Position numbers and translations under genes: made by a program
Assembly (NCBI RefSeq): GCF_007989825.1
Contig: NZ_BJUA01000001.1
Span: 186,001-250,000 of the forward strand
Reading direction: 5' to 3'
DNA: 64,000 bases
DNA from: Cellulomonas persica
GTDB lineage: Bacteria > Actinomycetota > Actinomycetes > Actinomycetales > Cellulomonadaceae
Notes under the pieces: model-generated
Database searches by the model: none
What the model saw: the letters and a program-made list of their open reading frames with translations, nothing else
Told to the model about the DNA's origin: nothing
Shown: positions 1 through 64,000 of the stretch, in pieces
Layout of the letters: each line of letters begins with the position of its first letter
Numbering within the stretch: position 1 is the first letter of the stretch

Positions 1-110
1 GCACGACGGCGTGCCCTCCTCGGTCCCCGCCGACCGACGCCCCGAGCGGAGCCCGAGGGACGCCCTTGAGACGGCGCCGCCGACCAGCGCGGTCGCGCAC
101 GGGTGTGAGC

Positions 111-116
111 GACAAT
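111..116 (+). promoter_or_regulatory. Putative -10 element of luxS-mtnN
   Basis: The hexamer GACAAT lies 30 bases before the luxS ATG and fits an actinobacterial -10 loosely. A GGGAG ribosome-binding site follows at 136-140. I see no convincing -35. This is inference from spacing only. Confidence 0.3.
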
Positions 117-146
117 GGCGGCCGTCGCCGACCTTGGGAGCACCTG

Positions 147-611
147 ATGACCGACCGCATGAACGTCGAGTCCTTCAACCTCGACCACCGCACCGTCGTC
201 GCGCCCTACGTGCGCCTCGCCGACGCGAAGGCCCTCCCGGCGGGCGACGTGATCGAGAAGTACGACGTGCGGTTCACGCAGCCGAACGTCGCGCACCTCG
301 AGATGCCGACCGTGCACTCGCTCGAGCACCTGTTCGCGGAGCACTCGCGCAACCACACCGACCGCGTGATCGACTTCTCCCCGATGGGCTGCCAGACCGG
401 CTTCTACCTCACGCTCGCCGGGACCTGGGTCTACGAGGACGTGCTCGCGCTCGTCGAGGCGACGCTGCAGGACGTGCTCGGTGCGCAGGAGGTCCCGGCC
501 GCGAACGAGGTGCAGTGCGGCTGGGGCGCCAACCACTCGCTCACCGGCGCGCAGGACGCTGCGCGGGAGTTCCTCGCGCGCCGCGCCGAGTGGTCGACGG
601 TGACCGCGTGA
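147..611 (+). CDS. luxS: S-ribosylhomocysteine lyase LuxS
   Basis: LuxS cleaves S-ribosylhomocysteine to homocysteine and 4,5-dihydroxy-2,3-pentanedione, the precursor of autoinducer-2, in the cytoplasmic activated-methyl cycle. The 154 residues match the family length. The metal ligands are visible: HSLEH at residues 57-61 and Cys124 in EVQCGWG. The catalytic cysteine is Cys82 in [10 protein letters not shown]. The ATG at 147 has GGGAG seven bases upstream; an earlier in-frame start would add an unrelated Arg-rich stretch. The stop overlaps the GTG of the nucleosidase gene by four bases (GTGA). Together the two genes encode both steps from S-adenosylhomocysteine to homocysteine. Identification is secure; whether AI-2 is used as a signal here is unknown. 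Confidence 0.96.
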
Positions 612-1396
612 GCGCGACGCCGGACCGCGGTACGACGGCCGGGTCGAGCCACCCGCTCGACGCGGTCGTCGTCGTCGCTATGCCCGTCGAGGCCGACGCG
701 TTCGTCGCGGTCGCCGACGAGGCCGGTGCCCCCCAGGAGGCGCCGGCCGGTGCGGAGCACCGCGTCCTGACCCTCGCGGGTCGTCGCGTGCTGCTCGTAC
801 GAGCAGGGATCGGGCTGGTCAACGCCGCCTCGGCCGCCGCCGTCGCGCTCGCCGCGCACCCCGCCTCGCTCCTCGTCAGCGGCGGCAGCGCGGGCGGGCT
901 CGGCCTGGGCGTCCGCGTCGGTGACGTCGTCGTCGGCGACCAGCACGTGCACACCGGCGCCGACGCGCGTGCGTTCGGGTACGTGCTCGGGCAGGTGCCC
1001 GGCATGCCGGCGACGTACCCCGCGGACGCGACCGTGCGCACGATCGCGCTCGCGACGGCCGGCACGCTCGCGCCGTGGGCGACCGCACCCACGCAGGTGC
1101 GCGTGCTCGACGGCGACGTCGTCTCCGGCGACGTGTTCGTCGACGCCGAGCGCGTCGCCGGCGTGCGGGAGGCGTTCCCGCAGGCGCTCGCCACCGACAT
1201 GGAGTCGGCCGCGCTCGCGCAGGTCGCGCACCGGTTCGGTGTGCCGTTCCTCTCGGTGCGCGGGATCAGCGACCTGTGCAGCCCGGTCGAGGCGGGCGAG
1301 TTCGCGACGCACGTCGACGACGCCGCCGACCGGTCCGCGGTCGTCGTGCGCGAGACGTTGCGCGCCCTGGCGATGCACCCCGCGCCGGTCGTCTGA
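608..1396 (+). CDS. mtnN: 5'-methylthioadenosine/S-adenosylhomocysteine nucleosidase
   Basis: This enzyme (Pfs/MtnN type, nucleoside phosphorylase fold) removes adenine from S-adenosylhomocysteine and methylthioadenosine, producing the S-ribosylhomocysteine that LuxS uses. Visible family features are AMPVEADAF near residue 24 (the Glu region at the active site), the Gly-rich SGGSAGGLG turn, [13 protein letters not shown] (the Met-Glu ribose-binding pair) and GISDLC with the catalytic Asp. At 262 residues it is somewhat longer than the roughly 230 of E. coli MtnN, with about 15 extra N-terminal residues. The GTG start overlaps the luxS stop, so translation is probably coupled. A futalosine-hydrolase role is a less likely alternative given the LuxS partner. 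Confidence 0.9.
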
Positions 1397-1434
1397 CGAG
1401 ACCCGTCACCCGGCCTCACCCGCACGGCGCTCGA

Positions 1435-1494
1435 TGCAGGAGTGGATGCAGGGTTGGTGCCTCGTGCGAGCACCGACCCTGCACTCGTCCTGCA
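1435..1494. repeat. Long imperfect hairpin after luxS-mtnN
   Basis: About 26 bases beginning TGCAGGA pair with a right arm ending TCCTGCA, around the small loop GTGC at 1464-1467. There are only a few mismatches or bulges. It lies 38 bases after the mtnN stop and has no U-tract. It could be an intrinsic terminator of the GC-rich actinobacterial kind or a small mobile palindrome. The pairing is seen directly; the role is inferred. Confidence 0.6.
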
Positions 1495-1658
1495 TGCACG
1501 CCCTCCGGGCGGCTTCGGGCGTCTCCGCGGGCGTCGGGTCGCCGATCTCACCCGGGGCGGGGCGTGTCGTTCCGGCCGCCACGGTGCCACGCTGGACGGG
1601 ACCCGCCCGCCGGGCAGGCGGTCGGGCGACGAGCGTCGGCACGAACGGGGGCACGACG

Positions 1659-2123
1659 ATGACGACGTACCTGCGACTGGAGTCGATCGACGGCGACGCC
1701 GCCTCGCGCGGCCACGAGAAGTGGATCGAGGTCGACAGCATCAGCTGGGGCGCAGCCGCGGCGACGAGCGCGGGCTCGGGTCGCGCGAGCGGCAGGGTCA
1801 CACCCGAGCCGCTGCGGCTCACCACCCGACCCGGGCGCCACTCCCCTGGCGTGCTCCGCGCGCTCCTCGACGGGACGAAGGTGCCCTCGGCACGCGTCGA
1901 GCGGACCGCCGGCGGCGAGCAGGAGGTCACCGTCGAGCGGTGGGAGCTCACCAACGCGCGCGTCGTCGCCCACACGCGCGACGTCGCCGACGACGCGGGG
2001 ACCGAGTCGATCACCCTCGAGTACGGACGCGTCGCCTACAGCGTCATCCTGCGGACGGCGAGCGGGAAGGTCGGCAAGACGTTCACCACCGCCTGGGACA
2101 CCGCGACAGGCATCGTCACCTGA
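1659..2123 (+). CDS. Hcp-family (type VI tube-like) protein
   Basis: The 154-residue product aligns in pattern with the Hcp family (PF05638). It shows an N-terminal YLRLESIDGDA strand, a WIEVDSISWG motif, a Gly/Ser-rich loop, a 'TKVPSARVERTAGGEQEVTVERWEL' type region (given here only as a recognisable pattern between residues 72 and 96) and a C-terminal TFTTAWD. Hcp proteins form hexameric rings that stack into the type VI secretion tube, but homologues also occur in Gram-positive bacteria that lack that machine. No other type VI gene is present here. The ATG has GGGGG 8 bases upstream. No signal peptide is visible. The function in this host is unknown; a ring-forming structural or phage-tail-like role is inference. 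Confidence 0.7.
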   Translation: MTTYLRLESIDGDAASRGHEKWIEVDSISWGAAAATSAGSGRASGRVTPEPLRLTTRPGRHSPGVLRALLDGTKVPSARVERTAGGEQEVTVERWELTNARVVAHTRDVADDAGTESITLEYGRVAYSVILRTASGKVGKTFTTAWDTATGIVT

Positions 2124-2136
2124 CCCGCAGCGCGGC

Positions 2137-4863
2137 TCAACGCGGGCGCCGCGCCAGGGCCGCGTCGATCTGCGGGTCGCCGAGCCTGCCGAGCCAGTCG
2201 AGCAGGTCCGGGTAGGTCGACGGGTTCGAGGCGAGGTGCACGCGCAGCTCGGGCGCCTGCGCGGCGATCGCCGCCAGCACCTCGAGCTCGGTCGACGGGT
2301 CCAGGGCCTGCTCCGCGGTGTACGGGTGCGGCGGCACCGGCGCGTCGCCCCCGTGCGGCGCGGGCGCCGCCTCGGTGGCCGCGACCGACCCGCTGCCGAG
2401 GTCCTCGGGCACCGCGATGGCGACCGTCTGGTCGAGCGCCCTCTGGCCGGGTGCCATCTGGTCGGGAGCGTGCGGCTGCTCAGGCACCGGCTCGCTGTCG
2501 AGGCTCGAGTACTCGTCGAACCAGGTGCTGCCCTCGTCGTCCGACGAGCCGTCACCCGGCACGTGCTCCCCGGGCGCGACGTGCGCCTCGGGCTGCTCGG
2601 GCGCGACAGCCTCAGCGGGGACCGCACGCGGGTGCGTCGTCTCGTCGACGCCCTCGTCCTCGTCGTCGGCGCGGTCGTCGGCGCGGACGGCAGGCCTGTC
2701 GTCGGCAGGTGCGGCAGCACCGTCGTCAGCAGGCTCGGCAGCACCACCGGCCGTGGCGACCACCACCGGCACGGCACCCGCGGACGACGGCGACTGCACA
2801 CCGACGTTGCCCAGGTCCTTGTGCTGCTGGGCAGCGGCTGCGGGATGCTCGGGCGTCGCGAGCGGCGGCTCCGGCTCGGCGTCGTCCCACGCGGGTCGTG
2901 GACCACCGCCGTGCGCGGCGAACCACGCGCGCACCGGGGCAGGGCCCAGCAGCGCGATCGCGACGAGCGCGGGCAGGCCGAACGCCACGAGCAGCAGCGG
3001 CAGGTCGACGGTCGTCGTCCAGCCGTACGAACGCTGCTGCGCCGCGAGGACGACGGCCACGATGCCGAGCGCCACGACGACGAGCGTGAGCGCGAGGGCG
3101 GTGGCGCGCGTCGGCTGCGTGGCGTCGAACAGCGCCCGGGCGATCAGCGCCGCGACGCCGCACGCGGCCACCACGAGCATGAGCTGGACGCGCCAGCCGT
3201 CGACCCCGTTGCGCTGGGTCGCGAGCGTGACCAGGACGATCAGCTGCACGAGCGCGATCGCGCCGGCCACGAGCGCGATGCTGAGCCAGGCACGCGACGC
3301 CGCCGCGAACCAGCCCTGCTCGGCACTCACGTCGGGCCGCACGAGCCGCCGCCAGATCGGGCTCAGCACGAGCACGCCCGCCGTCGGCAGGATCACGTAG
3401 CCCGCGTTCCCCAGCGCGGCGGAGGTCGCGGAGTGGAACCCCGAGTCCGCCTGCTCGTGGTTGAGCGGGGCGTACAGCACGAAGGTCGCCGCCGCCGTGG
3501 CCGCGACCGCGACGAGCACCCGGCGCCACGGCCCGTGACCACGCAGCACACCGATCAGCGGACCGGCGGCGACGGCAGTGACGAGCAGCGCGGACACGAC
3601 GAGTGCCCCGATGCCGGCTCCCGCGGCCGCGGTGCGGACGTACCTCGAGGCGTCCACGAGCAGCGTGACGAGCCCGACGAACTGCACGACGACCGCCGTG
3701 CCCAGGAGCGCGGCGAGCGCGCGCCGGGTCCAGAGGGTCACGAGCTCGACGGTCCGGGCACTGCGCAGCTCGGCCGACCGCGGGCTCGCCGCGAGCGCGG
3801 CACCCGCCAGACCGATCGCGACCGCCGGGCCGACGCCGCCGGGAACCGATCCGGTCGCCGGTCCCTCTGAGAACGCCACGCTCATGTCCAGCACCAGGTA
3901 GACCAGCACGAGCAGGGCGAACGGCGCGTTCGCGAGCGCGCGGGCGCCCAGCACGGTCCTGTTCGTCCACCCGCGCGGCAGCGCCCCGGAGCGCGCCAGG
4001 TAGAACAGCGAGAGCGACAGGATCGAGACGATCGTCACGAGGACGACCTCGATGCGCTCGCTCGCGGTGTACCGGAAGTCCCAGCCGAGTCCGAGCGCGA
4101 CGAGCAGCAGCACGAGAGCCAGGGCGTCGGTCACGTAGTCCCGCGCCGGGACGCCGTGGAACGCGCTCGCCCGCGTGGCGGTCGGTGCGCCCGGCGCGGG
4201 GTGCGCGTGCGTCGAGGCCGGTGGGCCGCCGTACGTCCCCGGGCCGTAGCCCGCAGCGGCGCCCGCCGACGGGTGGCCCGGCGGGTACCCGCCGGCCGGG
4301 TAGCCCTGCGGCGGGTACGGCGGCTGCGAGTGGGGCTGCGGCGCGTACGGCTGCTGCGCGTACGGCTGCTGAAGGTAGGGCTGCTGGGGGTAGGGCTGCT
4401 GGGCGTAGGGACCCTGCGGGTAGGGCTGCGGGTACGGCTGCGCAGCGTGGGGCGGCTGCGCCGGGAACGGCGGCTGCGCTGCAGGAGGCTGCGCAGGCGG
4501 GTACCCCGCGGGACCGGCGGGTCCCTGCGCCGGGTCGGCGGTCGGGTAGGGGTAACCCGGGTAGTACCCGGACGCGTAGCCCGGCGCCGCGGAGCCCGGA
4601 GGCGGGGGGTACCCGCCCTGGACGAACGGGTAGCCCTCGGGATACGTCGACGGTGCCTGACCCGGCTCCGCAGAGGCCGGCGCGGAGTGCGTCTCGGCCT
4701 CGGCGCTCGTCGGCCGGTCGGCCGTCGCGCTCAGCGCTGCCGGGTCCGTGGTCGTCGGGTCGGCGGACGACGCCTGCACGTGCTCGTCGGCCGGGCCGCG
4801 CTGCTCGTCCGGCGCGCCGCGCTGCTCGTCCGGCGCGCCGCGCTGCTCGTCGGGGTTGCTCAT
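2137..4863 (-). CDS. Large multi-pass membrane protein with Pro/Tyr-rich N-terminus and leucine-rich-repeat-variant C-terminus
   Basis: The 908-residue product has four regions. Residues 1-30 hold three near-identical DEQRG(A/P) repeats. Residues about 60-225 are a low-complexity tract rich in Pro, Tyr, Gln and Gly (PYAQQPYAPQ type). Residues about 250-650 contain roughly ten to twelve hydrophobic helices. An acidic linker then leads to a C-terminal domain from about residue 845 (STELEVLAAIAAQ...ASNPSTYPDLLDWLGRLGDPQIDAAL). That last part matches the variant leucine-rich-repeat domain seen in actinobacterial proteins. The ATG at 4863 is preceded by AAGGAG. No function is known; an envelope scaffold or signalling role is only a guess. 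Confidence 0.75.
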   Translation of the reverse strand: MSNPDEQRGAPDEQRGAPDEQRGPADEHVQASSADPTTTDPAALSATADRPTSAEAETHSAPASAEPGQAPSTYPEGYPFVQGGYPPPPGSAAPGYASGYYPGYPYPTADPAQGPAGPAGYPPAQPPAAQPPFPAQPPHAAQPYPQPYPQGPYAQQPYPQQPYLQQPYAQQPYAPQPHSQPPYPPQGYPAGGYPPGHPSAGAAAGYGPGTYGGPPASTHAHPAPGAPTATRASAFHGVPARDYVTDALALVLLLVALGLGWDFRYTASERIEVVLVTIVSILSLSLFYLARSGALPRGWTNRTVLGARALANAPFALLVLVYLVLDMSVAFSEGPATGSVPGGVGPAVAIGLAGAALAASPRSAELRSARTVELVTLWTRRALAALLGTAVVVQFVGLVTLLVDASRYVRTAAAGAGIGALVVSALLVTAVAAGPLIGVLRGHGPWRRVLVAVAATAAATFVLYAPLNHEQADSGFHSATSAALGNAGYVILPTAGVLVLSPIWRRLVRPDVSAEQGWFAAASRAWLSIALVAGAIALVQLIVLVTLATQRNGVDGWRVQLMLVVAACGVAALIARALFDATQPTRATALALTLVVVALGIVAVVLAAQQRSYGWTTTVDLPLLLVAFGLPALVAIALLGPAPVRAWFAAHGGGPRPAWDDAEPEPPLATPEHPAAAAQQHKDLGNVGVQSPSSAGAVPVVVATAGGAAEPADDGAAAPADDRPAVRADDRADDEDEGVDETTHPRAVPAEAVAPEQPEAHVAPGEHVPGDGSSDDEGSTWFDEYSSLDSEPVPEQPHAPDQMAPGQRALDQTVAIAVPEDLGSGSVAATEAAPAPHGGDAPVPPHPYTAEQALDPSTELEVLAAIAAQAPELRVHLASNPSTYPDLLDWLGRLGDPQIDAALARRPR
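4801..4856 (-). repeat. Three 21-bp tandem repeats encoding DEQRGAP
   Basis: Three near-perfect 21-bp copies read as GCTGCTCGTCCGGCGCGCCGC on the plus strand encode the DEQRGAP repeats at the N-terminus of the membrane protein. Copy number is likely to vary by slippage (inference). Confidence 0.75.
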
Positions 4864-4916
4864 CGTCGCGCTCCTTCGTCGCCTGCACACACGTGTGACC
4901 ACGCCGTTCGCACGCG

Positions 4917-4922
4917 ACTGTA
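4917..4922 (-). promoter_or_regulatory. Putative -10 (TACAGT) of the LRV membrane protein gene
   Basis: On the minus strand TACAGT lies about 54 bases before the ATG. The 10-bp palindrome CACACGTGTG at 4888-4897 falls in the predicted leader and could be an operator. Weak, position-based evidence. Confidence 0.3.
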
Positions 4923-5025
4923 TCGGGCCCGGCTCGCTGCCGGTGTCCGGTTCGTCACCCTCGGGGCCGTCTGCGGCGTACCCCCCGGCCGGTGCCGGGG
5001 CCTCGGCCGGGACGACCGGGGCGCG

Positions 5026-6156
5026 TCACGCGGCGCGTCGCTCCAGCAGCGCAGCGACCTCGTAGTGCGTGGTCTGGGGGAACATGTCGAACAGCCGCAC
5101 TTCGCGCACCGCGAGCGACGGCATGGCCGCCAGGTCCCGCGCGAGCGAGACCGCGTTGCAGGACGAGTAGACGACGCGCTCGACGCCCGACGTCTCGAGC
5201 CAGCGCGCGAGGTCGGCGCCGATCCCGCGCCGCGGCGGGTTCACGACGACGAGGTCGGGCGCGTGCGGCTGCGCGAGGGCCCACGCGGTGGCGTCGGCGG
5301 CGACGAACGTCGCAGCCCGGCCGAGCTCGCCCGCGGTGGCGGCCGCGCTCGCGACGGCCTCCTCGCTCGTCTCGACGCCGACGACGTGCGGCGCGTGCAG
5401 GTGCAGCGCGAACCCGCCGACGCCGCAGTACAGGTCCCAGACGCTCGTCGGACGACTGGCCTGCACCCACTGCGCGGCCTGGCGGTAGAGCGCGGCGGTG
5501 ACCACGGTGTTCGTCTGGAAGAAGCTGCGCGGACGCAGGTGCAGCGCGACCCCGTCGACGTCCATCGTGAGCGTCTGCTGCTCGGTGAGGGGGATCTCGA
5601 GGTCGCCCTCGAGCACGGCCTTGTGCTCGGGGAGGATGTTCGCGGAGACCACCGCGAGGGCGGGGAGCTCCGCGAGCAGGCTCGGCAGGTGCTTGCGGAT
5701 GCGGGTGACCGCCTCCTGCGAACGCAGGACGAAGCGGAGCATGAGCGCGCCGTCGGGCGCCTGGGTCACGAGCACGTGCTTGAGCTCGCCGCGCCGCGCG
5801 GGCACGTCGTACGGCTCGATCGCCGCGCGCGTGACGAACCTGGCCACGGCCGGGAACGCCGCCCGCAGGTCCGGTGGGTACAGGCCGCAGCCCTGCAGGT
5901 CGACCCCGCGTCCGGCGGCGTCGAGGATCCCCAGCGTGGGCTCGGCGACGGTCCCCGCGACGACCATCTTCGCCTTGTTGCGGAACGCCGCCTCGGGGCT
6001 GGCGACCGGCGGGAGCCACACGGTCGTGCCCGCGTCGCTCGCGGCGGCGAGCAGTCCGCGCGCGTGCTCCTGCTTGTGCACGAGCTGCTCGGCGTAGCTG
6101 CGGCCCATCCAGGTGCACGACCGGCACGCACCCGCGTCGAAGTAGGAGCACCGCAC
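5026..6156 (-). CDS. rlmC: 23S rRNA (uracil-C5)-methyltransferase, RlmC/RumB type
   Basis: The 376-residue protein is the length of E. coli RlmC and has its layout. Cys residues near the start (RCSYF...GACRSC) plus LQGCGLYPP form the iron-sulfur site. SAM binding shows as WDLYCGVGGFALHL, and NPPRRG and the catalytic cysteine loop YSSCNAVSLARDL follow. No TRAM domain precedes it, which favours RumB over RumA or TrmA. It methylates a 23S rRNA uridine (U747 in E. coli) using S-adenosylmethionine. The GTG at 6156 puts the first cysteine at residue 3, as in the family; the longer upstream frame is antisense to recC. The gene is divergent from recCBD with about 60 bp between. Confidence 0.9.
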   Translation of the reverse strand: MRCSYFDAGACRSCTWMGRSYAEQLVHKQEHARGLLAAASDAGTTVWLPPVASPEAAFRNKAKMVVAGTVAEPTLGILDAAGRGVDLQGCGLYPPDLRAAFPAVARFVTRAAIEPYDVPARRGELKHVLVTQAPDGALMLRFVLRSQEAVTRIRKHLPSLLAELPALAVVSANILPEHKAVLEGDLEIPLTEQQTLTMDVDGVALHLRPRSFFQTNTVVTAALYRQAAQWVQASRPTSVWDLYCGVGGFALHLHAPHVVGVETSEEAVASAAATAGELGRAATFVAADATAWALAQPHAPDLVVVNPPRRGIGADLARWLETSGVERVVYSSCNAVSLARDLAAMPSLAVREVRLFDMFPQTTHYEVAALLERRAA

Positions 6157-6217
6157 GTTCCACAGGGTACGGGCGGGCTCCGCGCGACTGTCACAGCGGG
6201 TGGCTAGGGTGCGGGAC

Positions 6218-9200
6218 GTGGACGACGAGGGCGGCAGCCGGGACGACGCGGGCGGCAGCCGCGACGGCTCGGGCGTCCGCCTCGACACGTCCTCGCGTCG
6301 TCCGGCCAAGCCTGTCCCCACCGGTCGGCTCCGGGTCCACGTCGCGGAGCGGTCGGACGCTCTCGTGGCGGCGCTGGCCGACGAGCTCACGTCACCCGTC
6401 GCGGACCCGTTCGCGGCCGACGTCGTGGCGGTGCCGACGCGCGGGGTGGAGCGCTGGGTGAGCCAGCGGCTCGCGCACCGGCTGGGCGCGGGCGACGGCG
6501 CCGAGGACGGTGTGTGCGCGAACGTGCGGTTCGACTCGCCCGCGCGCGTCGTCGCCGACGTACTGGCCGCGGTCGGGGGTGTCGCACGCGAGGCGGACCC
6601 CTGGCGGCTCGAGAACCTCACGTGGCACGTGCTCGACCTGATCGACGCGCACGCCCACGAGCCGTGGCTCGCGGCCGTCGCGCGCCACGTGGGAGCGACG
6701 CCCGGGTCGGCAGGCGGGTCGGCGCGCGGGTCGGCAGGCGGGTCGGCAGGCGGATCGGCAGGCGGATCGGCACAGCGCGCAGCGGGCGCGGCGCGTCCCG
6801 CGTCGGCGCCGGACGACGACGAGCTGCGCGCGGGTCGTCGGCTGCACCTGGCCCAGCGCGTCGCCCGGCTGCTGGTCGCGTACGACTCGGGGCGTCCGAC
6901 GCTGGCCCACGCCTGGACCGCGGGCGTCGACGAGGACGGCGCGGGCGCTCCGCTGGCACCCGACCTGGCGTGGCAGCCGGTCCTGTGGCGTCTGCTCGTC
7001 GACCGGCTCGGACCGCCGCCGAGCGTGCGGCTCGACGAGGCCGCGGCTCTGCTCGTCGAGCGACCCGCGCTCGTGGACCTGCCGGAGCGGCTGCACGTGT
7101 TCGGCCCGACGGCCCTGCCCGCGGCGCACCTGACGGTGCTGGACGCGCTCGCCCGCGGGCGCGACGTCCACCTGTGGCTCCCGGCACCGTCGCTCGCGCT
7201 GTGGCGGGCCGTCGAGCCCGCTCCGGGCTCGCAGCGCCGGCGCACGCGCCCGGCGGTGGCACAGCACCCGATGCTGCGGTCGATGGCGAACGACTCGGTC
7301 GAGCTCGCGTCGCGCGTCAAGGCGCTCGACCCGCTCGTCCACGAGGTCGCCACGCCGGGGCCCGCGCCGACGCTGCTGGGCGCGCTGCAGGCCCGCCTGC
7401 GCGCGGACGCCCCCGACGAGGCGACGGACTCCACGTCGGCTCCGACGCGCGGCCCGCTCGCGCACGACCGGTCGGTCCAGGTGCACGCGTGCCACGGGCG
7501 GTCGCGACAGGTCGAGGTGCTGCGGGACGTGCTCGTCGGCCTGCTCGCGGACGACCCCACGCTCGAGCCGCGCGACATCGTCGTCATGTGCCCCGACGTC
7601 GAGGCGTTCGCGCCGCTCGTCCACGCGGTGTTCGGCCCGACGCCCGAGGTGCCGGGCGAGGGGACGCTCGCGCAGGAGGCCGCGCCCGAGCACCCCGGCC
7701 GCACGCTGCGCGTCCGCATCGCCGACCGTTCCCCCGCACGTGCGAACCCCGTGCTCGCGGTGCTGGCGACGCTCCTCGAGCTCGCCGACTCGCGCGTCAC
7801 GGCCTCGGCGGTCGTCGACCTCGCGGGTCAGGAGCCCGTGCGGCGGCGGTTCGCGCTGGACGACGAGGCGCTCGACCGGCTGCGGGCGTGGGCGCTCGAG
7901 TCGGGCGTGCACTGGGGTGAGGACGTCGAGAGGCGCGCACGGTTCCACCTCGGGGCGGTGCCGCAGGGCACGTGGTCAGCGGCGCTCGACCGCCTGCTGC
8001 TCGGCGTCGCGATGGCCGAGGAGGACCAGCGCTTCGTCGGTGCGGTGCTTCCGGTCGACGACGTCGGGTCGTCCGACGTGGTGCTCGTGGGACGCGTCGC
8101 CGAGCTGCTCGACCGGCTCACGGCGGTGCTCGGTGAGCTCGCGGGCGCGCACCCGGCCGCGCACTGGTTCGACGCGATCGAGCGCGCGCTGCTCCTCCTC
8201 ACGTCGGTCGCGCCCACGGACCGCTGGCAGCAGCTCGAGGCGAGCCGCGTGCTCGCCGAGGTGCGGGCGACGGCGACCGAGCACGGCGGGGTGCTGCGGC
8301 TACCGGACGTGGTCGCGCTGCTCGGGCCGCGTCTCGCGGGGCGGCCCACGCGCGCCGGGTTCCGCACGGGTGCGCTCACGGTGTGCTCGCTCGCCCCGAT
8401 GCGCGCGGTGCCGCACCGCGTCGTCGTGCTGCTGGGCATGGACGACGGCGCCTTCCCCCGCGGGGGCCGCCGCGACGGCGACGACGTGCTCGCGCGCGAC
8501 CCGCTCGTCGGCGAGCGCGACCGTCGGCAGGAGGACCGCCAGCTCTTCCTCGACGCGGTGACCGCGGCGACCGACCACCTCGTCGTGCTGTACACGGGCG
8601 CGGACGAGCGGACCGGCGCGCAACGCCCGCCGTGCGTCCCGGTCGGCGAGCTGCTCGACACCCTCGACGGTCCCGCCCTGCTCGACGGCGGCGCGCGCGA
8701 GGCGCTCGTGGTCGAGCACCCGCTGCAGCCGGTCGACCCGCGCGTGTTCGAGCCGGGCGCGCTCGGGCGTCCCGGACCGTTCGGGTTCGATGCGCTCGAC
8801 CTCGCGGCGGCACGCGCGGTCACGTCGGAGCGTGTGCCGCCCGGCCCGCTCGTCCCGGCGCCGCTGCCCGACCCGGTCGACGCCGGCGCGGGCTGCGACC
8901 TCGAGGACCTCGTGCGGGTGCTCGAGCACGCGCCGCGCGCGTTCTTCACGCAGCGGCTCGGCGCGCGGCTGCCGAGCGACACCCCGCAGCTCGACGACCG
9001 CATGCCGCTCGAGCTCGACCCGCTCGCACGCTGGGCCATCGGCGACCGCCTGCTCACCGCGACGCTCGAGGGCGCCGAGGTCGACACCGCCGCCGCAGCC
9101 GAGCGGCGGCGCGGGCACCTGCCGCCTCGCGAGCTGGGCGGTGCGGCGCTCTCGGGGATCCTCGACGACGCCGTCCCCGTGCGCGAGGCGGTCGACCCGT

Positions 9201-9850
9201 TCCTCACGCCCGAGCCGGGCACGTACGACGTGCGCGTGGACGCGCGCGGGCGGGCCCTGACCGGCACGGTCCGTGGCGTGCACGGGAACCGCCTGGTCCG
9301 CGCGGTGTTCTCGCGCCTGTCCGCCAAGCACGTGCTGCGCTCGTGGGTGCAGCTGCTCGCCCTCGTGGCCGACGAGGACGCCGCCGGGCGTCCGGCAGTG
9401 CGCTCCGCGGTGACGATCGGACGTGGGAGCGCCGGGGCGAGCATGACCGTCCTGCGCGCGCCCGACCCCGAGCACGCGGCGGCGGTCCTCGCCGAGCTGC
9501 TCGCGGTGCGCGACGAGGCCCTGCGCGAACCGATCCCGTTGCTCACGAAGACGAGCCACGTGTACGCGCGCCGGCGTTGGGAACGCGACTCGGCCTCCGC
9601 CGCGCTGTCGGCGGCGCGCGCCGAGCTGGGCACGCTCGAGGCCGCCGAGAGCGGGCGTGGCGCGTTCGAGCGCGTCGACGCGTACCACGTGCTCGCGTGG
9701 GGCGAGGGCTTCGAGCTCGACGACGTCCTGGGCGCGCCGACGGCAGCCGACCGCGCCGCCCGACCCGAGGAGCCCACGCGCTTCGGTGCGCTCGCGTCGC
9801 GCGTGTGGCGCGAGCTGCTCGCCGCGGACACGTTCGAGGAGGCCCCGTGA
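6218..9850 (+). CDS. recC: Exodeoxyribonuclease V subunit gamma (RecC)
   Basis: RecC is the large non-catalytic subunit of RecBCD that recognises Chi and splits the duplex for the motors. The product has about 1210 residues. The family N-terminus is recognisable (LRVHVAERSDALVAAL...VPTRGVERWVSQRLA), followed by helicase-like but degenerate domains (VVLLGMDDGAFPR). Around residues 165-190 a run of Gly-Ser/Ala repeats built on 12-bp DNA repeats interrupts the fold, probably a flexible loop. The start is uncertain: GTG at 6200, 6209 or 6218 are all in frame. I chose 6218 because AGGG lies 8 bases before it. The stop overlaps the recB GTG by four bases, so the subunits are translationally coupled. 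Confidence 0.92.
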   Translation: MDDEGGSRDDAGGSRDGSGVRLDTSSRRPAKPVPTGRLRVHVAERSDALVAALADELTSPVADPFAADVVAVPTRGVERWVSQRLAHRLGAGDGAEDGVCANVRFDSPARVVADVLAAVGGVAREADPWRLENLTWHVLDLIDAHAHEPWLAAVARHVGATPGSAGGSARGSAGGSAGGSAGGSAQRAAGAARPASAPDDDELRAGRRLHLAQRVARLLVAYDSGRPTLAHAWTAGVDEDGAGAPLAPDLAWQPVLWRLLVDRLGPPPSVRLDEAAALLVERPALVDLPERLHVFGPTALPAAHLTVLDALARGRDVHLWLPAPSLALWRAVEPAPGSQRRRTRPAVAQHPMLRSMANDSVELASRVKALDPLVHEVATPGPAPTLLGALQARLRADAPDEATDSTSAPTRGPLAHDRSVQVHACHGRSRQVEVLRDVLVGLLADDPTLEPRDIVVMCPDVEAFAPLVHAVFGPTPEVPGEGTLAQEAAPEHPGRTLRVRIADRSPARANPVLAVLATLLELADSRVTASAVVDLAGQEPVRRRFALDDEALDRLRAWALESGVHWGEDVERRARFHLGAVPQGTWSAALDRLLLGVAMAEEDQRFVGAVLPVDDVGSSDVVLVGRVAELLDRLTAVLGELAGAHPAAHWFDAIERALLLLTSVAPTDRWQQLEASRVLAEVRATATEHGGVLRLPDVVALLGPRLAGRPTRAGFRTGALTVCSLAPMRAVPHRVVVLLGMDDGAFPRGGRRDGDDVLARDPLVGERDRRQEDRQLFLDAVTAATDHLVVLYTGADERTGAQRPPCVPVGELLDTLDGPALLDGGAREALVVEHPLQPVDPRVFEPGALGRPGPFGFDALDLAAARAVTSERVPPGPLVPAPLPDPVDAGAGCDLEDLVRVLEHAPRAFFTQRLGARLPSDTPQLDDRMPLELDPLARWAIGDRLLTATLEGAEVDTAAAAERRRGHLPPRELGGAALSGILDDAVPVREAVDPFLTPEPGTYDVRVDARGRALTGTVRGVHGNRLVRAVFSRLSAKHVLRSWVQLLALVADEDAAGRPAVRSAVTIGRGSAGASMTVLRAPDPEHAAAVLAELLAVRDEALREPIPLLTKTSHVYARRRWERDSASAALSAARAELGTLEAAESGRGAFERVDAYHVLAWGEGFELDDVLGAPTAADRAARPEEPTRFGALASRVWRELLAADTFEEAP
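6713..6778 (+). repeat. 12-bp tandem repeats inside recC
   Basis: About five copies of a 12-bp unit of the type GGCAGGCGGGTC encode a Gly-Ser-Ala-Gly run in RecC. Multiples of three keep the frame, so length changes would be tolerated. Confidence 0.75.
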
Positions 9851-12800
9851 CCGACGAGGCCCTGCCCGACGAGGCCCTGCCCGACGAGGCCCTGACCGCC
9901 GAGGGGCCTGCCGTGCCCGTGTTCGACCCGTGCGGTCCGCTCCCGGGCGTGGAGACCGTGGTGCTCGAGGCGAGCGCGGGGACCGGCAAGACGTGGACGA
10001 TCGCGTCGCTCGCGGTGCGGTACGTCGCCGAGCTCGACGTCCGGCTGCCCGAGCTCCTGCTCGTCACGTTCGGGCGTGCGGCGACCACCGAGCTGCGTGA
10101 CCGCGTCCGGTCCCGCCTCGTCGAGGTCGAGCGCGCGCTGCGCGACGAGCACGCGCGCGCGTCGTCGGACGACGTGATCGCACACCTGGCCGACGCCGCG
10201 CCCGGCGAGGTGCGTACCCGGCGGGCGCGGCTGACCCGCGCGCTGGCCGAGTTCGACGCCGCGACGATCACCACGACGCACGGCTTCTGCCAGCAGATGC
10301 TCGCGATGCTCGGCACGACCGCGGACGTCGACCACGACGCGACGCTCCTGCCGGACGTCGCCGACCTCGAGGCCGAAGTGGTCGACGACCTGTACCTGCG
10401 CAAGTACGCGGGCGACCCGAGCCCGCTGGTCTCGGTGGCCGATGCGCGCGACGTCGCGCACGCGGCGATCTCCGACCCGGACGTGGACCTCGAGCCGCGC
10501 GACGCCGAGCCGGGCACCGCGGCGTACGACCGCCTGCGGCTCGCGCAGGTCGCGGTCGCCGAGATGCGGCGTCGCAAGCGGGCGCGCGGCGTCGTGGACT
10601 ACGACGACCTGCTGACGCTCCTGCGCGACGCGCTCACCGACCCCGAGACGGGCGCGGCCGCGCGCGAGCGGGTGCGCGCGGCGTTCCGGGTCGTGATGGT
10701 CGACGAGTTCCAGGACACCGACGCCACGCAGTGGGAGATCCTGCGCGCGGCGTTCCACACGCACCGCACGCTGGTCCTGATCGGCGACCCGAAGCAGGCG
10801 ATCTACGCGTTCCGCGGCGCGGACGTGGTCACCTACCTGGTCGCGGCCGCCAGCGCGCGCCAGGCGACGCTCGCGCGCAACCACCGGGCCGACCCGGCGG
10901 TGCTCGCCGGCCTGCGTCCGTTGCTCGAGGGCGCGGCGCTCGGCGACCCGCGCATCGTCGTGCGGCCCGTCGAGGCGCACCGCACGGGACGACGTCTGGT
11001 GGGTGGCCCCCCGGTGGTGCTGCGCCAGGTGACGCGCGAGGCCCTGGGGGTGACCCGGGTGCCGTCGGTCGGCGTGGTGCGCGACTTCCTGTACGCCGAC
11101 GTCGCCGCGCAGGTCGTGCAGACGCTGCGCACGCACCGCATCACCGCGCCGGACGGCACCGACGAGCGCCCGGTCGTGCCGGGCGACGTGGCCGTGCTCG
11201 TGCGCCGCAACCGCGACGCCCGCGCGGTGCAGCGCTCGCTCGCGGCGGCCGGCGTGCCGGCCGTGATCTCCGGGCTCGCGAGCGTGTTCGACACGCGCGC
11301 GGCCCAGCACTGGCTCACGTTCCTGTCGGCGCTGGCCCGGCCCGACGACGCGCGTCTGGGCGCCGCGGCCGCCCTCACCCCGTTCGCGGGGTGGACGGCG
11401 GCCGAGCTCGCGCTCGCGGACGACGACGCGCGGGACCGGCTCGCGGAGCGGATGCGCACGTGGTCGGCGACGCTCGCGTCGCACGGGGTCGCCGCGCTGC
11501 TCGAGGCCGCGGCGGCCGCCGGGATGCGCGAGCGCGTCATGCGCGCCCGCGACGGCGAGCGGGACCTGACGGACCTGCGGCACGTGGGTGAGGCGCTGCA
11601 CGCGCAGGCCGTGCGCGACGGGCTGGGTGCGACCGCACTGCTGGAGTGGTTGCGCGCGCGCATCGACGAGGCCGCACGGGACTACACCGAGGAGCGCAGC
11701 CGCCGGCTGCAGACCGACGCCGCCGCCGTGCAGGTCATCACGGTCCACGCGAGCAAGGGGCTGCAGTTCCCCGTGACGCTCGTACCGTTCGCGTGGGACA
11801 CGTGGGTGCCGTCCGACCCGGCGGTGCTCCGGTTCCACCGCGACGACACGCGCACGCTGCACGTCGGTGGTCAGGGCAGTCCGGGCTACGACGACGGCCT
11901 GCTCGCGCACCAGCAGGACGAGGCGGGCGAGCAGCTGCGCCTCACGTACGTCGCGCTCACGCGTGCGCACAGCCAGGTCGTCGTGTGGTGGGCGCCAAAC
12001 CGCAACGCCGAGCGCAGCCCGCTGTCCCGGCTGCTCCTGGCGCCGCGCGCCGCCGACGGCACGCCCGAGGCGTCCGTCCGGCTCCCGAGCGACGCGGCCG
12101 CGGGCGAGGCGTTCGCGGCCCTCGCGGCACCCACGGCGGGTGCGCTCGTGCACGAGGTGGTCACGGCGCCGCGGCCGCCCGCGCGCTGGGTCCCCGACCC
12201 GGTCACGCCGCCACGCCTCGAGCTCGGCCGGCTCGACCGCACGCTCGACACCGCGTGGCGTCGCACGTCGTACACCGGCCTGACGTCCGCCGCGTACGAC
12301 GTCCGGCACCACGCGCCCTCGTCGGAGCCCGAGAACTCGGGGCTGCAGGACGAGCCCGACGAGACGCCGGCCGCGGCCGTCGGCACGCTGCGCGACGAGC
12401 CGCCCTCGCCGGACGAGGTCGCGCTGCGCGCCCTGGGCTCTCCGATGGCCGACCTGCCCGCGGGCACCGCGTTCGGCGTGCTCGTCCACCACGTGCTCGA
12501 GCACGTCGACACGCGCGCGCCCGACCTGCCTGCCGAGGTCGCGCTGCGCTGCGCGCAGGCCGCTCCCGCCGGGGTGCTGCCGGTGGGACCCGACGAGCTC
12601 GCCGCCGCTCTCCTGCCGTCGCTGCACACCCCACTGGGCAGGCTCGCGGGAGGGCTGACGCTCGCCGACGTCGCACCGTCCGACCGCCTGCCGGAGCTCG
12701 AGTTCGAGCTCCCGCTCGCGGGCGGCGACCGCGCGGACCGCCGCGCCGGGACGCTGCGCGACGTCGCGGCACTGCTGCGCGCGCACCTGGCCGCCGACGA

Positions 12801-13281
12801 CCCGTTCGCGGCCTACGCGGACCGCCTCAACGACCCGGGCCTGGCGTCGAGCACGCTGCGGGGCTACCTCACGGGCAGCATCGACGCCGTGCTGCGGGTC
12901 CCGGCGCCGCACGCCCCGGGTGAGCACACCTACCTCGTCGTCGACTACAAGACGAACCGGCTCGGCGAGTGGGTGCAGCCCCTGAGCGCGTGGGACTACC
13001 GGCCGGCGAGTCTCGTCGACGCGATGGTCGAGCACCACTACCCGCTGCAGCTCCTGCTCTACTCCGCCGCGCTGCACCGCTTCCTGCGCTGGCGCGTGCG
13101 CGGCTACGACCCGGACGTGCACCTGGGCGGCGGCCTGTACCTGTTCGTGCGCGGCATGCTCGGCCCGGGCACACCCGTGGTCGACGGCCCCGGCGGGCCG
13201 ACCCCGACGGGCGTGCTGGCCTGGCGGCCCCCGACGGGGCTCGTGCTCGACCTCTCCGACCTGCTGGCGGGTGCCCCATGA
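9847..13281 (+). CDS. recB: Exodeoxyribonuclease V subunit beta (RecB)
   Basis: RecB is the 3'-5' helicase and nuclease of RecBCD. The 1144-residue product shows a UvrD-type Walker A (ASAGTGKT, residues 42-49), the DEFQDTD Walker B near 285, IGDPKQAIYAFRGAD (motif III), HASKGLQFPV (motif V region) and TYVALTRAH (motif VI). The C-terminal nuclease domain is intact, with VVDYKTNRLGEW near residue 1031 supplying the catalytic Asp and Lys and LQLLLYSAALHRF after it. The first 16 residues are three DEALP repeats on 15-bp DNA repeats. GTG overlaps the recC stop, and the RecB stop overlaps the recD ATG. Confidence 0.95.
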   Translation: MTDEALPDEALPDEALTAEGPAVPVFDPCGPLPGVETVVLEASAGTGKTWTIASLAVRYVAELDVRLPELLLVTFGRAATTELRDRVRSRLVEVERALRDEHARASSDDVIAHLADAAPGEVRTRRARLTRALAEFDAATITTTHGFCQQMLAMLGTTADVDHDATLLPDVADLEAEVVDDLYLRKYAGDPSPLVSVADARDVAHAAISDPDVDLEPRDAEPGTAAYDRLRLAQVAVAEMRRRKRARGVVDYDDLLTLLRDALTDPETGAAARERVRAAFRVVMVDEFQDTDATQWEILRAAFHTHRTLVLIGDPKQAIYAFRGADVVTYLVAAASARQATLARNHRADPAVLAGLRPLLEGAALGDPRIVVRPVEAHRTGRRLVGGPPVVLRQVTREALGVTRVPSVGVVRDFLYADVAAQVVQTLRTHRITAPDGTDERPVVPGDVAVLVRRNRDARAVQRSLAAAGVPAVISGLASVFDTRAAQHWLTFLSALARPDDARLGAAAALTPFAGWTAAELALADDDARDRLAERMRTWSATLASHGVAALLEAAAAAGMRERVMRARDGERDLTDLRHVGEALHAQAVRDGLGATALLEWLRARIDEAARDYTEERSRRLQTDAAAVQVITVHASKGLQFPVTLVPFAWDTWVPSDPAVLRFHRDDTRTLHVGGQGSPGYDDGLLAHQQDEAGEQLRLTYVALTRAHSQVVVWWAPNRNAERSPLSRLLLAPRAADGTPEASVRLPSDAAAGEAFAALAAPTAGALVHEVVTAPRPPARWVPDPVTPPRLELGRLDRTLDTAWRRTSYTGLTSAAYDVRHHAPSSEPENSGLQDEPDETPAAAVGTLRDEPPSPDEVALRALGSPMADLPAGTAFGVLVHHVLEHVDTRAPDLPAEVALRCAQAAPAGVLPVGPDELAAALLPSLHTPLGRLAGGLTLADVAPSDRLPELEFELPLAGGDRADRRAGTLRDVAALLRAHLAADDPFAAYADRLNDPGLASSTLRGYLTGSIDAVLRVPAPHAPGEHTYLVVDYKTNRLGEWVQPLSAWDYRPASLVDAMVEHHYPLQLLLYSAALHRFLRWRVRGYDPDVHLGGGLYLFVRGMLGPGTPVVDGPGGPTPTGVLAWRPPTGLVLDLSDLLAGAP
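9850..9895 (+). repeat. 15-bp tandem repeats at the recB 5' end
   Basis: Three copies of a 15-bp unit (CCCTGCCCGACGAGG type) encode the DEALP repeats at the RecB N-terminus, before the conserved helicase domain. Confidence 0.75.
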
Positions 13282-15164
13282 GCGATCCGACCCTCGGCGC
13301 CGGGGACGCGCCTGCCGCCACGTCGATCGGCCAGCCGACCGGAGTGCTGGCCGGACCGTCCGCCGACGTGCCCGCCGACGTGCCCTGGCGGGTCGACGGG
13401 CTGCTCGCGCCCTTCGTCGCCGCGCGGGTCCTGACGTCCGCCGACGTGCACGTCGCCCGGCGGGTGGCGCGGCTGTGCGGCGAGGACGACGAGCGCGTGG
13501 TCCTCGCGGGCGCGCTCACGGTCCGCGCGCTGCGCGCCGGTTCGGTGTGCGTCGAGCTGGCGACCGCGCCCTCGACCGTCGTCGAACCCGCGGACGACGA
13601 GGCCGTCGACGAGCCGGCGACAGGCCCGACCGACCAGCTCGCGCAGGTGCTGCCCTGGCCCGAGCCCACCGCGTGGGTGCGGGCGCTGCGCGCGAGCCCG
13701 GCCGTGGCGGACGGTCCCGACGGCCCGCCCGACCGGCCGCTGCGGTGGACCGGCGGCCTGCTGTACCTCGACCGCTACTGGCGCGACGAGGTCTCGGTGC
13801 GGGCGCAGGTCACCGACCGCCTCACGCCGGTCCCGGTGGACGAGGCGCGCCTCGAGGCTGCGGTGCACCGGCTGTTCCCGCACGAGGACGACGAACGTCA
13901 GCGCGCGGCCGTGCGCGCGGCGGCCACGTCGCGGCTGACGGTGCTCACGGGCGGCCCCGGCACGGGCAAGACGACGACGATCGCCCGGCTCGTCGCGGCG
14001 CTGCAGGACGTCGACGGCCCCGGCCTGCGGGTCGCGCTCGCCGCGCCGACCGGCAAGGCCGCGGCCCGCCTGCAGGAGTCGGTCAACGACGAGCTGCGCG
14101 CGCTCGTGCACGACGAGGACCGGCAGCGCACCGGTGAGCTGCGCTCGAGCACGGTCCACCGCCTGCTCGGCAACCGCCCCGGCAGCACGACGAGGTTCCG
14201 GCACGACGCGCGGCAGCGGCTGCCGCACGACGTCGTGGTCGTCGACGAGTGCTCGATGATGTCGCTGCCGCTCATGGCACGCCTGCTCGAGGCGGTGCGT
14301 CCCGGCTCACGCGTGGTGCTCGTCGGCGACCCGCACCAGCTCGCGAGCGTCGAGGCGGGCGCGGTGCTCGGCGACCTGGTGGCCTCGCTGCCGCGGGGCG
14401 TGGTCGAGCTGACGCGCGAGCACCGGTTCGGCGCCGAGCTGGCGGGGCTCGCGCACGCGATCCGCGCGGGCAACGCCGACCGTGCCGTCGCGCTCCTGCG
14501 GGCCGGGGGCGACGTCATCGAGTGGGTCGAGACCGCCGGGGACGTCCCCACGGCGCGTGAGGTGGCGACGCTCGAGGCCGACGTGCGCAGCACGGGGCGC
14601 GCCCTGGTCACGGCGGCCCGCGCGGGCGACGTGGACGGTGCGCTCGAGGCGCTCGGCGCGCACCGCCTGCTGCTCGCGCACCGACGCGGACCCGCGGGGG
14701 TCGCGCACTGGTCGACGGTCGCGGAGGACTGGGTCGCCCAGGAGACCGGCGGCCGCTCGTCCGCACCGTTCCCGCCCGGTCGGCCCCTGCTCGTCACGAG
14801 CAACGACCGCGCGACCGGCCTCTACAACGGCGACACGGGGGTCGTCGTCGCGACCCCCGACGGCGTCGCGGTGGCGTTCGGGGCCCGGGGTGCGTCCCGG
14901 CTGGTCGCGACGCACCGGCTGCCGCCCGCGCAGAGCGTGCACGCGATGACGGTGCACCGCGGTCAGGGCAGCCAGTTCGCGCGCGTGAGCGTGCTGCTGC
15001 CCGCGGCGACCTCTCCCCTGCTCACCCGCGAGCTGCTGTACACCGCGGTCACGCGCGCGCGGCAGCAGATCCGCGTGATCGGCACGGAGGCGGCCGTGCG
15101 CGCGGCCGTGCTGCGCCGGGTCCAGCGCGCGAGCGGCCTCGGCCGTCCGCTGACGAGCGACTGA
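13278..15164 (+). CDS. recD: Exodeoxyribonuclease V subunit alpha (RecD)
   Basis: RecD is the 5'-3' helicase of the complex. The 628-residue product has an N-terminal RecB-binding region and the Walker A LTGGPGTGKTTTIARL near residue 224. It also carries APTGKAAARLQ (motif Ia), VVVDECSMMSLPL near 320 and LVGDPHQLASVEAG. The C-terminal UvrD-like motif AMTVHRGQGSQF and LLYTAVTRAR complete it. The ATG overlaps the RecB stop (ATGA), so the order is recC-recB-recD with no gaps. All key motifs are present, so the complex should be functional for double-strand-break end processing. Confidence 0.95.
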   Translation: MSDPTLGAGDAPAATSIGQPTGVLAGPSADVPADVPWRVDGLLAPFVAARVLTSADVHVARRVARLCGEDDERVVLAGALTVRALRAGSVCVELATAPSTVVEPADDEAVDEPATGPTDQLAQVLPWPEPTAWVRALRASPAVADGPDGPPDRPLRWTGGLLYLDRYWRDEVSVRAQVTDRLTPVPVDEARLEAAVHRLFPHEDDERQRAAVRAAATSRLTVLTGGPGTGKTTTIARLVAALQDVDGPGLRVALAAPTGKAAARLQESVNDELRALVHDEDRQRTGELRSSTVHRLLGNRPGSTTRFRHDARQRLPHDVVVVDECSMMSLPLMARLLEAVRPGSRVVLVGDPHQLASVEAGAVLGDLVASLPRGVVELTREHRFGAELAGLAHAIRAGNADRAVALLRAGGDVIEWVETAGDVPTAREVATLEADVRSTGRALVTAARAGDVDGALEALGAHRLLLAHRRGPAGVAHWSTVAEDWVAQETGGRSSAPFPPGRPLLVTSNDRATGLYNGDTGVVVATPDGVAVAFGARGASRLVATHRLPPAQSVHAMTVHRGQGSQFARVSVLLPAATSPLLTRELLYTAVTRARQQIRVIGTEAAVRAAVLRRVQRASGLGRPLTSD

Positions 15165-15278
15165 GCGCCGTCCAGGCGCGTCAGCGCGGCAGACCTGGGC
15201 CCGCTACCGGCGGCGGCACGCCACGAGCTCGCGCGCGCCCGCCTCCCACCATTGCCCAGCGGCCGGCCCGGGCTGGCG

Positions 15279-15578
15279 TCACGCCAGGTCGACGAGCCGG
15301 AGCCGGATGCGCGCGACGTCGCCGGCCTGGACCGACTCCGCGCGCCGCACGGCCGCCTTGACCGGGAGCACGTACGTCGTCGCGCTCGGGAAGATCGACG
15401 TGCGCCAGGTCGTCTGCCCGATCGTCACCTCGACGCGCACCGACCCGAACCCTCGCGACACCCCCTCAGCGGCGTCCGCGACCTCGTCGGCGACGTCGGT
15501 CGGCAGGTCGGCGAAGGTCCACGAGTCGTGCTTGCGCACGTCCCAGGGGCGCAGCTGGGCCTCGAACTCGACTTCCAC
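15279..15578 (-). CDS. DUF1905 domain protein
   Basis: A 99-residue cytoplasmic protein beginning VEVEFEAQLRPWD and containing SWTFADLPTDVADEV and GFGSVRVEVTIGQTTWRTSIFP, the pattern of DUF1905 (PF08922). The fold is a small beta-barrel of unknown function. The GTG at 15578 has an AGGA-type ribosome-binding site upstream, and starting here gives the usual length. It is convergent with recD and in the same orientation as gltD, but 116 bases separate it from gltD. Confidence 0.82.
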   Translation of the reverse strand: MEVEFEAQLRPWDVRKHDSWTFADLPTDVADEVADAAEGVSRGFGSVRVEVTIGQTTWRTSIFPSATTYVLPVKAAVRRAESVQAGDVARIRLRLVDLA

Positions 15579-15694
15579 GCCCCCATCCTGCCCATCCCCA
15601 CCGACAACAGCCCCGCGACCCGGCTTCTCCTCGGGCGCGAGGTCGCGTACCGCGAGCAACCGTGGGGTCGCGCGTCACGGTGGCGACAGGCTGG

Positions 15695-17167
15695 TCAGGC
15701 GCGCAGCGCCACCGTGGACGCGGTCACCGGAGAGGGCAGCGACGTGGTCCCGGTGAGGTAGCGGTCCACCGACGAGGCCGCCGCGCGGCCCTCGGCGATC
15801 GCCCAGACGACGAGCGACTGCCCGCGCCCGCAGTCCCCCGCGACGTAGACGCCCGGGATCGAGGTCGCGAACTCGTCGTCGCGCACGAAGGCGCCGCGCG
15901 CGTCGACCTCGAGCCCGAGCTCGTCGGCCAGGCCGCCGCGCTCCGGCCCGACGAAGCCGAGGGCGAGGACGACGAGCTGCGCGGGCAGCGTGCGCTCGGT
16001 GCCGGCCACCGGCTGGAACCGCCCGTCGACGCGCTCGACCTCGACGAGCCGCAGACCGGACACGCGGCCCTCGTCGTCGCCGACGATCGCCTGGGTGCTG
16101 ACCGCGAACTCGCGCGTGCCGCCCTCCTCGTGCGACGTCGAGACCTTGAACACCGTCGGGTACGTGGGCCACGGCTGCTCCGCGGGCCGCTCGTGCGGCG
16201 GCTCGGGCATGATCTCGAGCTGCGTGATCGAGCGAGCCCCCTGCCGCACCGCGGTGCCGACGCAGTCGGCGCCGGTGTCGCCGCCGCCCACGACGACGAC
16301 GTCGAGCCCGGTGGCCAGGGGTGCCCCGGCGACCGGCTCACCGACCGCGGCGTGGTTCGCAGGCACGAGGTAGTCCATCGCGGGCATGACGCCGCGCAGC
16401 TCCCGGCCCGGGACGGGCAGGTCGCGCGGGACGGTCGAGCCGACGGTCACGACGACCGCATCGTGCCGCGCGAGCAGCTCGGCACCGGTCAGGTCGACGC
16501 CGACCTCCACGCCGCAGCGGAACACCGTGCCCTCGGCGCGCATGACGTCGAGGCGGCGCTCGAGGACCGCGGCGGGCAGCTTGTACTCGGGGATGCCGAA
16601 CCGCATCAACCCACCGGGCGCGCTCGCGCGCTCGTACACGGAGACGGTGTGGCCGGCCCGCGTGAGCTGCTGGGCCGCGGCCAGGCCAGCGGGCCCCGAA
16701 CCGACGACCGCGACCGTGTGGCCGCTCATCCGGTCGGGCACGGCCGGGACGACGAGGCCGCGCGCGAACGCCTCCTCGGCGATGCTGAGCTCGACGTTCC
16801 GGATCGTCACCGGCTGCGAGTTGATGCCCAGCACGCATCCCGCCTCGCACGGGGCCGGGCACAGGCGCCCGGTGACCTCGGGGAAGTTGTTGGTCAGGTG
16901 GAGCCGGTCGGAGGCGTCCCGCCACTGCTCGCGCCACACGAGGTCGTTCCACTCGGGCATGAGGTTGCCGAGCGGGCACGCGTGGTGGCAGAACGGCACG
17001 CCGCAGTCCATGCACCGGCTCGACTGCCGGTGCAGCATCGCGAGCGCGTCGGCGTCGCCCGTGGGGTGCTCGTGGACCTCGGCCCAGTCGAGGATGCGTA
17101 CCGGCACGGCGCGGTCGGGCGGGAGCTCACGGCCCCGGACGCGCAGGAACCCACGGGGATCGGCCAT
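15695..17167 (-). CDS. gltD: Glutamate synthase small subunit (GltD)
   Basis: GltD passes electrons from NADPH through FAD and iron-sulfur clusters to the large subunit, which makes glutamate from glutamine and 2-oxoglutarate. The 490-residue product begins MADPRGFL and carries two clusters of cysteines (SRCMDCGVPFC, GRLCPAPCEAGC). It has the FAD site VAVVGSGPAGLAAAQ near residue 147, the NADPH site VVVVGGGDTGADC and the C-terminal GVYVAGDCGRGQSLVVWAIAEGR. The family is full length. The usual partner gltB should lie just upstream on this strand but is absent; a divergent DUF4914 gene is there instead. Either gltB is elsewhere or the protein serves another partner. Confidence 0.93.
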   Translation of the reverse strand: MADPRGFLRVRGRELPPDRAVPVRILDWAEVHEHPTGDADALAMLHRQSSRCMDCGVPFCHHACPLGNLMPEWNDLVWREQWRDASDRLHLTNNFPEVTGRLCPAPCEAGCVLGINSQPVTIRNVELSIAEEAFARGLVVPAVPDRMSGHTVAVVGSGPAGLAAAQQLTRAGHTVSVYERASAPGGLMRFGIPEYKLPAAVLERRLDVMRAEGTVFRCGVEVGVDLTGAELLARHDAVVVTVGSTVPRDLPVPGRELRGVMPAMDYLVPANHAAVGEPVAGAPLATGLDVVVVGGGDTGADCVGTAVRQGARSITQLEIMPEPPHERPAEQPWPTYPTVFKVSTSHEEGGTREFAVSTQAIVGDDEGRVSGLRLVEVERVDGRFQPVAGTERTLPAQLVVLALGFVGPERGGLADELGLEVDARGAFVRDDEFATSIPGVYVAGDCGRGQSLVVWAIAEGRAAASSVDRYLTGTTSLPSPVTASTVALRA

Positions 17168-17487
17168 GCTCGCGAAGGTAGCCCCGCACCTCGTCGTCCG
17201 AGCCCGCCCTAGGTCCCGGTCACCGCCACCACGCGGACGGTCCATCTCACGTGTCGAACAAGTGCCGCGGTGCCGGCCGGGGCGCGGGCGCACGGTCGCG
17301 CCAGCCCCAGCAACCACCGAGGGACCTCGGACGACGAGCTCGGCGACCAGCGCGTGAGGTCAGCGCGGTGCATGTGACCCAGGTCCCGGGTCCCCCTTCA
17401 GGGCCGGACGTAATCTCCAGGTCAAGTGCGGATCTGGGCCCGGTGTAGTCCCGTACACCCGGCCAGGTCCCCGATGAAGGGAGCGCC
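17168..17487. other. Intergenic region between gltD and the DUF4914 gene
   Basis: No gene is supported in these 320 bases. It should hold divergent promoters. TAATCT at 17411-17416 could be a -10 for the plus-strand gene. The inverted repeat GGTGTA-N6-TACACC at 17442-17459 lies between it and the start codon and could be an operator. A GAAGGGAG ribosome-binding site lies at 17475-17482. Confidence 0.5.
17442..17459. promoter_or_regulatory. Inverted repeat upstream of the DUF4914 gene
   Basis: GGTGTA, six bases, TACACC: a perfect 6-bp inverted repeat 28 bases before the start codon, positioned to act as an operator in the leader. No regulator gene adjoins it. Role inferred. Confidence 0.35.
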
Positions 17488-19404
17488 GTGGACGCCTTGT
17501 CGGCCCTGTCCGCTGTCCACCTGCCGCCTGCGGTACGTGCCGCTGTGGAGTCCAGCCCGCGGGTGCTCGTCCCGCAGACGCGCGACGAGCTCTACCAGCT
17601 CGCGCTCGGCCCGGTCGGCGGCCCGATCCATGAGGTCGCGTACGACGTCACGACCGACGAGGGCATGCGCCGCATCGTCGAGGCGACGGTCACCCGGTGC
17701 CGCAACGGCCTCGCGGTGAACTACCCCGAGGACTACATGCGCCGGCGCGACCCGGACTGCATGCGCATCGCCGACGACCTGCCGACGGACAAGCCGCGCT
17801 ACCGCGACGTGTTCGGCGAGGAGTTCGCACCGACGAAGGCCGCGACGCTCGACTGGCTCGGCGAGCAGGACCTCGTCGTCGTGCCGTTCAAGGCGGGCGG
17901 CCCGACGTTCGGCTACCCGTCGGTCGCGCTCGTCCCCGTGAACGCGGCGTTCTTCGCGGTCGCACTCGTCGACCTGCAGGGCTGGGTGACGTTCGACGAG
18001 CTGGGCGAGTTCACGCCGCGCTCGATCCTGTACGTCGCTCCCCCGTTCCGGCACACGACGTTCGGCGGTCGCCAGGTCGTCGTGCACGACCGCACGCCTG
18101 ACCTGCACGAGGTCTTCGCCTACAACCTGTACCCGGGTCCCAGCGCCAAGAAGGGCGTGTTCTCGGTCCTGCTCGACATCGGCGAGCAGGAGGGCTGGAT
18201 CACGGCCCACGCGTCGTCGGTGCGCGTCACCACGCCGTACGACAACGAGACCGTGATCATGCACGAGGGCGCCTCGGGCGGCGGCAAGTCGGAGATGTGC
18301 CAGGAGTTCCGGCGCCAGGACGACGGCCGCATCCTGCTCGGCACGAACGTCGTGACCAAGGAGCCGTACGTCATCACGCTCGCCGAGTCGAGCGCGCTCG
18401 CCCCCGTCACGGACGACATGACGCTGTGCCACAAGTCGCTGCAGGACTCCGACGGTCGGCTCGTGATCGCGGACGCCGAGGCCGGCTGGTTCGTGCGCGT
18501 CGACAACCTGCGCTCCTACGGCGAGGACGGCAACTTCGAGCGCGCGTGCATCCACCCGGACAAGCCGCTGGTGTTCTTCAACATCCAGGGCGTGCCCGAC
18601 GCGACCGCCCTGCCGTGGGAGCACACGCTCGACTCGACCGGCAAGCCGTGCCCGAACCCGCGCGTCGTGATCGACCGCTCGATGATCCGCGGCGTGCTGT
18701 CGGAGCCCGAGCACGTCGACGTGCGCACGTTCGGCGTGCGGATGCCCGCGTGCACGCGGGACAAGCCGTCCTACGGGATCATGGGCGTCACGCACTTCGT
18801 GCCGCCGGCGCTCGCCTGGGTGTGGCGGCTCATCGCCCCGCGCGGCGACAAGAACCCGTCGATCGGCGAGTCGAAGTCCGAGAACAAGGTCATCAAGCAC
18901 GGCGGCATGGTCTCGGAGGGCGTCGGCTCGTACTGGCCGTTCTCGACCGGCACCAAGGTCGCCGCGGCGAACCTGCTGCTGCGTCAGCTCGTCGACGCCT
19001 CGCGTACCCGGTACGTCCTGACGCCGAACCAGCACATCGGCGCCTACCAGGTGGGCTTCGCCGCCGAGTGGATCACGCGTGAGTACCTCGCGCGGCGCGG
19101 TGGCGGGCGGATGCGTCGCGACCAGCTCACGCCGGCGCGCTGCTCGCTGTTCGGCTACACGTTGCGCGAGATGAAGGTCGACGGGCAGCTCGTGCGTCCC
19201 ACGTGGCTCGCGCCCGAGATGCAGTCGCAGGTCGGGGTCGAGGCGTACGACGAGGGCGCCGGGATCATCAAGGCGTTCTTCAAGTCCGAGCTCGAGCAGT
19301 ACCTCACGGACGAGCTCGACCCGCTCGGTCGGGCGATCATCGAGATCGTGCTCAAGGACGGCTCGGTCGAAGACTACGAGGCCCTCACGCCGATGCACAT
19401 CTGA
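17488..19404 (+). CDS. DUF4914 family protein with a PEPCK/HPr-kinase-like P-loop
   Basis: The 638-residue product matches the uncharacterised DUF4914 family in length and pattern. Its central part carries MHEGASGGGKSEM near residue 260. This is a P-loop with the Ser/Gly-rich form seen in ATP-dependent phosphoenolpyruvate carboxykinase and HPr kinase, rather than in ordinary ATPases. The conserved stretch IGESKSENKVIKHGGMVSEGVGSYWPF follows (quoted only to locate residues about 472-495). No membrane segment or signal peptide is seen, so it should be cytoplasmic. The GTG start has GAAGGGAG six bases upstream. The reaction is unknown; a nucleotide-dependent kinase or carboxykinase-like activity is inference from the P-loop. 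Confidence 0.78.
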   Translation: MDALSALSAVHLPPAVRAAVESSPRVLVPQTRDELYQLALGPVGGPIHEVAYDVTTDEGMRRIVEATVTRCRNGLAVNYPEDYMRRRDPDCMRIADDLPTDKPRYRDVFGEEFAPTKAATLDWLGEQDLVVVPFKAGGPTFGYPSVALVPVNAAFFAVALVDLQGWVTFDELGEFTPRSILYVAPPFRHTTFGGRQVVVHDRTPDLHEVFAYNLYPGPSAKKGVFSVLLDIGEQEGWITAHASSVRVTTPYDNETVIMHEGASGGGKSEMCQEFRRQDDGRILLGTNVVTKEPYVITLAESSALAPVTDDMTLCHKSLQDSDGRLVIADAEAGWFVRVDNLRSYGEDGNFERACIHPDKPLVFFNIQGVPDATALPWEHTLDSTGKPCPNPRVVIDRSMIRGVLSEPEHVDVRTFGVRMPACTRDKPSYGIMGVTHFVPPALAWVWRLIAPRGDKNPSIGESKSENKVIKHGGMVSEGVGSYWPFSTGTKVAAANLLLRQLVDASRTRYVLTPNQHIGAYQVGFAAEWITREYLARRGGGRMRRDQLTPARCSLFGYTLREMKVDGQLVRPTWLAPEMQSQVGVEAYDEGAGIIKAFFKSELEQYLTDELDPLGRAIIEIVLKDGSVEDYEALTPMHI

Positions 19405-19424
19405 GCTGGGCCGGTCTCAACAGG

Positions 19425-19452
19425 CCGATCCAGCTGGGCCGATCCAGCTGTG
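19425..19452 (+). repeat. Two 14-bp direct repeats after the DUF4914 gene
   Basis: CCGATCCAGCTGGG is followed directly by CCGATCCAGCTGTG, 20 bases after the stop codon. One of several short tandem repeats in this window. Confidence 0.7.
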
Positions 19453-19618
19453 CCCGTCTCAGGCACCAACTGACGCGCGCACCATGCGCAGCTGACGCCC
19501 ATCCGCGTCAGGCACCACCCGCGGCGACGACGAGCCCCACCAGGCGCGTCGTCGCCGCGGTCGTTCCCGGACCTGTCGACGGTCCTGCGCGCTGCGCGCG
19601 AGCGAGGGTGCGCGCACC

Positions 19619-19647
19619 TTGCCCGTGTGGGCGCCCGGGTCGAACAT
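19619..19647 (+). promoter_or_regulatory. Putative dinB promoter
   Basis: TTGCCC at 19619-19624 and GAACAT at 19642-19647 are separated by 17 bases and would place transcription at or near the GTG at 19654, giving a leaderless message. The -10 lies inside the LexA box, which explains repression. Inference from spacing. Confidence 0.45.
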
Positions 19648-19654
19648 GTGTTCG
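19640..19654. promoter_or_regulatory. LexA (SOS) box at dinB
   Basis: TCGAACATGTGTTCG matches the actinobacterial/Gram-positive SOS box CGAAC-N4-GTTCG perfectly. It overlaps the putative -10 and ends at the first base of the dinB GTG start. LexA bound here would block transcription until DNA damage. Confidence 0.88.
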
Positions 19655-20856
19655 TGAGCGAGGCGACGATCCTGCACGCCGACCTCGACGCGTTCTACGC
19701 GTCGGTCGAGCAGCGCGACGACCCCCGCCTGCGCGCCCGGCCGGTCGCCGTGGGCGGGGGCGTCCTCCTGGCGGCGTCCTACGAGGCGAAGCGGCGCGGC
19801 GTGCGTACCGCGATGAGCGGTCGCCAGGCGCGCGGGCTGTGCCCCGACCTGATCGTCGTGCCGCCGCGGTTCGAGGCCTACGTCGAGGCGAGCGCGGAGG
19901 TCTTCGCGATCTTCCGGGACACGACGCCGCAGGTGCAGGGGGTGTCGATCGACGAGGCGTTCCTCGACGTGCGCGGCCTGCGACGCGCCGACCCGACGCC
20001 GCCCGTCGACCACGCGGCCCGCCTGCGCGCCCGCGTGCGCGACGAGGTCGGTCTGCCGATCACGGTCGGGGTCGCGCGCACGCCCTTCCTCGCGAAGGTC
20101 GCGAGCCGTGTCGCCAAGCCGGACGGGCTGCTGCTCGTCCCACCGGACCGCGAGGCCGCGTTCCTGCACCCGCTACCGGTCGAGACCTTGTGGGGCGTCG
20201 GTGAGACGACCGCGACCAGGCTGCGCTCGTACGGCCTGCGGACGGCCGGAGACGTCGCGGACCTGCCGGAGCACGTGCTGCGCGGCCTGCTCGGCCCGGC
20301 CGCCGGGTCACACTTGCACGCGGTCGTGCACGGCCGCACGCCGGAGCGCGTGGTGACCGACCGCGCCCGCGGCTCCGTGGGCGCGCAGCGCGCGCTCGGT
20401 CGCGGACCGCACTCGCCCGACGCCGTGCGCGCGGCACTGCTGGGACTCGTCGACCGCGTGTGCCGGCGCCTGCGAGCCGGGCACCGCACGGCGCGCACCG
20501 TCGTGCTGCGGCTGCGGTTCGCGGACTTCTCGCGTGCGACGAGGTCGCGTTCGCTCGCGTTCGCCACGTCCTCGTCCGACGAGCTGCGCGCGACGGCGCT
20601 GACGCTGCTGGACTCCGTGCGCGAGCTGGTCGCCGAGCGCGGGATCACGCTCGTGGGCGTCGCGCTGACCGGGTTGGGCAGCGACGCCGTCGTCCAGCCC
20701 GCGCTCGAGCTCGAGGCGTCGCACGACGGGCTCGACCGGGCCGCCGACCGGCTCGCGGAGCGGTTCGGGTCCCGCGCGCTGACCCGCGCGAGCCTGCTCG
20801 TCGTGGGCGACGGCTTCGCCGCACCCCAGCTGCCGGACCCGCCCGCGGATGCCTGA
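19654..20856 (+). CDS. dinB: DNA polymerase IV (Y-family translesion polymerase)
   Basis: DinB copies across damaged template bases in the SOS response. The 400-residue product starts the catalytic palm with ILHADLDAFYASVEQ (metal-binding Asp) and has the second catalytic motif VSIDEAFLDVRGL near residue 97, the GVARTPFLAKVAS loop, WGVGETTATRL helix-hairpin-helix and a little-finger domain (ARGSVGAQRALG). I chose GTG 19654 because the perfect LexA box ends there and the catalytic domain begins at once. An in-frame GTG at 19627 would place the box inside the coding region. It ends without a clear beta-clamp motif visible to me. Confidence 0.92.
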   Translation: MSEATILHADLDAFYASVEQRDDPRLRARPVAVGGGVLLAASYEAKRRGVRTAMSGRQARGLCPDLIVVPPRFEAYVEASAEVFAIFRDTTPQVQGVSIDEAFLDVRGLRRADPTPPVDHAARLRARVRDEVGLPITVGVARTPFLAKVASRVAKPDGLLLVPPDREAAFLHPLPVETLWGVGETTATRLRSYGLRTAGDVADLPEHVLRGLLGPAAGSHLHAVVHGRTPERVVTDRARGSVGAQRALGRGPHSPDAVRAALLGLVDRVCRRLRAGHRTARTVVLRLRFADFSRATRSRSLAFATSSSDELRATALTLLDSVRELVAERGITLVGVALTGLGSDAVVQPALELEASHDGLDRAADRLAERFGSRALTRASLLVVGDGFAAPQLPDPPADA

Positions 20857-20925
20857 GCCCACCGGACGCGCGGATCACACCCCGCGCGGCTCGGACGCGG
20901 GTGTGCGCGTGCCGATGCTTCGGAC

Positions 20926-22026
20926 ATGGAAGCCCGCCGTCGGCCGCGTCGCGCGCACGCCGCGTCGCCGGTGCACGCCACCAGGGCGCGCCACGGCGTG
21001 GCCCTCGCACTGGCGGGCGCCCTCGCGCTGGCCGGCCCACTCGGCCTCGTCGGCTGCGCGCCGCTCGAGACCGACGCGGGTTCCGCCGCCGGACCTGCCG
21101 CCGCGCGCTCGCCGTCGCCTGCCGCGAGCGCGCCCGACACGGCCCGTCCGACCCCCGCTGCCGACGAGTCGCCCGCGACCTCGTCGCCCACCCCGGCGCC
21201 CGCTGCCTCGTCGTCCGGCGCCTCGGACACCCCGACCGCGCTCGCCGCGCTGGCGATCCTGGAGGTCAAGGGACGTGCGCCGCAGACCGGGTACGACCGC
21301 GACCTGTTCGCCTACCGGTCCGTGGACCTGGACCGCAACGGCTGCGACACGCGCAACGACATCCTGCGCCGCGACCTCGTCGACCAGGAGGTCCGCCCCG
21401 ACGGCTGCGTCGTCGAGTCCGGCACGCTGCTCGACCCGTACTCGGGCATAGCGATCGCGTTCCGTCGCGGGCAGGCCACGTCCGCTGACGTGCAGATCGA
21501 CCACGTCGTCGCCCTGGCCGACGCATGGCAGAAGGGCGCGCAGCGGTGGGATGCGGCGACGCGGGAGTCGTTCGGCAACGACCCGCTGAACCTCCTCGCG
21601 GTCGACGGCCCGTCGAACCAGCGCAAGGGCGCGGGCGACGCCGCGACGTGGCTGCCGCCGAACCGCGCGTTCCGGTGCGCGTACGTCGCGCGCCAGGTCG
21701 CGGTGAAGCACGCGTACGGGCTCTGGGTGACGGCCGCGGAGCGCGACGCGATCGCGCGCGTGCTCGCGACCTGTCCCGACGAGCCCCTGCCCGACGCGCA
21801 CGCGTCGCCGACCACGGACCCGGCGTGGACGGCACCCGATGACGCGGCGACGCACGAGCCCACGCCCGCTGCGACGACCGAGGCGCCGGCTCCCGCCGAC
21901 GACGTCACGGTGTACTACGCGAGCTGCACGCAGGCCCGCGCAGCGGGCGCCGCGCCGCTGCACCGGGGTGACCCCGGCTACCGGTCGGGTCTGGACCGCG
22001 ACGGCGACGGCATCGCCTGCGAGTGA
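20926..22026 (+). CDS. Secreted HNH-type nuclease (DUF1524) with excalibur calcium-binding C-terminus
   Basis: The 366-residue product has an N-terminal signal ending in LGLVGC, so it is probably a lipoprotein or secreted protein. A Ser/Pro/Ala/Thr-rich linker runs to about residue 110. The nuclease domain (residues about 115-290) carries the DUF1524/HNH core QIDHVVALADAWQKGA near 190 and NDPLNLLAVDGPSNQRKG. After a second linker the C-terminus ends LDRDGDGIACE, an excalibur calcium-binding motif. Extracellular DNA or RNA degradation for nutrient use or defence is likely. The ATG lacks a strong ribosome-binding site. It follows dinB after 69 bases and has no obvious SOS box of its own. Confidence 0.87.
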   Translation: MEARRRPRRAHAASPVHATRARHGVALALAGALALAGPLGLVGCAPLETDAGSAAGPAAARSPSPAASAPDTARPTPAADESPATSSPTPAPAASSSGASDTPTALAALAILEVKGRAPQTGYDRDLFAYRSVDLDRNGCDTRNDILRRDLVDQEVRPDGCVVESGTLLDPYSGIAIAFRRGQATSADVQIDHVVALADAWQKGAQRWDAATRESFGNDPLNLLAVDGPSNQRKGAGDAATWLPPNRAFRCAYVARQVAVKHAYGLWVTAAERDAIARVLATCPDEPLPDAHASPTTDPAWTAPDDAATHEPTPAATTEAPAPADDVTVYYASCTQARAAGAAPLHRGDPGYRSGLDRDGDGIACE

Positions 22027-22094
22027 CCCGCCGGTCCGCTCCGGCGGGCGGGGCGTGGTCTTGCCGGCCCGACCGGGCGGGCCAGGGCCGTCTC

Positions 22095-22123
22095 GGGATC
22101 CATCGGGATTGACGATGGATCCC
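22095..22123. promoter_or_regulatory. 10-bp inverted repeat, probable operator of the MarR gene
   Basis: GGGATCCATC, nine bases, GATGGATCCC: a perfect inverted repeat ending 21 bases before the MarR-family GTG. Its length and position fit autoregulation by the adjacent regulator. Confidence 0.6.
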
Positions 22124-22144
22124 GGTCGGACGACGGTGAGGCGT

Positions 22145-22708
22145 GTGACCACCACGACCAGCCCGGACCACCCGTTCGGCACGCGCTTCGAGGCCCTGTT
22201 CCAGCAGGCCTACCTGCGCTTCCACCGTCGCGACGAGCCGCGCTCCGAGCTCGCGGGGGCGTCGCGGGCCGTGCTCGCGCACCTCGCGATGGCCGGTCCG
22301 CTCACGGTCGGCCAGGCCGCCGACCACCTGCGCCGCGCGCAGTCCGTGGTGAGCGAGATCGTGACGCACCTCGAACGCGACGGCCTGCTCGCGCGCGAGC
22401 GCGACCCGGCCGATCGTCGTCGCACGCTCGTCTGGCTCACGCCTGACGGGTTCGAGCGTCTCGCGGCCGACCGCCGCGTCCTGTCCCCCGCGCTCGTCGA
22501 CCGGGCGGCCGCCGCGCTGCCGCCCGAGCAGCGCGACCGTCTGCTCGCCGACCTGGCCGCGCTGCTCGCCGGCGACGACGCCGTCACGACCACGCACGAC
22601 GGCGCTCACGGCGACGCAACCGCCAGCGTCACCAGCGGCACCCCCGACCTCACCGCGCAGTCCCCCGACGCCCGTGCGGGCGTCCTCACCGAAGGAGAAC
22701 CCCGATGA
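22145..22708 (+). CDS. MarR family transcriptional regulator
   Basis: The 187-residue protein has a MarR winged helix-turn-helix: LTVGQAADHLRRAQSVVSEIVTHLERDGLLARERDPADRRRTLVWLT spans roughly residues 58-104 (named only to place it; the key signature is DPADRRRTLVWLT, the wing). A hydrophilic, probably disordered tail of about 45 residues follows. The GTG at 22145 is chosen because GGTGAG precedes it and because an upstream ATG at 22115 lies inside the operator-like palindrome. The stop overlaps the ATG of the zinc-ribbon gene, so the two are co-expressed. The ligand is unknown. Confidence 0.85.
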   Translation: MTTTTSPDHPFGTRFEALFQQAYLRFHRRDEPRSELAGASRAVLAHLAMAGPLTVGQAADHLRRAQSVVSEIVTHLERDGLLARERDPADRRRTLVWLTPDGFERLAADRRVLSPALVDRAAAALPPEQRDRLLADLAALLAGDDAVTTTHDGAHGDATASVTSGTPDLTAQSPDARAGVLTEGEPR

Positions 22709-22965
22709 GCACCACGACCGAGCACGACCACGTCCACGCCGCCGCGTGCGAGAGCTGCGGCATGCCGATCGAGTCGGGGCGGTACTGCGCGTACTGCACC
22801 GACGAGACCGGGGCGCTGCAGGCGTTCGAGGAGCGGTTCGAGCGCATGGTGTCCTGGCAGGAGCGCCGCAACCCGGGAGCGTCCCGGGCCGAGCTCGAGG
22901 AGCAGACGAAGGCCTACATGGCGACGATGCCGGCGTGGCGCGACCACCCGTCGCTCGCCCGCTGA
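22705..22965 (+). CDS. Small zinc-ribbon protein
   Basis: An 86-residue cytoplasmic protein with ACESCGMPIESGRYCAYCTD near residues 14-33. The two Cys-x2-Cys pairs form a zinc ribbon of the putative zinc-ribbon family. The rest is helical (FEERFERMVSWQERRNPGASRAELEE region). It overlaps the MarR gene by four bases and is probably under the same control. Such proteins often accompany MarR regulators, but the function is unknown. Confidence 0.75.
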   Translation: MSTTTEHDHVHAAACESCGMPIESGRYCAYCTDETGALQAFEERFERMVSWQERRNPGASRAELEEQTKAYMATMPAWRDHPSLAR

Positions 22966-22987
22966 CGCCGCCGCTGTCCGTGGTCGC

Positions 22988-23003
22988 TCACCTGATCAGG
23001 TGA
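22988..23003. promoter_or_regulatory. Perfect 16-bp palindrome TCACCTGATCAGGTGA
   Basis: A perfect palindrome lies 23 bases after the zinc-ribbon stop and 56 bases before the next ATG. GTGAAGATCACC overlaps its end as a second partial dyad. It could be an operator for the membrane-protein gene or a short terminator; it lacks a loop, so an operator is more likely. Confidence 0.5.
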
Positions 23004-23058
23004 AGATCACCCACGGCAGGTCTATGCCCGGTCCGGTGGCGAGGATCACGCTGGCGAC

Positions 23059-24045
23059 ATGGGCGTGCGCAGCGCGTGGCGCCAGATGCGCCGGTCAGCG
23101 CAGGGTGAGGACGCGGAGTCCACACCCGGCCCCGCTGCGCGCGAGATGGAGAGCAACCGCTGGTCGGCCGTGACGGCGCTGGTGATCTCGGCGTTGGTGT
23201 CGGTCGGCGTGCTCGCGGCGATCGTGCTGCTGCTCCAGCGGCTCAACACGGATCAGCCGACCGCGGCGCTCTCGCTCGTGTTCGTGGCGGCGGCGGTGGT
23301 GCTGATCCTGGTCGTGGGTGCGCTCACCGTCATCCTCAAGCGCCTGCGGCTGGACAACGGCGAGGAGGCGATGGGGCTCCCGTCCGGGAGCGTGCGGGCG
23401 GTCCTCGCCCTCCTGCTCGTCATGCTGTTCTTCATCAGCGCGATGTTCCTGTTCGACGCCACCCGCAACCGGGCCTCGACGGACCCCGCGACGTTCCGCA
23501 CGATCGACGGGCTGACCGCCGTACAGCTCGCGCAGGTCCCGCTCGAGCAGGTGAAGCAGTCGTCGCAGCGCGAGCAGGACGGCACGGTCGTGTACGACGT
23601 GGTGCTGTACGCGCCGCCGACCTCCACCCGCACGTCCGACGACCTCGCCAAGCAGCTCGTGACGACGGTCGCCACGCTCGTGACGGCGGTCGCGGCCTTC
23701 TACTTCGGGTCGAACACGGTCACCACCGCCCGCGCGATGGCGGACAACCACCCGCAGGGCCCGACGGTGCCCCTGGCGCCGGCGGGCGCTCCGGGCGCGG
23801 GCGCGGTCACCTCAGGAGAGCCCGCGGGCGGTGCTGCGCCCACCGGCGGCGAGGCGACCATGTCGGCGACGGCCGAGCACCCACCGGGCCGGGGCGCGGC
23901 GGGTACGGCGGAGCCTGCAGCGAGGGGAGTCGCGGCGTCACCGAGCGCCGGCGGTGCGGCGGCGACGCCCGTCAAGCCCGTGCGTGCGACGTCGACGGAG
24001 CGCCGAGGCAGGACGCGCGCGGCGAACCCCGACGAGTCCCGCTAG
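23059..24045 (+). CDS. Hypothetical membrane protein
   Basis: The 328-residue product has a charged N-terminus and hydrophobic segments at about residues 35-57, 70-92 and 112-132. A soluble stretch of about 65 residues follows, then another hydrophobic segment near 195-215 (VATLVTAVAAFYFGSNTVT). The last 110 residues are low-complexity Ala/Gly/Pro with a basic end. The motif MGLPSGSVRAVLALLLVMLFF before the third segment recurs in uncharacterised bacterial membrane proteins. No enzyme motif is visible. It is monocistronic and followed by a strong hairpin. Confidence 0.65.
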   Translation: MGVRSAWRQMRRSAQGEDAESTPGPAAREMESNRWSAVTALVISALVSVGVLAAIVLLLQRLNTDQPTAALSLVFVAAAVVLILVVGALTVILKRLRLDNGEEAMGLPSGSVRAVLALLLVMLFFISAMFLFDATRNRASTDPATFRTIDGLTAVQLAQVPLEQVKQSSQREQDGTVVYDVVLYAPPTSTRTSDDLAKQLVTTVATLVTAVAAFYFGSNTVTTARAMADNHPQGPTVPLAPAGAPGAGAVTSGEPAGGAAPTGGEATMSATAEHPPGRGAAGTAEPAARGVAASPSAGGAAATPVKPVRATSTERRGRTRAANPDESR

Positions 24046-24101
24046 GACGCGGGCAGCACGCACACGCTCCTCGCGTGCCGTGCACGGCTCGAGCCGACGA
24101 C

Positions 24102-24128
24102 CGATTGCTCGCTCCTCGCGAGCAGTCG
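24102..24128 (+). terminator. Hairpin after the membrane protein gene
   Basis: CGATTGCTCGC, loop TCCTC, GCGAGCAGTCG: an 11-bp stem with one G-T pair, 56 bases after the stop codon. No U-tract follows. It probably terminates the upstream gene and insulates the ABC-F leader. Confidence 0.5.
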
Positions 24129-24163
24129 TGCCGGGGCATCGACGCAGTCGACCGAGAAAGACG

Positions 24164-24193
24164 TTGCCGAGGGACGCCTGGGCATGTCAGGCT
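24164..24193 (+). promoter_or_regulatory. Putative promoter of the ABC-F leader
   Basis: TTGCCG at 24164-24169 and CAGGCT at 24188-24193 with an 18-base spacer would start a transcript near 24200, just before the leader ORF. The short A-run in GAGAAAGAC just upstream of the -35 is reminiscent of WhiB7-dependent promoters, but too short to claim. Confidence 0.3.
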
Positions 24194-24228
24194 CTGCGCG
24201 TCCTTGTCGTCTCCTGAAGGTCGTGATC

Positions 24229-24267
24229 ATGACGGGCACCCGGTTCGCGCCGCGCCAGCCGCGCTGA
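24229..24267 (+). CDS. Leader peptide MTGTRFAPRQPR upstream of the ABC-F gene
   Basis: A 12-codon ORF begins at ATG 24229 with GAAGG 8 bases upstream, a better ribosome-binding site than many full genes here. It ends at TGA 24267, 67 bases before the ABC-F ATG. It is rich in Arg and Pro near its end (APRQPR), codons that favour drug-dependent ribosome stalling. Antibiotic-resistance ABC-F and erm genes are commonly controlled by such leader ORFs. A longer in-frame ATG at 24184 exists but would lie upstream of the predicted transcript start. Confidence 0.55.
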   Translation: MTGTRFAPRQPR

Positions 24268-24334
24268 CCACCTCCCGCCGCCGCCATGAGGCGCGGGCAG
24301 GGTTCAGCGCATCCGCCGAACCCCCGGAGCCCGT

Positions 24335-26008
24335 ATGTCCACCCCTTCCTCCTCGCCTGCGCGCGCTGCTGCGCGCCCCTCGGTCACCTTCACGGACGTC
24401 ACGCTCGTCCGCGACGACGGGACCGTCACGCTCGCGGACGTCACCGGCTCGTTCGGTCCCGGCCGCACGGGCCTCGTCGGCGCCAACGGCTCCGGCAAGT
24501 CCACGCTCCTGCGCCTCGCGGCCGGCCTGCTCGAGCCCACGTCGGGCTCGGTCGTCGCCGCGGGTGAGGTCGCCCTTCTCCCGCAGCACGTGACGCTCGA
24601 CGCCACGGCCACGGTCGCCGACCTGCTCGGGGTCGGAGCAACCCTCGCGTCGTTGCGCGCGATCGAGTCGGGTGACGTCGCCGAGCACCACTTCGAGGTC
24701 GTCGACGACGACTGGGACGTCGAGGCCCGCGCGGCGGACGCCCTGCACCCGCTGGGTCTGGGCGCCGCCGACCTCGACCGCTCGGTCGCGACGTTGTCCG
24801 GCGGCGAGGCGATGCTCGTCGCCGTCGCCGGGCTGCGGCTGCGTCGTGCGGCGGTCACGCTGCTCGACGAGCCGACGAACAACCTCGACCGCGCCGCGCG
24901 TGCCGCGCTGCGCGAGGTCGTCCGCTCGTGGCCCGGTGCGCTCGTCGTCGTCTCGCACGACACGGCGCTGCTCGAGGAGATGGACGAGACCGCGGAGCTC
25001 TACGCCCACCGGCTGTCGGTGCACGGCGGACCGTACTCGTCGTGGCGCGCGCAGCTCGAGACCGAGCAGGCCGCCGCCGCGCAGGCCGCGCGGACCGCGG
25101 AGCAGCAGGTCAAGGTCGAGCGCCGCCAGCGGATCGAGGCCGAGACCAAGCTCGCGCGACGGGCGCGGCAGGGCCGCGCGATGGCACTCAACGCGAAGGC
25201 CGCCCCGATCGTGCTGCACGCGTGGGCGGCGAAGGCCGAGGTGACGGCTGGTCGGCACCGCCGCCTCATGGACGACAAGATGTCCTCGGCTCGCGCGGCC
25301 GCGGACGAGGCTGCCGCTCGCGTGCGCGACGACGAGTCGGTGCACCTCGAGCTCGGCGACCCTGACGTGCCGCGCAGCCGCCGGATCGCGGAGCTGCCGG
25401 GGTCGTCGGCCGGTGCCGGGACCGTGGTCGTGCAGGGGCCCGAGCGCGTGGGGCTGGTCGGTGCGAACGGCGTGGGGAAGACGACGCTGCTGGAGCTGCT
25501 CGTGCACGGCTCGGTGCGGGACGCCGATGCGCGTGGCGTACCGATCGACGCGGCGCGCGTGCGCCTGCTGACAGACCGCGTCGGGTACCTGCCGCAGCGG
25601 TCGTGGCACCTGGACGACGACGCGAGCGCGCTCCAGCTCGTGGCCGCAGCCGCACCGTCGGTCCCGACGAGGGAGCTGCGCAACCGGCTGGCCCGTCTGC
25701 TCCTGCGGGGTGACACCGTGCACCGTCCGGTGCGGACGCTGTCGGGCGGCGAGCGGTTCCGCGTGGCGCTCGCGCGGCTGCTCCTCGCCGACCCGCCGCC
25801 GCAGCTGCTGGTGCTCGACGAGCCGACGAACGACCTGGACCTGACCACGGTCGACCAGCTCGTCGGCGCGCTGGCCGCCTACCGCGGCGCGCTGCTCGTG
25901 GTCAGCCACGACGACGCGTTCCTGGCACGGCTCGGCCTCGACCGCGTGCTCGAGCTGGACCGCGCGGGCGACCTGCACGAGATCGAGCTGCCGGCGCCCG
26001 CACGCTGA
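24335..26008 (+). CDS. ABC-F family ATPase (antibiotic-resistance ribosome-protection type)
   Basis: ABC-F proteins carry two ATPase domains without membrane parts and act on the ribosome; resistance members displace bound antibiotics from the exit site. The 557-residue product has Walker A motifs GANGSGKST (about 48) and GANGVGKTT (about 375), signatures LSGGEAM (about 154) and LSGGERF (about 468), and Walker B LLDEPTNNLD and VLDEPTNDLD. The inter-domain linker (about 225-345) is long, charged and helical (QVKVERRQRIEAETKLARRARQ region), as in ARE-type members. The ATG has GGAG six bases upstream. A leader ORF precedes it. Which drug it handles cannot be told from sequence alone. Confidence 0.88.
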   Translation: MSTPSSSPARAAARPSVTFTDVTLVRDDGTVTLADVTGSFGPGRTGLVGANGSGKSTLLRLAAGLLEPTSGSVVAAGEVALLPQHVTLDATATVADLLGVGATLASLRAIESGDVAEHHFEVVDDDWDVEARAADALHPLGLGAADLDRSVATLSGGEAMLVAVAGLRLRRAAVTLLDEPTNNLDRAARAALREVVRSWPGALVVVSHDTALLEEMDETAELYAHRLSVHGGPYSSWRAQLETEQAAAAQAARTAEQQVKVERRQRIEAETKLARRARQGRAMALNAKAAPIVLHAWAAKAEVTAGRHRRLMDDKMSSARAAADEAAARVRDDESVHLELGDPDVPRSRRIAELPGSSAGAGTVVVQGPERVGLVGANGVGKTTLLELLVHGSVRDADARGVPIDAARVRLLTDRVGYLPQRSWHLDDDASALQLVAAAAPSVPTRELRNRLARLLLRGDTVHRPVRTLSGGERFRVALARLLLADPPPQLLVLDEPTNDLDLTTVDQLVGALAAYRGALLVVSHDDAFLARLGLDRVLELDRAGDLHEIELPAPAR

Positions 26009-26060
26009 GCGCGCACACTGAGCGCGCACACTGAGCGAGCACGCTGAGCCCTCGCACTGA
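26005..26060 (+). repeat. Four 13-bp tandem repeats over the ABC-F stop codon
   Basis: CTGAGCGCGCACA occurs twice exactly, then CTGAGCGAGCACG and CTGAGCCCTCGCA. The first copy contains the stop codon. Loss of frame is not at risk because TGA is in every copy. Confidence 0.8.
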
Positions 26061-26116
26061 TCCGGCGCACCGCGCGGAGCGACCCGAGGGACGACGCAGG
26101 GAGGCGGGGCCGCCGG

Positions 26117-27802
26117 TCAGCGTGCGGTGAGCTCCGCCTCGTCGGGACCGGCGCACCCGACGGCGCGAGACTCACGTGGGCCGTCGTCGCTCGCGACGGC
26201 GTCGGTCCCGGCGGGCGTCTCTGCCTCGAGCGCGGAGCGCGGCAGGGGAACGACGGCCTCGAGCACGACCGACCCGTCCGAGGGTCCGTCGACGAGCGTC
26301 GGCACGGTCGCGCCGGTCCAGTCGTGGGCCGCGAGCACGTCGTCGCTCGCCGGGGTCGTCGTCTCCACGCCCGCCACCGCGACGTCGCCCGGGACCGCGG
26401 CACGACGCGACAGGACGTCGGCACTCGTCGCGACCTCGTCGGTCCCGGCCGCGTGTGCCCCGCCTGCCGAGGCGGCGACACCGAGCGCGCGGTGGGCCCG
26501 GACGTACGCCGGGACCAGCAGGACGATCGCGCCGACCCAGGCCAACGGGTTGCCCCAGACGACGCCCGTGTACCCGAACGCGGCACCGAGCACGATGGCG
26601 GCGCCCACGCGCATCACGAGCTCGAGCACGCCCGTCATGGTCGGCACGAAGGACTGTCCCAAGCCCTGCAGGGCACCTCGCAGGACGAACAGCGCCCCGA
26701 GGAGCGTGTAGGTCGCACCGTTGACGGTGAGGAGGACCGCCGCCATCTCGACGACGCGCTCCTCCCCCGGGCCGACGAAGAGCTCGACGAGGCGCGCTCC
26801 GCTCGAGATGAGCACCACCCCGAGGAGCACCGCACCGGCGAACGCGATGCCCAGGGACTCGAGCACGCCGCGCCGGATGCGGTCGGGCCGCCGCCCGCCG
26901 TGGTTCTGCGCGACGAACGTGGACACCGCGAGCCCGAGCGAGGCGAGCAGCGCGATGGCGAGCCCGTCGACGCGCGCCGCGGTCGTGTAGGCCGCGACGG
27001 CGTCCGCACCGAGCTCGTTGAGCCGCAGCTGCACCGCGAGTGTCCCGATCGCGATGATCGAGGCCTGGAAGCCCATCGGCAGGCCGAGGCGCAGGTGGCG
27101 CGTGACGTCCCCGCGGCTGATGCGCCAGTCCTCTCGCCGGACGTGCAGCACGGGGACGCGACGACGCACGTACTCGAGGCAGAGCAGCACCGAGATCAGC
27201 TGCGAGACCACCGTCGCGAGCGCGGCGCCGCCGACGCCCGTGCCGAGGCCGTTCACGAGCGTGACGACGAGCGCGACGTTGAGCAGGCAGCTCACGGTGA
27301 GGAACACGAGGGGCGTGCGAGAGTCGCCGATCGCCCGGATGATCGCGGCGAGGTAGTTGTAGAACATCGTCACGGCCGAGCCGGCGAAGCTGACGAGCGC
27401 GAAGGTGCGCGCCTCGGGCACCAGCTCGGCGGGCGTGTGCAGCCAGCCGAGCGCCGGCTCGACGAGCCCGATCGCGACGACCGTGAGGACGACGCTCGCG
27501 CCGGCCGCCAGGATCGTTCCCGTCGCGACCGAGCGCCGCACTCCCCGCTGGTCCCCCGCGCCGAAGGCCTGCGCGGTCGGGATCGCGAACCCCGACGTCA
27601 TACCCCACGCCGCGCCGAGCAGGAGGAACAGCAGGCTGCCGACCACGCCGACGGCGGCCAGCGACGTGACGCCGAGGGTGCGTCCGACGACGAACGCATC
27701 GGCGACCTGGTAGAGCTGCTGGACCAGGTTGCCGACGAGCAAGGGGACGGCGAAGACGAGGATGACGCGCCAGGGGCGGCCGGTCGTGAGGACCTTCGCC
27801 AT
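26117..27802 (-). CDS. MATE family efflux transporter
   Basis: MATE proteins export cationic drugs in exchange for sodium or protons across the cytoplasmic membrane. The 561-residue product starts PWRVILVFAVPLLVGNLVQQLYQVADAFVVGRTLG, typical of transmembrane helix 1 (residues 10-44). It has about twelve helices and the repeated-half motif WGMTSGFAIPTAQAFGAGD. The last roughly 100 residues are hydrophilic, Thr/Asp/Val-rich and outside the family length, probably a cytoplasmic disordered tail. It is convergent with the ABC-F gene, whose 3' repeats lie between. The ATG at 27802 begins the conserved region directly. Substrate unknown. Confidence 0.9.
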   Translation of the reverse strand: MAKVLTTGRPWRVILVFAVPLLVGNLVQQLYQVADAFVVGRTLGVTSLAAVGVVGSLLFLLLGAAWGMTSGFAIPTAQAFGAGDQRGVRRSVATGTILAAGASVVLTVVAIGLVEPALGWLHTPAELVPEARTFALVSFAGSAVTMFYNYLAAIIRAIGDSRTPLVFLTVSCLLNVALVVTLVNGLGTGVGGAALATVVSQLISVLLCLEYVRRRVPVLHVRREDWRISRGDVTRHLRLGLPMGFQASIIAIGTLAVQLRLNELGADAVAAYTTAARVDGLAIALLASLGLAVSTFVAQNHGGRRPDRIRRGVLESLGIAFAGAVLLGVVLISSGARLVELFVGPGEERVVEMAAVLLTVNGATYTLLGALFVLRGALQGLGQSFVPTMTGVLELVMRVGAAIVLGAAFGYTGVVWGNPLAWVGAIVLLVPAYVRAHRALGVAASAGGAHAAGTDEVATSADVLSRRAAVPGDVAVAGVETTTPASDDVLAAHDWTGATVPTLVDGPSDGSVVLEAVVPLPRSALEAETPAGTDAVASDDGPRESRAVGCAGPDEAELTAR

Positions 27803-28218
27803 GGGTGAACGGCTCCGAGAGGTCGTGCGCGGGTGGGAACGAGCGGCGCGATGGCGGCGGGCCGCACCAGCGCCGCCCGACGTCTCCCGTCGCTCCGGAT
27901 CGTATCGTTACGATCGGCGACGACCTGCAGTGATTTAGCGCCCCGCGCGCCGATGCGGTGTCGGTTCACTCACACGGCTGTCAGTCCACGGCGCCAGGCG
28001 CGTCCCCTACGCGACCACCGCGTGCAGGGCGGAACACCGCGACGCCCGGGCGACCACCCGCGCAGGGCGCGGCAAACGCATGCTCGGGCACGACTGTCCC
28101 AGCCCCATCCTCGGGCCCAGCCACCCGGGAGCAAGGAACCCGCTCTCGGCGGCTGACCGTCGTCGGCGACAGCCAGCAGGCGGAGACCCCCTCCACGCCG
28201 TGCGGAGAGAAGGTGAGG
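27803..28218. other. Intergenic region between MATE and STAS genes
   Basis: These 416 bases lie upstream of the MATE gene and downstream of the STAS gene, both on the minus strand. The clear element is an inverted repeat at 27898-27915. The rest is GC-rich, with no convincing gene, RNA or repeat. Confidence 0.5.
27898..27915. promoter_or_regulatory. Inverted repeat GATCGTA-N4-TACGATC upstream of MATE
   Basis: A perfect 7-bp inverted repeat 96 bases before the MATE start. Read on the minus strand it contains TACGAT, a good -10, so a bound repressor would mask the promoter. TetR-type operators often look like this; no regulator gene adjoins it. Confidence 0.45.
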
Positions 28219-28593
28219 TCAGCCGATCGGTGCCGCGACGACCTCGTCGCCGGCCCGCGCAGGACCGTCGCCTGCGAGCACGGCAGCCTGCGGCAGCAGC
28301 GACGCCGCCCCGACGATCTCCAGCACGCTGGACACCGCCCGGTCCGGGTCGCGCAGCGTCACGTCGATCCCAGCCTCCCGGGCGGCGTGCAGGAGCTGCA
28401 GGACGAAGGCGATGCCCGACGAGTCGATGAACGTCACGGCGGAGGCGTCGATGACGATCGCGCCGTCGCTGGTCAGTGCCGTGATCATCGACCGGCTCGC
28501 CTGCTCACGCAGGGCGACGTCGATCTCGCCGACCAGTCGTACGACGGTGCATCCCGGCTCTGCCTCGACGCCGATCTCACCCGCAACGTCCAC
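28219..28593 (-). CDS. STAS-domain anti-sigma factor antagonist-like protein
   Basis: The 124-residue product shows the STAS fold: a strand-rich start (VVRLVGEIDVALREQ), then AIVIDASAVTFIDSSGIAFVLQLLHAARE. The Ser pair in FIDSSG is the phosphorylation site of SpoIIAA-type antagonists, which bind anti-sigma kinases and so release a sigma factor. A C-terminal tail of about 25 residues follows. The GTG at 28593 is chosen because GAGGAGG ends five bases before it; GTG 28614 is also in frame. No anti-sigma kinase gene is nearby. Confidence 0.83.
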   Translation of the reverse strand: MDVAGEIGVEAEPGCTVVRLVGEIDVALREQASRSMITALTSDGAIVIDASAVTFIDSSGIAFVLQLLHAAREAGIDVTLRDPDRAVSSVLEIVGAASLLPQAAVLAGDGPARAGDEVVAAPIG

Positions 28594-28943
28594 CACTGCC
28601 TCCTCGCTGGTCACCGCTGCTCACGATCGGCCGTCGAGACCGTACGCGGCCGCACCCACACACGCCACGCGAACGGGCTCCGCCTCTGCTTCACGGCGCC
28701 ACCTGTGCTCACCATCCGCTACAACGCCGGACAGCGCACCTTGGTTCCGCCCGCAATGCCCGAATCCACATGCTCGACCCGCGTAGACGCCCGCCCGATT
28801 GCGACCACCCGGTGCCGGCCACCCGATTCCGACCACCCGATTGCGACCACCCGGTGCCGCCCACCCGATTGCGACCACCCGGTTGCAACCCGGGGCGACC
28901 ACCCGGTTGCGACCGCACGGGGCGGCGCCCACCCCGAGCGGCG
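28594..28943. other. Intergenic region holding a 14-bp minisatellite
   Basis: This 350-base gap between the STAS gene and the HNH gene has locally lower GC (28620-28790). It then holds the tandem array at 28796-28917, which stops about 26 bases from the HNH stop codon. No gene is supported; a small open frame across the array is repetitive Gly/Arg and I reject it. Confidence 0.5.
28796..28917. repeat. 14-bp minisatellite, about eight units
   Basis: Units alternate between CGATTGCGACCACC and CGGT(T/G)-type variants: exact copies at 28796, 28838 and 28866, variants at 28810, 28824, 28852, 28880 and 28904. The seventh carries about 10 extra bases. The array is not spaced by unique sequence, so it is not CRISPR. 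Confidence 0.88.
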
Positions 28944-30392
28944 CTAGAACGGGGGCGGCTCGTCGTCGCGTGGGTAGGCCAAGCGCGGTCCGTGCGTCCG
29001 CGTCTGCGGCGTGGCGAGGACCGGTTGGGGGTGAGTCACGTAGGTGATGCCGAGCTGCGACGTCCAGGCCACGCCGCCACCGGGCAGGTCGCGCCTCACC
29101 TTCCACAGACCTTGGGTCTTGAGGTCGTGATGTCGTATGCAGACGGCGTGCAGGTTGGCTGCCGTGGTCTGCCTGCCGACCGGCCCGGTGCCGGAGGTCG
29201 GCGAGCGGTAGGGCTCGATGTGGTCGAGCTCGCCCGTCCCGGCGGGACGCACACAGCCCGGGAACGTGCACGTGACGTCGCGCGCGATCACGTGGCCGCC
29301 CAGCACGGCGCCCGGACGGTAGGTGCGCGTGCCGCGCTCGACCAGCGTCCCGTCGACGGGGTCGGTCAGGAGGCGCCGCCACGTGCCGTCGGCGGCGATC
29401 AGGCGGGCCGTCTCCGCGGGGATCGGCCCGTGACCCGCGAGCTCGGCGGGATGGTCGTCGAGGCCGAGCAACGTCGTGGCCGCGACCGTCACCTGGATGT
29501 GCGGACGGATCCGCTGCTTCGTCGGGAGCTCGCGTCCGCACGGCAGCACTCCGGTGTCCGCGATGTCGCGGAACAGCGAGACGAACAGGTCGGCTCGTCG
29601 CTGGTCGCGGGTGCGCTCGTCGAGGAGGTCGGCGGTGTCGGTCGCGGCGTCCAGGACGGTCTGGACCACCATCGCATCCGGAGCGCTCAGGAACGCCGAC
29701 ACCCAGGCCATGCCGTCCGGGGCCCAGTCCACGCGCACGCACCTGCGCTCCCGAGCCTGTGCGGCGCGCACGCGCGTCGCCTCCGGGTCGACCGCCAGCA
29801 CCTCGCGGCGCACGAGCCGCCGGAGCTGCGTGGGCGTCAGGTCCGCGGACCGTTCCGCGGCCGACGCCGCCACCCGCCGCGTCGCGCGCTCGACGGCGTC
29901 GCGGTCCGGCAGCTCGTCCGTGCCGACGACCAGCGCGGCGACCTCGTCGAGCACGACGTCGACCTTGCGCACGTCCATCGCACCCGCGCGCAGGGCCTCG
30001 TCGAGCACGGGCAGGTCGCCGAGCGAGCCCGCTCGTGCCACCAGCGCCTGCGCGGCGGTCCGCGTCCACGCGAGGGCGACGGCGACCTCCTGGGGCAGGT
30101 CGCCCAGCAAGCCGTGCCCGCGTGCCATCAGCTCCCGCAGCACCTCGGCCTGCGCCGCGACGGCCACACCGACCAGCTGCTGCCACCCGACGACCAGGCC
30201 GAGCAGGTCGACGTCGTCCGCGTCCGCGAGCGCCACGCTCTCGAGGCGCGCGGCCAGCGCACCGGCGCTCGCGCCCTCCACAGGGAACTCCTGCAGCTCC
30301 ACCGACCAGTGCGCGAGCGGCCTGGTCGGGGTGCGAGCCACTGCCAGCCGCGGGCCGGAGCACGGCGCGTCGGGAGACGGGTCCGCACTCAT
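28944..30392 (-). CDS. 13E12-repeat/DUF222 family HNH endonuclease-like protein
   Basis: The 482-residue product has an N-terminal DUF222 helical region (residues about 30-330; DLLGLVVGWQQLVGVAVAAQAEVL, LTPTQLRRLVRREV) and a C-terminal HNH domain: DVTCTFPGCVRPAGTGELDHIEPYRSP, then TTAANLHAVCIRHHDLKT. The Cys-His-Asp-His-Asn residues are present, so nuclease activity is plausible. These proteins are abundant in actinobacteria (the 13E12 repeat family of Mycobacterium) and several are DNA-damage induced. An SOS box lies 64 bases upstream. ATG 30392 has GGAG nine bases upstream; GTG 30419 is an alternative. Confidence 0.87.
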   Translation of the reverse strand: MSADPSPDAPCSGPRLAVARTPTRPLAHWSVELQEFPVEGASAGALAARLESVALADADDVDLLGLVVGWQQLVGVAVAAQAEVLRELMARGHGLLGDLPQEVAVALAWTRTAAQALVARAGSLGDLPVLDEALRAGAMDVRKVDVVLDEVAALVVGTDELPDRDAVERATRRVAASAAERSADLTPTQLRRLVRREVLAVDPEATRVRAAQARERRCVRVDWAPDGMAWVSAFLSAPDAMVVQTVLDAATDTADLLDERTRDQRRADLFVSLFRDIADTGVLPCGRELPTKQRIRPHIQVTVAATTLLGLDDHPAELAGHGPIPAETARLIAADGTWRRLLTDPVDGTLVERGTRTYRPGAVLGGHVIARDVTCTFPGCVRPAGTGELDHIEPYRSPTSGTGPVGRQTTAANLHAVCIRHHDLKTQGLWKVRRDLPGGGVAWTSQLGITYVTHPQPVLATPQTRTHGPRLAYPRDDEPPPF

Positions 30393-30455
30393 CCCCGTGC
30401 GCTCCGCGAGCACTGTCACCGCTCATCACCCCCGTCCGCAGCAGCACCGCCGTCT

Positions 30456-30470
30456 TCGAACAAGTGTTCC
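30456..30470. promoter_or_regulatory. LexA (SOS) box upstream of the HNH gene
   Basis: TCGAACAAGTGTTCC matches CGAAC-N4-GTTCG with one mismatch in the last base. It lies 37 bases upstream of GTG 30419 and 64 upstream of ATG 30392 on the minus strand, a normal operator distance. Confidence 0.7.
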
Positions 30471-30561
30471 ACCGACCACTGACACTCCCCGCCTGCGCGC
30501 ACAGGTCCGCCACTCCACCTGTTCGATGACACGACGAGGCCCCACTGGCGAACCAGCGGGG

Positions 30562-30709
30562 CCTCGTCGGACGGCACCTCGTCGTACGGAACCTCGTCGC
30601 AAGCCCCCGTCGCACGAGATCTCGTCGCACGGGACCTCGTCGCACGGGACCTCGTCCCGCCGAACCTCGTTCTGCGGAGCTGGGTCGTACGGAACCAGGT
30701 CGGGTGGAG
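30562..30709. repeat. 15-bp minisatellite, about ten units
   Basis: Units are variants of CCTCGTCGCACGGGA: close copies at 30577, 30620 and 30635, more diverged ones to about 30709, and one 13-base unit at 30607. It lies between the HNH promoter and the symporter gene. Confidence 0.88.
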
Positions 30710-30870
30710 CCTGCGGCCGTGGTGATGGCCAGGACGAGCACGGGGATCGAGAGCGCGTGCGCGCGACGGGCGGCGGCACGAGCGAGCCGCGACAGAGCAC
30801 AGCTCGACGCCCGCCGCCCGTCGGCGGCGCGACACGACGCGCAGGGAGCACGCGCCTCGTCGTCGTCCGG

Positions 30871-30900
30871 GGTCAGCCGGGGTCAGCCGAGGTCAGCCGA
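30871..30900. repeat. Three 10-bp direct repeats at the symporter stop
   Basis: GGTCAGCCGG, GGTCAGCCGA, GGTCAGCCGA in tandem; the last copy contains the stop codon of the minus-strand symporter gene. Confidence 0.7.
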
Positions 30901-32368
30901 CCGTGACGGGACGACGCTCGGCCGCCGCTGCCTCGTCGGACGCCGCAGCCTCGCCGGCGGCGACGCCCTCGCGGGACGACGCAACACCCGCGACGCCGTC
31001 CTCGTCGGACACGGCCTCGTCGGACACGGCGTCGTCGGAGAACAGGTCAGCCGCGGTCGACGACTCGTAGCGGGCGACGTCCAGGAGCCCTTCACGCTTC
31101 GCGACGACGGTCGGGACGAGCGCCTGACCGGCGACGTTCACCGCGGTGCGACCCATGTCGAGGATCGGGTCGATCGCCAGCAGCAGCCCGACGCCGGCGA
31201 GCGGCAGCCCGAGCGTGGACAGCGTGAGCGTGAGCATCACGACCGCGCCGGTGAGCCCCGCGGTCGCGGCGGAGCCGACCACGGACACGAACGCGATGAG
31301 CAGGTAGTCCGTCAGGGACAGGTCCACGCCGAAGATCTGGGCGACGAAGATCGCGGAGATCGCCGGGTAGATCGAGGCGCAACCGTCCATCTTCGTCGTC
31401 GCGGCCAGCGGCACGGCGAACGACGCGTACGACGACGGCACTCCGAGGTTCCGCTCGGTCACGCGCTGCGTGACGGGCAGGGTCCCGACCGACGAGCGCG
31501 AGACGAACGCGAGCTGGATGGCCGGCCACGCGCCGCGGAAGAACGAGCGGATGCGCAGGCCGTGCGCCTTGAGGATCGCCGGGTAGACGACGAACAGGAC
31601 GATCGCCAGGCCGACGTAGATCGCGATCGCGAACGTCGCGAGCGGCGAGAGCAGGTCCCACCCGTAGGTCGCGACGGCCTTCCCGATCAGGCCGAGCGTG
31701 CCGAGCGGGGCGAGGCGGATGACCCACCAGAGCACCTTCTGCACGACGGACAGGGCGGAGCGGTTGAACGCGAGGAACGGCTCGGCGGCCTTGCCGCTGC
31801 GCAGCGCGGCGATCCCGACGACGAGCGCGACGACGACGATCTGCAGCACGTTGAACGACACCGACGTGGACGCGGTGCCGTCCTCGGCGAGCTGCGTCGA
31901 GGCGCCGAGACCGAGGAAGTTCGCGGGGATCAGGCCGTTGAGGAAGTCGATCCACGACCCGGTCTTGCCGGGCTCGGAGCCGGCGGCCGGGTCGAGCGTC
32001 GAGCTCGCGCCGGGCTGGAACACCAGGCCGAGGCCGATGCCCACGGCGACCGCGATCGCGGCGGTGATCGCGAACCAGAGCAGCGTCTGGCCGGCGAGGC
32101 GGGCCGCGTTGGTCACGTGCCGCAGGTTCGCGATGGACGCGACGATCGCGAGGAACACGAGCGGCGGGACGATCGCCTTGAGCAGGGTGACGAACGACGA
32201 GCCGATGGTGTCGAGCGTCGTCGTGAGCCAGTTGGCGGAGCCGTCGGCGACGGGTCCCATCTGCAGGGCGACCCAGCCGAGGAGGACGCCGAGCACGAGG
32301 CCCGCGATCACCTGGACGCTGAAGGACGGGAGGCGCAGCCGGCTGCGCTGGGGGGACGTGTCGGACAC
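30893..32368 (-). CDS. DAACS-family sodium/proton-driven symporter, probable L-cystine transporter
   Basis: The 491-residue product has the dicarboxylate/amino acid:cation symporter fold: about eight helices and two hairpins. The tip motif SRSSVGTLPVTQ and the substrate/sodium motif TTKMDGCASIYPAI mark it (the common form is NMDGTA), with LSTLGLPLAGVGLLLAIDPILDMGRTAVN following. The last 60 residues are an acidic Ala/Ser/Asp-rich tail with SDEAVSDE repeats. GTG 32368 is preceded by AAAGGT. Family substrates are glutamate, dicarboxylates, Ser/Thr or cystine (TcyP). The upstream Cys-ending leader peptide makes cystine the best guess; this is inference. Confidence 0.85.
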   Translation of the reverse strand: MSDTSPQRSRLRLPSFSVQVIAGLVLGVLLGWVALQMGPVADGSANWLTTTLDTIGSSFVTLLKAIVPPLVFLAIVASIANLRHVTNAARLAGQTLLWFAITAAIAVAVGIGLGLVFQPGASSTLDPAAGSEPGKTGSWIDFLNGLIPANFLGLGASTQLAEDGTASTSVSFNVLQIVVVALVVGIAALRSGKAAEPFLAFNRSALSVVQKVLWWVIRLAPLGTLGLIGKAVATYGWDLLSPLATFAIAIYVGLAIVLFVVYPAILKAHGLRIRSFFRGAWPAIQLAFVSRSSVGTLPVTQRVTERNLGVPSSYASFAVPLAATTKMDGCASIYPAISAIFVAQIFGVDLSLTDYLLIAFVSVVGSAATAGLTGAVVMLTLTLSTLGLPLAGVGLLLAIDPILDMGRTAVNVAGQALVPTVVAKREGLLDVARYESSTAADLFSDDAVSDEAVSDEDGVAGVASSREGVAAGEAAASDEAAAAERRPVTVG

Positions 32369-32471
32369 GGGTGACCTTTCGGGGGCGCGCGGCGACGAGC
32401 CGCGACGCGGTCGGGGGCGTCGCGCACAGCGAGGTGGCACGACGAGGAGAGGGCCGGGATCGGCCGGAGGA

Positions 32472-32488
32472 CCGCGCGCAGGGCGCGG
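32472..32488 (-). terminator. Small GC hairpin between the Cys leader and the symporter
   Basis: CCGCGC, loop GCAGG, GCGCGG lies in the leader between the peptide stop and the symporter start. It is one possible arm of an attenuator; other pairings are likely in this GC-rich leader. Confidence 0.3.
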
Positions 32489-32544
32489 CGGATCAGCAGG
32501 GCGCCGAGGTCAGCGCGCGCTGGGTGGGACGACGGCGGAGGTCG

Positions 32545-32628
32545 TCAACAGCCGCGGGTGGCACGACAGAGCGCGCTGGCGACCAGGGACAGGTCGACGG
32601 CACGGCGCTCGGTCAGGATCGTGCTCAC
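32545..32628 (-). CDS. Cysteine-containing leader peptide (27 residues)
   Basis: GTG 32628 follows GAGGAG by ten bases and opens a 27-codon ORF. Its end reads VDLSLVASALCRATRGC before the stop. The pattern, an N-terminal LT-x-R-R-x-VDL followed by SALCR and a final Cys, matches short actinobacterial leader peptides found upstream of sulfur and cysteine genes. There, ribosome stalling at Cys codons reports cysteine supply. Two Cys codons sit near the stop. It lies 177 bases before the symporter start on the same strand, so it probably controls that gene. Confidence 0.72.
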   Translation of the reverse strand: MSTILTERRAVDLSLVASALCRATRGC

Positions 32629-32729
32629 AGCGGGGCAGCTCCTCGGGTGGGGGACGCGGGACGCCGTCGTGCGGCGGTCTCCGGCTCCAACACGGTAACC
32701 CGGAAGATTCATCCCATCAACCGACGAGG

Positions 32730-34208
32730 TCACACGCGGTCGTCGAGCCGCAGCGCCTCCTCGAGGCCCACGCGCGAGCGCTTGCGCGAGTACCCGAAGT
32801 AGATCGCGAACCCGATCGCGAGCCACACGACGAACCGCAGCCACGTCTCCACGGGCAGGTTGACCATGAGGTACAGGCACACGAGCGCCGAGGCCGCCGG
32901 CAGCCACGGCACCCACGGCACCCGGAACGCCCGGGGCAGGTCCGGCCGCGTCCGACGCAGCACGATCACCCCCACGCTGACCAGCACGAAAGCGGACAGC
33001 GTCCCGATGTTGACCATCTCCTCGAGGACGCCGACGGGCGTGAAGCCCGCGACGACCGCGCACACCGCCGTGACGATCGCGGTGATGACCCACGGCGTGC
33101 GGTACCGCGGGTGCACCTTGGCGATCACGGGCGGCAGGAGGTGGTCGCGGCTCATGGCGAACATCACGCGCGAGGCACCGATCATCAGGGTCAGCACCAC
33201 GGTCGTGAGCCCCGCGACCGCGCCCGCCGAGATGACCGTGGCCATCCAGCCCTGACCGTGGACCTCGAACGCGTTGGCCAGCGCCGCCGCCGGGTCGAGC
33301 TCGTCGTAGCTGACCATGCCCGTCACGACGAGCGCGACCGCGCAGTACAGGACGGTGCAGATGATCAGCGAGCCGATGATGCCGATCGGCAGGTCGCGCC
33401 TCGGGTTGCGTGTCTCCTCGGCGGTCGTCGCGACCACGTCGAACCCGATGTACGCGAAGAACACCAGCGCGGCCCCGGCGAAGATGCCCGAGACGCCGAA
33501 CGCGGCCGGCTCGATGCCGAGCAGGGCCTGCAGCAGGGGCTGGGTCAGCCCCGACGCGGACTCGGTGGGCTGCGACGGCGGCACGAACGGGTCGTAGTTC
33601 GCCGCCGAGACGAACTGGATGCCCGCCACGATCACGAACAGCACGATGAACAGCTTGATCGCGACGAGCACGAGGTTGACCCGCATCGACTCCTTGATCC
33701 CGACCGAGATCAGGACGCCGAGCGCGACGACGAGCAGCACGGCCGGCAGGTCGACCACCCCGCCGTAGGCGATCGACTCCGGCAGGACCCACCCGAGGTG
33801 CTCCAGGAACGACCCGAGGTAGGCGCTCCAGCCCTGCGCCACGACGCTCGCGCCCAGGAACATCTCGAGCAGCAGGTCCCACCCGACGATCCACGCGACG
33901 AGCTCGCCCATGCTCGCGTAGCTGAACGTGTACGCCGACCCCGAGACGGGCACGGTCGACGCGAACTCGGCGTAGCACATGGCCGCGAGCGCGCAGCAGA
34001 ACGCGGCGACGACGAACGACAGCACGATCGCGGGCCCGGCGATCTCGTGCGCCGCGCGACCGGTCAGCGTGAAGATCCCCGCCCCGATGACCACGCCGAC
34101 CCCGAACACGATGAGGTCGAGCGCGGACAGCGACCGCTTGAGCTGGTACTCCGGCTCGTCCGCGTCAGCGAGGGACTGCTCGATCGACTTGGTCCGCAGC
34201 ACGCTCAT
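32730..34208 (-). CDS. APC-family amino acid permease (cationic amino acid transporter type)
   Basis: The 492-residue product opens with LKRSLSALDLIVFGVGVVIGAGIFTLTG, the conserved cytoplasmic lead-in and broken first helix of APC transporters (residues 23-50). About twelve to fourteen helices follow, with FFAYIGFDVVATTAEETRNPRRDLP near residues 265-288, typical of the CAT (cationic amino acid) branch. It imports amino acids, most often Lys, Arg or branched ones; the exact substrate is not readable. It is full length. Its 3' end is about 100 bases from the Cys leader GTG, but the leader has its own ribosome-binding site and presumably its own promoter. Confidence 0.9.
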   Translation of the reverse strand: MSVLRTKSIEQSLADADEPEYQLKRSLSALDLIVFGVGVVIGAGIFTLTGRAAHEIAGPAIVLSFVVAAFCCALAAMCYAEFASTVPVSGSAYTFSYASMGELVAWIVGWDLLLEMFLGASVVAQGWSAYLGSFLEHLGWVLPESIAYGGVVDLPAVLLVVALGVLISVGIKESMRVNLVLVAIKLFIVLFVIVAGIQFVSAANYDPFVPPSQPTESASGLTQPLLQALLGIEPAAFGVSGIFAGAALVFFAYIGFDVVATTAEETRNPRRDLPIGIIGSLIICTVLYCAVALVVTGMVSYDELDPAAALANAFEVHGQGWMATVISAGAVAGLTTVVLTLMIGASRVMFAMSRDHLLPPVIAKVHPRYRTPWVITAIVTAVCAVVAGFTPVGVLEEMVNIGTLSAFVLVSVGVIVLRRTRPDLPRAFRVPWVPWLPAASALVCLYLMVNLPVETWLRFVVWLAIGFAIYFGYSRKRSRVGLEEALRLDDRV

Positions 34209-34295
34209 GCGACGTCCTCCCGCTCACCTGGCACCGTCCGTACGAGGCGGATGCATGCGAGTGTCCCGGAACTCCCTCGCGTGCGCGCGTCGCGA

Positions 34296-34739
34296 TCAGC
34301 GCGTGGACCGGTCCTCGGCGATGTACGCGAGCCGACGCAGCGTCTCGGCGTTGCGCGGCACGAGCGCCGCGTCGCGCAGCGGCCGCGGGAGGAGCGTGGC
34401 CGCGCCGCGCACGGCGTCCTCCTCCATGCGCACCAGGGTGCCGCCGCCGGCCTGCGGGACGACCTCGAGGACGATGTGCGCCTCCCCCGCCGGCCACCCC
34501 CGTGCCCGCAGCTCGAGGCGACCCTCGGGGTCCCACGCGACCACGCTCGTCGTGTCGTTGATGAGAGCGGGCCACAGCCCCGCGGAGTGGGCGATGCGCG
34601 AGCCCGGTGCCGGCCAGGCGTCGTCGACCTGGCGGATGCGGGCCGTCCCGACGACCCACGCCGCGTAGCTCCAGCCGTCGGCCAGGACGTCCAGCACGTC
34701 CTTCGGCTCGCAGCGCATCCGACGCGCGACGGTCGCCAT
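34296..34739 (-). CDS. SRPBCC (START-like) family protein
   Basis: The 147-residue protein has the SRPBCC ligand-pocket pattern: MATVARRMRCEPKDVLDVLADGWSYAAW, then VDDAWPAPGSRIAHS, LELRARGWPAGEAHIVLEV and VRMEEDAV. No signal peptide or membrane segment is present. Relatives bind lipids or polyketide-like ligands, but the ligand here is unknown. The ATG has GGAG-type sequence upstream (complement of CTCCGCTCC). Divergent from the LLM oxidoreductase, with about 195 bases between. Confidence 0.78.
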   Translation of the reverse strand: MATVARRMRCEPKDVLDVLADGWSYAAWVVGTARIRQVDDAWPAPGSRIAHSAGLWPALINDTTSVVAWDPEGRLELRARGWPAGEAHIVLEVVPQAGGGTLVRMEEDAVRGAATLLPRPLRDAALVPRNAETLRRLAYIAEDRSTR

Positions 34740-34935
34740 GTCTCACCTCCGCTCCTGCCCCCCGTGGGCGGGGGCTGCCGGCCGACCACGGCGCGGCGGC
34801 CTGCCAGCATCGTGCGCCCCCGCTGCGCTCCCCGCGAGCGCTCGCGGCACCTGCCGCGACGACACCAGCGCGCAGGAGCGCACCCGGCAGCGTTCGGCGC
34901 GCGCAGGTCGCCGGTGGCGGGTAGGAAGGTGCGCC

Positions 34936-35967
34936 ATGGTGACGATCGGGTTCCACCACTCGCACGAGCAGGTCCACCCGGCGGCGCTCCTGGCGGCCGC
35001 GCGACGCGCGCAGGAGGTCGGCTTCGACGCGGGGATGTGCTCGGACCACTTCGCGCCCTGGAGCGCCACGCAGGGTCACTCGGGCTTCGCGTGGTCGTGG
35101 CTGGGAGCCGCGCTCGCGACGACGGACCTGCCGTTCGGCGTGGTCAACGCGCCGGGCCAGCGCTACCACCCGGCGATCATCGCGCAGGCCGCCGCGACGC
35201 TCGCGGCGATGTTCCCCGGCCGGTTCTGGGTCGCGCTCGGCTCGGGCGAGAACCTCAACGAGCACGTCACCGGCGACCGGTGGCCGCCCAAGCACGAGCG
35301 TGACGCGCGTCTGCGCGAGGCGGTCGCGGTGATCCGTGCGCTGCTCGCGGGCGAGGAGGTCACGCACGACGGCCTGGTGCGCGTCGACCGCGCCAAGCTC
35401 TGGACCCTGCCCGACGAGCCGCCCGCGCTGATCGGCCCCGCGGTCAGCCCCGCGACCGCGGCCGCGCACGCCGACTGGGCCGACGGGCTCGTCACGGTCA
35501 ACCAGCACCCGGACCGGCTGCGCGAGGTCCTGGCCGCCTACCGTGACGCGGGCGGGCGCGGCACGGCCGCGTTGCAGGTGCACGTCTCGTGGGCGCCCGA
35601 CGAGGAGCAGGCGCTCGCCGTGGCGCGCGAGCAGTGGGGCGTGCAGGTGTTCGGGCCGCCGCTCGCGTGGGACCTGGACGTGCCGGAAGCGTTCGACTCG
35701 CTCAGGCCGCACGTGTCCGACGACGCCGTCCGGGCGTCGGTCCTCGTCGAGCACGACCCGGCGCGCCTGCGCGACCGGCTCGCGGCGCTCGTCGGGATCG
35801 GCTTCGACGCGCTGTACGTCCACCAGGTGGCGACCGACGCACGCTCGTCGGACGACAAGCACCCGACCGCCGAACCCACCGCGACCCCACGCCCGGCGAC
35901 GCTCGACCGGTTCCTCGACATGGCGGGCGAGCACCTCCTGCCGGGCCTGCGGGAGGTGATGGCGTGA
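34936..35967 (+). CDS. LLM-class flavin-dependent oxidoreductase (TIGR03885 type)
   Basis: A 343-residue luciferase-like monooxygenase with the TIM-barrel pattern: VTIGFHHSHEQVHPAALLAAARRAQEVGFDAGMCSDHF, then FWVALGSGENLNEHVTG. It has ALIGPAVSPATAAAHADWADGLVT in the middle (residues about 155-178). The family is described as probable non-F420, FMN-using. The substrate is not known. AGGAAGG precedes the ATG. The stop overlaps the GTG of the GH13 enzyme by four bases, so the two proteins are made together; this pairing recurs in actinobacteria and suggests a shared sugar-related role, which remains inference. Confidence 0.87.
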   Translation: MVTIGFHHSHEQVHPAALLAAARRAQEVGFDAGMCSDHFAPWSATQGHSGFAWSWLGAALATTDLPFGVVNAPGQRYHPAIIAQAAATLAAMFPGRFWVALGSGENLNEHVTGDRWPPKHERDARLREAVAVIRALLAGEEVTHDGLVRVDRAKLWTLPDEPPALIGPAVSPATAAAHADWADGLVTVNQHPDRLREVLAAYRDAGGRGTAALQVHVSWAPDEEQALAVAREQWGVQVFGPPLAWDLDVPEAFDSLRPHVSDDAVRASVLVEHDPARLRDRLAALVGIGFDALYVHQVATDARSSDDKHPTAEPTATPRPATLDRFLDMAGEHLLPGLREVMA

Positions 35968-37667
35968 GGATCCGCGAGACGGGCGACCTGTGGTGGAAGA
36001 CCGCGGTGATCTACTGCCTGGACGTCGAGACGTTCATGGACTGGGATGACGACGGCATCGGCGACCTGCAGGGCCTGACGCAACGCATCGACCACCTCGC
36101 CGATCTCGGCGTGACGTGCCTGTGGCTCATGCCCTTCTACCCGACGGCCGACCGCGACGACGGCTACGACATCACCGACTTCCTCGGCGTCGACCCGCGC
36201 CTGGGCGACGTCGGGGACCTGGTGCGGCTGATCCGCACCGCACGCGACCGCGGCATCCGGGTCATCGCGGACCTCGTCGTGAACCACACGAGCGACCGCC
36301 ACCCGTGGTTCCGTTCCGCGCGCCGCAGCAAGGACTCCCCGTACCGCGACTACTACGTGTGGAGCGCGACGAAGCCCCCGGACACCAGCGACCAGGTGGT
36401 GTTCCCCGACCAGGAGGCGGGGATCTGGACGCTCGACGAGGCGACCGGCGAGTGGTACCGCCACCGCTTCTACCGGCACCAGCCCGACCTCAACACCGCG
36501 AACCCGCGCGTGCGCGACGAGATCGCGAAGGTCGTCGGCTACTGGATGCAGCTCGGCCTGTCGGGCTTCCGCGTGGACGCGGTGCCGTTCTTCCTCGCGG
36601 ACACCGCCAAGCACCCGGGCGACGACCTGCAGGACCCCCACGACTACCTGCGCGACCTGCGCTCGTTCCTGTCCCGGCGGGCCGGTGACGCCGTGCTCAT
36701 GGGCGAGGTGAACCTGCCGTACGACCAGCAACGCCAGTTCTTCGGTGACGACGACGGGGACGGCACCGCCGACGGCACCGAGCTCACGCTGCAGTTCGAC
36801 TTCGTCGCGATGCAGCAGATGTACCTGTCGCTCGCGCGGCGCGACGCGCGTCCGCTGGCCGCGACCCTCGGCACGCGTCCGACGATCCCGCGCGACGCGC
36901 AGTGGGCGACGTTCGTGCGCAACCATGACGAGCTCACGCTCGACAAGCTGTCCGACGACGAGCGCGCGGAGGTGTTCGCCGCGTTCGGCCCCGCCGAGGA
37001 GATGCAGCTGTACGGCCGCGGCCTGCGGCGCCGGCTGCCGACGATGCTCGACGGCGACCCCCGCCGCATCCGGATGGTCTACTCGCTGCTGTTCTCCCTG
37101 CCCGGCACGCCCGTGCTGTTCTACGGCGAGGAGATCGGCATGGGCGAGAACCTCGCCGCCGAGGGGCGCATGGCCGTGCGCACGCCCATGCAGTGGACCG
37201 ACGAGCGCAATGGCGGGTTCAGCCGCGCGGCACCCTCGCGCCTGCCCGGGCCGGTGGTCGAGGACGGGTACGGCCCCGCGCACGTCAACGTCGCCGCGCA
37301 ACGCCTCGACCCCGACTCGCTGCTGGCGTTCATCCGGCTCCTGGTCCGGCGGTACCGCGAGAGCCCCGAGCTCGGCTGGGCGCGCGAGGTCGAGATCCTC
37401 TCCCAGCCGCACGACGCGGTGCTCGCGCACCGGTCGACGTGGGACGACGGCTCGATGGTCGCGCTGCACAACCTCGCGCCCGAGCCCGTCGTCGTGCCGC
37501 TCGAGCTGCACGACTGCTCGGGCGACGGCCCGCCCGCACGGCTCGTCGACCTGCTCGAGACCGCAGAGACGGAGGTGGACGCGCGCGGCCGTGTGGAGCT
37601 CGAGCTGCCCGGCTACGGCTTCCGCTGGCTGCGCGTCGTCCACGAGACGGAACGCCGCCTGATCTGA
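35964..37667 (+). CDS. GH13 alpha-amylase family enzyme, trehalose-synthase-like
   Basis: The 567-residue product is a glycoside hydrolase family 13 protein. It opens DLWWKTAVIYCLDVETF and has the four conserved regions: ADLVVNHTS (about residue 105), GFRVDAVPF with the nucleophile Asp (about 203), LMGEVNL with the acid Glu (about 247) and VRNHDEL (about 319). FYGEEIGMGENL and TPMQWTDERNGGFS resemble trehalose synthase and maltosyl-transferring relatives. A C-terminal beta domain is present. All catalytic residues are intact. Likely substrates are maltose, trehalose or short alpha-glucans. It is cytoplasmic (no signal). Coupled to the LLM oxidoreductase by a GTGA overlap. Confidence 0.88.
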   Translation: MRIRETGDLWWKTAVIYCLDVETFMDWDDDGIGDLQGLTQRIDHLADLGVTCLWLMPFYPTADRDDGYDITDFLGVDPRLGDVGDLVRLIRTARDRGIRVIADLVVNHTSDRHPWFRSARRSKDSPYRDYYVWSATKPPDTSDQVVFPDQEAGIWTLDEATGEWYRHRFYRHQPDLNTANPRVRDEIAKVVGYWMQLGLSGFRVDAVPFFLADTAKHPGDDLQDPHDYLRDLRSFLSRRAGDAVLMGEVNLPYDQQRQFFGDDDGDGTADGTELTLQFDFVAMQQMYLSLARRDARPLAATLGTRPTIPRDAQWATFVRNHDELTLDKLSDDERAEVFAAFGPAEEMQLYGRGLRRRLPTMLDGDPRRIRMVYSLLFSLPGTPVLFYGEEIGMGENLAAEGRMAVRTPMQWTDERNGGFSRAAPSRLPGPVVEDGYGPAHVNVAAQRLDPDSLLAFIRLLVRRYRESPELGWAREVEILSQPHDAVLAHRSTWDDGSMVALHNLAPEPVVVPLELHDCSGDGPPARLVDLLETAETEVDARGRVELELPGYGFRWLRVVHETERRLI

Positions 37668-37813
37668 CCCCCGACCCCCGCCCCCTGCCCCGCGGGGTCG
37701 TCAGAAGCACGTCGGGTCGTCAGCGACCACTGACGACTGATCGCGCACCTGACGACCTCGCGCGGTCCGCGCGGCATCGGCGCGGGACGGCGGCGGGCTG
37801 CGACGATCGCGCT

Positions 37814-38821
37814 GTGCTCATCGATGCGCAGGAGATCACCCGGCCCGTCCCGCTCCAGCTGCCCTACGGGCGGCTGCACCCGGACGCGGTGGGCTGGACC
37901 CGCACTCCCCTGCACTCCACCGACCGCGTCGGCCGCTGGGCTCGGCGGTGGGGCCGGGCCAAGCGGTGGGAGTACTGGGCCGTCCTGACGCCCACGCACG
38001 TCGTCGGCGTGACGATCTCGTCGCTCGACTACGCGGGCCTGGCGCAGCTGTGGGTGCTGGACCGCGCCACCGGCGAGGAGGTCGACGCCGTCGCGATCGT
38101 CCCGCTCGCGATCGGCACGCACCTGCCCGGCACGCTGGGCGCCGGGCCCGCGACCGTGTCGACGCGCGCGGTCACGGCCCGGTTCGACGACGACGAGCAC
38201 GGCACCCGCCTGCGCGCCCGCACCGCCCGGGTGCGGCTCGACGTGACCGCCGCGTTGCCGGCCGGCCACGAGCGCCTGGGCGTCGTGGTGCCGTGGGACG
38301 ACCGGACGTTCCAGTACACGGTCAAGGACGTCGCACGGCCCGTCACCGGGCGGCTCGCGGTCGACGGCGTGACCTACGACGTCCCGGAGGGCTCGTTCGC
38401 GGTGCTCGACCACGGGCGCGGGTACTGGCCGCGTGAGCTGTCGTGGAACTGGGGGTTCGGCGCGGGCGTGGTCGACGGCCGCGTCGTCGGGCTGCAGCTC
38501 GGCGGCCGCTGGACCGACGGCACGGGATCGACCGAGAACGCCGTCGTCGTGGACGGCCGCCTGCACAAGGTGCGCGAGGACCTGACCTGGTCGTGGACCG
38601 ACGGCCGCTGGACCGACCCGTGGACCGTGCGCGGTGCGAGCGTCGACCTGACGTTCACCCCATTCCACGACCGCGTCTCGCACACCGACCTGCGCGTCGT
38701 GCGCTCGTCCACCCACCAGTGCTTCGGCCACTGGTCCGGCTGGGTCACGCTCGACGACGGCCCGAGGCTCGAGATCCGTGACCTCCTGGGCTCCGCGGAG
38801 GACGTCACCCAACGCTGGTGA
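37814..38821 (+). CDS. DUF2804 family protein
   Basis: The 335-residue protein matches DUF2804: EITRPVPLQLPYGRLHPDAVGWTRTPLH at the start, FSLD-like beta strands, then VLDHGRGYWPRELSWNWGFGAG near residue 196 and NAVVVDGRLHKVREDL. The fold is expected to be beta-rich and related to lipocalin-like hydratases; no activity is established. GTG 37814 has no ribosome-binding site, and GACGAT lies six bases before it, so the transcript may be leaderless. It is monocistronic. Confidence 0.82.
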   Translation: MLIDAQEITRPVPLQLPYGRLHPDAVGWTRTPLHSTDRVGRWARRWGRAKRWEYWAVLTPTHVVGVTISSLDYAGLAQLWVLDRATGEEVDAVAIVPLAIGTHLPGTLGAGPATVSTRAVTARFDDDEHGTRLRARTARVRLDVTAALPAGHERLGVVVPWDDRTFQYTVKDVARPVTGRLAVDGVTYDVPEGSFAVLDHGRGYWPRELSWNWGFGAGVVDGRVVGLQLGGRWTDGTGSTENAVVVDGRLHKVREDLTWSWTDGRWTDPWTVRGASVDLTFTPFHDRVSHTDLRVVRSSTHQCFGHWSGWVTLDDGPRLEIRDLLGSAEDVTQRW

Positions 38822-38851
38822 GGCAGGATCCGGTCGGGTCCCGTCGGGTAG

Positions 38852-38904
38852 TTGTCCACAGTCGCGCGGACCGCGCTCCGCCCGGTGTCGCGATTGAGTA
38901 GTTT
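38852..38904 (+). promoter_or_regulatory. Leaderless promoter with DnaA-box-like 9-mer, module copy A
   Basis: TTGTCCACA at 38852-38860 is the actinobacterial DnaA-box form. GTCGCGATT follows at 38887-38895, and the -10 TAGTTT at 38899-38904 is seven bases from the ATG at 38912. The same layout precedes the second module copy. No ribosome-binding site exists. Confidence 0.65.
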
Positions 38905-38911
38905 GCACCCC

Positions 38912-39553
38912 ATGCCCCGACGGCCAGCAGCGCTCGTGACCGCCCTCCTCCTGCTCGCAACCCTGACTGCCTGCACGCAAGAGACTCCCACGCCCCCGCG
39001 CACGCAGACCCCAGGCCCAACCGTGTCCGCGGGCCCGACCTCCTCGCCGTCTCCGATGCCTTCCGCGTCCCCCTCGGTCGCCCCGAGCTCGGGCCCGAAT
39101 CAGGATGTGACCGTCGAGCCCGAACGCCCCGAGGCACTCCAAGGTCCTGCCACCGAGGAGAACGCGGTCGCCGTCGCGAAGTACCACCTCGCTCTCTACT
39201 CCTACATCGTCGCCACGGGGGACCTCGAGCAGTGGGACTCACTGGCCGCCAAGGGCTGCCGATACTGCGCGAGCGGCCGCGAGGTGGCAGTCGCCATACA
39301 CGAAGCCGGGAACCACGGCGTCGGCGGCGCCGTCGATCTGCACGCCGGCACAGCGACCCTCGATGACGACGGGACCTTCCTCGTCGACATCGCCTTCACC
39401 GAGTACCCGTCGCAGACCGTGTCAGCGGACGGCGCGCTCGTCGAGGACTTCCCGGACACCTCCGAGATGAAGGCGACGATGCGGTTGAGCTGGTCAGGGA
39501 GCAAATGGAAGGTCGAGGGTGTCCAGATCGACGACTTCGACGAGCAGCAATGA
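38912..39553 (+). CDS. DUF6318-type lipoprotein, module copy A
   Basis: The 213-residue protein has a signal peptide with lipobox LTAC (residues about 18-21). A Pro/Ser/Thr-rich linker runs to about residue 60. A soluble NTF2-like domain then shows AVAVAKYHLALYSYIVATGDLEQWDSLAAKGCRYCASG, with a conserved CxYC-type pair, and ends LSWSGSKWKVEGVQIDDFD. It should be anchored outside the membrane. The ATG is leaderless, seven bases after TAGTTT. The stop overlaps the ATG of the PKD-like gene. A paralogue with the same partner lies at 46151. Function unknown. Confidence 0.75.
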   Translation: MPRRPAALVTALLLLATLTACTQETPTPPRTQTPGPTVSAGPTSSPSPMPSASPSVAPSSGPNQDVTVEPERPEALQGPATEENAVAVAKYHLALYSYIVATGDLEQWDSLAAKGCRYCASGREVAVAIHEAGNHGVGGAVDLHAGTATLDDDGTFLVDIAFTEYPSQTVSADGALVEDFPDTSEMKATMRLSWSGSKWKVEGVQIDDFDEQQ

Positions 39554-40389
39554 GGCGGGGACGCGCACTCACCGTCGCCGCCGTCGTCCTGGCCCCCATG
39601 CTCGTGCTTGCGACGCCCAGCGTCGCGAGCACGCGCGGAGATCTCGACGAGGACGAAGTGCATCTCAGCGGGACGTTCAAGACGCACCTTGCTTACCGGC
39701 GCTGGCTCAAGAGCCCGCCTGCGATCAAGCTCACCGACTATGCCAGGGCACCGCTGTGCAACGTCGGCTCGCCCTACCTCCAGCCCGGCATCGATGGAGA
39801 GTGCCTTCCTCCTGACGGGACCGTGCCGATTCCTGGCTGCGGGGACGACGAGCCGATGGAGCCGCTCTGGCGCCGGACCCGGCCAGATGCGGCGAGCGAG
39901 TGGCGCGCGTGGAGGATGGTCATCGGCTGGGTGTGCCCCGATGATCTGCTTCCCCCGTTTCCCGAGGTCGAGTTCCGACGTCTCAAGATCGCGCCGCTTG
40001 AAGCCCACAGACAGCCGTCTCGGCCTGAGATACTCGTCAACAAGCCGCTGATCGTCTTCACAGATCCGGCGCAGCGCGCGTTCCGGACTGATCTGTTCGG
40101 GTTTGCAGTCGACGTCGAGACAACGCCAGTCGCCTACACATGGGACTTCGGTGACGGCAGCACGCTTGACACGCGCTCGGCCGGAGGCCCCTACCCGTCT
40201 CTGGAACTGACGCACACGTACAGGTCGGCCACGACGGCGACGGTGTCCCTGACGACGAAGTGGACCGGCCGGTTCCGGGTCGACGAGGACCCGGATCACG
40301 AGTGGCGTGAGATCGATGGCACTGCTGTCACCACGACCACGCTCGACCCGTTCGACGTCATCGAGCTCCGAAGCCGCCTCGACGGGTAG
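39550..40389 (+). CDS. Secreted PKD-like domain protein, module copy A
   Basis: The 279-residue product has a signal peptide ending near ATPSVAST (residue about 26). It carries Cys pairs (LCNVGSP...GECLPP...PGCGDD; VCPDDLLPP) and a C-terminal PKD domain (residues about 185-265): VAYTWDFGDGSTLD, then THTYRSATTATVSLTT. It ends EIDGTAVTTTTLDPFDVIELRSRL. PKD domains mediate protein or carbohydrate contacts at the cell surface. It overlaps the lipoprotein stop, so the pair is co-translated. Codon third positions are less GC-rich than in neighbouring genes, a hint of transfer or relaxed selection. The paralogue at 46798 shares the same ending. Confidence 0.75.
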   Translation: MRRGRALTVAAVVLAPMLVLATPSVASTRGDLDEDEVHLSGTFKTHLAYRRWLKSPPAIKLTDYARAPLCNVGSPYLQPGIDGECLPPDGTVPIPGCGDDEPMEPLWRRTRPDAASEWRAWRMVIGWVCPDDLLPPFPEVEFRRLKIAPLEAHRQPSRPEILVNKPLIVFTDPAQRAFRTDLFGFAVDVETTPVAYTWDFGDGSTLDTRSAGGPYPSLELTHTYRSATTATVSLTTKWTGRFRVDEDPDHEWREIDGTAVTTTTLDPFDVIELRSRLDG

Positions 40390-40441
40390 GCAGACGGCCC
40401 GACCGTGAGCGATCAGACATCGGGAGCACCTCGTCGGCGGG

Positions 40442-40459
40442 CATATAGTGAACAATATG
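40442..40459. promoter_or_regulatory. TetR promoter/operator: CATAT-N8-ATATG
   Basis: An inverted repeat CATAT/ATATG surrounds the -10 TATAGT (40444-40449) and ends in the TetR ATG at 40457, seven bases after the -10. A leaderless, self-repressed regulator gene is the simplest reading. Confidence 0.6.
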
Positions 40460-41047
40460 TCCATGAATTCGGGGAGCGTGGGGCGCGGGCGTCCGCGCTC
40501 GGTCGAGCGCCGGCGCGCGATCCTCGACGCCGCCGCGGAGCTCGCGCTCGGCAGCCAGACCCTGCCGACCATGGACGCGATCGCCACGCGCGCCGGGGTC
40601 TCCCGCACGACGCTCTACAAGTGGTGGCCCTCGTCGGCCGCGGTCCTGCTCGAAGGACTGCTCGAGCGCTTCCACGCGAGCATCGAGTTCGACGACGACC
40701 TCCCCGTGCGCGCCGCACTCACGGCGCAGGTCGACGCGCTCGTCCACCTGCTGCGCGACACCCCCGCGGGACGGCTGCTGCGCCAGCTCATGTCCGCGTC
40801 CATCACCGACGCGGCGACCGCGACCGCACTGCTCGACCAGTGGATGGAACCGCGCCGCCACGCCGCGATCCACCACCTCGAGCGCGGCATGACGATCGGC
40901 GAGATCCGCCCCGGGACCGACACCGCCCTCGTCGTCGACGCGCTGTTCGCGCCCGCGTACCACAGGCTGATCTGGGGGCACGCCCCGCTCGACGACGACC
41001 TCGCCGAGCACGTGTGCGCCCTCGTCTGGCCCGCGATCACGACCTGA
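40457..41047 (+). CDS. TetR/AcrR family transcriptional regulator
   Basis: The 196-residue protein begins with a basic arm (GRGRPRSVERRRAIL) and the TetR helix-turn-helix TMDAIATRAGVSRTTLYKWWPSSAAVL (residues about 36-60). A ligand-binding C-terminal half with ASITDAATATALLDQWMEPRR follows, as in TetR_C-type proteins. I chose ATG 40457 over GTG 40448 because it stands seven bases after TATAGT. It lies 61 bases upstream of poxB in the same direction, so poxB is its likely target together with itself. The effector is unknown. Confidence 0.85.
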   Translation: MSMNSGSVGRGRPRSVERRRAILDAAAELALGSQTLPTMDAIATRAGVSRTTLYKWWPSSAAVLLEGLLERFHASIEFDDDLPVRAALTAQVDALVHLLRDTPAGRLLRQLMSASITDAATATALLDQWMEPRRHAAIHHLERGMTIGEIRPGTDTALVVDALFAPAYHRLIWGHAPLDDDLAEHVCALVWPAITT

Positions 41048-41108
41048 CCTCGTCCGTCCTCCAGCGCGGCACACCCCGCCGCACCCACCCACACCAGGGA
41101 GAACACGC

Positions 41109-42830
41109 ATGACCACCGTCGCCAAGAACATGGTCGACACGCTCGTCGCCGCGGGCGTCCAGCGCGTCTACGGCATCCCCGGGGACTCGCTCAACGGGTT
41201 CACGGACGCGCTGCGCGGCTCGGGCATCGACTGGGTGCACGTGCGCCACGAGGAGGCCGCCGCGTTCGCCGCGGGCGCGGAGGCGGCGCTGACCGGCGAG
41301 ATCGCCGTGTGCGTGGGCTCGTGCGGCCCGGGCAACCTGCACCTCATCAACGGCCTGTTCGACGCGCAGCGCTCGGGCGTGCCGGTGCTGGCGATCGCCG
41401 CGCACATCCCCACCTCGGAGATCGGCTCGGGCTACTTCCAGGAGACCCACCCGCAGGAGCTGTTCCGCGAGTGCTCGGTGTACTGCGAGTACGTGGCCTC
41501 CCCCGTCCAGATGCCGCGGGTCATGCAGACCGCGATGCGCGCCGCGATCGAGCAGAAGGGCGTCGCGGTCGTCGTGATCCCCGGTGACGTCGCGCTCGCC
41601 GAGGCCGACGACGACGGCGTCGCGCCCATCCGCGCGACCAGGCCGCGCGTGATCCCGTCCGACGACGAGCTCGCGACGGCCGCGGGCATCCTCAACGACG
41701 CGAAGCGCGTCACGATCCTCGCGGGTGCGGGTGTCGAGGGAGCGCACGCCGAGCTCCTCGCGCTCGCCGACACGCTCGGCGCGCCGATCGTGCACACACT
41801 GCGCTCCAAGCAGTACGTCGAGTACGACAACCCGTTCGACGTCGGCATGACCGGCCTGCTGGGCTTCGCGTCCGGCTACAAGGCGATGGAGTCGTGCGAC
41901 ACGCTGCTGATGCTCGGCACGGACTTCCCGTACCGCCCGTTCCTGCCGGAGAAGGCCAAGGTCATCCAGGTCGACATCCGCGGTGAGCGGCTCGGCCGTC
42001 GCACGCCGCTCGAGCTCGGCCTCGTCGGCGACGTGCGCGAGACGATCCTCGGCCTGCTGCCGCGCCTGTCACGCCAGTCGGACCGCTCGCACCTCGACGA
42101 CGCGCTCGCGCACTACGCCAAGACCCGCACCAAGCTCGACGACCTCGCGACGCCCCGCAAGGGCTCGCAGCCGCTGCACCCGCAGTACGTCGCCAAGCTG
42201 ATCGACGAGATCGCGTCCGACGACGCGGTGTTCATCCCCGACGTCGGCTCGCCGGTCATCTGGGCGGCGCGCTACCTGAAGATGAACGGCCGCCGCAAGG
42301 TCATCGGCTCGTTCATCCACGGCTCGATGGCCAACGCGCTCCCGCAGGCCGCGGGTGCCGCGGCGGCGTTCCCGGGACGCCAGGTCGTCGCGATGTCCGG
42401 CGACGGCGGCGTCGCGATGCTGCTCGGCGAGCTGCTCACGTTCACGCAGAACAAGCTGCCCGTGAAGGTCGTCGTCTTCAACAACTCGTCGCTCAACTTC
42501 GTCGAGCTCGAGATGAAGGCCGCGGGCTTCGTCACCAACGCGACCGACCTGGAGAACCCGTCGCTCGCGGCGATCGCCGAGGCCGCCGGCCTCAAGGCGT
42601 TCCGCGTCGAGAAGTCCGCCGACCTGCGCGGCGCGCTCGAGCAGGCGTTCGCGTACCCCGGCCCTGCGTTCGTCGACGTCGTCACCGAGCGTCAGGAGCT
42701 GACCATCCCGCCGTCGGTCAAGCTCGACCAGGCCAAGGGCTTCGCGCTCTACGCGCTGCGCACGCTGCTGTCGGGCCGCGGCGACGAGCTGCTCGACCTC
42801 ACGCGCGCCAACCTGCGCCAGGTCTTCTGA
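41109..42830 (+). CDS. poxB: Pyruvate dehydrogenase (quinone)/pyruvate oxidase, PoxB type
   Basis: PoxB oxidises pyruvate to acetate and CO2, passing electrons to membrane quinone. It uses thiamine diphosphate and FAD. The 573-residue product shows the N-terminal VYGIPGDSLNGFTDAL with the catalytic Glu in RHEEAAAFAAGAEA (residues about 46-60). The middle FAD domain follows (MLGTDFPYRPFLP), and the thiamine-diphosphate motif MSGDGGVAMLLGELLTF sits near residue 430 with VVFNNSSLNF. The length matches E. coli PoxB, including a C-terminal membrane-binding region. GGGAG precedes the ATG. It sits behind a TetR regulator and ends in a very strong hairpin. Confidence 0.92.
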   Translation: MTTVAKNMVDTLVAAGVQRVYGIPGDSLNGFTDALRGSGIDWVHVRHEEAAAFAAGAEAALTGEIAVCVGSCGPGNLHLINGLFDAQRSGVPVLAIAAHIPTSEIGSGYFQETHPQELFRECSVYCEYVASPVQMPRVMQTAMRAAIEQKGVAVVVIPGDVALAEADDDGVAPIRATRPRVIPSDDELATAAGILNDAKRVTILAGAGVEGAHAELLALADTLGAPIVHTLRSKQYVEYDNPFDVGMTGLLGFASGYKAMESCDTLLMLGTDFPYRPFLPEKAKVIQVDIRGERLGRRTPLELGLVGDVRETILGLLPRLSRQSDRSHLDDALAHYAKTRTKLDDLATPRKGSQPLHPQYVAKLIDEIASDDAVFIPDVGSPVIWAARYLKMNGRRKVIGSFIHGSMANALPQAAGAAAAFPGRQVVAMSGDGGVAMLLGELLTFTQNKLPVKVVVFNNSSLNFVELEMKAAGFVTNATDLENPSLAAIAEAAGLKAFRVEKSADLRGALEQAFAYPGPAFVDVVTERQELTIPPSVKLDQAKGFALYALRTLLSGRGDELLDLTRANLRQVF

Positions 42831-42857
42831 CGCGGGCGCTGAGGGCCTGGACCCCGA

Positions 42858-42897
42858 CGCGCTGAGCCCGGGAGCACCCGCTCCCGGGCTCAGCGCG
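42858..42897. terminator. Bidirectional terminator after poxB
   Basis: An 18-bp perfect stem (CGCGCTGAGCCCGGGAGC and its complement) with loop ACCC lies between convergent genes. It overlaps the stop codon of the minus-strand membrane gene at 42890. It should stop transcripts from both sides. Confidence 0.88.
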
Positions 42898-43210
42898 CGG
42901 ACGCCTCCGCGAGCAGCAACCCGATCGCGCCGAGCACCAGCACGGCCGACGCGAGCGCCCACAGCACCCCGGCACCCGGCCGCTCGGGCAACGACTCGGC
43001 CGCCGGCGCGCCCGGCGACACCCGCGCGGGCGGCGCGACCGCCGCAGCCGACCGAGCCCGGCACAGCGCCGCGCCCACGAACGCGGCGAGCACCAGGACG
43101 GTGCGCCACGACACCCCGAGCCAGACCAGCTGACCGACGCCCAGCACCAGCGCGACGAGGACGAGCGGCAGGGCAGCGCCGGTCACGAAGGCACGATCGG
43201 TCCGGAACAT
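42890..43210 (-). CDS. Small hypothetical membrane protein
   Basis: A 106-residue protein with two or three hydrophobic segments (about 10-35, 36-55 and 80-102: VLWALASAVLVLGAIGLLLAE) and a Pro/Ala-rich loop between. No known domain is recognised. ATG 43210 is chosen because TAGGGA stands just upstream on this strand and the earlier start adds a charged stretch. It is divergent from the ESX-like operon by 41 bases, so their promoters overlap. Confidence 0.6.
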   Translation of the reverse strand: MFRTDRAFVTGAALPLVLVALVLGVGQLVWLGVSWRTVLVLAAFVGAALCRARSAAAVAPPARVSPGAPAAESLPERPGAGVLWALASAVLVLGAIGLLLAEASAR

Positions 43211-43251
43211 GTCCCTAGCATGGGGCAACCACCGGACGAAGGGGCGCATCC

Positions 43252-43563
43252 GTGACCGAGTTCTACGTCGATCCCACGGCCATCACCCGGTTCGCGACAG
43301 CGACCGGGAACGACGGACTTGCCGGCGACGCCGACCGCGGCGTCACGTACCACTCGACCTACTGCACGATCCCGTCCGACGCGACCGGCGTCGTGTTCCA
43401 GAACTTCTCCGGCATCGCCGCCGAGTGCCGCGCAGGGGTCGACGAGGCGCTGACGCACCTGCGGACGCTGCTGCGGACGTCGTCGACCGAGCTGGCCGCA
43501 ACCGCCGCGTACTACCGCGACACCGACACCGTCACGGCCGCCCAGCTCGACGGGACGTACTGA
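43252..43563 (+). CDS. ESX/EspC-like small helical protein
   Basis: The 103-residue product (EFYVDPTAITRFATATGNDGLAGDADRG ... VVFQNFSGIAAECRAGVDEALTHLRTLLRTSSTELAATAAYYRDTD) has the helix-turn-helix-hairpin look of type VII secretion targets of the EspC/WXG100 kind. It ends with the YxxxD motif (YYRDTD, residues about 88-93) typical of type VII export signals. AAGGGG precedes the GTG. The TGATG junction couples it to the next gene. No ESX ATPase or core gene is in the window. Confidence 0.65.
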   Translation: MTEFYVDPTAITRFATATGNDGLAGDADRGVTYHSTYCTIPSDATGVVFQNFSGIAAECRAGVDEALTHLRTLLRTSSTELAATAAYYRDTDTVTAAQLDGTY

Positions 43564-44288
43564 TGGCGGACCCGTCGGGCGTCCTCGTCCCACCGAGTGA
43601 CGACGCGATCATCCCCGACCTTGCCGAGCTCGTGATCTCCGGGATGGGGACGCTGCTCAGCCCGACCGGCTGGGTGCGCACCATCCTGTCGATGTGCGGG
43701 GGATGGGACCCCCTCACCGAGGCGCTCAAAGGTCTCTCGGGCGACTGGAACGCCGTCGCACAGGCCGCACGCGGCTACCAGGCGCTCGACACGTTCCTCG
43801 ACGAGGTCGCCACCGAGCTGTCCGTCGAGACGCGCAAGGTCCTCGCCGACTGGGAGGGCAACGCGGCGAACGCGTGCGACTCCTACATGGTCGGCACGCT
43901 CGTCCCCGCGCTGACCGAGCTGTCGACCGCGGTCCGCAACGTCGGCGACCAGTACCAGGCAGTCGCGGTCGGCATGCACCGGACCGCGATGGTCGCGAAC
44001 GACGCGATCAACTTCGCGATCGACTGGATCATCTACACCGCAGCCATCGCCGCGGCGACCGCGGCGTCGTCCTGGACGGTCGTCGGCGGGATCGCGGGTG
44101 GCGCGGCGACCGCGGCGGCGGTCGTGCAGACCATCCGCGCGATCTCGAGCGCGTCCACCGCCCTGTCCGCGGGGCAGGTCGTGATCGATGCCGCCGCCGG
44201 GTTCATCCCCGGTTACCTCGGTGCGATCCACGGCTTCGCGGACGTCGCGCTGCCCGCCGCCTACGACCACCCCGGAGCGACCCGATGA
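43563..44288 (+). CDS. WXG100-like protein, possible type VII secretion substrate
   Basis: The 241-residue product has an N-terminal lead (about 45 residues), then a helical hairpin: GDWNAVAQAARGYQALDTFLDEVATEL and LADWEGNAANACDSYM (residues about 60-110), with the W-x-G pattern WEGN. Further helices and two hydrophobic stretches follow (IIYTAAIAAATAASSWTVVGGIAGG, about 156-182). No toxin domain is recognisable at the C-terminus. Its position between an EspC-like gene and a small acidic gene suggests a secreted complex. The role is inferred. Confidence 0.6.
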   Translation: MADPSGVLVPPSDDAIIPDLAELVISGMGTLLSPTGWVRTILSMCGGWDPLTEALKGLSGDWNAVAQAARGYQALDTFLDEVATELSVETRKVLADWEGNAANACDSYMVGTLVPALTELSTAVRNVGDQYQAVAVGMHRTAMVANDAINFAIDWIIYTAAIAAATAASSWTVVGGIAGGAATAAAVVQTIRAISSASTALSAGQVVIDAAAGFIPGYLGAIHGFADVALPAAYDHPGATR

Positions 44289-44623
44289 GCTCACCCCACG
44301 ACCCCACGACGCCCGACGACACGCCGCTGCTCGGCGCGATCCCGGCCGGGAGCGTCGCGGACCGCACGCTCCGTCAGGCGCTCGCGACGCTGCGCGAGCA
44401 GGCGCCCGACGAGCAGACCGCCCGGCTGTACGACGACATCCTCGCGGGCCGGCGTTCGGCGCGGGACCTGCTCGAGTCGCCCGGCTTCGCGGCGGCCGCG
44501 TCGCGGGGCGTCGAGCAGTACCGCCACTGGACCGCGGACCTGGACGACGACGAGCGCGCCGAGCTCGACGAGGCCGCCCGCGCGCAGGCGGACCGTCTCA
44601 CCGAGCCGGCCGAGCCCGTCTGA
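44285..44623 (+). CDS. Small hypothetical protein of the ESX-like operon
   Basis: A 112-residue acidic, helical protein (RLYDDILAGRRSARDLLESPGFAAAASRGVEQYRHWTADLDDDERAELDEAARAQADRL region). It has no signal or membrane segment and I recognise no domain. ATG overlaps the previous stop by four bases. A chaperone-like or partner role for the two upstream proteins is possible from context only. Confidence 0.6.
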   Translation: MSSPHDPTTPDDTPLLGAIPAGSVADRTLRQALATLREQAPDEQTARLYDDILAGRRSARDLLESPGFAAAASRGVEQYRHWTADLDDDERAELDEAARAQADRLTEPAEPV

Positions 44624-44687
44624 CCGCTCGTCGCCGCAGGTCACGCGCGAGCACGCCGCGCTCGTCGGCCCCGCCCACCCACCTGCG

Positions 44688-44705
44688 CGACGGTCCGGAC
44701 CGTCG
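44688..44705. promoter_or_regulatory. Perfect 18-bp palindrome CGACGGTCCGGACCGTCG
   Basis: It lies 64 bases after the ESX-like operon and 190 bases before the TM2 gene. It has no loop, so an operator is more likely than a terminator. Its core resembles the palindrome at 52243-52256 (CCGTCCGGACGG). Confidence 0.5.
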
Positions 44706-44774
44706 GTCGAACACGCGGGCACACCACAGCCGCGTGGTGACCGGTTCCTCCCGCAATCGACCGGTCTCAGGCGC

Positions 44775-44798
44775 GACGAACCGTTCACACCGTTCGTC
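44775..44798. promoter_or_regulatory. Inverted repeat GACGAAC-N10-GTTCGTC upstream of TM2 gene
   Basis: Perfect 7-bp arms ten bases apart, about 40 bases before a possible -10 TACGCT (44836-44841). The half-sites resemble SOS half-sites but the spacing (10, not 4) excludes a LexA box. Probably an operator. Confidence 0.45.
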
Positions 44799-44896
44799 AG
44801 GCGAGCGCGATGGGGCCCCTGACCTGCGGCTTCGGTACGCTCCGCGCGCTCCCCGGCAACGCCGCCTGGGTGCCCGCCCGACGAACAGGAGCCCCC

Positions 44897-45382
44897 GTGT
44901 CCTCTGAGTACCCCGGCGCCCCGACGCCCGAGAACCAGCCGCCCGCCCAGCCCACGCCGGGCGTGCCCGCGTACGGCGCGCCTCAGCCGCCGCAGTTCCC
45001 GACCGCTCCCCCGGCGTACGGCTACCCCGGCGCGCCCGGCGAGGAGTCGGACAAGTCCTTCATCGCGACGTGGCTCCTGGCGTACTTCCTCGGCATCCTC
45101 GGGGTGGACCGGTTCTACCTCGGCAAGATCGGCACCGGCGTCGCCAAGCTCGTCACGCTCGGCGGCTGCGGCATCTGGGCGCTGGTCGACCTGATCCTCG
45201 TCCTCGCGGGCGTCCAGAAGGACAAGCACGGTCGCAAGCTCGCGGGCTACGACCAGCACAAGAAGCTGGCGTGGATCGTCACCGCGGTGCTCGTGCTCGC
45301 CGGCTCGGTCACGTCCGCGCTCAACCCGCCGGACTTCAGCCAGTTCAGCTCCAGCGCGTCCGTCGTCGAGGTCCGCGACTGA
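44897..45382 (+). CDS. TM2 domain membrane protein
   Basis: The 161-residue product has a Pro/Tyr/Gln-rich N-terminus (about 50 residues), then the TM2 domain: [38 protein letters not shown] and [11 protein letters not shown]. The two helices are joined by the conserved GxDRFYLG turn (residues about 55-105). A third hydrophobic segment ([18 protein letters not shown]) follows. TM2 proteins are widespread and mostly uncharacterised. CAGGAGC precedes the GTG. A strong hairpin follows the stop. Confidence 0.85.
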
Positions 45383-45408
45383 CGAGCCCGTCTTCACCGA
45401 CGCGCCCA

Positions 45409-45453
45409 CGACGAGGGGTCGGCTCCGCACCGCGGCGCCGACCCCTCTCGTCG
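45409..45453 (+). terminator. Terminator hairpin after the TM2 gene
   Basis: CGACGAGGGGTCGGC pairs with GCCGACCCCTCTCGTCG across a 13-base loop, with a two-base bulge. It lies 27 bases after the stop codon. Confidence 0.7.
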
Positions 45454-45521
45454 TCCCGGCGCCGGGCGAGCTGCACGCCACGGCCGTGCGTGCACCCGGC
45501 GGGCACCGCGCGACGCAGCTA

Positions 45522-45585
45522 GCCTGACCGGGACGTAGCCTGACCGGAACGTAGCCTGACGGGAACGTAGCCTGACGGAAACGGG
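45522..45585. repeat. Four 16-bp tandem repeats upstream of arr
   Basis: GCCTGACCGGGACGTA, GCCTGACCGGAACGTA, GCCTGACGGGAACGTA and GCCTGACGGAAACGGG run directly together, ending 32 bases before the arr GTG. They occupy the promoter zone. Confidence 0.9.
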
Positions 45586-45617
45586 GACGGGTCGATCGCC
45601 GAGCGTGAGGGGCGGAT

Positions 45618-46046
45618 GTGACGGAGCCAGTCGCACACGGCGGGGTGGACGACCCGGGGCCGTTCTTCCACGGCACCAAGGCCGAGCTCCTGCCCGGTGA
45701 CCTCATCGAGCCCGGGCGTGCCTCGAACTACGGATCGCGCCGGGTCGCCGCCTTCGTCTACGTCACCGCCACGATGGACGCCGCGATCTGGGGTGCCGAG
45801 CTCGCGCAGGGTGACGGCACCGGCCGCATCTACCGCGTGGAGCCGCTCGGCACGCTCGAGAACGACCCGAACCTGACCGACAAGCGGTTCCCCGGCAACC
45901 CGACCCGCTCGTACCGGACCCGTGAGCCTGTGCGCGTGCTCGCCGAGGTCAGCACGTGGCACGGCCACCCACCCGAGGTCCTCCAGAACATGCTCGACCA
46001 CCTGCGCGCCCTGGACGACGCCGGCATCGAAGCCATCAACGAGTAG
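45618..46046 (+). CDS. arr: NAD(+)--rifampin ADP-ribosyltransferase
   Basis: Arr inactivates rifamycins by transferring ADP-ribose from NAD. The 142-residue product matches the family in length and pattern. FFHGTKAELLPGDLIEPG near the start carries the conserved His. SNYGSRR, VYVTATMDAAIWGAELA, GRIYRVEPLGTLENDPNLTD and FPGNPTRSYRTREPVRV (with the key Asp and Tyr region) follow. No truncation is seen. GTG 45618 has GAGGGG upstream. Chromosomal arr genes are common in actinobacteria and give intrinsic rifampin resistance. The 16-bp repeats upstream may affect its expression. Confidence 0.93.
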   Translation: MTEPVAHGGVDDPGPFFHGTKAELLPGDLIEPGRASNYGSRRVAAFVYVTATMDAAIWGAELAQGDGTGRIYRVEPLGTLENDPNLTDKRFPGNPTRSYRTREPVRVLAEVSTWHGHPPEVLQNMLDHLRALDDAGIEAINE

Positions 46047-46090
46047 CACGGGCCGACCTCCGGCGCACGACTCATGCTGGTGGCCCGCGC

Positions 46091-46143
46091 TTGTCCACAG
46101 CCCCGGCAAACCTCCCTCTCGCGGGTCGCGATTCGGGTACTTT
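46091..46143 (+). promoter_or_regulatory. Leaderless promoter with DnaA-box-like 9-mer, module copy B
   Basis: TTGTCCACA at 46091-46099 and the -10 TACTTT at 46138-46143 sit at the same distances from the ATG (60 and 13 bases) as in copy A. GTCGCGATT also recurs, at 46125-46133, one base nearer the DnaA-like box. The spacer between these blocks has diverged. Confidence 0.65.
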
Positions 46144-46150
46144 GCCCGAC

Positions 46151-46801
46151 ATGCGTCGTCAGGGGGCCATGGCACGCGCGGTCGCGTTCGCGACCGCCAT
46201 CGGCATCGGCATCAGTCTTGGTCTTGCTGCGTGTACCGGCAGCGGGGGTGCGGATCCGACGGCGGCAACCACGGCTGCGACGTCGCGTCAGCCTCCTACG
46301 CCTTCTCCGAGCCCGACCCCTGTACCGTCGCCCGCGCCGACGGGCGCGCTCCCCGACGTCACCGTCGCCCCCACCGCTCCCGCCGCGCTTGACGGTCCTC
46401 CGACCGAGGCGAACGCAGCCGCGGTCGCGGAGTACTTCATGTCGCTGTTCCCCTATATGTACGCGACCGGCGACACCTCGGAATGGGAACGACTGTCGGG
46501 CAAGAACTGCGGGTACTGTGCCGGGACGCTCGCCGACCTCCGCGAGAAGGTCGCCGCTGGCAGGCACGCGGTGGGCGGGAACTTCGAGTTCGAGGCGAGC
46601 GGATCGTCCACCTTCGACGGCGACGAGTACTTCGCCTGGGTCGTGTTCATCCAGCACCCGTCGCGCGCCCTCGACGAGTCAGGTGAGCTCGTGGAGGGCT
46701 TTCCGGAGACTTCCAGGGTCCGAGCACAGGTGAGCCTGATCTGGGACGGCGCGGGATGGACAGTGGACGGCGTGGACCCCCGGAAGCTCGGTACGTTGTG
46801 A
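46151..46801 (+). CDS. DUF6318-type lipoprotein, module copy B
   Basis: The 216-residue paralogue of the protein at 38912 has lipobox LAAC (about residue 25-28). A Pro/Ser/Thr linker leads to the same domain: ANAAAVAEYFMSLFPYMYATGDTSEWERLSGKNCGYCAG, FDGDEYFAWVVFIQHPS and LIWDGAGWTVDGVDP. The C-x-Y-C pair is conserved between copies. The start is leaderless, seven bases after TACTTT. The stop overlaps the GTG of the partner gene. Extracytoplasmic lipoprotein of unknown function. Confidence 0.75.
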   Translation: MRRQGAMARAVAFATAIGIGISLGLAACTGSGGADPTAATTAATSRQPPTPSPSPTPVPSPAPTGALPDVTVAPTAPAALDGPPTEANAAAVAEYFMSLFPYMYATGDTSEWERLSGKNCGYCAGTLADLREKVAAGRHAVGGNFEFEASGSSTFDGDEYFAWVVFIQHPSRALDESGELVEGFPETSRVRAQVSLIWDGAGWTVDGVDPRKLGTL

Positions 46802-47655
46802 GGCGGGGCGTCCGCCACCCAACCGCGATCGTCTGCACGGCAGCAGCGATGACCATCGGACTGTCATTGCCAGCCAACGCTGACGATGTCGTCGTATCGG
46901 CGCCGGGTGATGACCGGCTCCACGCGCGCGCGTTCGCCGCCTCCCAAGCTGAGCATGCGTGGAAGGCAGCAGGAACTCCTCTCGAAGAGCGTCTCGACGA
47001 GTACAAGCGCTCGTCCCGGTGCAACGACGACCCTGAGCTCGACGAGCCGGGGATCGATCAGTCCTGCTACATCCCACCGGGTATCGAGATCACGGGGCCG
47101 ACGTGCGAGGACGGCCCGGCGATCGCGCCGCTGTGGTTCCGCTACCGGGCGAGCGTCGACTCCGCCTGGTCGACGTGGGAGATGCTGGTCGGCTGGTCCT
47201 GCCCCGAGCACCTGCTTCCGCCGGTCGACGTCGACGACCTCCGCGTCCTGCGCATCGCGCCACCTGAGGTCGGTGTCCAGCCATCCGGCGACATGCTCGT
47301 GAACAAGCCCGCCATCCTCTTCACCGCCGCCGACGCGCAGGCATTCGACGTCGACATCGAAGGGTTCGCCGTCGAGATCGTCGCCGAGCCGACCGCCTGG
47401 GAATGGGCGTTCGACGACGGTGAGCGACTCGCGACCGACGTCCCCGGCGCCCCGTACCCCTCGTTCGACATCACCCACACCTTCCGCACGCCGATGGAGG
47501 CGAGCACCGTCGGCCTGACCACGTCCTGGAGGGGGCGATACCGGGTCGCATCGGATCCACTCCAGAAGTGGCGCGCGATCGACGGCACCGCCGTCACCCG
47601 GTCGAGCAGCGACCCCTTCGACGTCATCGAGCTGAGGACGCGCCTGACGGACTGA
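46798..47655 (+). CDS. Secreted PKD-like domain protein, module copy B
   Basis: The 285-residue paralogue of the protein at 39550 has a signal peptide ending near SLPANA (about residue 28). Cys residues occur in the same relative places (SRCNDD, QSCYIPPG, TCEDG, WSCPEHLLPP). A degenerate PKD domain carries WEWAFDDGERLA in place of WDFGDGS. It ends IDGTAVTRSSSDPFDVIELRTRL, nearly the same as copy A. It overlaps the lipoprotein gene by four bases (GTGA). Copy A has the canonical PKD motif and copy B does not, so they have probably diverged in what they bind. Confidence 0.75.
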   Translation: MRRGVRHPTAIVCTAAAMTIGLSLPANADDVVVSAPGDDRLHARAFAASQAEHAWKAAGTPLEERLDEYKRSSRCNDDPELDEPGIDQSCYIPPGIEITGPTCEDGPAIAPLWFRYRASVDSAWSTWEMLVGWSCPEHLLPPVDVDDLRVLRIAPPEVGVQPSGDMLVNKPAILFTAADAQAFDVDIEGFAVEIVAEPTAWEWAFDDGERLATDVPGAPYPSFDITHTFRTPMEASTVGLTTSWRGRYRVASDPLQKWRAIDGTAVTRSSSDPFDVIELRTRLTD

Positions 47656-47779
47656 GCGGGGCCCGCGCGGCGCCCGCGAGCATTGGGTCTCACTGCGCGG
47701 GACCCTCGGCAAAGGACGTTGCGCGCGAGCGTCACACGTCTAGCATCCGGCAGACGGTCCGACGACGAGAGGGACTTCC

Positions 47780-48544
47780 GTGGCCATCGACACGACCTCG
47801 ACCGGAGCACCCGCTGCCGCGCACGGCACGACCGAGCTCGTGCCGGCAGCGCCCGGCCTCGAGCTGGGCGTCCTCGACAACCCGGCCTGGCACTCGCTCA
47901 ACGGCCGGCACGCGGCACTCTCCGAGGGCAACGAGCTCGTGCGGCGGTACCTGCCCGAGGTGTCGCCGTTCGCCGCGGTGCGCTCGTGGGACGACCCCGA
48001 CGTGTGGGACGCGATCATCGACCTCGTCGGACCCGGCGAGCTGTTCCCCGTCTCGGGCGCCTCGCCCGTCCTGCCGAACGGCTGGGAGATCGCTGCGCGG
48101 GGTGCGGGCGTCCAGCTCGTCGAGACGGACGCGCTGCGGACGCGGCCCGACGACGAGGTCGTGGTCCTCGGCGCGGACGACGTGCCCGAGATGCTCGCGC
48201 TGGTCGAGCGGACCAAGCCCGGACCGTTCGCCCCGCGCACGTACGAGCTCGGCCGGTACGTCGGTATCCGTCGCGAGGGCAGGCTCGTGGCGATGGCCGG
48301 CGAGCGGCTGCAGCCCGGTGGGTGGACGGAGATCAGCGCGGTCTGCACCGACGCCGACCATCAGCGCCAGGGTCTGGCCACGCGCCTCGTGCTCGACGTC
48401 GCGCACCACATCCACGAGCGCGGCGAACGGGCGCTCCTGCACGCCGCGGAGGCCAACACGAGGGCGATCGCGATCTACGAGCGGCTGGGCTTCCAGCTGC
48501 GCCGCCGCACGATCTTCGGCGCCGTCCGCACCCCTGCGCGCTGA
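47780..48544 (+). CDS. GNAT family N-acetyltransferase
   Basis: The 254-residue product has an N-terminal half of about 110 residues and a C-terminal GNAT domain of the FR47 kind. RYVGIRREGRLVAMAGERL and WTEISAVCTDADHQRQGLATRLVLDVAHHI supply the acetyl-CoA pyrophosphate loop (Q/R-x-x-G-x-A: RQGLAT). LHAAEANTRAIAIYERLGFQ finishes the fold. The acceptor is unknown. The GTG has AGGG-type sequence upstream. Confidence 0.87.
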   Translation: MAIDTTSTGAPAAAHGTTELVPAAPGLELGVLDNPAWHSLNGRHAALSEGNELVRRYLPEVSPFAAVRSWDDPDVWDAIIDLVGPGELFPVSGASPVLPNGWEIAARGAGVQLVETDALRTRPDDEVVVLGADDVPEMLALVERTKPGPFAPRTYELGRYVGIRREGRLVAMAGERLQPGGWTEISAVCTDADHQRQGLATRLVLDVAHHIHERGERALLHAAEANTRAIAIYERLGFQLRRRTIFGAVRTPAR

Positions 48545-48563
48545 GGCGCGAGGCTCGCCACCG

Positions 48564-48737
48564 TCAGACGGCGCACTCACAGACGAGGTTGTACTCGACG
48601 ACCTGCTCGTCGGGCTGCGCCCAGGCCTCGGCCTGCTCGCGGGACTCGAACCTGCGGCCCGCCAGACGCCCGTCGGCCATGAGCACGCTGAACTCGATCT
48701 GCTCGCGCGGGTCGGTCCAGGCCACTGCCTGCGACAT
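48564..48737 (-). CDS. Small hypothetical protein (57 residues)
   Basis: ATG 48737 is preceded by GAGGGGAG, and the frame runs 57 codons with strongly GC-ending codons. The product starts MSQAVAWTDPREQIEFSVLM and continues with DGRLAGRRFESREQAEAWAQ. It then ends in VCECAV after a short acidic stretch. Two cysteines near the end could bind a metal. It has no signal or membrane segment and I recognise no family. It is convergent with the acetyltransferase gene. Confidence 0.7.
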   Translation of the reverse strand: MSQAVAWTDPREQIEFSVLMADGRLAGRRFESREQAEAWAQPDEQVVEYNLVCECAV

Positions 48738-48841
48738 CGTCGCTCCCCTCGTCGTCGGACTCCTGCCGGGGTCCGGGGCGCCTGCGGCACCCTACGTCCA
48801 CGACAACGATGCGGCGCGTGCGTTCATGCCCGCGGACCCGC

Positions 48842-49216
48842 TCAGACCAGCTCGGCGAGCAGCCGAGCGGCGCGCTCGGCGCCGTCGGTCTCGACCGGGC
48901 GGTACGCGACCTCGCGGGCGAGCTCCTTCGCGATCGCCTCCGCGAGGCCGCCCGGGTCGAGCGCGTCGGTGTACGCGAGGTGTCGACCCGCCTCGTACCG
49001 GTCGAGCCGGGCGCGCACGTGGACGTTCTGCTCGAAGTGGTGCTCGAGCGGCACGTAGACGAACGGCTTGCGCAGCGCCGTGAGCTCCATGCAGGTCGTG
49101 AGCCCGCCCTGCACGACGGCGACGTCGCACGCCGCCGCGAGACGGTACAGGTCCGGTACGTACCCGACGACGGTCGCGCCCTCGGGGGAAGGCAGCGAGG
49201 CCGGCGGGTTCGTCAC
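48842..49216 (-). pseudogene. Glycosyltransferase (family 28 C-terminal domain), 5'-truncated
   Basis: Only the C-terminal nucleotide-sugar domain remains (124 codons): PPASLPSPEGATVVGYVPDLYRLAAACDVAVVQGG, then LTALRKPFVYVPLEHHFEQN and RLDRYEAGRHL, the usual acceptor-free half of MurG/UGT-like enzymes. A full enzyme has 350-400 residues. The reading frame breaks off just upstream of PPASLPS, where another gene fragment on the plus strand begins. GTG 49216 could start a short protein but lacks a ribosome-binding site. Best read as a remnant. Confidence 0.7.
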
Positions 49217-49334
49217 CGAGACGACCTGGGAGCTCGGCGACGACGGCTCACTGCGCTTCGCGGCTCAGCCCGAGCTGCCGTGGCCCGCGGGCGCGACGCA
49301 CATCCAGCTGCTCCCGCTGGAGCGGATCGACTAG
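49203..49334 (+). pseudogene. 3' remnant of an unidentified gene
   Basis: About 40 codons with strongly GC-ending third positions end at TAG 49334: ETTWELGDDGSLRFA, then HIQLLPLERID. There is no start codon or ribosome-binding site at its left end, where it meets the truncated glycosyltransferase. I cannot name the family. The two fragments lying head to head suggest a deletion removed both 5' ends. Confidence 0.45.
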
Positions 49335-49393
49335 CCCCCTCCCCCTCAGCGACCGACAGGTGGATCATGGCCACAACGACACGAGGGGGCTCG

Positions 49394-49702
49394 ATGACCA
49401 GACAGGGCAAGAGCGAGCGCAAGGTCAACGCCAGGGACGTCGTGCGGGCGGTCGGGGTCGCGCTCGCCGTCGCGGCTGTCGTCAAGGAGCTGCGCAAGCC
49501 GACCGAGGAGCGCACGTGGCACGGCGTCATCGCCGGGTTCGTGCCCTACGAGCTGCGGCCGCCGACGATCTCCCGGTTCCGCGAGCGTGTGTGGGACCCG
49601 GACTCCGAGCACCTCATCGGTCCGCGCGTGTTCGGCGTGGGCTGGACCCTCAACCTCGGCCGCGTGTACGGCCTGGCCCGCCGCGCGATCTCGTCGGACT
49701 GA
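49394..49702 (+). CDS. DUF5808 domain protein
   Basis: The 102-residue protein has a hydrophobic helix near residues 18-30 (VRAVGVALAVAAVV). The DUF5808 segment follows: WHGVIAGFVPYELRPPTISRFRERVWDPDSEHLIGPRVFGVGWTLNLGRV (residues about 42-92; key residues are the P-x-x-RPPT, W-P and FGVGWT positions). No function is established. GAGGGGG precedes the ATG. Confidence 0.8.
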   Translation: MTRQGKSERKVNARDVVRAVGVALAVAAVVKELRKPTEERTWHGVIAGFVPYELRPPTISRFRERVWDPDSEHLIGPRVFGVGWTLNLGRVYGLARRAISSD

Positions 49703-49726
49703 GCAGCGCTGTCGACGATGCGCGGG

Positions 49727-50203
49727 TCAGACCTCGCGCGGGATCCGCTTGGTCAGCATGAACAGCCGGCACATGATCCGGTGACCGCGGTCGGACGCAC
49801 GCCCGTACATCAGCGGGCACCCGCCCTCGATCACGGTCAGCCCGTGCTCACGACCGAGCGTCGCCGCCTCCGGGTCGACGCTGCCCTTGTCCACGGTGCG
49901 GTGCATCCACACCTGCTTCACGCCGAGGTCGATCGCCTCCTGCACGGTGGCCTTGGCGTGCTGCGGCGCCGTCGCGATCACGACCGCGTCCACGCCACCC
50001 GGGATCTCCGAGAGGTTCGCGTACGCCGGGTCGCCCTCGATCGACTTCGCGTGCGGGTTCACGGCGAACACCTCGTAGCCGGCGTCCCGCAGCCGCGTGT
50101 AGACGACATTCCCGCCGTGGTTCGCCGGGGTGCGTGAGACTCCTGTGACGGCGATGCGCCGCGAGTTGAGGAACGTCTCCGCCGCCTGCTTGATGCTCGT
50201 CAT
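49727..50203 (-). CDS. CoA-binding domain protein (YccU-like)
   Basis: The 158-residue protein is a single Rossmann-type CoA-binding domain: RRIAVTGVSRTPANHGGNVVYTRLRDAGYEVFAVNP, then GVDAVVIATAPQHAKATVQEAIDLGVKQVWM and GLTVIEGGCPLMYG. This is the layout of the YccU family, related to the N-terminal part of succinyl-CoA ligase alpha. Role unknown, perhaps CoA-linked regulation. The second of two adjacent ATGs (50203) is best spaced from GGAG. Confidence 0.87.
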   Translation of the reverse strand: MTSIKQAAETFLNSRRIAVTGVSRTPANHGGNVVYTRLRDAGYEVFAVNPHAKSIEGDPAYANLSEIPGGVDAVVIATAPQHAKATVQEAIDLGVKQVWMHRTVDKGSVDPEAATLGREHGLTVIEGGCPLMYGRASDRGHRIMCRLFMLTKRIPREV

Positions 50204-50324
50204 CATCCGCTCCACATCGAGTCGTTGAGCCGACGCTAACGAGCGCCCTCTCGCCTCGGCACGGGACCAACGGCCCGCCCGTCGAGCGCGTTCAGAAGGT
50301 GCCAGGACGTGTCGATAGAGCTGC

Positions 50325-51272
50325 ATGGCGACGAGCGAGCAAGAGGCGGTCCGCGGCCCGAAGACCATGCGCCTGCGGTATGCCGGGGTATGCCGGACCT
50401 GTGCCCTGTCGCTCGCTGCGGGCACCACCGCCGTCTACGACCCGACTAGCAAGACCGTGACGTGCATGACGTGCCACGACGCAGTCGGACCGCCTGCACC
50501 CGATCTGCGAGCAGACCCGCCTCCCGATGCGCCGCCGCCCGTAGCGCCGGCCGTGCAGGCGACGAGCCGGCATGTCCCGGCCGCCACCGACGCCAGCACC
50601 GAGGGCCGCGAGGTCGAGGGCGGCGCTGCGGGGGCCTCCGCACGGCGCGAGTACGAGCGACGCAGCGCGGCGCGCGAGAAGCGCATCCGAGAGAAGCATC
50701 CTCGTCTCGGAGGGCTCATCCTCGCGGTCACCGACGAACCGCAGAGCACGACCGCCTGGGCGCGAGGTGCCAAGGGCGAAGAGGTGCTGGGGCGTGGCCT
50801 GGACGGGCTCGCGGGCAAGGGCGTGCGGGTGCTGCACGACCGTCGCATCCCGCGCACGAGGGCCAACATCGATCACATCGCGGTGACCTCCTCAGGCGTC
50901 TACGTGATCGATGCCAAGCGGTACCAGGGGCGCCCGAGCCTGCGCGCCGAGGGCGGGATCCTCCGGCCGCGCACTGCCAGGCTCGTGATCGGCTCACGCG
51001 ACGGCACGAAGCTCGTCGAGGGCGTCCACAAGCAGGTCGGCCTCGTCGTCGACGCCCTCACGGCCGCCGGGCACGGCACGGCGCCCGTCCGCGGGATGCT
51101 CTGCTTCGTCGACGCCGACTGGCCGCTGATCGGCGGCTCGTTCCAGATCGACGGGCTCGACGTCCTCTGGCCTCGGAAGGCGTACGAACGCCTGACGACG
51201 CCCGGCCCGCTCGGACCGGACGTCGTCGATGAGCTGCACCGCACCCTCGCGCGCGCCTTCCCGCCGGCCTGA
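50325..51272 (+). CDS. NERD (nuclease-related) domain protein
   Basis: The 315-residue product starts with a small Cys-x2-Cys zinc finger (VCRTCAL, residues about 23-29; VTCMTCHDAV, about 46-55). A linker and a basic helix (ARREYERRSAAREKRIREK) follow. The NERD domain (residues about 145-290) shows KGEEVLGRGLDGL, ANIDHIAVTSSGVYVIDAKRYQG with the Asp and Asp-x-Lys nuclease pattern, and GMLCFVDADWPL. A DNA-acting nuclease is likely but unproven. The zinc finger in front could bind nucleic acid. The ATG lacks an obvious ribosome-binding site. Confidence 0.85.
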   Translation: MATSEQEAVRGPKTMRLRYAGVCRTCALSLAAGTTAVYDPTSKTVTCMTCHDAVGPPAPDLRADPPPDAPPPVAPAVQATSRHVPAATDASTEGREVEGGAAGASARREYERRSAAREKRIREKHPRLGGLILAVTDEPQSTTAWARGAKGEEVLGRGLDGLAGKGVRVLHDRRIPRTRANIDHIAVTSSGVYVIDAKRYQGRPSLRAEGGILRPRTARLVIGSRDGTKLVEGVHKQVGLVVDALTAAGHGTAPVRGMLCFVDADWPLIGGSFQIDGLDVLWPRKAYERLTTPGPLGPDVVDELHRTLARAFPPA

Positions 51273-51285
51273 CCCGGCCCGGAGC

Positions 51286-52182
51286 TCAGGGGACGTTCGC
51301 GCCGCCGTTGACGTTGATGACCTCGCCGACGACGAAGCTCGACTCGGGCGACGCGAGGAACACGTAGGCCGGTGCCTGCTCGACGGGCTGGCTCGTGCGG
51401 CCCAGCCACGACGACTCGCCGAAGCCGTCGAGCTTCTCGGCGGGCTGGCCGTCGGTGACCTGCAGCGGGGTCCACACCGGGCCGGGCGCGACCGCGTTCA
51501 CCCGGATCCCCCGCGGCGCGAGGTCGGCCGCGAGCGCCTTGGTGAACCCGATGATCGCGAACTTCGTCGACGCGTAGTTGATGATCATCGGCGACGGGTT
51601 GTAGCCCTGCACGGACGTGCTGTTGATGATCGTCGCCCCCGGCGGCAGGTGCGGCAGGGCGTCGCGCGTGATCCAGAACATCGCGTAGAGGTTGGTCTGG
51701 ATGGTGCGGTCGAGGTCGGCCTCGTCGAGCTCGTCGTACGTCTGGTGGTAGACCTGGTGCGCCGCGTTGTTCACGAGGATGTCCAGCCCGCCGAGGCCCT
51801 CGACCGCGTCGGCGACGAGCGTGCGGCAGAACTCCCGGTCGCGGATGTCACCGGGCAGGAGCACGGCGTTGCGCCCCTCGGCCCGCACCAGCGCGGCGAT
51901 GGCCTCGGCGTCGACCTGCTCCTCGGGCAGGTAGCTGAGCGCGACGTCCGCGCCCTCGCGCGCGAACGCGATCGCCACGGCCGCGCCGATGCCCGAGTCC
52001 CCGCCCGTGATGAGCGCCTTGCGCCCCGGCAGGCGGCCGGTCCCCCGGTAGGACGTCTCGCCGTGGTCGGCCTTCGGGTCCAGCTCGGCGTCCAGCCCCG
52101 GGAGCGGCTGCCACGACGCGTGCGGCTTGATGTGCTTGTGCCGCTCGACGGGGTTGTCGAACGTGAGCTGGTCAGCGGACAT
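51286..52182 (-). CDS. SDR family oxidoreductase
   Basis: The 298-residue short-chain dehydrogenase has an N-terminal extension (residues 1-50) of the YhdF/YdaD kind. The NAD(P) motif LITGGDSGIG (about 59-67), ILVNNAAHQ, INSTSVQGYNP and the catalytic YASTK (about 203-207) follow, with GIRVNAVAPGPVWTPLQ. All catalytic residues are present. Related enzymes are stress-induced dehydrogenases; the substrate is unknown. GAGGAG precedes the ATG, and a palindrome with a promoter lies upstream. Confidence 0.92.
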   Translation of the reverse strand: MSADQLTFDNPVERHKHIKPHASWQPLPGLDAELDPKADHGETSYRGTGRLPGRKALITGGDSGIGAAVAIAFAREGADVALSYLPEEQVDAEAIAALVRAEGRNAVLLPGDIRDREFCRTLVADAVEGLGGLDILVNNAAHQVYHQTYDELDEADLDRTIQTNLYAMFWITRDALPHLPPGATIINSTSVQGYNPSPMIINYASTKFAIIGFTKALAADLAPRGIRVNAVAPGPVWTPLQVTDGQPAEKLDGFGESSWLGRTSQPVEQAPAYVFLASPESSFVVGEVINVNGGANVP

Positions 52183-52233
52183 CGTCGTCTCCTCGGGTGC
52201 ATTGTGCGCCGGCGGCGCCGGTCTCCTGCGGCG

Positions 52234-52256
52234 ACGATAACGACCGTCCGGACGGT
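52234..52256 (-). promoter_or_regulatory. SDR promoter with 14-bp palindrome ACCGTCCGGACGGT
   Basis: The perfect palindrome at 52243-52256 stands next to TATCGT (a -10 on the minus strand, 52234-52239). It sits where a repressor would block RNA polymerase. TetR-type operators often have this form. No regulator gene adjoins. Confidence 0.55.
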
Positions 52257-52285
52257 TGTCCGGACCTGCGGCCGGCTCGGTCTGC

Positions 52286-53440
52286 TCAGCGGCTCGCGCG
52301 CGTGGAGGCCGTGACCGTGAACTTCGGGTCGCGAGCGACCTGCCGGGTCGGCCCCACGACTCGCTCGAGCGTGGACCGATACCGCAGGTGGGAGTTCCAC
52401 ACCGCCCACAGCTCCCCGCCCGGCCGCAGCACCCGCGCGGCCTCGGCGAACAGCTGCTGCGCGATCCCCGCGTGCACCGCGGCACCCACGTGGAACGGCG
52501 GGTTCAGCACGACGAGGTCCACGCTCGCGTCGGGCAGCACGTCCGCGCCGTTCGCCCGCGCGACGACGACCCTGTCCTCGAGACCGTTCGCGGCGGCGGT
52601 CGCGCGCGCCGATGCCACCGCGGCCGCGGACTCGTCGGTCGCGGTCACGGTCAGCCGCTCGTTCGCGCGGGCCAGGAGCACCGCGAGCACGCCGGTCCCG
52701 CAGCCCAGGTCGAGCGCCGTCGTGGCGTCCGCGGGCATCGCGCCGAGGTGGCGGAGCAGCGCACGCGTGCCGATGTCGACACTCGTCCCGGCGAAGGCGC
52801 CGCCGTGCGCGCAGACCGTCACGCCGAGGTCGAGATGCTCCTCGCGCCGCGGCCAGAGCTGCTCGGGGCGCTCGTCGTCGGGACGGGGGCGCGAGGCCAC
52901 CAGGACGCGCGACTTCTGCCGCGCCAGGTGGGCCTGCACGTCGCCGAAGTGCCGCCGCAGCACGTCGTTCATCGCGGTCGTCATGTGCTTGACGCGACCA
53001 CCGGCGACGACGAGCACGCCGGGGTCGGCGTGCGCGGCGACCAGACCGGCGATCTCGTCGAGCGCGTCGAGCGAACGCGGCAGCTGCAGCAGGACGAACC
53101 TCGCGTCGGCGACGAGATCCGGCGTCAGCCCGAGCGACCTGAAGCCGCCGACACCCAGCCGCTCGGCGTTCGCCTGCAGCGCGCGCTCACCCAGCAGCCG
53201 GTCCTGGTGCGTGCGCACACCGGACAGCCCGTGCCGGACGATCGCGCCGAGCGTCAGCGCACCGTGGTGGTCACCGATCACGACGACGTGCTCCCCGGAC
53301 ACCGCGCCCCACGACGACGACGCCTCGCCGAGGATCAGCCGGTCGGTCGCGTCGACCGCGTGCAGGTTCGGCGCCTCGAGATCGGGGTACCGCCGGAGAC
53401 GGGCGAGCAGGTCGTCCTGAGCCCCCGCGTCTGCGTCCAC
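52286..53440 (-). CDS. Class I SAM methyltransferase, RlmG/RsmC-like
   Basis: The 384-residue protein has the two-domain layout of RlmG/RsmC rRNA guanine-N2 methyltransferases. The N-terminal degenerate domain (residues 1-200) is followed by the catalytic domain. The latter has TTALDLGCGTGVLAVLLA near residue 244 (SAM binding) and LVVLNPPFHVGAA near 314 (the N-P-P-F base-flipping motif), then AARVLRPGGELWAVWNSHL. The likely target is a guanine in 23S or 16S rRNA. GTG 53440 gives the family length. Divergent from the kinase gene. Confidence 0.85.
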   Translation of the reverse strand: MDADAGAQDDLLARLRRYPDLEAPNLHAVDATDRLILGEASSSWGAVSGEHVVVIGDHHGALTLGAIVRHGLSGVRTHQDRLLGERALQANAERLGVGGFRSLGLTPDLVADARFVLLQLPRSLDALDEIAGLVAAHADPGVLVVAGGRVKHMTTAMNDVLRRHFGDVQAHLARQKSRVLVASRPRPDDERPEQLWPRREEHLDLGVTVCAHGGAFAGTSVDIGTRALLRHLGAMPADATTALDLGCGTGVLAVLLARANERLTVTATDESAAAVASARATAAANGLEDRVVVARANGADVLPDASVDLVVLNPPFHVGAAVHAGIAQQLFAEAARVLRPGGELWAVWNSHLRYRSTLERVVGPTRQVARDPKFTVTASTRASR

Positions 53441-53584
53441 GGCCCGAGGCTAACCCGGCGGGCGCGGCGCCCGTACGGGCGACCGTGTGCAGAGGAAGGC
53501 GCACCATCTCCCCGGCAGCGCCCTCGCGTGGTGGACGTGCAGGTCGAGCCGGAGATCTGTCTCTTCGTCGGGACCGCTTGTCAA

Positions 53585-53598
53585 CCCCCGAACGGGGG
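53585..53598. repeat. Inverted repeat CCCCCGAACGGGGG
   Basis: A short dyad 54 bases before the kinase GTG. It may be an operator or a minor hairpin; nothing else supports a role. Confidence 0.35.
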
Positions 53599-53651
53599 AA
53601 ATCCCGCCGCCCGGCATGCGGGTCGCGCGGAGCAGGCTTAGCGTCGGCGAC

Positions 53652-54805
<1,154 letters not shown>

Positions 54806-54809
<4 letters not shown>

Positions 54810-55330
54810 TCCGACTGCGCAGGGCCGTCGTCGCGCTGGGGGTCGCGCTCACTCTGCTCGGCGTCTCCGGGTGCGGGAGCAGCACCGAGCTCGGCGCCGA
54901 TCGCGCCCGCACGCTCCAGGCCTCCGTGCTGGCGGTCACACGCGCGGCGGCTGACGGCCACTGGCGTGAGGCCACGACGCTGCTCGGGTCCACCCGGGCG
55001 CTGCTCGACGCGGGCGTCGAGCAGGGTGAGGTCTCGGCGATGCGCTACCGCGCGATCGACGCGGCGCTCGACGAGGTCGAGGCCGAGCTCGCCGCCGCGC
55101 AGGAGCGTGCCGCCGCGACGGAGACGGCCCCGGCCGTCGAGGCGACGCCGACACCGCAGGCGACGACGAAGGTCGTCGTCGAGGAGACGAAGGCGCCCTC
55201 GAAGCCTGAGCCGGCCCGCCCCGGCCCGGCGCCCGAGCCCAAGAAGCCCAAGAAGCCCACCAAGGTCGAGCCACCTGACAAGCCGGGGCCGGGCAAGGGG
55301 AAGGAGCCGGGCGACCGCAATCGCAGGTGA
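54806..55330 (+). CDS. Lipoprotein paired with the Ser/Thr kinase
   Basis: The 174-residue product has a lipoprotein signal (LLGVSGC, residues about 18-24) and a helical domain of about 80 residues (RARTLQASVLAVTRAAADGHW...ALDEVEAELAAAQERA). A Pro/Lys-rich, highly basic tail (KPKKPTKVEPPDKPGPGKGK) follows. The tail could touch cell-wall polymers. Co-translation with the kinase suggests it is a sensor or substrate partner outside the membrane; this is inference. No family recognised. Confidence 0.65.
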
Positions 55331-55415
55331 GCTGCCCATCGGCTGTGATCGCGGCTCGCGTGACCACGCTGGCGTGGCCGCGGCCCCGCCGGCAGACCCC
55401 TGCGGCGGTCGGGCG

Positions 55416-56033
55416 TCACAGCCCGTGGAGCAGGTTGGTCATCTCCGTGATCTCGGCCGTCTGGTCGTCGATGATCGACCGGGCGAGGGCGAGAGCCTCG
55501 GCGTTGCGGCCCGACGCGAGCTCCTCCTCGGACATCGTCACCGCGCCCTGGTGGTGCGCCGTCATGAGCTCGAGGAAGCGCCTGTCGAACTCAGTGCCGG
55601 ACAGGCCGCGCAGGTCGGACATCGCCCCGGCCTGGTCCGTGCCGTCCATCGACATCCCGCCGTGATCCATGCCGCCGTGCTCGACGTCTGCGGGCTGCGG
55701 CTCGCCCCAGCCGTCGAGCCAGCGCTTCATGCGGTCGATCTGCGGCCCCTGGGCCGCGGCGATCCGCGCGGCGAGGGCCCTGACCTGAGGCGTGGACGCG
55801 GTCGCGGCAGCCAGCTCGGCCATCTCGATCGCGCCCTCGTGGTGGACGATCATCATCTGCGCGAACGTCACGTCCGCATCGTCGTGCTCGGTCGTCGTCG
55901 TGGCCGCGCTGGACGTCTGCACGACCGTCGACCGCGGGTCTGCGCCGGCGCCGTCCGAGCACGCGGCGAGGCTCGCGGCGAGGCTGAACGCCGCAGCGGC
56001 GGCGACGAGACGTGAGCGGGTGCGTGCTGTCAT
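55416..56033 (-). CDS. DUF305 lipoprotein with Met/His-rich segment
   Basis: The 205-residue protein has a lipobox LAAC (about 22-25). It carries the DUF305 four-helix pattern with two His-His sites: FAQMMIVHHEGAIEMAELA (about 57-75) and FLELMTAHHQGAVTMSEEEL (about 150-170). Between them lies a Met/His/Gly-rich loop, HGGMDHGGMSMDG. DUF305 proteins are ferritin-like and often linked to copper handling. It is the last gene of a four-gene minus-strand run, 31 bases after the redoxin gene. Confidence 0.86.
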   Translation of the reverse strand: MTARTRSRLVAAAAAFSLAASLAACSDGAGADPRSTVVQTSSAATTTTEHDDADVTFAQMMIVHHEGAIEMAELAAATASTPQVRALAARIAAAQGPQIDRMKRWLDGWGEPQPADVEHGGMDHGGMSMDGTDQAGAMSDLRGLSGTEFDRRFLELMTAHHQGAVTMSEEELASGRNAEALALARSIIDDQTAEITEMTNLLHGL

Positions 56034-56064
56034 CAGGGTCTCCTGCGGGAGGGGGTCGGGGTGG

Positions 56065-56682
56065 TCACAGCCGGCTGGTGACCTCGTCGAGCAGGTCCGC
56101 GGGCGCCAACCACATCGACGGGTAGTCGCCCTTCCAGACCTGGTTGCCGTCCGCGTCGACGAGGACGAAGCCGTGCCCGGGCAGGCCCTCGTGCATGCCG
56201 GTGCCGAGGGTCCCGTACGCCTCGGAGACAGTGCCGTCGTCCAGCAGGAAGGGCGCTTCGATGCCGAGACGCTCGCGGTCGGCGTTGATCTGCTCGGCGG
56301 TGTTCATGACGATCGGCAGGACCGTGACGCCTTCCTCTGCGAACCGCTCGTCGTCCTCGATCGCACCCATCTGCATCAGGCACGCGTCGCAGCCGGCGCC
56401 CTCGTTGAAGTACAGGACGACCGGGCGGCCGCGGTAGTCGTCGAGCGAGACGGCCGACCCGTCCGACGCCGGGAGCGTGAACCCTGGTGCCACGCGGGCC
56501 TCCGTGGACGTGACCGGGCGTGACGACAGCAGCCCGGCGGCGACCAGCACGGCGGCGACGACGGCGGCGACGCCCCAGAGCGCCCAGGAGCGCAGGCGGC
56601 GGCCGCGGTCGGCTGCGGCGCGGAGGGCGTTGTCGGCGTCCGCGCGCTCCTGGCGACGGCGGGACGCGGTTCCGGAGGTCAT
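56065..56682 (-). CDS. Membrane-anchored redoxin (ResA/TlpA-like)
   Basis: The 205-residue protein has one membrane helix near residues 32-52 (LWGVAAVVAAVLVAAGLL). An extracytoplasmic thioredoxin-fold domain follows: APGFTLPASDGSAVSLDDYRGRPVVLYFNEGAGCDACLMQM, where CxxC is C-D-A-C (about 97-100). It ends with GLPGHGFVLVDADGNQVWKGDYPSMW. It reduces or transfers thiols outside the membrane. Its start overlaps the ccdA stop (ATGA), so CcdA is its likely electron donor. Confidence 0.87.
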   Translation of the reverse strand: MTSGTASRRRQERADADNALRAAADRGRRLRSWALWGVAAVVAAVLVAAGLLSSRPVTSTEARVAPGFTLPASDGSAVSLDDYRGRPVVLYFNEGAGCDACLMQMGAIEDDERFAEEGVTVLPIVMNTAEQINADRERLGIEAPFLLDDGTVSEAYGTLGTGMHEGLPGHGFVLVDADGNQVWKGDYPSMWLAPADLLDEVTSRL

Positions 56683-57674
56683 GAGTCGGCTCCTGCACTC
56701 GTGGCTGGCGTGGGTTGCTGGTGGCACGCGGGTGCGCCCACCTCGTCGTCGGCGGGCTCCGCCGGGGTTCCGGGCGCCTCGGCACGCGTCGTGGCACCGC
56801 GCGCGCGGCGCGACGACGAACGGTCGGTCACGGTCGCCGCGACGAACGCGCCCGCGACGGCGAACAGCACGACGGCGAGCACGGGCTCCGGGAAGGGCGA
56901 CAGCCAGTCCTGGATCCCCCCGAACACGCGGGTCAGCGTCCGGCTCGCCGCTTCCTGGAGCGCGGTCCCCCCGCTCATGTCCTCGCGCCCGGCGAGCGCG
57001 ATGACGAACACGCCCATCACGGCGAAGGCGGCCGCGACCGCAAGGTTCGACGTGGTGGTGACGAGGCTCCGTCCATTGAGCCGCAGCCGCACGACCCGAG
57101 GACGCAGGACGCGGCGTTCGCCGAGCCGCGCCCTGTCCCACACCAGCGCCATGAGGAACAGCGGGAAGACCATGCCGAACACGTAGGCGAGGCCCAGGAC
57201 CAGGCCGCCGCCGGTCGAGCCGGACAGGGCCGAGAGCGTCATCACACCAGCGAGGACCGGAGCGCAGCACGAGGAGGCGATCCCGGAGAACACCCCGAGC
57301 GCGAAGAAGCTCGCCGAGTCGCCGCGCGCGGTGTCGGGAGACCTCACGAACGACGGGAGCGACCACATCCGCCCCGACAGTGCGAGCCCGGCCAGGGCGA
57401 GCATGAGGACCCCGCCGCCCCAGTACAGCGGCGCGTGGTACTGCGCGATGGCCCCGGCGAGCATGCTCACGCCCAAGGTGATCGGGACCAGCACCACGGC
57501 CAGGCCCGCGGCGAACAGGAACGTCAGCGGGAGCAGCCGCCAACGCGCGTTCTTCACCGCCCCCGCGAGGTAGGACGGCGCGAGGAAGACGATGCAGCAC
57601 GGGGCGAACAGGGCGACCCCACCGGCGAAGAACGCGGCGAGGACGCTGCCCGTCGCAAGCAGCTCGCTGCCCAT
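56679..57674 (-). CDS. CcdA/DsbD-type membrane thiol-electron transporter
   Basis: The 331-residue product has about seven to eight hydrophobic helices. It has the paired Cys of the family: VALFAPCCIVFLAPSYLAGA (about residues 20-39) and GVFSGIASSCCAPVLAGVMTL (about 125-145). The doubled Cys-Cys is a variant of the usual single cysteines. A hydrophilic tail of about 50 residues contains one more Cys. It should pass reducing power from cytoplasmic thioredoxin to the redoxin encoded next. The gene overlaps both neighbours by ATGA junctions. Confidence 0.85.
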   Translation of the reverse strand: MGSELLATGSVLAAFFAGGVALFAPCCIVFLAPSYLAGAVKNARWRLLPLTFLFAAGLAVVLVPITLGVSMLAGAIAQYHAPLYWGGGVLMLALAGLALSGRMWSLPSFVRSPDTARGDSASFFALGVFSGIASSCCAPVLAGVMTLSALSGSTGGGLVLGLAYVFGMVFPLFLMALVWDRARLGERRVLRPRVVRLRLNGRSLVTTTSNLAVAAAFAVMGVFVIALAGREDMSGGTALQEAASRTLTRVFGGIQDWLSPFPEPVLAVVLFAVAGAFVAATVTDRSSSRRARGATTRAEAPGTPAEPADDEVGAPACHQQPTPATSAGADS

Positions 57675-57967
57675 CAGTGCACCGCCTCGATCCGCGAGCC
57701 GCGCGCGGTCAGAGCCCGCTCGAGCCGGCGCCGGGGCAGCCGCCCGCAGGAGAAGAACTCCCCGTCCAGCAGGACGAGCGGCGCCAGGCCGGGGCGGTGC
57801 CGTGCGACCAGGACGCGGCCCTCGGCCGAGGCGGCGTCCACGACCTCGACGACGAGCGGGTGGTCGCGGGCCAGCTCGGCGAGCGTCGCCTTCGCCTGGT
57901 CGCACAGATGGCAGGCGGCGACCTCGACGACGGTGACCTGGGCGGGTTGTCTGGCTGGATCCGGCAC
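57674..57967 (-). CDS. Glutaredoxin/thioredoxin-like small protein
   Basis: The 97-residue protein has the thioredoxin-like pattern: VTVVEVAACHLCDQAKATLAEL (CxxC = C-H-L-C, residues about 19-22), VVEVVDAASAEGRVLVARHRPGLAPLVLLDGEFFSCGRL. This is the glutaredoxin-like DUF836 kind. It is cytoplasmic and may supply electrons to the CcdA protein encoded after it. GAGGAG precedes the GTG. It is the first gene of the four-gene run, divergent from the response regulator by 120 bases. Confidence 0.83.
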   Translation of the reverse strand: MPDPARQPAQVTVVEVAACHLCDQAKATLAELARDHPLVVEVVDAASAEGRVLVARHRPGLAPLVLLDGEFFSCGRLPRRRLERALTARGSRIEAVH

Positions 57968-58087
57968 GGTGGCTCCTCACTTCGGCTACCGGTACGGTCC
58001 GCCACGGACGTCGCACGCCTCCTCGTCGTTCGATCAAGGTTTCGTGAAGTTCGCAGGACGAGGCGCGGGATCACCCAAGATGGGCAG

Positions 58088-58807
58088 ATGACTTCCTCCT
58101 CGGTGTCGGCGCGCCGCGCGGTCGTCGTCGACGACGAGCAGCCGTTGGCCACGCTGATCGGCAGCTACCTCGAACGGGACGGCTTCGAGGTCCACCTGTG
58201 CCATGACGGCGTGCAGGCGGTGGCGGTGCTCCGCGACGTGGACCCGGACGTCGTCGTGCTGGACCTGGGCCTGCCCGGCGTGGACGGGGTCGAGGTCTGC
58301 CGGCAGCTGCGGACCTTCTCCGACTGCTACGTCGTCATGCTGACCGCCCGCTCGGAGGAGGTGGACAAGCTGATCGGCCTGTCGGTCGGCGCCGACGACT
58401 ACATGACGAAGCCGTTCAGCCCCCGCGAGCTCATGGCGCGCATCACGGCGTTGCTGCGCCGACCACGTCGCACGGCGACCGTCGTCGCCACGCCCGCGGC
58501 ACCGCCGATCGAGGTAGGAGCGCTGCGGCTCGACGTCGAGGCCCGCGAGGCGTACGTCGACGGGGCGCTCGTGCCGCTGACCCGCACGGAGTTCGACGTG
58601 CTCGCCGCGCTCGCGGCACGCCCCGGGACCGTGCTGACCCGGCGGGCGCTCATCGACGCCGTCTGGGGTCCGGGCTGGATCGGTGACGACCACCTGGTGG
58701 ACGTGCACGTGCTGCACGTCCGTCAGAAGCTGGGCGACACCGCCAAGGACCAGCGCTTCGTGCGCACCGTCCGCGGCGTCGGGTACCGCATCGGCGTCGG
58801 CGCGTGA
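58088..58807 (+). CDS. OmpR-family response regulator
   Basis: The 239-residue regulator has a receiver domain (VVVDDEQPLATLIG acidic pair, phospho-Asp in VVVLDLGLPGVDG near residue 58, conserved Lys in YMTKPFSPREL) and a C-terminal winged helix (LTRTEFDVLAALAARPGTVLTRRALIDAVWG, then VRTVRGVGYRIG). It overlaps the sensor gene by GTGA. The divergent thiol-redox operon and the downstream membrane gene are the likely targets by position. Confidence 0.93.
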   Translation: MTSSSVSARRAVVVDDEQPLATLIGSYLERDGFEVHLCHDGVQAVAVLRDVDPDVVVLDLGLPGVDGVEVCRQLRTFSDCYVVMLTARSEEVDKLIGLSVGADDYMTKPFSPRELMARITALLRRPRRTATVVATPAAPPIEVGALRLDVEAREAYVDGALVPLTRTEFDVLAALAARPGTVLTRRALIDAVWGPGWIGDDHLVDVHVLHVRQKLGDTAKDQRFVRTVRGVGYRIGVGA

Positions 58808-59928
58808 CCGCCACGGCGCGCACCCGCAGCGGAGTCGGGCTCGCGGCCCGGCTCCTGGTCGCCCTGGCCGTGGTACTGGTGACCGCCGCCGTCACGGCGT
58901 GGGTGGTTGGCGCCGCGGTCGGGCCCCGGCTGTTCCACGAGCACATGGTCAAGGCAGGACTCGACGACCACGACGCCGCGGTCGTGCACGCCGAGGAGGC
59001 GTTCCGGGCGGCGAGCACGACGGCCGCCGCGCTGGCCCTCGTGGCAGCGGCGATCGCCGCGACGGCCGCGAGCCTCGTCGTCGCGCGACGGATCGCGGGT
59101 TCGCTCGACGCCGTCGCGGCCGCGGCCGCGGACCTCGGCGCGGGCGACTACGGCGTCCGGGTCCCCACGTCGGGCCTGGGCGCGGAGTTCGAGCAGCTCA
59201 CGACGTCGTTCAACGCCCTGGCCGACCGGCTCGAGGAGTCGCAGCACCTGCGCGAGCGCCTGCTCGCCGACGTCGCCCACGAGATCCGCACCCCGGTCGC
59301 CACCATCCGCGGGTACGTCGAAGCGATCACGGACGGCGTGCAGGAGCTCGACGCCACGACCGCGGACGTGCTCCTCGGCCAGGCCGAGCGGCTGTCCCGG
59401 CTCGCGCGGGACCTCGCAGCAGTGACGCACGCCGAGGCCGGTGACATCACCCTCGACCTGGAGCCGATCCAGCCCGAAGAGCTCGTCGACGCCGCCGTGC
59501 ACGCGTGGGCGGAACGGGCCGCGACCGCGGGCGTCGACGTGCGCTCGCACGCCGAGCGCCCCCTGCCCGCCGTCCGCGTCGACCACAACCGCATGGCACA
59601 GGTCCTGGACAACCTGCTGGCGAACGCGCTGCGGCACACACCGTCCGGCGGTCGCATCACGCTGCGCGCGAGCCGGCGCGACGACCAGGTCTGCCTCGAG
59701 GTGAGCGACACCGGCACCGGGATCGCCGCGGAACACCTGCCGCACGTCTTCGAACGGTTCTACCGGGCCGAGACCGCTCGGGACCGCGACAGCGGCGGCT
59801 CCGGGATCGGGCTCGCCATCAGCAAGGCCCTCGTCGAGGCGCAGGGCGGGACGATCCACGTGGCCAGCCCCGGTGAGGACGGCGGCGCGACGTTCACGAT
59901 CACGCTCCCGGCAGCCGCCGAGGCCTGA
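58804..59928 (+). CDS. Sensor histidine kinase
   Basis: The 374-residue kinase has two membrane helices (about 16-40 and 73-97) bracketing a very short outer loop of about 32 residues with several His and Asp (RLFHEHMVKAGLDDHDAAVVH). A HAMP domain, the phospho-His in ADVAHEIRTPVATIRGY (about 158), N box NLLANALRHT, G1 DTGTGIA and G2 GGSGIGLAI follow. The His-rich loop could bind a metal, which would fit the copper-like neighbours. Inference. Confidence 0.92.
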   Translation: MTATARTRSGVGLAARLLVALAVVLVTAAVTAWVVGAAVGPRLFHEHMVKAGLDDHDAAVVHAEEAFRAASTTAAALALVAAAIAATAASLVVARRIAGSLDAVAAAAADLGAGDYGVRVPTSGLGAEFEQLTTSFNALADRLEESQHLRERLLADVAHEIRTPVATIRGYVEAITDGVQELDATTADVLLGQAERLSRLARDLAAVTHAEAGDITLDLEPIQPEELVDAAVHAWAERAATAGVDVRSHAERPLPAVRVDHNRMAQVLDNLLANALRHTPSGGRITLRASRRDDQVCLEVSDTGTGIAAEHLPHVFERFYRAETARDRDSGGSGIGLAISKALVEAQGGTIHVASPGEDGGATFTITLPAAAEA

Positions 59929-60091
59929 TCGCACCCGCGACCGGGGCCCTTCGTCCCGTCCCGCGGCGGCGCCCGCTCCCCCGTGTGTGGGCTTCATCAG
60001 ATCTTGACCGAACCTGAGGGACCGCTCCATCGGACCTCAGCACGCTGGCCGACGCGTCGGGTGGTCCGACGAGGTCAGCGAAGGAGTCCCG

Positions 60092-60763
60092 ATGGTCACC
60101 ACTGCACCCGGCCCGGCAGCCGGACCCGCCACGACCCGCGACGGTCAGCGACGGGAGGTGCGTGTCACGCTCGTCGTCGCGGTGAGCCTCGTCATCGTCG
60201 TGACGGCGCTCGCCCTGCCCGCATGGCCGGCCGGAGAGGACATGGGCTCGACGCACTACATGGGCCTGCTCGCGGCCAACCAGCCGTGGAACCTGCTGCT
60301 CTTCATGGCGGTGCCCGTGATCCTCGCCGAGACGATCGCCGTGACGGAGCTCGTCGTCCTGTTCAGCCCGCAGCGCGCGGGCCGCACGGTGCGTGCCCTG
60401 AACCGCTACGCGGGCCTGGTGGCGGGCTTCTACTTCCTGGGCGTGTTCGCGTACCTCATGAAGCACGCGGTCATCCCCCTGACGACCGACGGCGGCTGGC
60501 GCGGTCCGGCCGACGTCATCGCGGTCGGGTTCTACCTGCTGGGGCTCGTGCCGCTGTACGGGATGTCGCTGATGGAGACGGGCGTGCTCGGCGCCGACTG
60601 GGACGACCGGCGCCGGCTCAGGACCCACGCCACGTTCGTCGGGGTGTTCCTCGTCGTCGCGCACGTCGCGATGATCTTCGGCATGCTCGACCCGTCCGTC
60701 CTCGGCTGGGAGCCGAGCCACGTCATGGACGACGGCTCGACCATGCCCGGCATGTCGCACTGA
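60092..60763 (+). CDS. DUF6803-like membrane protein with Met/His C-terminus
   Basis: The 223-residue product has about five hydrophobic helices (about 25-47, 66-90, 105-125, 138-158, 183-203) and an outer loop with GEDMGSTHYMG. It ends HVMDDGSTMPGMSH. Met and His spacing of this type binds copper in other proteins. The family is uncharacterised; I place it in DUF6803 with moderate confidence. It follows the histidine kinase by 163 bases with GAAGGAG before the ATG. It probably belongs to the same stress unit. Confidence 0.68.
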   Translation: MVTTAPGPAAGPATTRDGQRREVRVTLVVAVSLVIVVTALALPAWPAGEDMGSTHYMGLLAANQPWNLLLFMAVPVILAETIAVTELVVLFSPQRAGRTVRALNRYAGLVAGFYFLGVFAYLMKHAVIPLTTDGGWRGPADVIAVGFYLLGLVPLYGMSLMETGVLGADWDDRRRLRTHATFVGVFLVVAHVAMIFGMLDPSVLGWEPSHVMDDGSTMPGMSH

Positions 60764-60776
60764 CCCGCCGTGGCTC

Positions 60777-60811
60777 CCGCACGGCCCCGCCATCCGGGCG
60801 GGGCCGTGCGG
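60777..60811. terminator. Bidirectional terminator between the membrane and VOC genes
   Basis: CCGCACGGCCCCGCC pairs perfectly with GGCGGGGCCGTGCGG around a five-base loop. It lies 13 bases after the plus-strand stop and just before the minus-strand stop at 60815. Confidence 0.87.
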
Positions 60812-60814
60812 CCG

Positions 60815-61195
60815 TCACGCCTGGGAGTGGACGGTGATCACGTAGCCGTCGGGGTCGCGGAACGCGAACGTCGTGCCGAACGGGCCGTCGGCGGGCTCCT
60901 GCACGACGACCGCCCCGTGGCCGACGACACGCTCGTGCACGACGAGGGCCTCCGGGTGGTGGAACCAGATGCCGACGCCCACGCCGAGCTGCGCATGCGC
61001 GTCGAGGTCGACGCCCGGAAGCGGCGTCCGGACCGCGAACGAGACGGAGCCGCTCGTGAAGACGACGGCCTGCGGGTTGGGGGCCGGCACGCGCGCGAGT
61101 CCGACGACGCGCTCGTAGAAGTCGGCGGACGCCGCCAGGTCACGTACCTGGAGCGAGACGAAGTCGGGGCCGGTGGTGGGTGAGGTGGTTGTCAT
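60815..61195 (-). CDS. VOC (glyoxalase/bleomycin-resistance-like) family protein
   Basis: The 126-residue protein has the paired beta-alpha-beta3 VOC pattern: DFVSLQVRDLAASADFYERVVGL, AVRTPLPG, IWFHHPEAL, then DGPFGTTFAFRDPDGYVITVHS. His, Glu and Asp metal ligands are plausible. The activity cannot be told. It is divergent from a MarR gene, with two operators between, so the MarR protein probably represses both. Confidence 0.87.
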   Translation of the reverse strand: MTTTSPTTGPDFVSLQVRDLAASADFYERVVGLARVPAPNPQAVVFTSGSVSFAVRTPLPGVDLDAHAQLGVGVGIWFHHPEALVVHERVVGHGAVVVQEPADGPFGTTFAFRDPDGYVITVHSQA

Positions 61196-61210
61196 GTCAA
61201 CATACTGACA
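61195..61210. promoter_or_regulatory. MarR operator 1: TGTCA-N6-TGACA
   Basis: A perfect 5-bp inverted repeat starting at the first base of the VOC start codon. The second copy lies 32 bases away (three helical turns). Confidence 0.7.
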
Positions 61211-61226
61211 TCAAGTCACCGACTCA

Positions 61227-61242
61227 TGTCAAGATATTGACG
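61227..61242. promoter_or_regulatory. MarR operator 2: TGTCA-N6-TGACG
   Basis: The same dyad with one mismatch, ending at the first base of the MarR GTG. Binding here would shut off both divergent genes. Confidence 0.68.
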
Positions 61243-61682
61243 TGACCGACGTCGACGCCGCCGGAGCCCGAGAGCTCGGCATCCTCATCAAGGCGACCCA
61301 GGCCGCTCTCAACCAGCGGATGGACGAGGCCCTGCGCCCGCTCGGGCTGACCGTCGCCCAGTACGCCTGCCTCAGCAACCTGCACGCCGAGCCCGGCATC
61401 AGCAGCTCCGAGCTCGCCCGACGCACGTTCGTCTCGCGACAGTCGATGAACGTGCTTCTCCAGGCGCTGGAGAAGCAGGGAATGGTCGAACGCGCGCCAG
61501 AACCCGGCCCCCGTCGCGAGCGCGCCGCGCTCCTGACCTCGCGTGCTCAGACGTCGCTCGCCCAGGCGGAGACGGCAGTCGCGGACGTCCTCGCCCGCAT
61601 GCTCACAGGCCTCGACCCGACCCAGCGCGACGCACTACGAGCGGGCCTCACCGCCTGCAGAGACGCCCTCCTCGACGTCTGA
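61242..61682 (+). CDS. MarR family transcriptional regulator
   Basis: The 146-residue regulator has the MarR winged helix: LGLTVAQYACLSNLHAEPGISSSELARRTFVSRQSMNVLLQALEKQGMVERAP (residues about 35-86; recognition helix around SRQSMNVLL) and the wing RRERAALLT. It starts at the edge of operator 2, suggesting autoregulation. The TTGACG-like sequence there and the lack of a ribosome-binding site suggest a leaderless message. The ligand is unknown. Confidence 0.9.
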   Translation: MTDVDAAGARELGILIKATQAALNQRMDEALRPLGLTVAQYACLSNLHAEPGISSSELARRTFVSRQSMNVLLQALEKQGMVERAPEPGPRRERAALLTSRAQTSLAQAETAVADVLARMLTGLDPTQRDALRAGLTACRDALLDV

Positions 61683-61693
61683 CACGACCCGAG

Positions 61694-62941
61694 CTACTCG
61701 TCGTCCACCTCGGCCGCACGCGGACGCCGGCGCGCCGCTCGTTCGGCGATGGTGCCCGCCAGCTTCGTCGTGGCCGAGCGGGCCCGGCCGACCGTCTGGC
61801 CGGTGAGATCCTTGGCACCCTCGAGGCCGGCCGCCCCGGTCTCGAGTGCACGCTCCTTCGCCTCCGTGGCCGCCTCGAGCCAGCGCCGGACAGCGACGGC
61901 CTCGCGGTCCGCGCCGATCCCCAGCCCCGCGGTGAACTCGAGGACGTGCGACCCGACGACGCGGCTGGACGCGTTGATCGACTGAGCGGCACGCGGGTGC
62001 AGGAGCACCTTCGCGTCCGCGGTTCCGACCGCATCATCCATACGCGTCATCAACCGATCGACCCTGCTGGCGATGAGGTCGAGCCGCTTCTGCCGCGCAA
62101 CACGGATGCCCGCACGATGCTGCTCGAGCTCGTCGGGAGCCCCTCCGAGCACACGATCGAGCTCGAGGACGGCAACGGCGTCCTGCAGCTGGAAGCACCG
62201 GGCCAGGACCGCCAGCCACTCCTCGACCACCGCCCGCGCGTGGTCGGCGGCCTTCGCGACCTCGCCCACCGCCTGCGCCCTCTCCAGCTTCTGGGCCACG
62301 TCGTCGAGCTGGCGAAGCGCGTACGCCTGAGTCTCAGCGATGGTCGCAGGCGTGGCCTGGACCTTGGACCACGTGACGTCCGAGACGCCCCCGACGTGAT
62401 CGCGGATGGTGAGCGCATCCTCGATGACGAGCAGAGCGCCCACCATCGCCGCCAGCGCCGCGTCCTTCTGCCCACGCAGGACGTCGTCGACCTTCGCGTC
62501 GATGCGCACGAGGTAGTCGGTGATCTCCTGCATCGCCTGCTGCATGGCGAGCTGGGCCATGAGCCCCGCGACTCCCGTGAGCATCGCCGGGTTGGTCAGC
62601 ATCGCGCCGGGCGTCCGCACGATCTCCAGGATGTGGCTCGTCTTGCCGCCATCCATCGCCACGGCGCGACTGCTCGAGGCACTTGAGCCCTTCATGAGCG
62701 GCATGCTCTTCATGGCACGCGCCGACTCCTTGGTCAGCTTGACCCAACGCCCCGACGTCGCGGCGATCTGCGAGCCGGCCTCCAGAGCCGCGGCACCAGT
62801 CGCCGTCGCCCCGCTCAGCCTGCGCAGCCCGAGGTCCTGCGAGGGCAGCCCTTCGGACGCCAGGAACCTCTCGATCGCACCGGCGTCGCCGAGGAGAGCG
62901 ATGCCCTCGCCGTCGCTGACGAGCTCGATCTCGTCGTCCAT
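61694..62941 (-). CDS. Hypothetical 415-residue helical protein
   Basis: No family with a known function is recognised. The protein is predominantly helical. A hydrophobic, Met-rich stretch lies near residues 110-140 (GAMLTNPAMLTGVAGLMAQLAMQQAMQEI) and could be a membrane-associated hairpin. DYLVRIDAKVDDVLRGQKDAALAAM follows, then a long charged helical part and a basic C-terminal tail (ARRRPRAAEVDDE). No signal peptide is present. The codon use is native. It is convergent with the MarR gene, only 11 bases away. Confidence 0.65.
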   Translation of the reverse strand: MDDEIELVSDGEGIALLGDAGAIERFLASEGLPSQDLGLRRLSGATATGAAALEAGSQIAATSGRWVKLTKESARAMKSMPLMKGSSASSSRAVAMDGGKTSHILEIVRTPGAMLTNPAMLTGVAGLMAQLAMQQAMQEITDYLVRIDAKVDDVLRGQKDAALAAMVGALLVIEDALTIRDHVGGVSDVTWSKVQATPATIAETQAYALRQLDDVAQKLERAQAVGEVAKAADHARAVVEEWLAVLARCFQLQDAVAVLELDRVLGGAPDELEQHRAGIRVARQKRLDLIASRVDRLMTRMDDAVGTADAKVLLHPRAAQSINASSRVVGSHVLEFTAGLGIGADREAVAVRRWLEAATEAKERALETGAAGLEGAKDLTGQTVGRARSATTKLAGTIAERAARRRPRAAEVDDE

Positions 62942-63260
62942 CCCACGCTCCCGCCACTTGACGCACGTGCGCTGCCGCCCACGCCCGCGATCCAGCCCGA
63001 ATGACCCGCTGCTGCGACATCGCAGCGCGCGCTCACCGTACTGACCGCGCTACCCATCCCATCGGCGACTCCCAGCGTCGACGTGACGCCAGAACTCGAA
63101 CGGCCCAACTGGCGCGCCATCGCGACGCGAGGCCCGGGCACGACGAAGGCCGCCGACCCCGGACGGGGACGGCGGCCGGGTCAGCTGCTCGAGGAGGTGA
63201 CACCTGACCTGTGGTGCCGGGAGTCGGCGCGGGAACGATGTGCACCGTGCGCTTCATCAG

Positions 63261-63320
63261 AGCCTCGCCGCCTCGGGCGACCGCCACGACGTCCCGGCGG
63301 AACTCCATCGCATAGGCATG
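63261..63320 (-). pseudogene. IS3-family transposase OrfA remnant
   Basis: Read on the minus strand the fragment gives HAYAMEFRRDVVAVARGGEA. This matches the start of actinobacterial IS3-type OrfA proteins (Y-x-x-EFRRDVVAVAR-x-x-EA). The rest of the frame is unrelated, so only about 18 codons survive. Confidence 0.5.
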
Positions 63321-63447
63321 AAAGGCCTGACGCAGAGGTCGACACCCCCTGATCGCCGTAGCCGGCCAACCCCCGCAGCACATTTCCCGCACCGCCGCCG
63401 AGGTCCTCGTCACTCGGCCCGCTGACGCCGCACTGCGGTGTGCGCGC

Positions 63448-63453
63448 TACGGT
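63448..63453 (+). promoter_or_regulatory. Leaderless -10 TACGGT
   Basis: TACGGT lies exactly seven bases before ATG 63461, the same geometry as other leaderless genes in this window. Confidence 0.5.
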
Positions 63454-63460
63454 GCAGAAC

Positions 63461-63847
63461 ATGGCCACCTGCATGGTGCTGCGCTGTGGCAACGAGTCCG
63501 CCGCGACGCGGGTCGTTCATAGCGGCGACCCGGATCGCCTGCCGATCGAGTTCCGCGTGTGCCGCGAACACGACTCGCTCATCGCCGCCGGCTTGCCGTT
63601 CAGGTACAACGACGAGGACCACGCCGTCTACGTCGGGAGGGACATTGATGCGGCTGGACTGCGCATGCTCGTGGACTACCTGGGCTGGCAGGACGACGCC
63701 GGCATGCCGAGCGACATGCACCGGCACGTCTTTCGCGACGACGCCGGCGACGAGTTCAGCTTCATCCTTCCCGACTGGCTCGCGGGAACGCTGCGCCGCA
63801 GGTGGGCCGAGCAGGGCATTGGCGACGACGACGTTCAGGGGGCGTAG
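63461..63847 (+). CDS. Small hypothetical protein
   Basis: A 128-residue cytoplasmic protein beginning MATCMVLRCGNESA. The Cys-x4-Cys, and later VCREHD, could form a zinc site (residues about 4-9 and 34-37). It continues DPDRLPIEFRVCREHDSLIAAG, LVDYLGWQDDAGMP and ends DEFSFILPDWLAGTLRRRW. I recognise no family. ATG 63461 is chosen over GTG 63440 because of the -10 seven bases upstream. Confidence 0.65.
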   Translation: MATCMVLRCGNESAATRVVHSGDPDRLPIEFRVCREHDSLIAAGLPFRYNDEDHAVYVGRDIDAAGLRMLVDYLGWQDDAGMPSDMHRHVFRDDAGDEFSFILPDWLAGTLRRRWAEQGIGDDDVQGA

Positions 63848-63859
63848 AGCGGCGCTCGC

Positions 63860-64000
63860 AAACCGGGACTCCTGCCAGAGCCTGGTGATCGGCAACCTCT
63901 TCGCGCGAGCAGCGGCGCGCTCGGCCACGACCTGCCAGGCGCAGGCCGCCGTGACCCGGTGCCGGTCGGCGTGCACGTCGACGAACCGGCCGATCGGGCG
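63860..64000 (-). pseudogene. Possible partial transposase-like fragment at the window edge
   Basis: The minus-strand frame entering from the right edge reads RPIGRFVDVHADRHRVTAACAW with strong GC-ending codons that fade leftwards. It faintly resembles the start of IS3-type OrfB proteins. The upstream part is outside the window, so this is a weak call. Confidence 0.25.

Follow-up and report, generated by a model that had tools for sequence, protein, structure and literature searches.

A conserved short ORF as part of a probable translational attenuator of an antibiotic-resistance-type ABC-F gene

Introduction

The window, by which we mean here the whole analysed stretch of 64,000 nucleotides, contains a twelve-codon open reading frame with its own SD sequence shortly upstream of a gene encoding an ABC-F protein. 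The question raised by this locus is whether the short ORF (uORF) belongs to a leader that regulates the gene, and whether it would do so through its peptide or through its RNA. The original prediction regarded the leader as a drug-sensing attenuator and, should the peptide be conserved, as a possible source of an undescribed stalling peptide. The features concerned are as follows.

24102-24128, strand not given: hairpin CGATTGCTCGC-TCCTC-GCGAGCAGTCG, 5' of the promoter and judged to lie outside the leader
24157-24193, plus strand: WhiB7-type promoter (predicted), with AT-rich AAAGA at 24157-24161, -35 element TTGCCG at 24164-24169 and -10 region TGTCAGGCT at 24185-24193
24216-24220, plus strand: SD sequence GAAGG of the leader ORF, pairing with CCTTC 24344-24348 in the predicted OFF fold
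24229-24267, plus strand: leader ORF encoding MTGTRFAPRQPR, 12 codons, ATG at 24229 and stop codon TGA at 24265-24267
24324-24334, plus strand: ABC-F ribosome-binding site (RBS), CCGGAG followed by CCCGT, sequestered by pairing in the predicted OFF fold
24335-26008, plus strand: ABC-F gene, 557 aa, two ABC domains

The Locus and Its Predicted Promoter

The leader ORF, the GAAGG eight bases 5' of its ATG, and the distance of 67 nt from its stop codon to the ABC-F ATG at 24335 were all re-found as predicted. The GC fraction is 0.70-0.77 across 22000-27000, the genome harbouring the leader comprises 3.66 Mb on 44 contigs, and Rfam at gathering scores gave no match in the window. The hairpin named in the original prediction is indeed present at 24102-24128, but it does not seem to be part of the leader device: it was not counted as leader RNA because it lies upstream of the promoter and because no such hairpin was seen, in a by-eye reading, upstream of the closest ortholog (L009). 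On the 5' side, the neighbouring gene (23059-24045) codes for a protein of 328 aa that contains hydrophobic stretches and has a tail rich in Pro, Ala and Gly; no Pfam or NCBIfam match to it was found at E<=0.001. On the other side, a MATE-family efflux transporter gene (26117-27802, minus strand) adjoins the ABC-F gene and is convergent with it.

The ABC-F gene is plausibly of the resistance type. In the ortholog alignment A1, the LSGGE and DEPTN motifs each occur twice, and the Pfam scan of the protein gave no membrane segments. The best NCBIfam model was the ribosomal-protection-like ABC-F model, which all 12 proteins of the alignment matched; the 12 also matched the producer (TlrC/CarA/OleB/SrmB), Msr, Vga and EttA models. 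By sequence, the solved structures (PDB) closest to the window's protein were YheS and EttA, followed by an Lsa/Vga-type lincosamide-streptogramin A resistance protein and PoxtA. Since the NCBIfam score of 287.5 bits is under the curated cut-off of 380 and YheS and EttA are the top structures, the resistance-type identity is plausible rather than proven. The PADLOC matches in the window appear to be generic ATPase matches and were set aside.

The promoter guessed at 24164-24193 in the original prediction looks good, consisting of TTGCCG (24164-24169), an 18-nt spacer and CAGGCT (24188-24193), with the AT-rich AAAGA ahead of it; a sigma-70 consensus scanner called no promoter over 23900-24500. 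Transcription is predicted to start near 24200, i.e., 5' of the leader-ORF ATG. In WhiB7 sites, an AT-rich box was reported to lie 3 bp 5' of the -35 element (PMC10727445). In the window, AAAGA ends two nt ahead of TTGCCG and the AAA within it four nt ahead, so the spacing matches the WhiB7 layout only approximately. Among the 60 homologous leaders described below, 36 have an AT run followed after 2-4 nt by TTG[ACG], compared with 1.2 expected, and 24 are without it. Six WhiB-domain matches were found in the source genome, one of which has the AT hook RGRGRPR, a hook of the kind that marks WhiB7. Judged from the sequence, the promoter appears to fit the layout of the WhiB7/WblC regulon. Upstream of the whiB7-like gene of the same genome (L268:1027-1310), reading by eye showed an ORF some 76 codons long and a hairpin that has a T-run and resembles a terminator, an arrangement that agrees with the published whiB7 uORF attenuator.

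Conservation of the Leader ORF

Within the genus, no more than 18 of 81 genomes have an ortholog of the ABC-F protein at E<=1e-100; orthologs were found in 84 of 221 genomes of the family and 95 of 396 of the order at E<=1e-90, and in 99 of 296 genomes of the class at E<=1e-85. A contig-wide ABC-F search (80 loci) was swamped by general ABC-F proteins of 26-34% identity and was not used for the leaders. Upstream sequences were read for 146 places, i.e., 84 of 86 family-level places (G215, at a contig edge, and G145, a partial match, were left out) and, at the order level, 62 of 79 additional ones. Two of the 146, L143 and L216, begin where a contig ends, have no upstream DNA and were counted as misses, which leaves 144 real upstream regions.

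Of the 146 reads, 52 contain an SD-preceded ORF of 7-13 codons that begins with MT[GD] and lies 60-160 nt upstream, compared with 0.10 expected from dinucleotide shuffles; in the family set, 46 of the 84 reads do. After curation, 60 leaders of the window's kind, here called class I, were retained (50 family-level and 10 order-level reads); L152, a chance TTG ORF, was excluded. Most of them start with M-T-G or M-T-D. In the nearest loci the peptides are MTGTRFAPRQPR (L001 and L009), MTGTRFAPHQPR (L010 and L011), MTGMPSAPSPAR (L012) and MTGNRSAPRPAR (L013); genus g19 has MTGISRYETTSR and variants, g24 has MTGLPTAA-like peptides and g8 has VTGTTVGPTSR with a GTG start, and VKFFDGFAPQSAR, LTGISGFATQSAR and MTDLRSAPPAR occur in other families. 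Many of the other upstream reads have other short ORFs (class II, two-codon ORFs) or nothing recognised. A 22-mer pattern search allowing up to three mismatches gave a match in 66 of 81 genomes; only four matches were free of mismatches, lying ahead of the ABC-F orthologs of G000, G019, G020 and G021, and all others had three mismatches, save one with two. In the ABC-F protein tree (56 rows, L143 and L216 left out), the leader classes cluster, yet not each is of single origin.

In the class-level search, 18 loci out of more than 100 places were inspected. Four of them (genus g139) have the three-codon uORF described below, class I-like leaders are carried by L272, L276 and L277, as well as by the order-level locus L281, and the remaining ten of the 18 have other or no clear uORFs. 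In L273, L274 and L275, a GTG ORF with a strong SD sequence (VDYSAAHLP... or VDHSAAHL...) was seen by eye to begin just before the ABC-F gene; it seems to enter the gene in a different frame and may represent a leader variant with overlapping ORFs.

The leader ORF is thus conserved in the orthologs, and the absence from orthologous leaders that would have spoken against the original prediction was not seen. GC-rich DNA is rich in short ORFs, and many overlapping ORFs occur in the window, so that a chance ORF in a GC-rich intergenic region could be suspected; the 52 of 146 reads against 0.10 expected, together with a divergence about fourfold below that of both flanks in the window's group, count as having already refuted this reading, which is left with a negligible probability. 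For the six nearest orthologs, the divergence per site is 0.118 in the uORF, 0.458 in the 24 nt past the stop codon and 0.531 in the stretch from -40 to -13.

Peptide or Nucleotide Constraint

Conservation of this kind could be due to a sequence-specific stalling peptide, the nascent MTGTRFAPRQPR itself arresting the ribosome in the presence of a drug as ErmBL or ErmCL does. The leader peptide is almost identical in four genomes, 52 of 60 leaders retain Thr2, using four different codons (ACG 34, ACA 13, ACC 3 and ACT 2), and a loose C-terminal pattern, [FS]A[PT]xxxR before the stop codon, recurs in other families (L202, L203, L204 and L215). Substitutions were counted by group, using ten groups of same-length peptides that include 47 of the 60 leaders. 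The uORF diverges less than both flanks in seven of the ten; the exceptions are g8_VTD (uORF 0.125, equal to the stretch after the stop codon), g8_MTDR (0.026 vs 0.000 before the ATG) and g14 (0.111, close to the 0.119 of the pre-ATG stretch).

The substitutions within the uORF speak mostly against the stalling peptide. Peptide conservation by synonymous changes, as such a peptide would lead one to expect, fails in the window's group of six, where pN/pS is 2.2, and is weak in the ten groups pooled (pN 0.079, pS 0.111, pN/pS 0.71). Three groups do lean that way (g14 0.22, g19 0.56 and g24 0.59); f3 has 0.68, others 0.96 and 1.04, and three further groups have too few changes for a ratio. Because Thr2 is kept with four codons and these three groups lie at 0.22-0.59, some constraint on the peptide or on the initiation context remains. 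At the other end of the uORF, the last codons read CGC-TGA-C in 41 of 60 leaders and GCC-TGA-C in 13, and among the 46 leaders ending in Arg, 45 use CGC for this residue, as RNA pairing requires, compared with 32 of the 56 Arg codons in the window's ABC-F gene. Furthermore, in five loci of genus g52 (L206, L213, L214, L217 and L218) the ORF appears to be cut to TTG-ATC-TGA, although another start is possible, and the nucleotides of the old uORF end persist beyond its stop codon (CGCGCTGA; ...CGCGCTGAC or ...CGCGCTGAT).

From the non-silent substitutions, the CGC bias and the apparent truncation in g52, it follows that mainly the nucleotide sequence is conserved. The constraint seems to fall mainly on the nucleotides that would form the anti-SD strand described below, with the peptide mostly a by-product. 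The idea of an undescribed stalling peptide, the second part of the original prediction, is therefore unsupported, and we regard it as unlikely; three-codon uORFs in four Streptomyces-like orthologs and the predicted effect of a ribosome at the last codon, both given below, also argue against it. The case also serves as a caution, in that a conserved leader peptide can be the shadow of RNA pairing where, as here, the coding nucleotides are the anti-SD strand.

Predicted RNA Switch

The window leader folds more stably than its shuffles (z -2.90), and the following segments are involved in the predicted structures.

24228-24250, plus strand: anti-SD strand, the 5' part of the uORF (codons 1-8), pairing in the predicted MFE structure with the ABC-F initiation region
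CATG 24228-24231 with TATG 24334-24337: start codon paired with start codon (MFE)
CGGGC 24233-24237 with GCCCG 24329-24333 (MFE)
CC 24239-24240 with GG 24326-24327: pairing with the SD sequence (MFE)
GGTTCG 24242-24247 with CGAACC 24317-24322 (MFE)
GC 24249-24250 with GC 24315-24316 (MFE)
GAAGG 24216-24220 with CCTTC 24344-24348: uORF SD sequence with the start of the ABC-F coding sequence (MFE)
GCGCTGA 24261-24267 with TCAGCGC 24304-24310: 3' end of the uORF (OFF fold)
24299-24323, plus strand: switch segment and pre-SD hairpin, the ON hairpin being GGGTTC 24300-24305 with GAACCC 24318-24323

In the predicted folds, TCAGCGC (24304-24310) is either bound by the uORF end (OFF) or contained in the pre-SD hairpin (ON), and when a ribosome is masked in silico at the uORF start, GGGTTCAGCG...GAACCC folds as the pre-SD hairpin. 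Near the predicted transcript start, before the uORF SD sequence, a 5'-terminal hairpin GTCCCC-GCGG...CCGC-gtgagag-GGGGAC was noticed by eye in several genera, for example in L176 (g8), L154 (g19, in the form GCTCC...GGGAGC) and L180 (g25); it is not obvious in the window's group.

The complementarity between the uORF 5' part and the ABC-F RBS shifts in step between clades, with the partners GGGTACTCC and GGAGTACCC in L022, GGGTCTCC and GGAGACCC in L186, and CTCCCGG and CCGGGAG in L154. In alignment A2, the RBS of three leaders (L180, L167 and L169) is shifted by one base, and variation among the remaining five is small; for these reasons an alignment-free duplex test was used instead of a pairwise covariation count. 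Cognate duplexes between the uORF 5' part and the ABC-F RBS had -19.6 kcal/mol, compared with -16.6 kcal/mol for permuted partners, corresponding to z -6.0 for 35 and -5.6 for 21 stricter representatives, which were hand-picked, one or a few per clade. Ten other segment pairs gave z from -2.4 to -0.1 in the set of 35, and six pairs from -2.3 to +0.7 in the set of 21; these controls included the uORF 5' part with the downstream coding sequence, which stayed within 2.4. For L189, L204 and L215, the gene start was chosen by eye (in L204, an RBS-like ATG some 185 nt 5' of where the ABC-F gene is predicted to start), and without these three loci z was -5.1 (32 representatives) and -5.0 (19); with all 60 leaders it was -7.4. 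Poor cognate duplexes were seen in L025 (rank 35 of 35) and L202 (rank 33 of 35). Among the leaders tested later, the cognate duplex is clearly better in L276 and L281 and not in L272 and L277, and opening is predicted in one of the four. For the duplexes of the uORF end with the spacer arm, z was -2.4 (p 0.009) while the strongest control pair reached -2.35, so the proposed helix of the uORF end with TCAGCGC has modest support.

The predicted openness of the ABC-F RBS depends on the position of the ribosome. In the window, the mean unpaired probability of the RBS is 0.23 without a ribosome, 0.63 with one at the uORF start, 0.74 at codon 5 and 0.06 at the last codon, and it stays at 0.23 with a control mask at the 5' end. 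Of 300 shuffles of the leader, 2.3% are as closed, two (0.7%) show as large a gain with the start masked, and none does so with codon 5 masked. Across the 60 leaders, the mean openness is 0.28 without a ribosome, 0.40 at the start, 0.38 at codon 5, 0.30 at the end and 0.32 with the control mask, and a rise above 0.05 occurs in 38, 36, 20 and 24 leaders for start, codon 5, end and control mask, respectively. When the 60 loci were compared with their shuffles, Wilcoxon p values were 1e-7 for the closed state, 2e-5 for the start and 4e-4 for codon 5.

These results also bear on two other modes of action. Transcription attenuation, in which the leader is terminated in an intrinsic or Rho-dependent manner (lmrC, vmlR and whiB7 are examples), is at least a partial mode of several published ABC-F leaders (PMC8546547, PMC9226507, PMC10201436). 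However, no intrinsic terminator, i.e., no hairpin with a T-run, was found in 23900-24500, and the best-supported pairing masks the ABC-F initiation region itself. Because no such terminator was found, the leader was not assigned to the transcription-attenuation subtype, which is improbable here, and the translational subtype is left. Alternatively, translation of the uORF might hold the RBS open or feed re-initiation at a constant level, with no drug being sensed. The pairing strand is overlapped by the uORF and re-initiation across 67 nt is not impossible, but a ribosome near the uORF stop codon keeps the window RBS shut in the model (0.06), even if a rise above 0.05 was calculated for 20 of the 60 leaders, and the linkage to a WhiB7-type promoter suggests a response to drugs; such drug-independent coupling is very unlikely.

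A Second Class of Leaders

A second kind of leader, class II, was found at 20 loci (L015-L020, L137-L142, L144-L146, L148, L201, L205, L208 and L210) in genus g5, in part of the window's genus and in others. Its uORF, x-ATC-GAG-GTC-GAC-AG[A/G]-x-TAG (IEVDR), stands 181-293 nt upstream of the ABC-F orthologs, and a GC-rich stem follows downstream of it. The mRNA is probably leaderless, because a TANNNT -10-like site lies only a few bases ahead of the GTG or ATG. After GAC, the codon is AGA in 17, AGG in two and AAA in one of the 20 loci, while AGA and AGG together make up 10 of 1051 Arg codons in 19 of the class II ABC-F genes. Most of class II falls in one part of the ABC-F tree. IEVDR presumably resembles the VDK stretch of ErmBL. 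A codon- or peptide-specific sensor is more likely to be found in class II than in the window's class.

Proposed Mechanism

Taken together, the conservation of the ORF, the mainly nucleotide-level constraint, the co-varying anti-SD pairing, the predicted opening and the WhiB7 box were obtained by computation, and with a probability of roughly two in three they reflect a translational attenuator of an antibiotic-resistance-type ABC-F gene. The drug-sensing attenuator of the original prediction is supported to this extent, i.e., in its conserved leader ORF, its promoter-like site upstream and an RNA switch predicted to open with a stalled ribosome, and not in its stalling peptide. We infer that the uORF is translated, that ribosomes are stalled on it by a drug of the kind named below, and that induction takes place at the level of translation.

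The WhiB7-type promoter would yield the mRNA. In the absence of drug, the uORF would be quickly translated and the mRNA would refold, whereupon uORF codons 1-8 would mask the RBS and start codon of the ABC-F gene and the uORF end would keep hold of the 5' arm of the pre-SD hairpin. If a drug, with lincosamide, streptogramin A and pleuromutilin types as candidates by analogy with Are5sc, VmlR and CplR, halted translation at the start codon or the first few codons, a ribosome would be parked on the anti-SD strand; the pre-SD hairpin would then form and the ABC-F RBS would open.

A more far-reaching proposal, which we put forward tentatively and with less than even confidence, is a start-to-start self-antisense switch, in which the uORF initiation region CAUGACGGGCACCCGGUUCG is complementary to that of the ABC-F gene, so that one start codon lies opposite the other. 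Any drug that freezes initiation would then unmask the second start, and the peptide could drift freely while the uORF tracks the RBS by compensatory change across actinobacterial families. If true, this switch would account for many 'conserved leader peptides' as RNA elements. The findings suggest that drug-sensing leaders are widespread ahead of resistance-type ABC-F genes in actinobacteria. The series of them that nature provides, ranging from 2 to 13 codons with similar RNA logic, offers material on the drug sensed and on the relevance of the peptide.

Comparison with Known Leader Systems

Four Streptomyces-like loci (g139; L284, L286, L287 and L288), whose ABC-F orthologs are 48-49% identical to that of the window, all carry the three-codon uORF TTG-CTC-GTC-TGA (LLV, TTG start), preceded by an AT box and by TTGACA or TTGCCG. 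In Streptomyces coelicolor, the are5sc leader was reported to contain the uORF are5scL1 (MLV, TTG start), which stalls at the start codon with lincosamide, streptogramin A and pleuromutilin drugs (PMC12421871). The g139 uORF matches are5scL1, and, judging from this uORF, the ABC-F gene behind it may belong to the same orthologous group as Are5sc. This match is the best hint, by analogy, to the drug class sensed by the window leader. The two leaders share a short uORF before an ABC-F gene and, for the window, an expected start-proximal stalling, and start-codon stalling of are5scL1 agrees with the little weight of the peptide sequence in class I leaders. They differ in that are5scL1 has 3 codons and the window uORF has 12 of other sequence, in that no terminator was found in the window leader, and in that the window uORF codons themselves would be the anti-SD strand. 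The tiaA leader has a 9-codon uORF (MVGDDDISG) unlike that of the window in peptide, which is reported to be stalled at the start codon by the same drug classes as are5scL1 and seems to be regulated at translation (PMC12421871). In what was available of the literature on ABC-F leaders, no description of MTG...R leaders was found; relatives may be among the leaders compiled in PMC12421871 (Data S4).

In Firmicutes, the vmlR (MIN), cplR (MR[I/M]) and lsaA (MAGN) leaders have a uORF ahead of the ABC-F gene, and uORF-triggered induction was described for vmlR and cplR, with the SD sequence sequestered in a hairpin (PMC9226507, PMC10201436). Unlike the window leader, vmlR and cplR have intrinsic terminators, and the vmlR, cplR and lsaA uORFs are very short. 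ErmBL-type leaders likewise combine a leader ORF with a masked downstream start site, the difference being that a peptide-level constraint is weak or absent in the window leader. ErmBL was reported to stall at the tenth codon (PMC8274638). The lmrC leader of Streptomyces lincolnensis acts by transcription attenuation with a terminator, and disruption of its uORF2 resulted in constitutive expression; the likeness is that of an ABC-F gene in an actinobacterium, with ribosome-mediated attenuation in response to drugs of the lincosamide type (PMC8546547). Most likely, the window leader joins these ribosome-mediated attenuation leaders of ABC-F genes, as one in which the coding strand of the uORF doubles as the anti-SD sequence.
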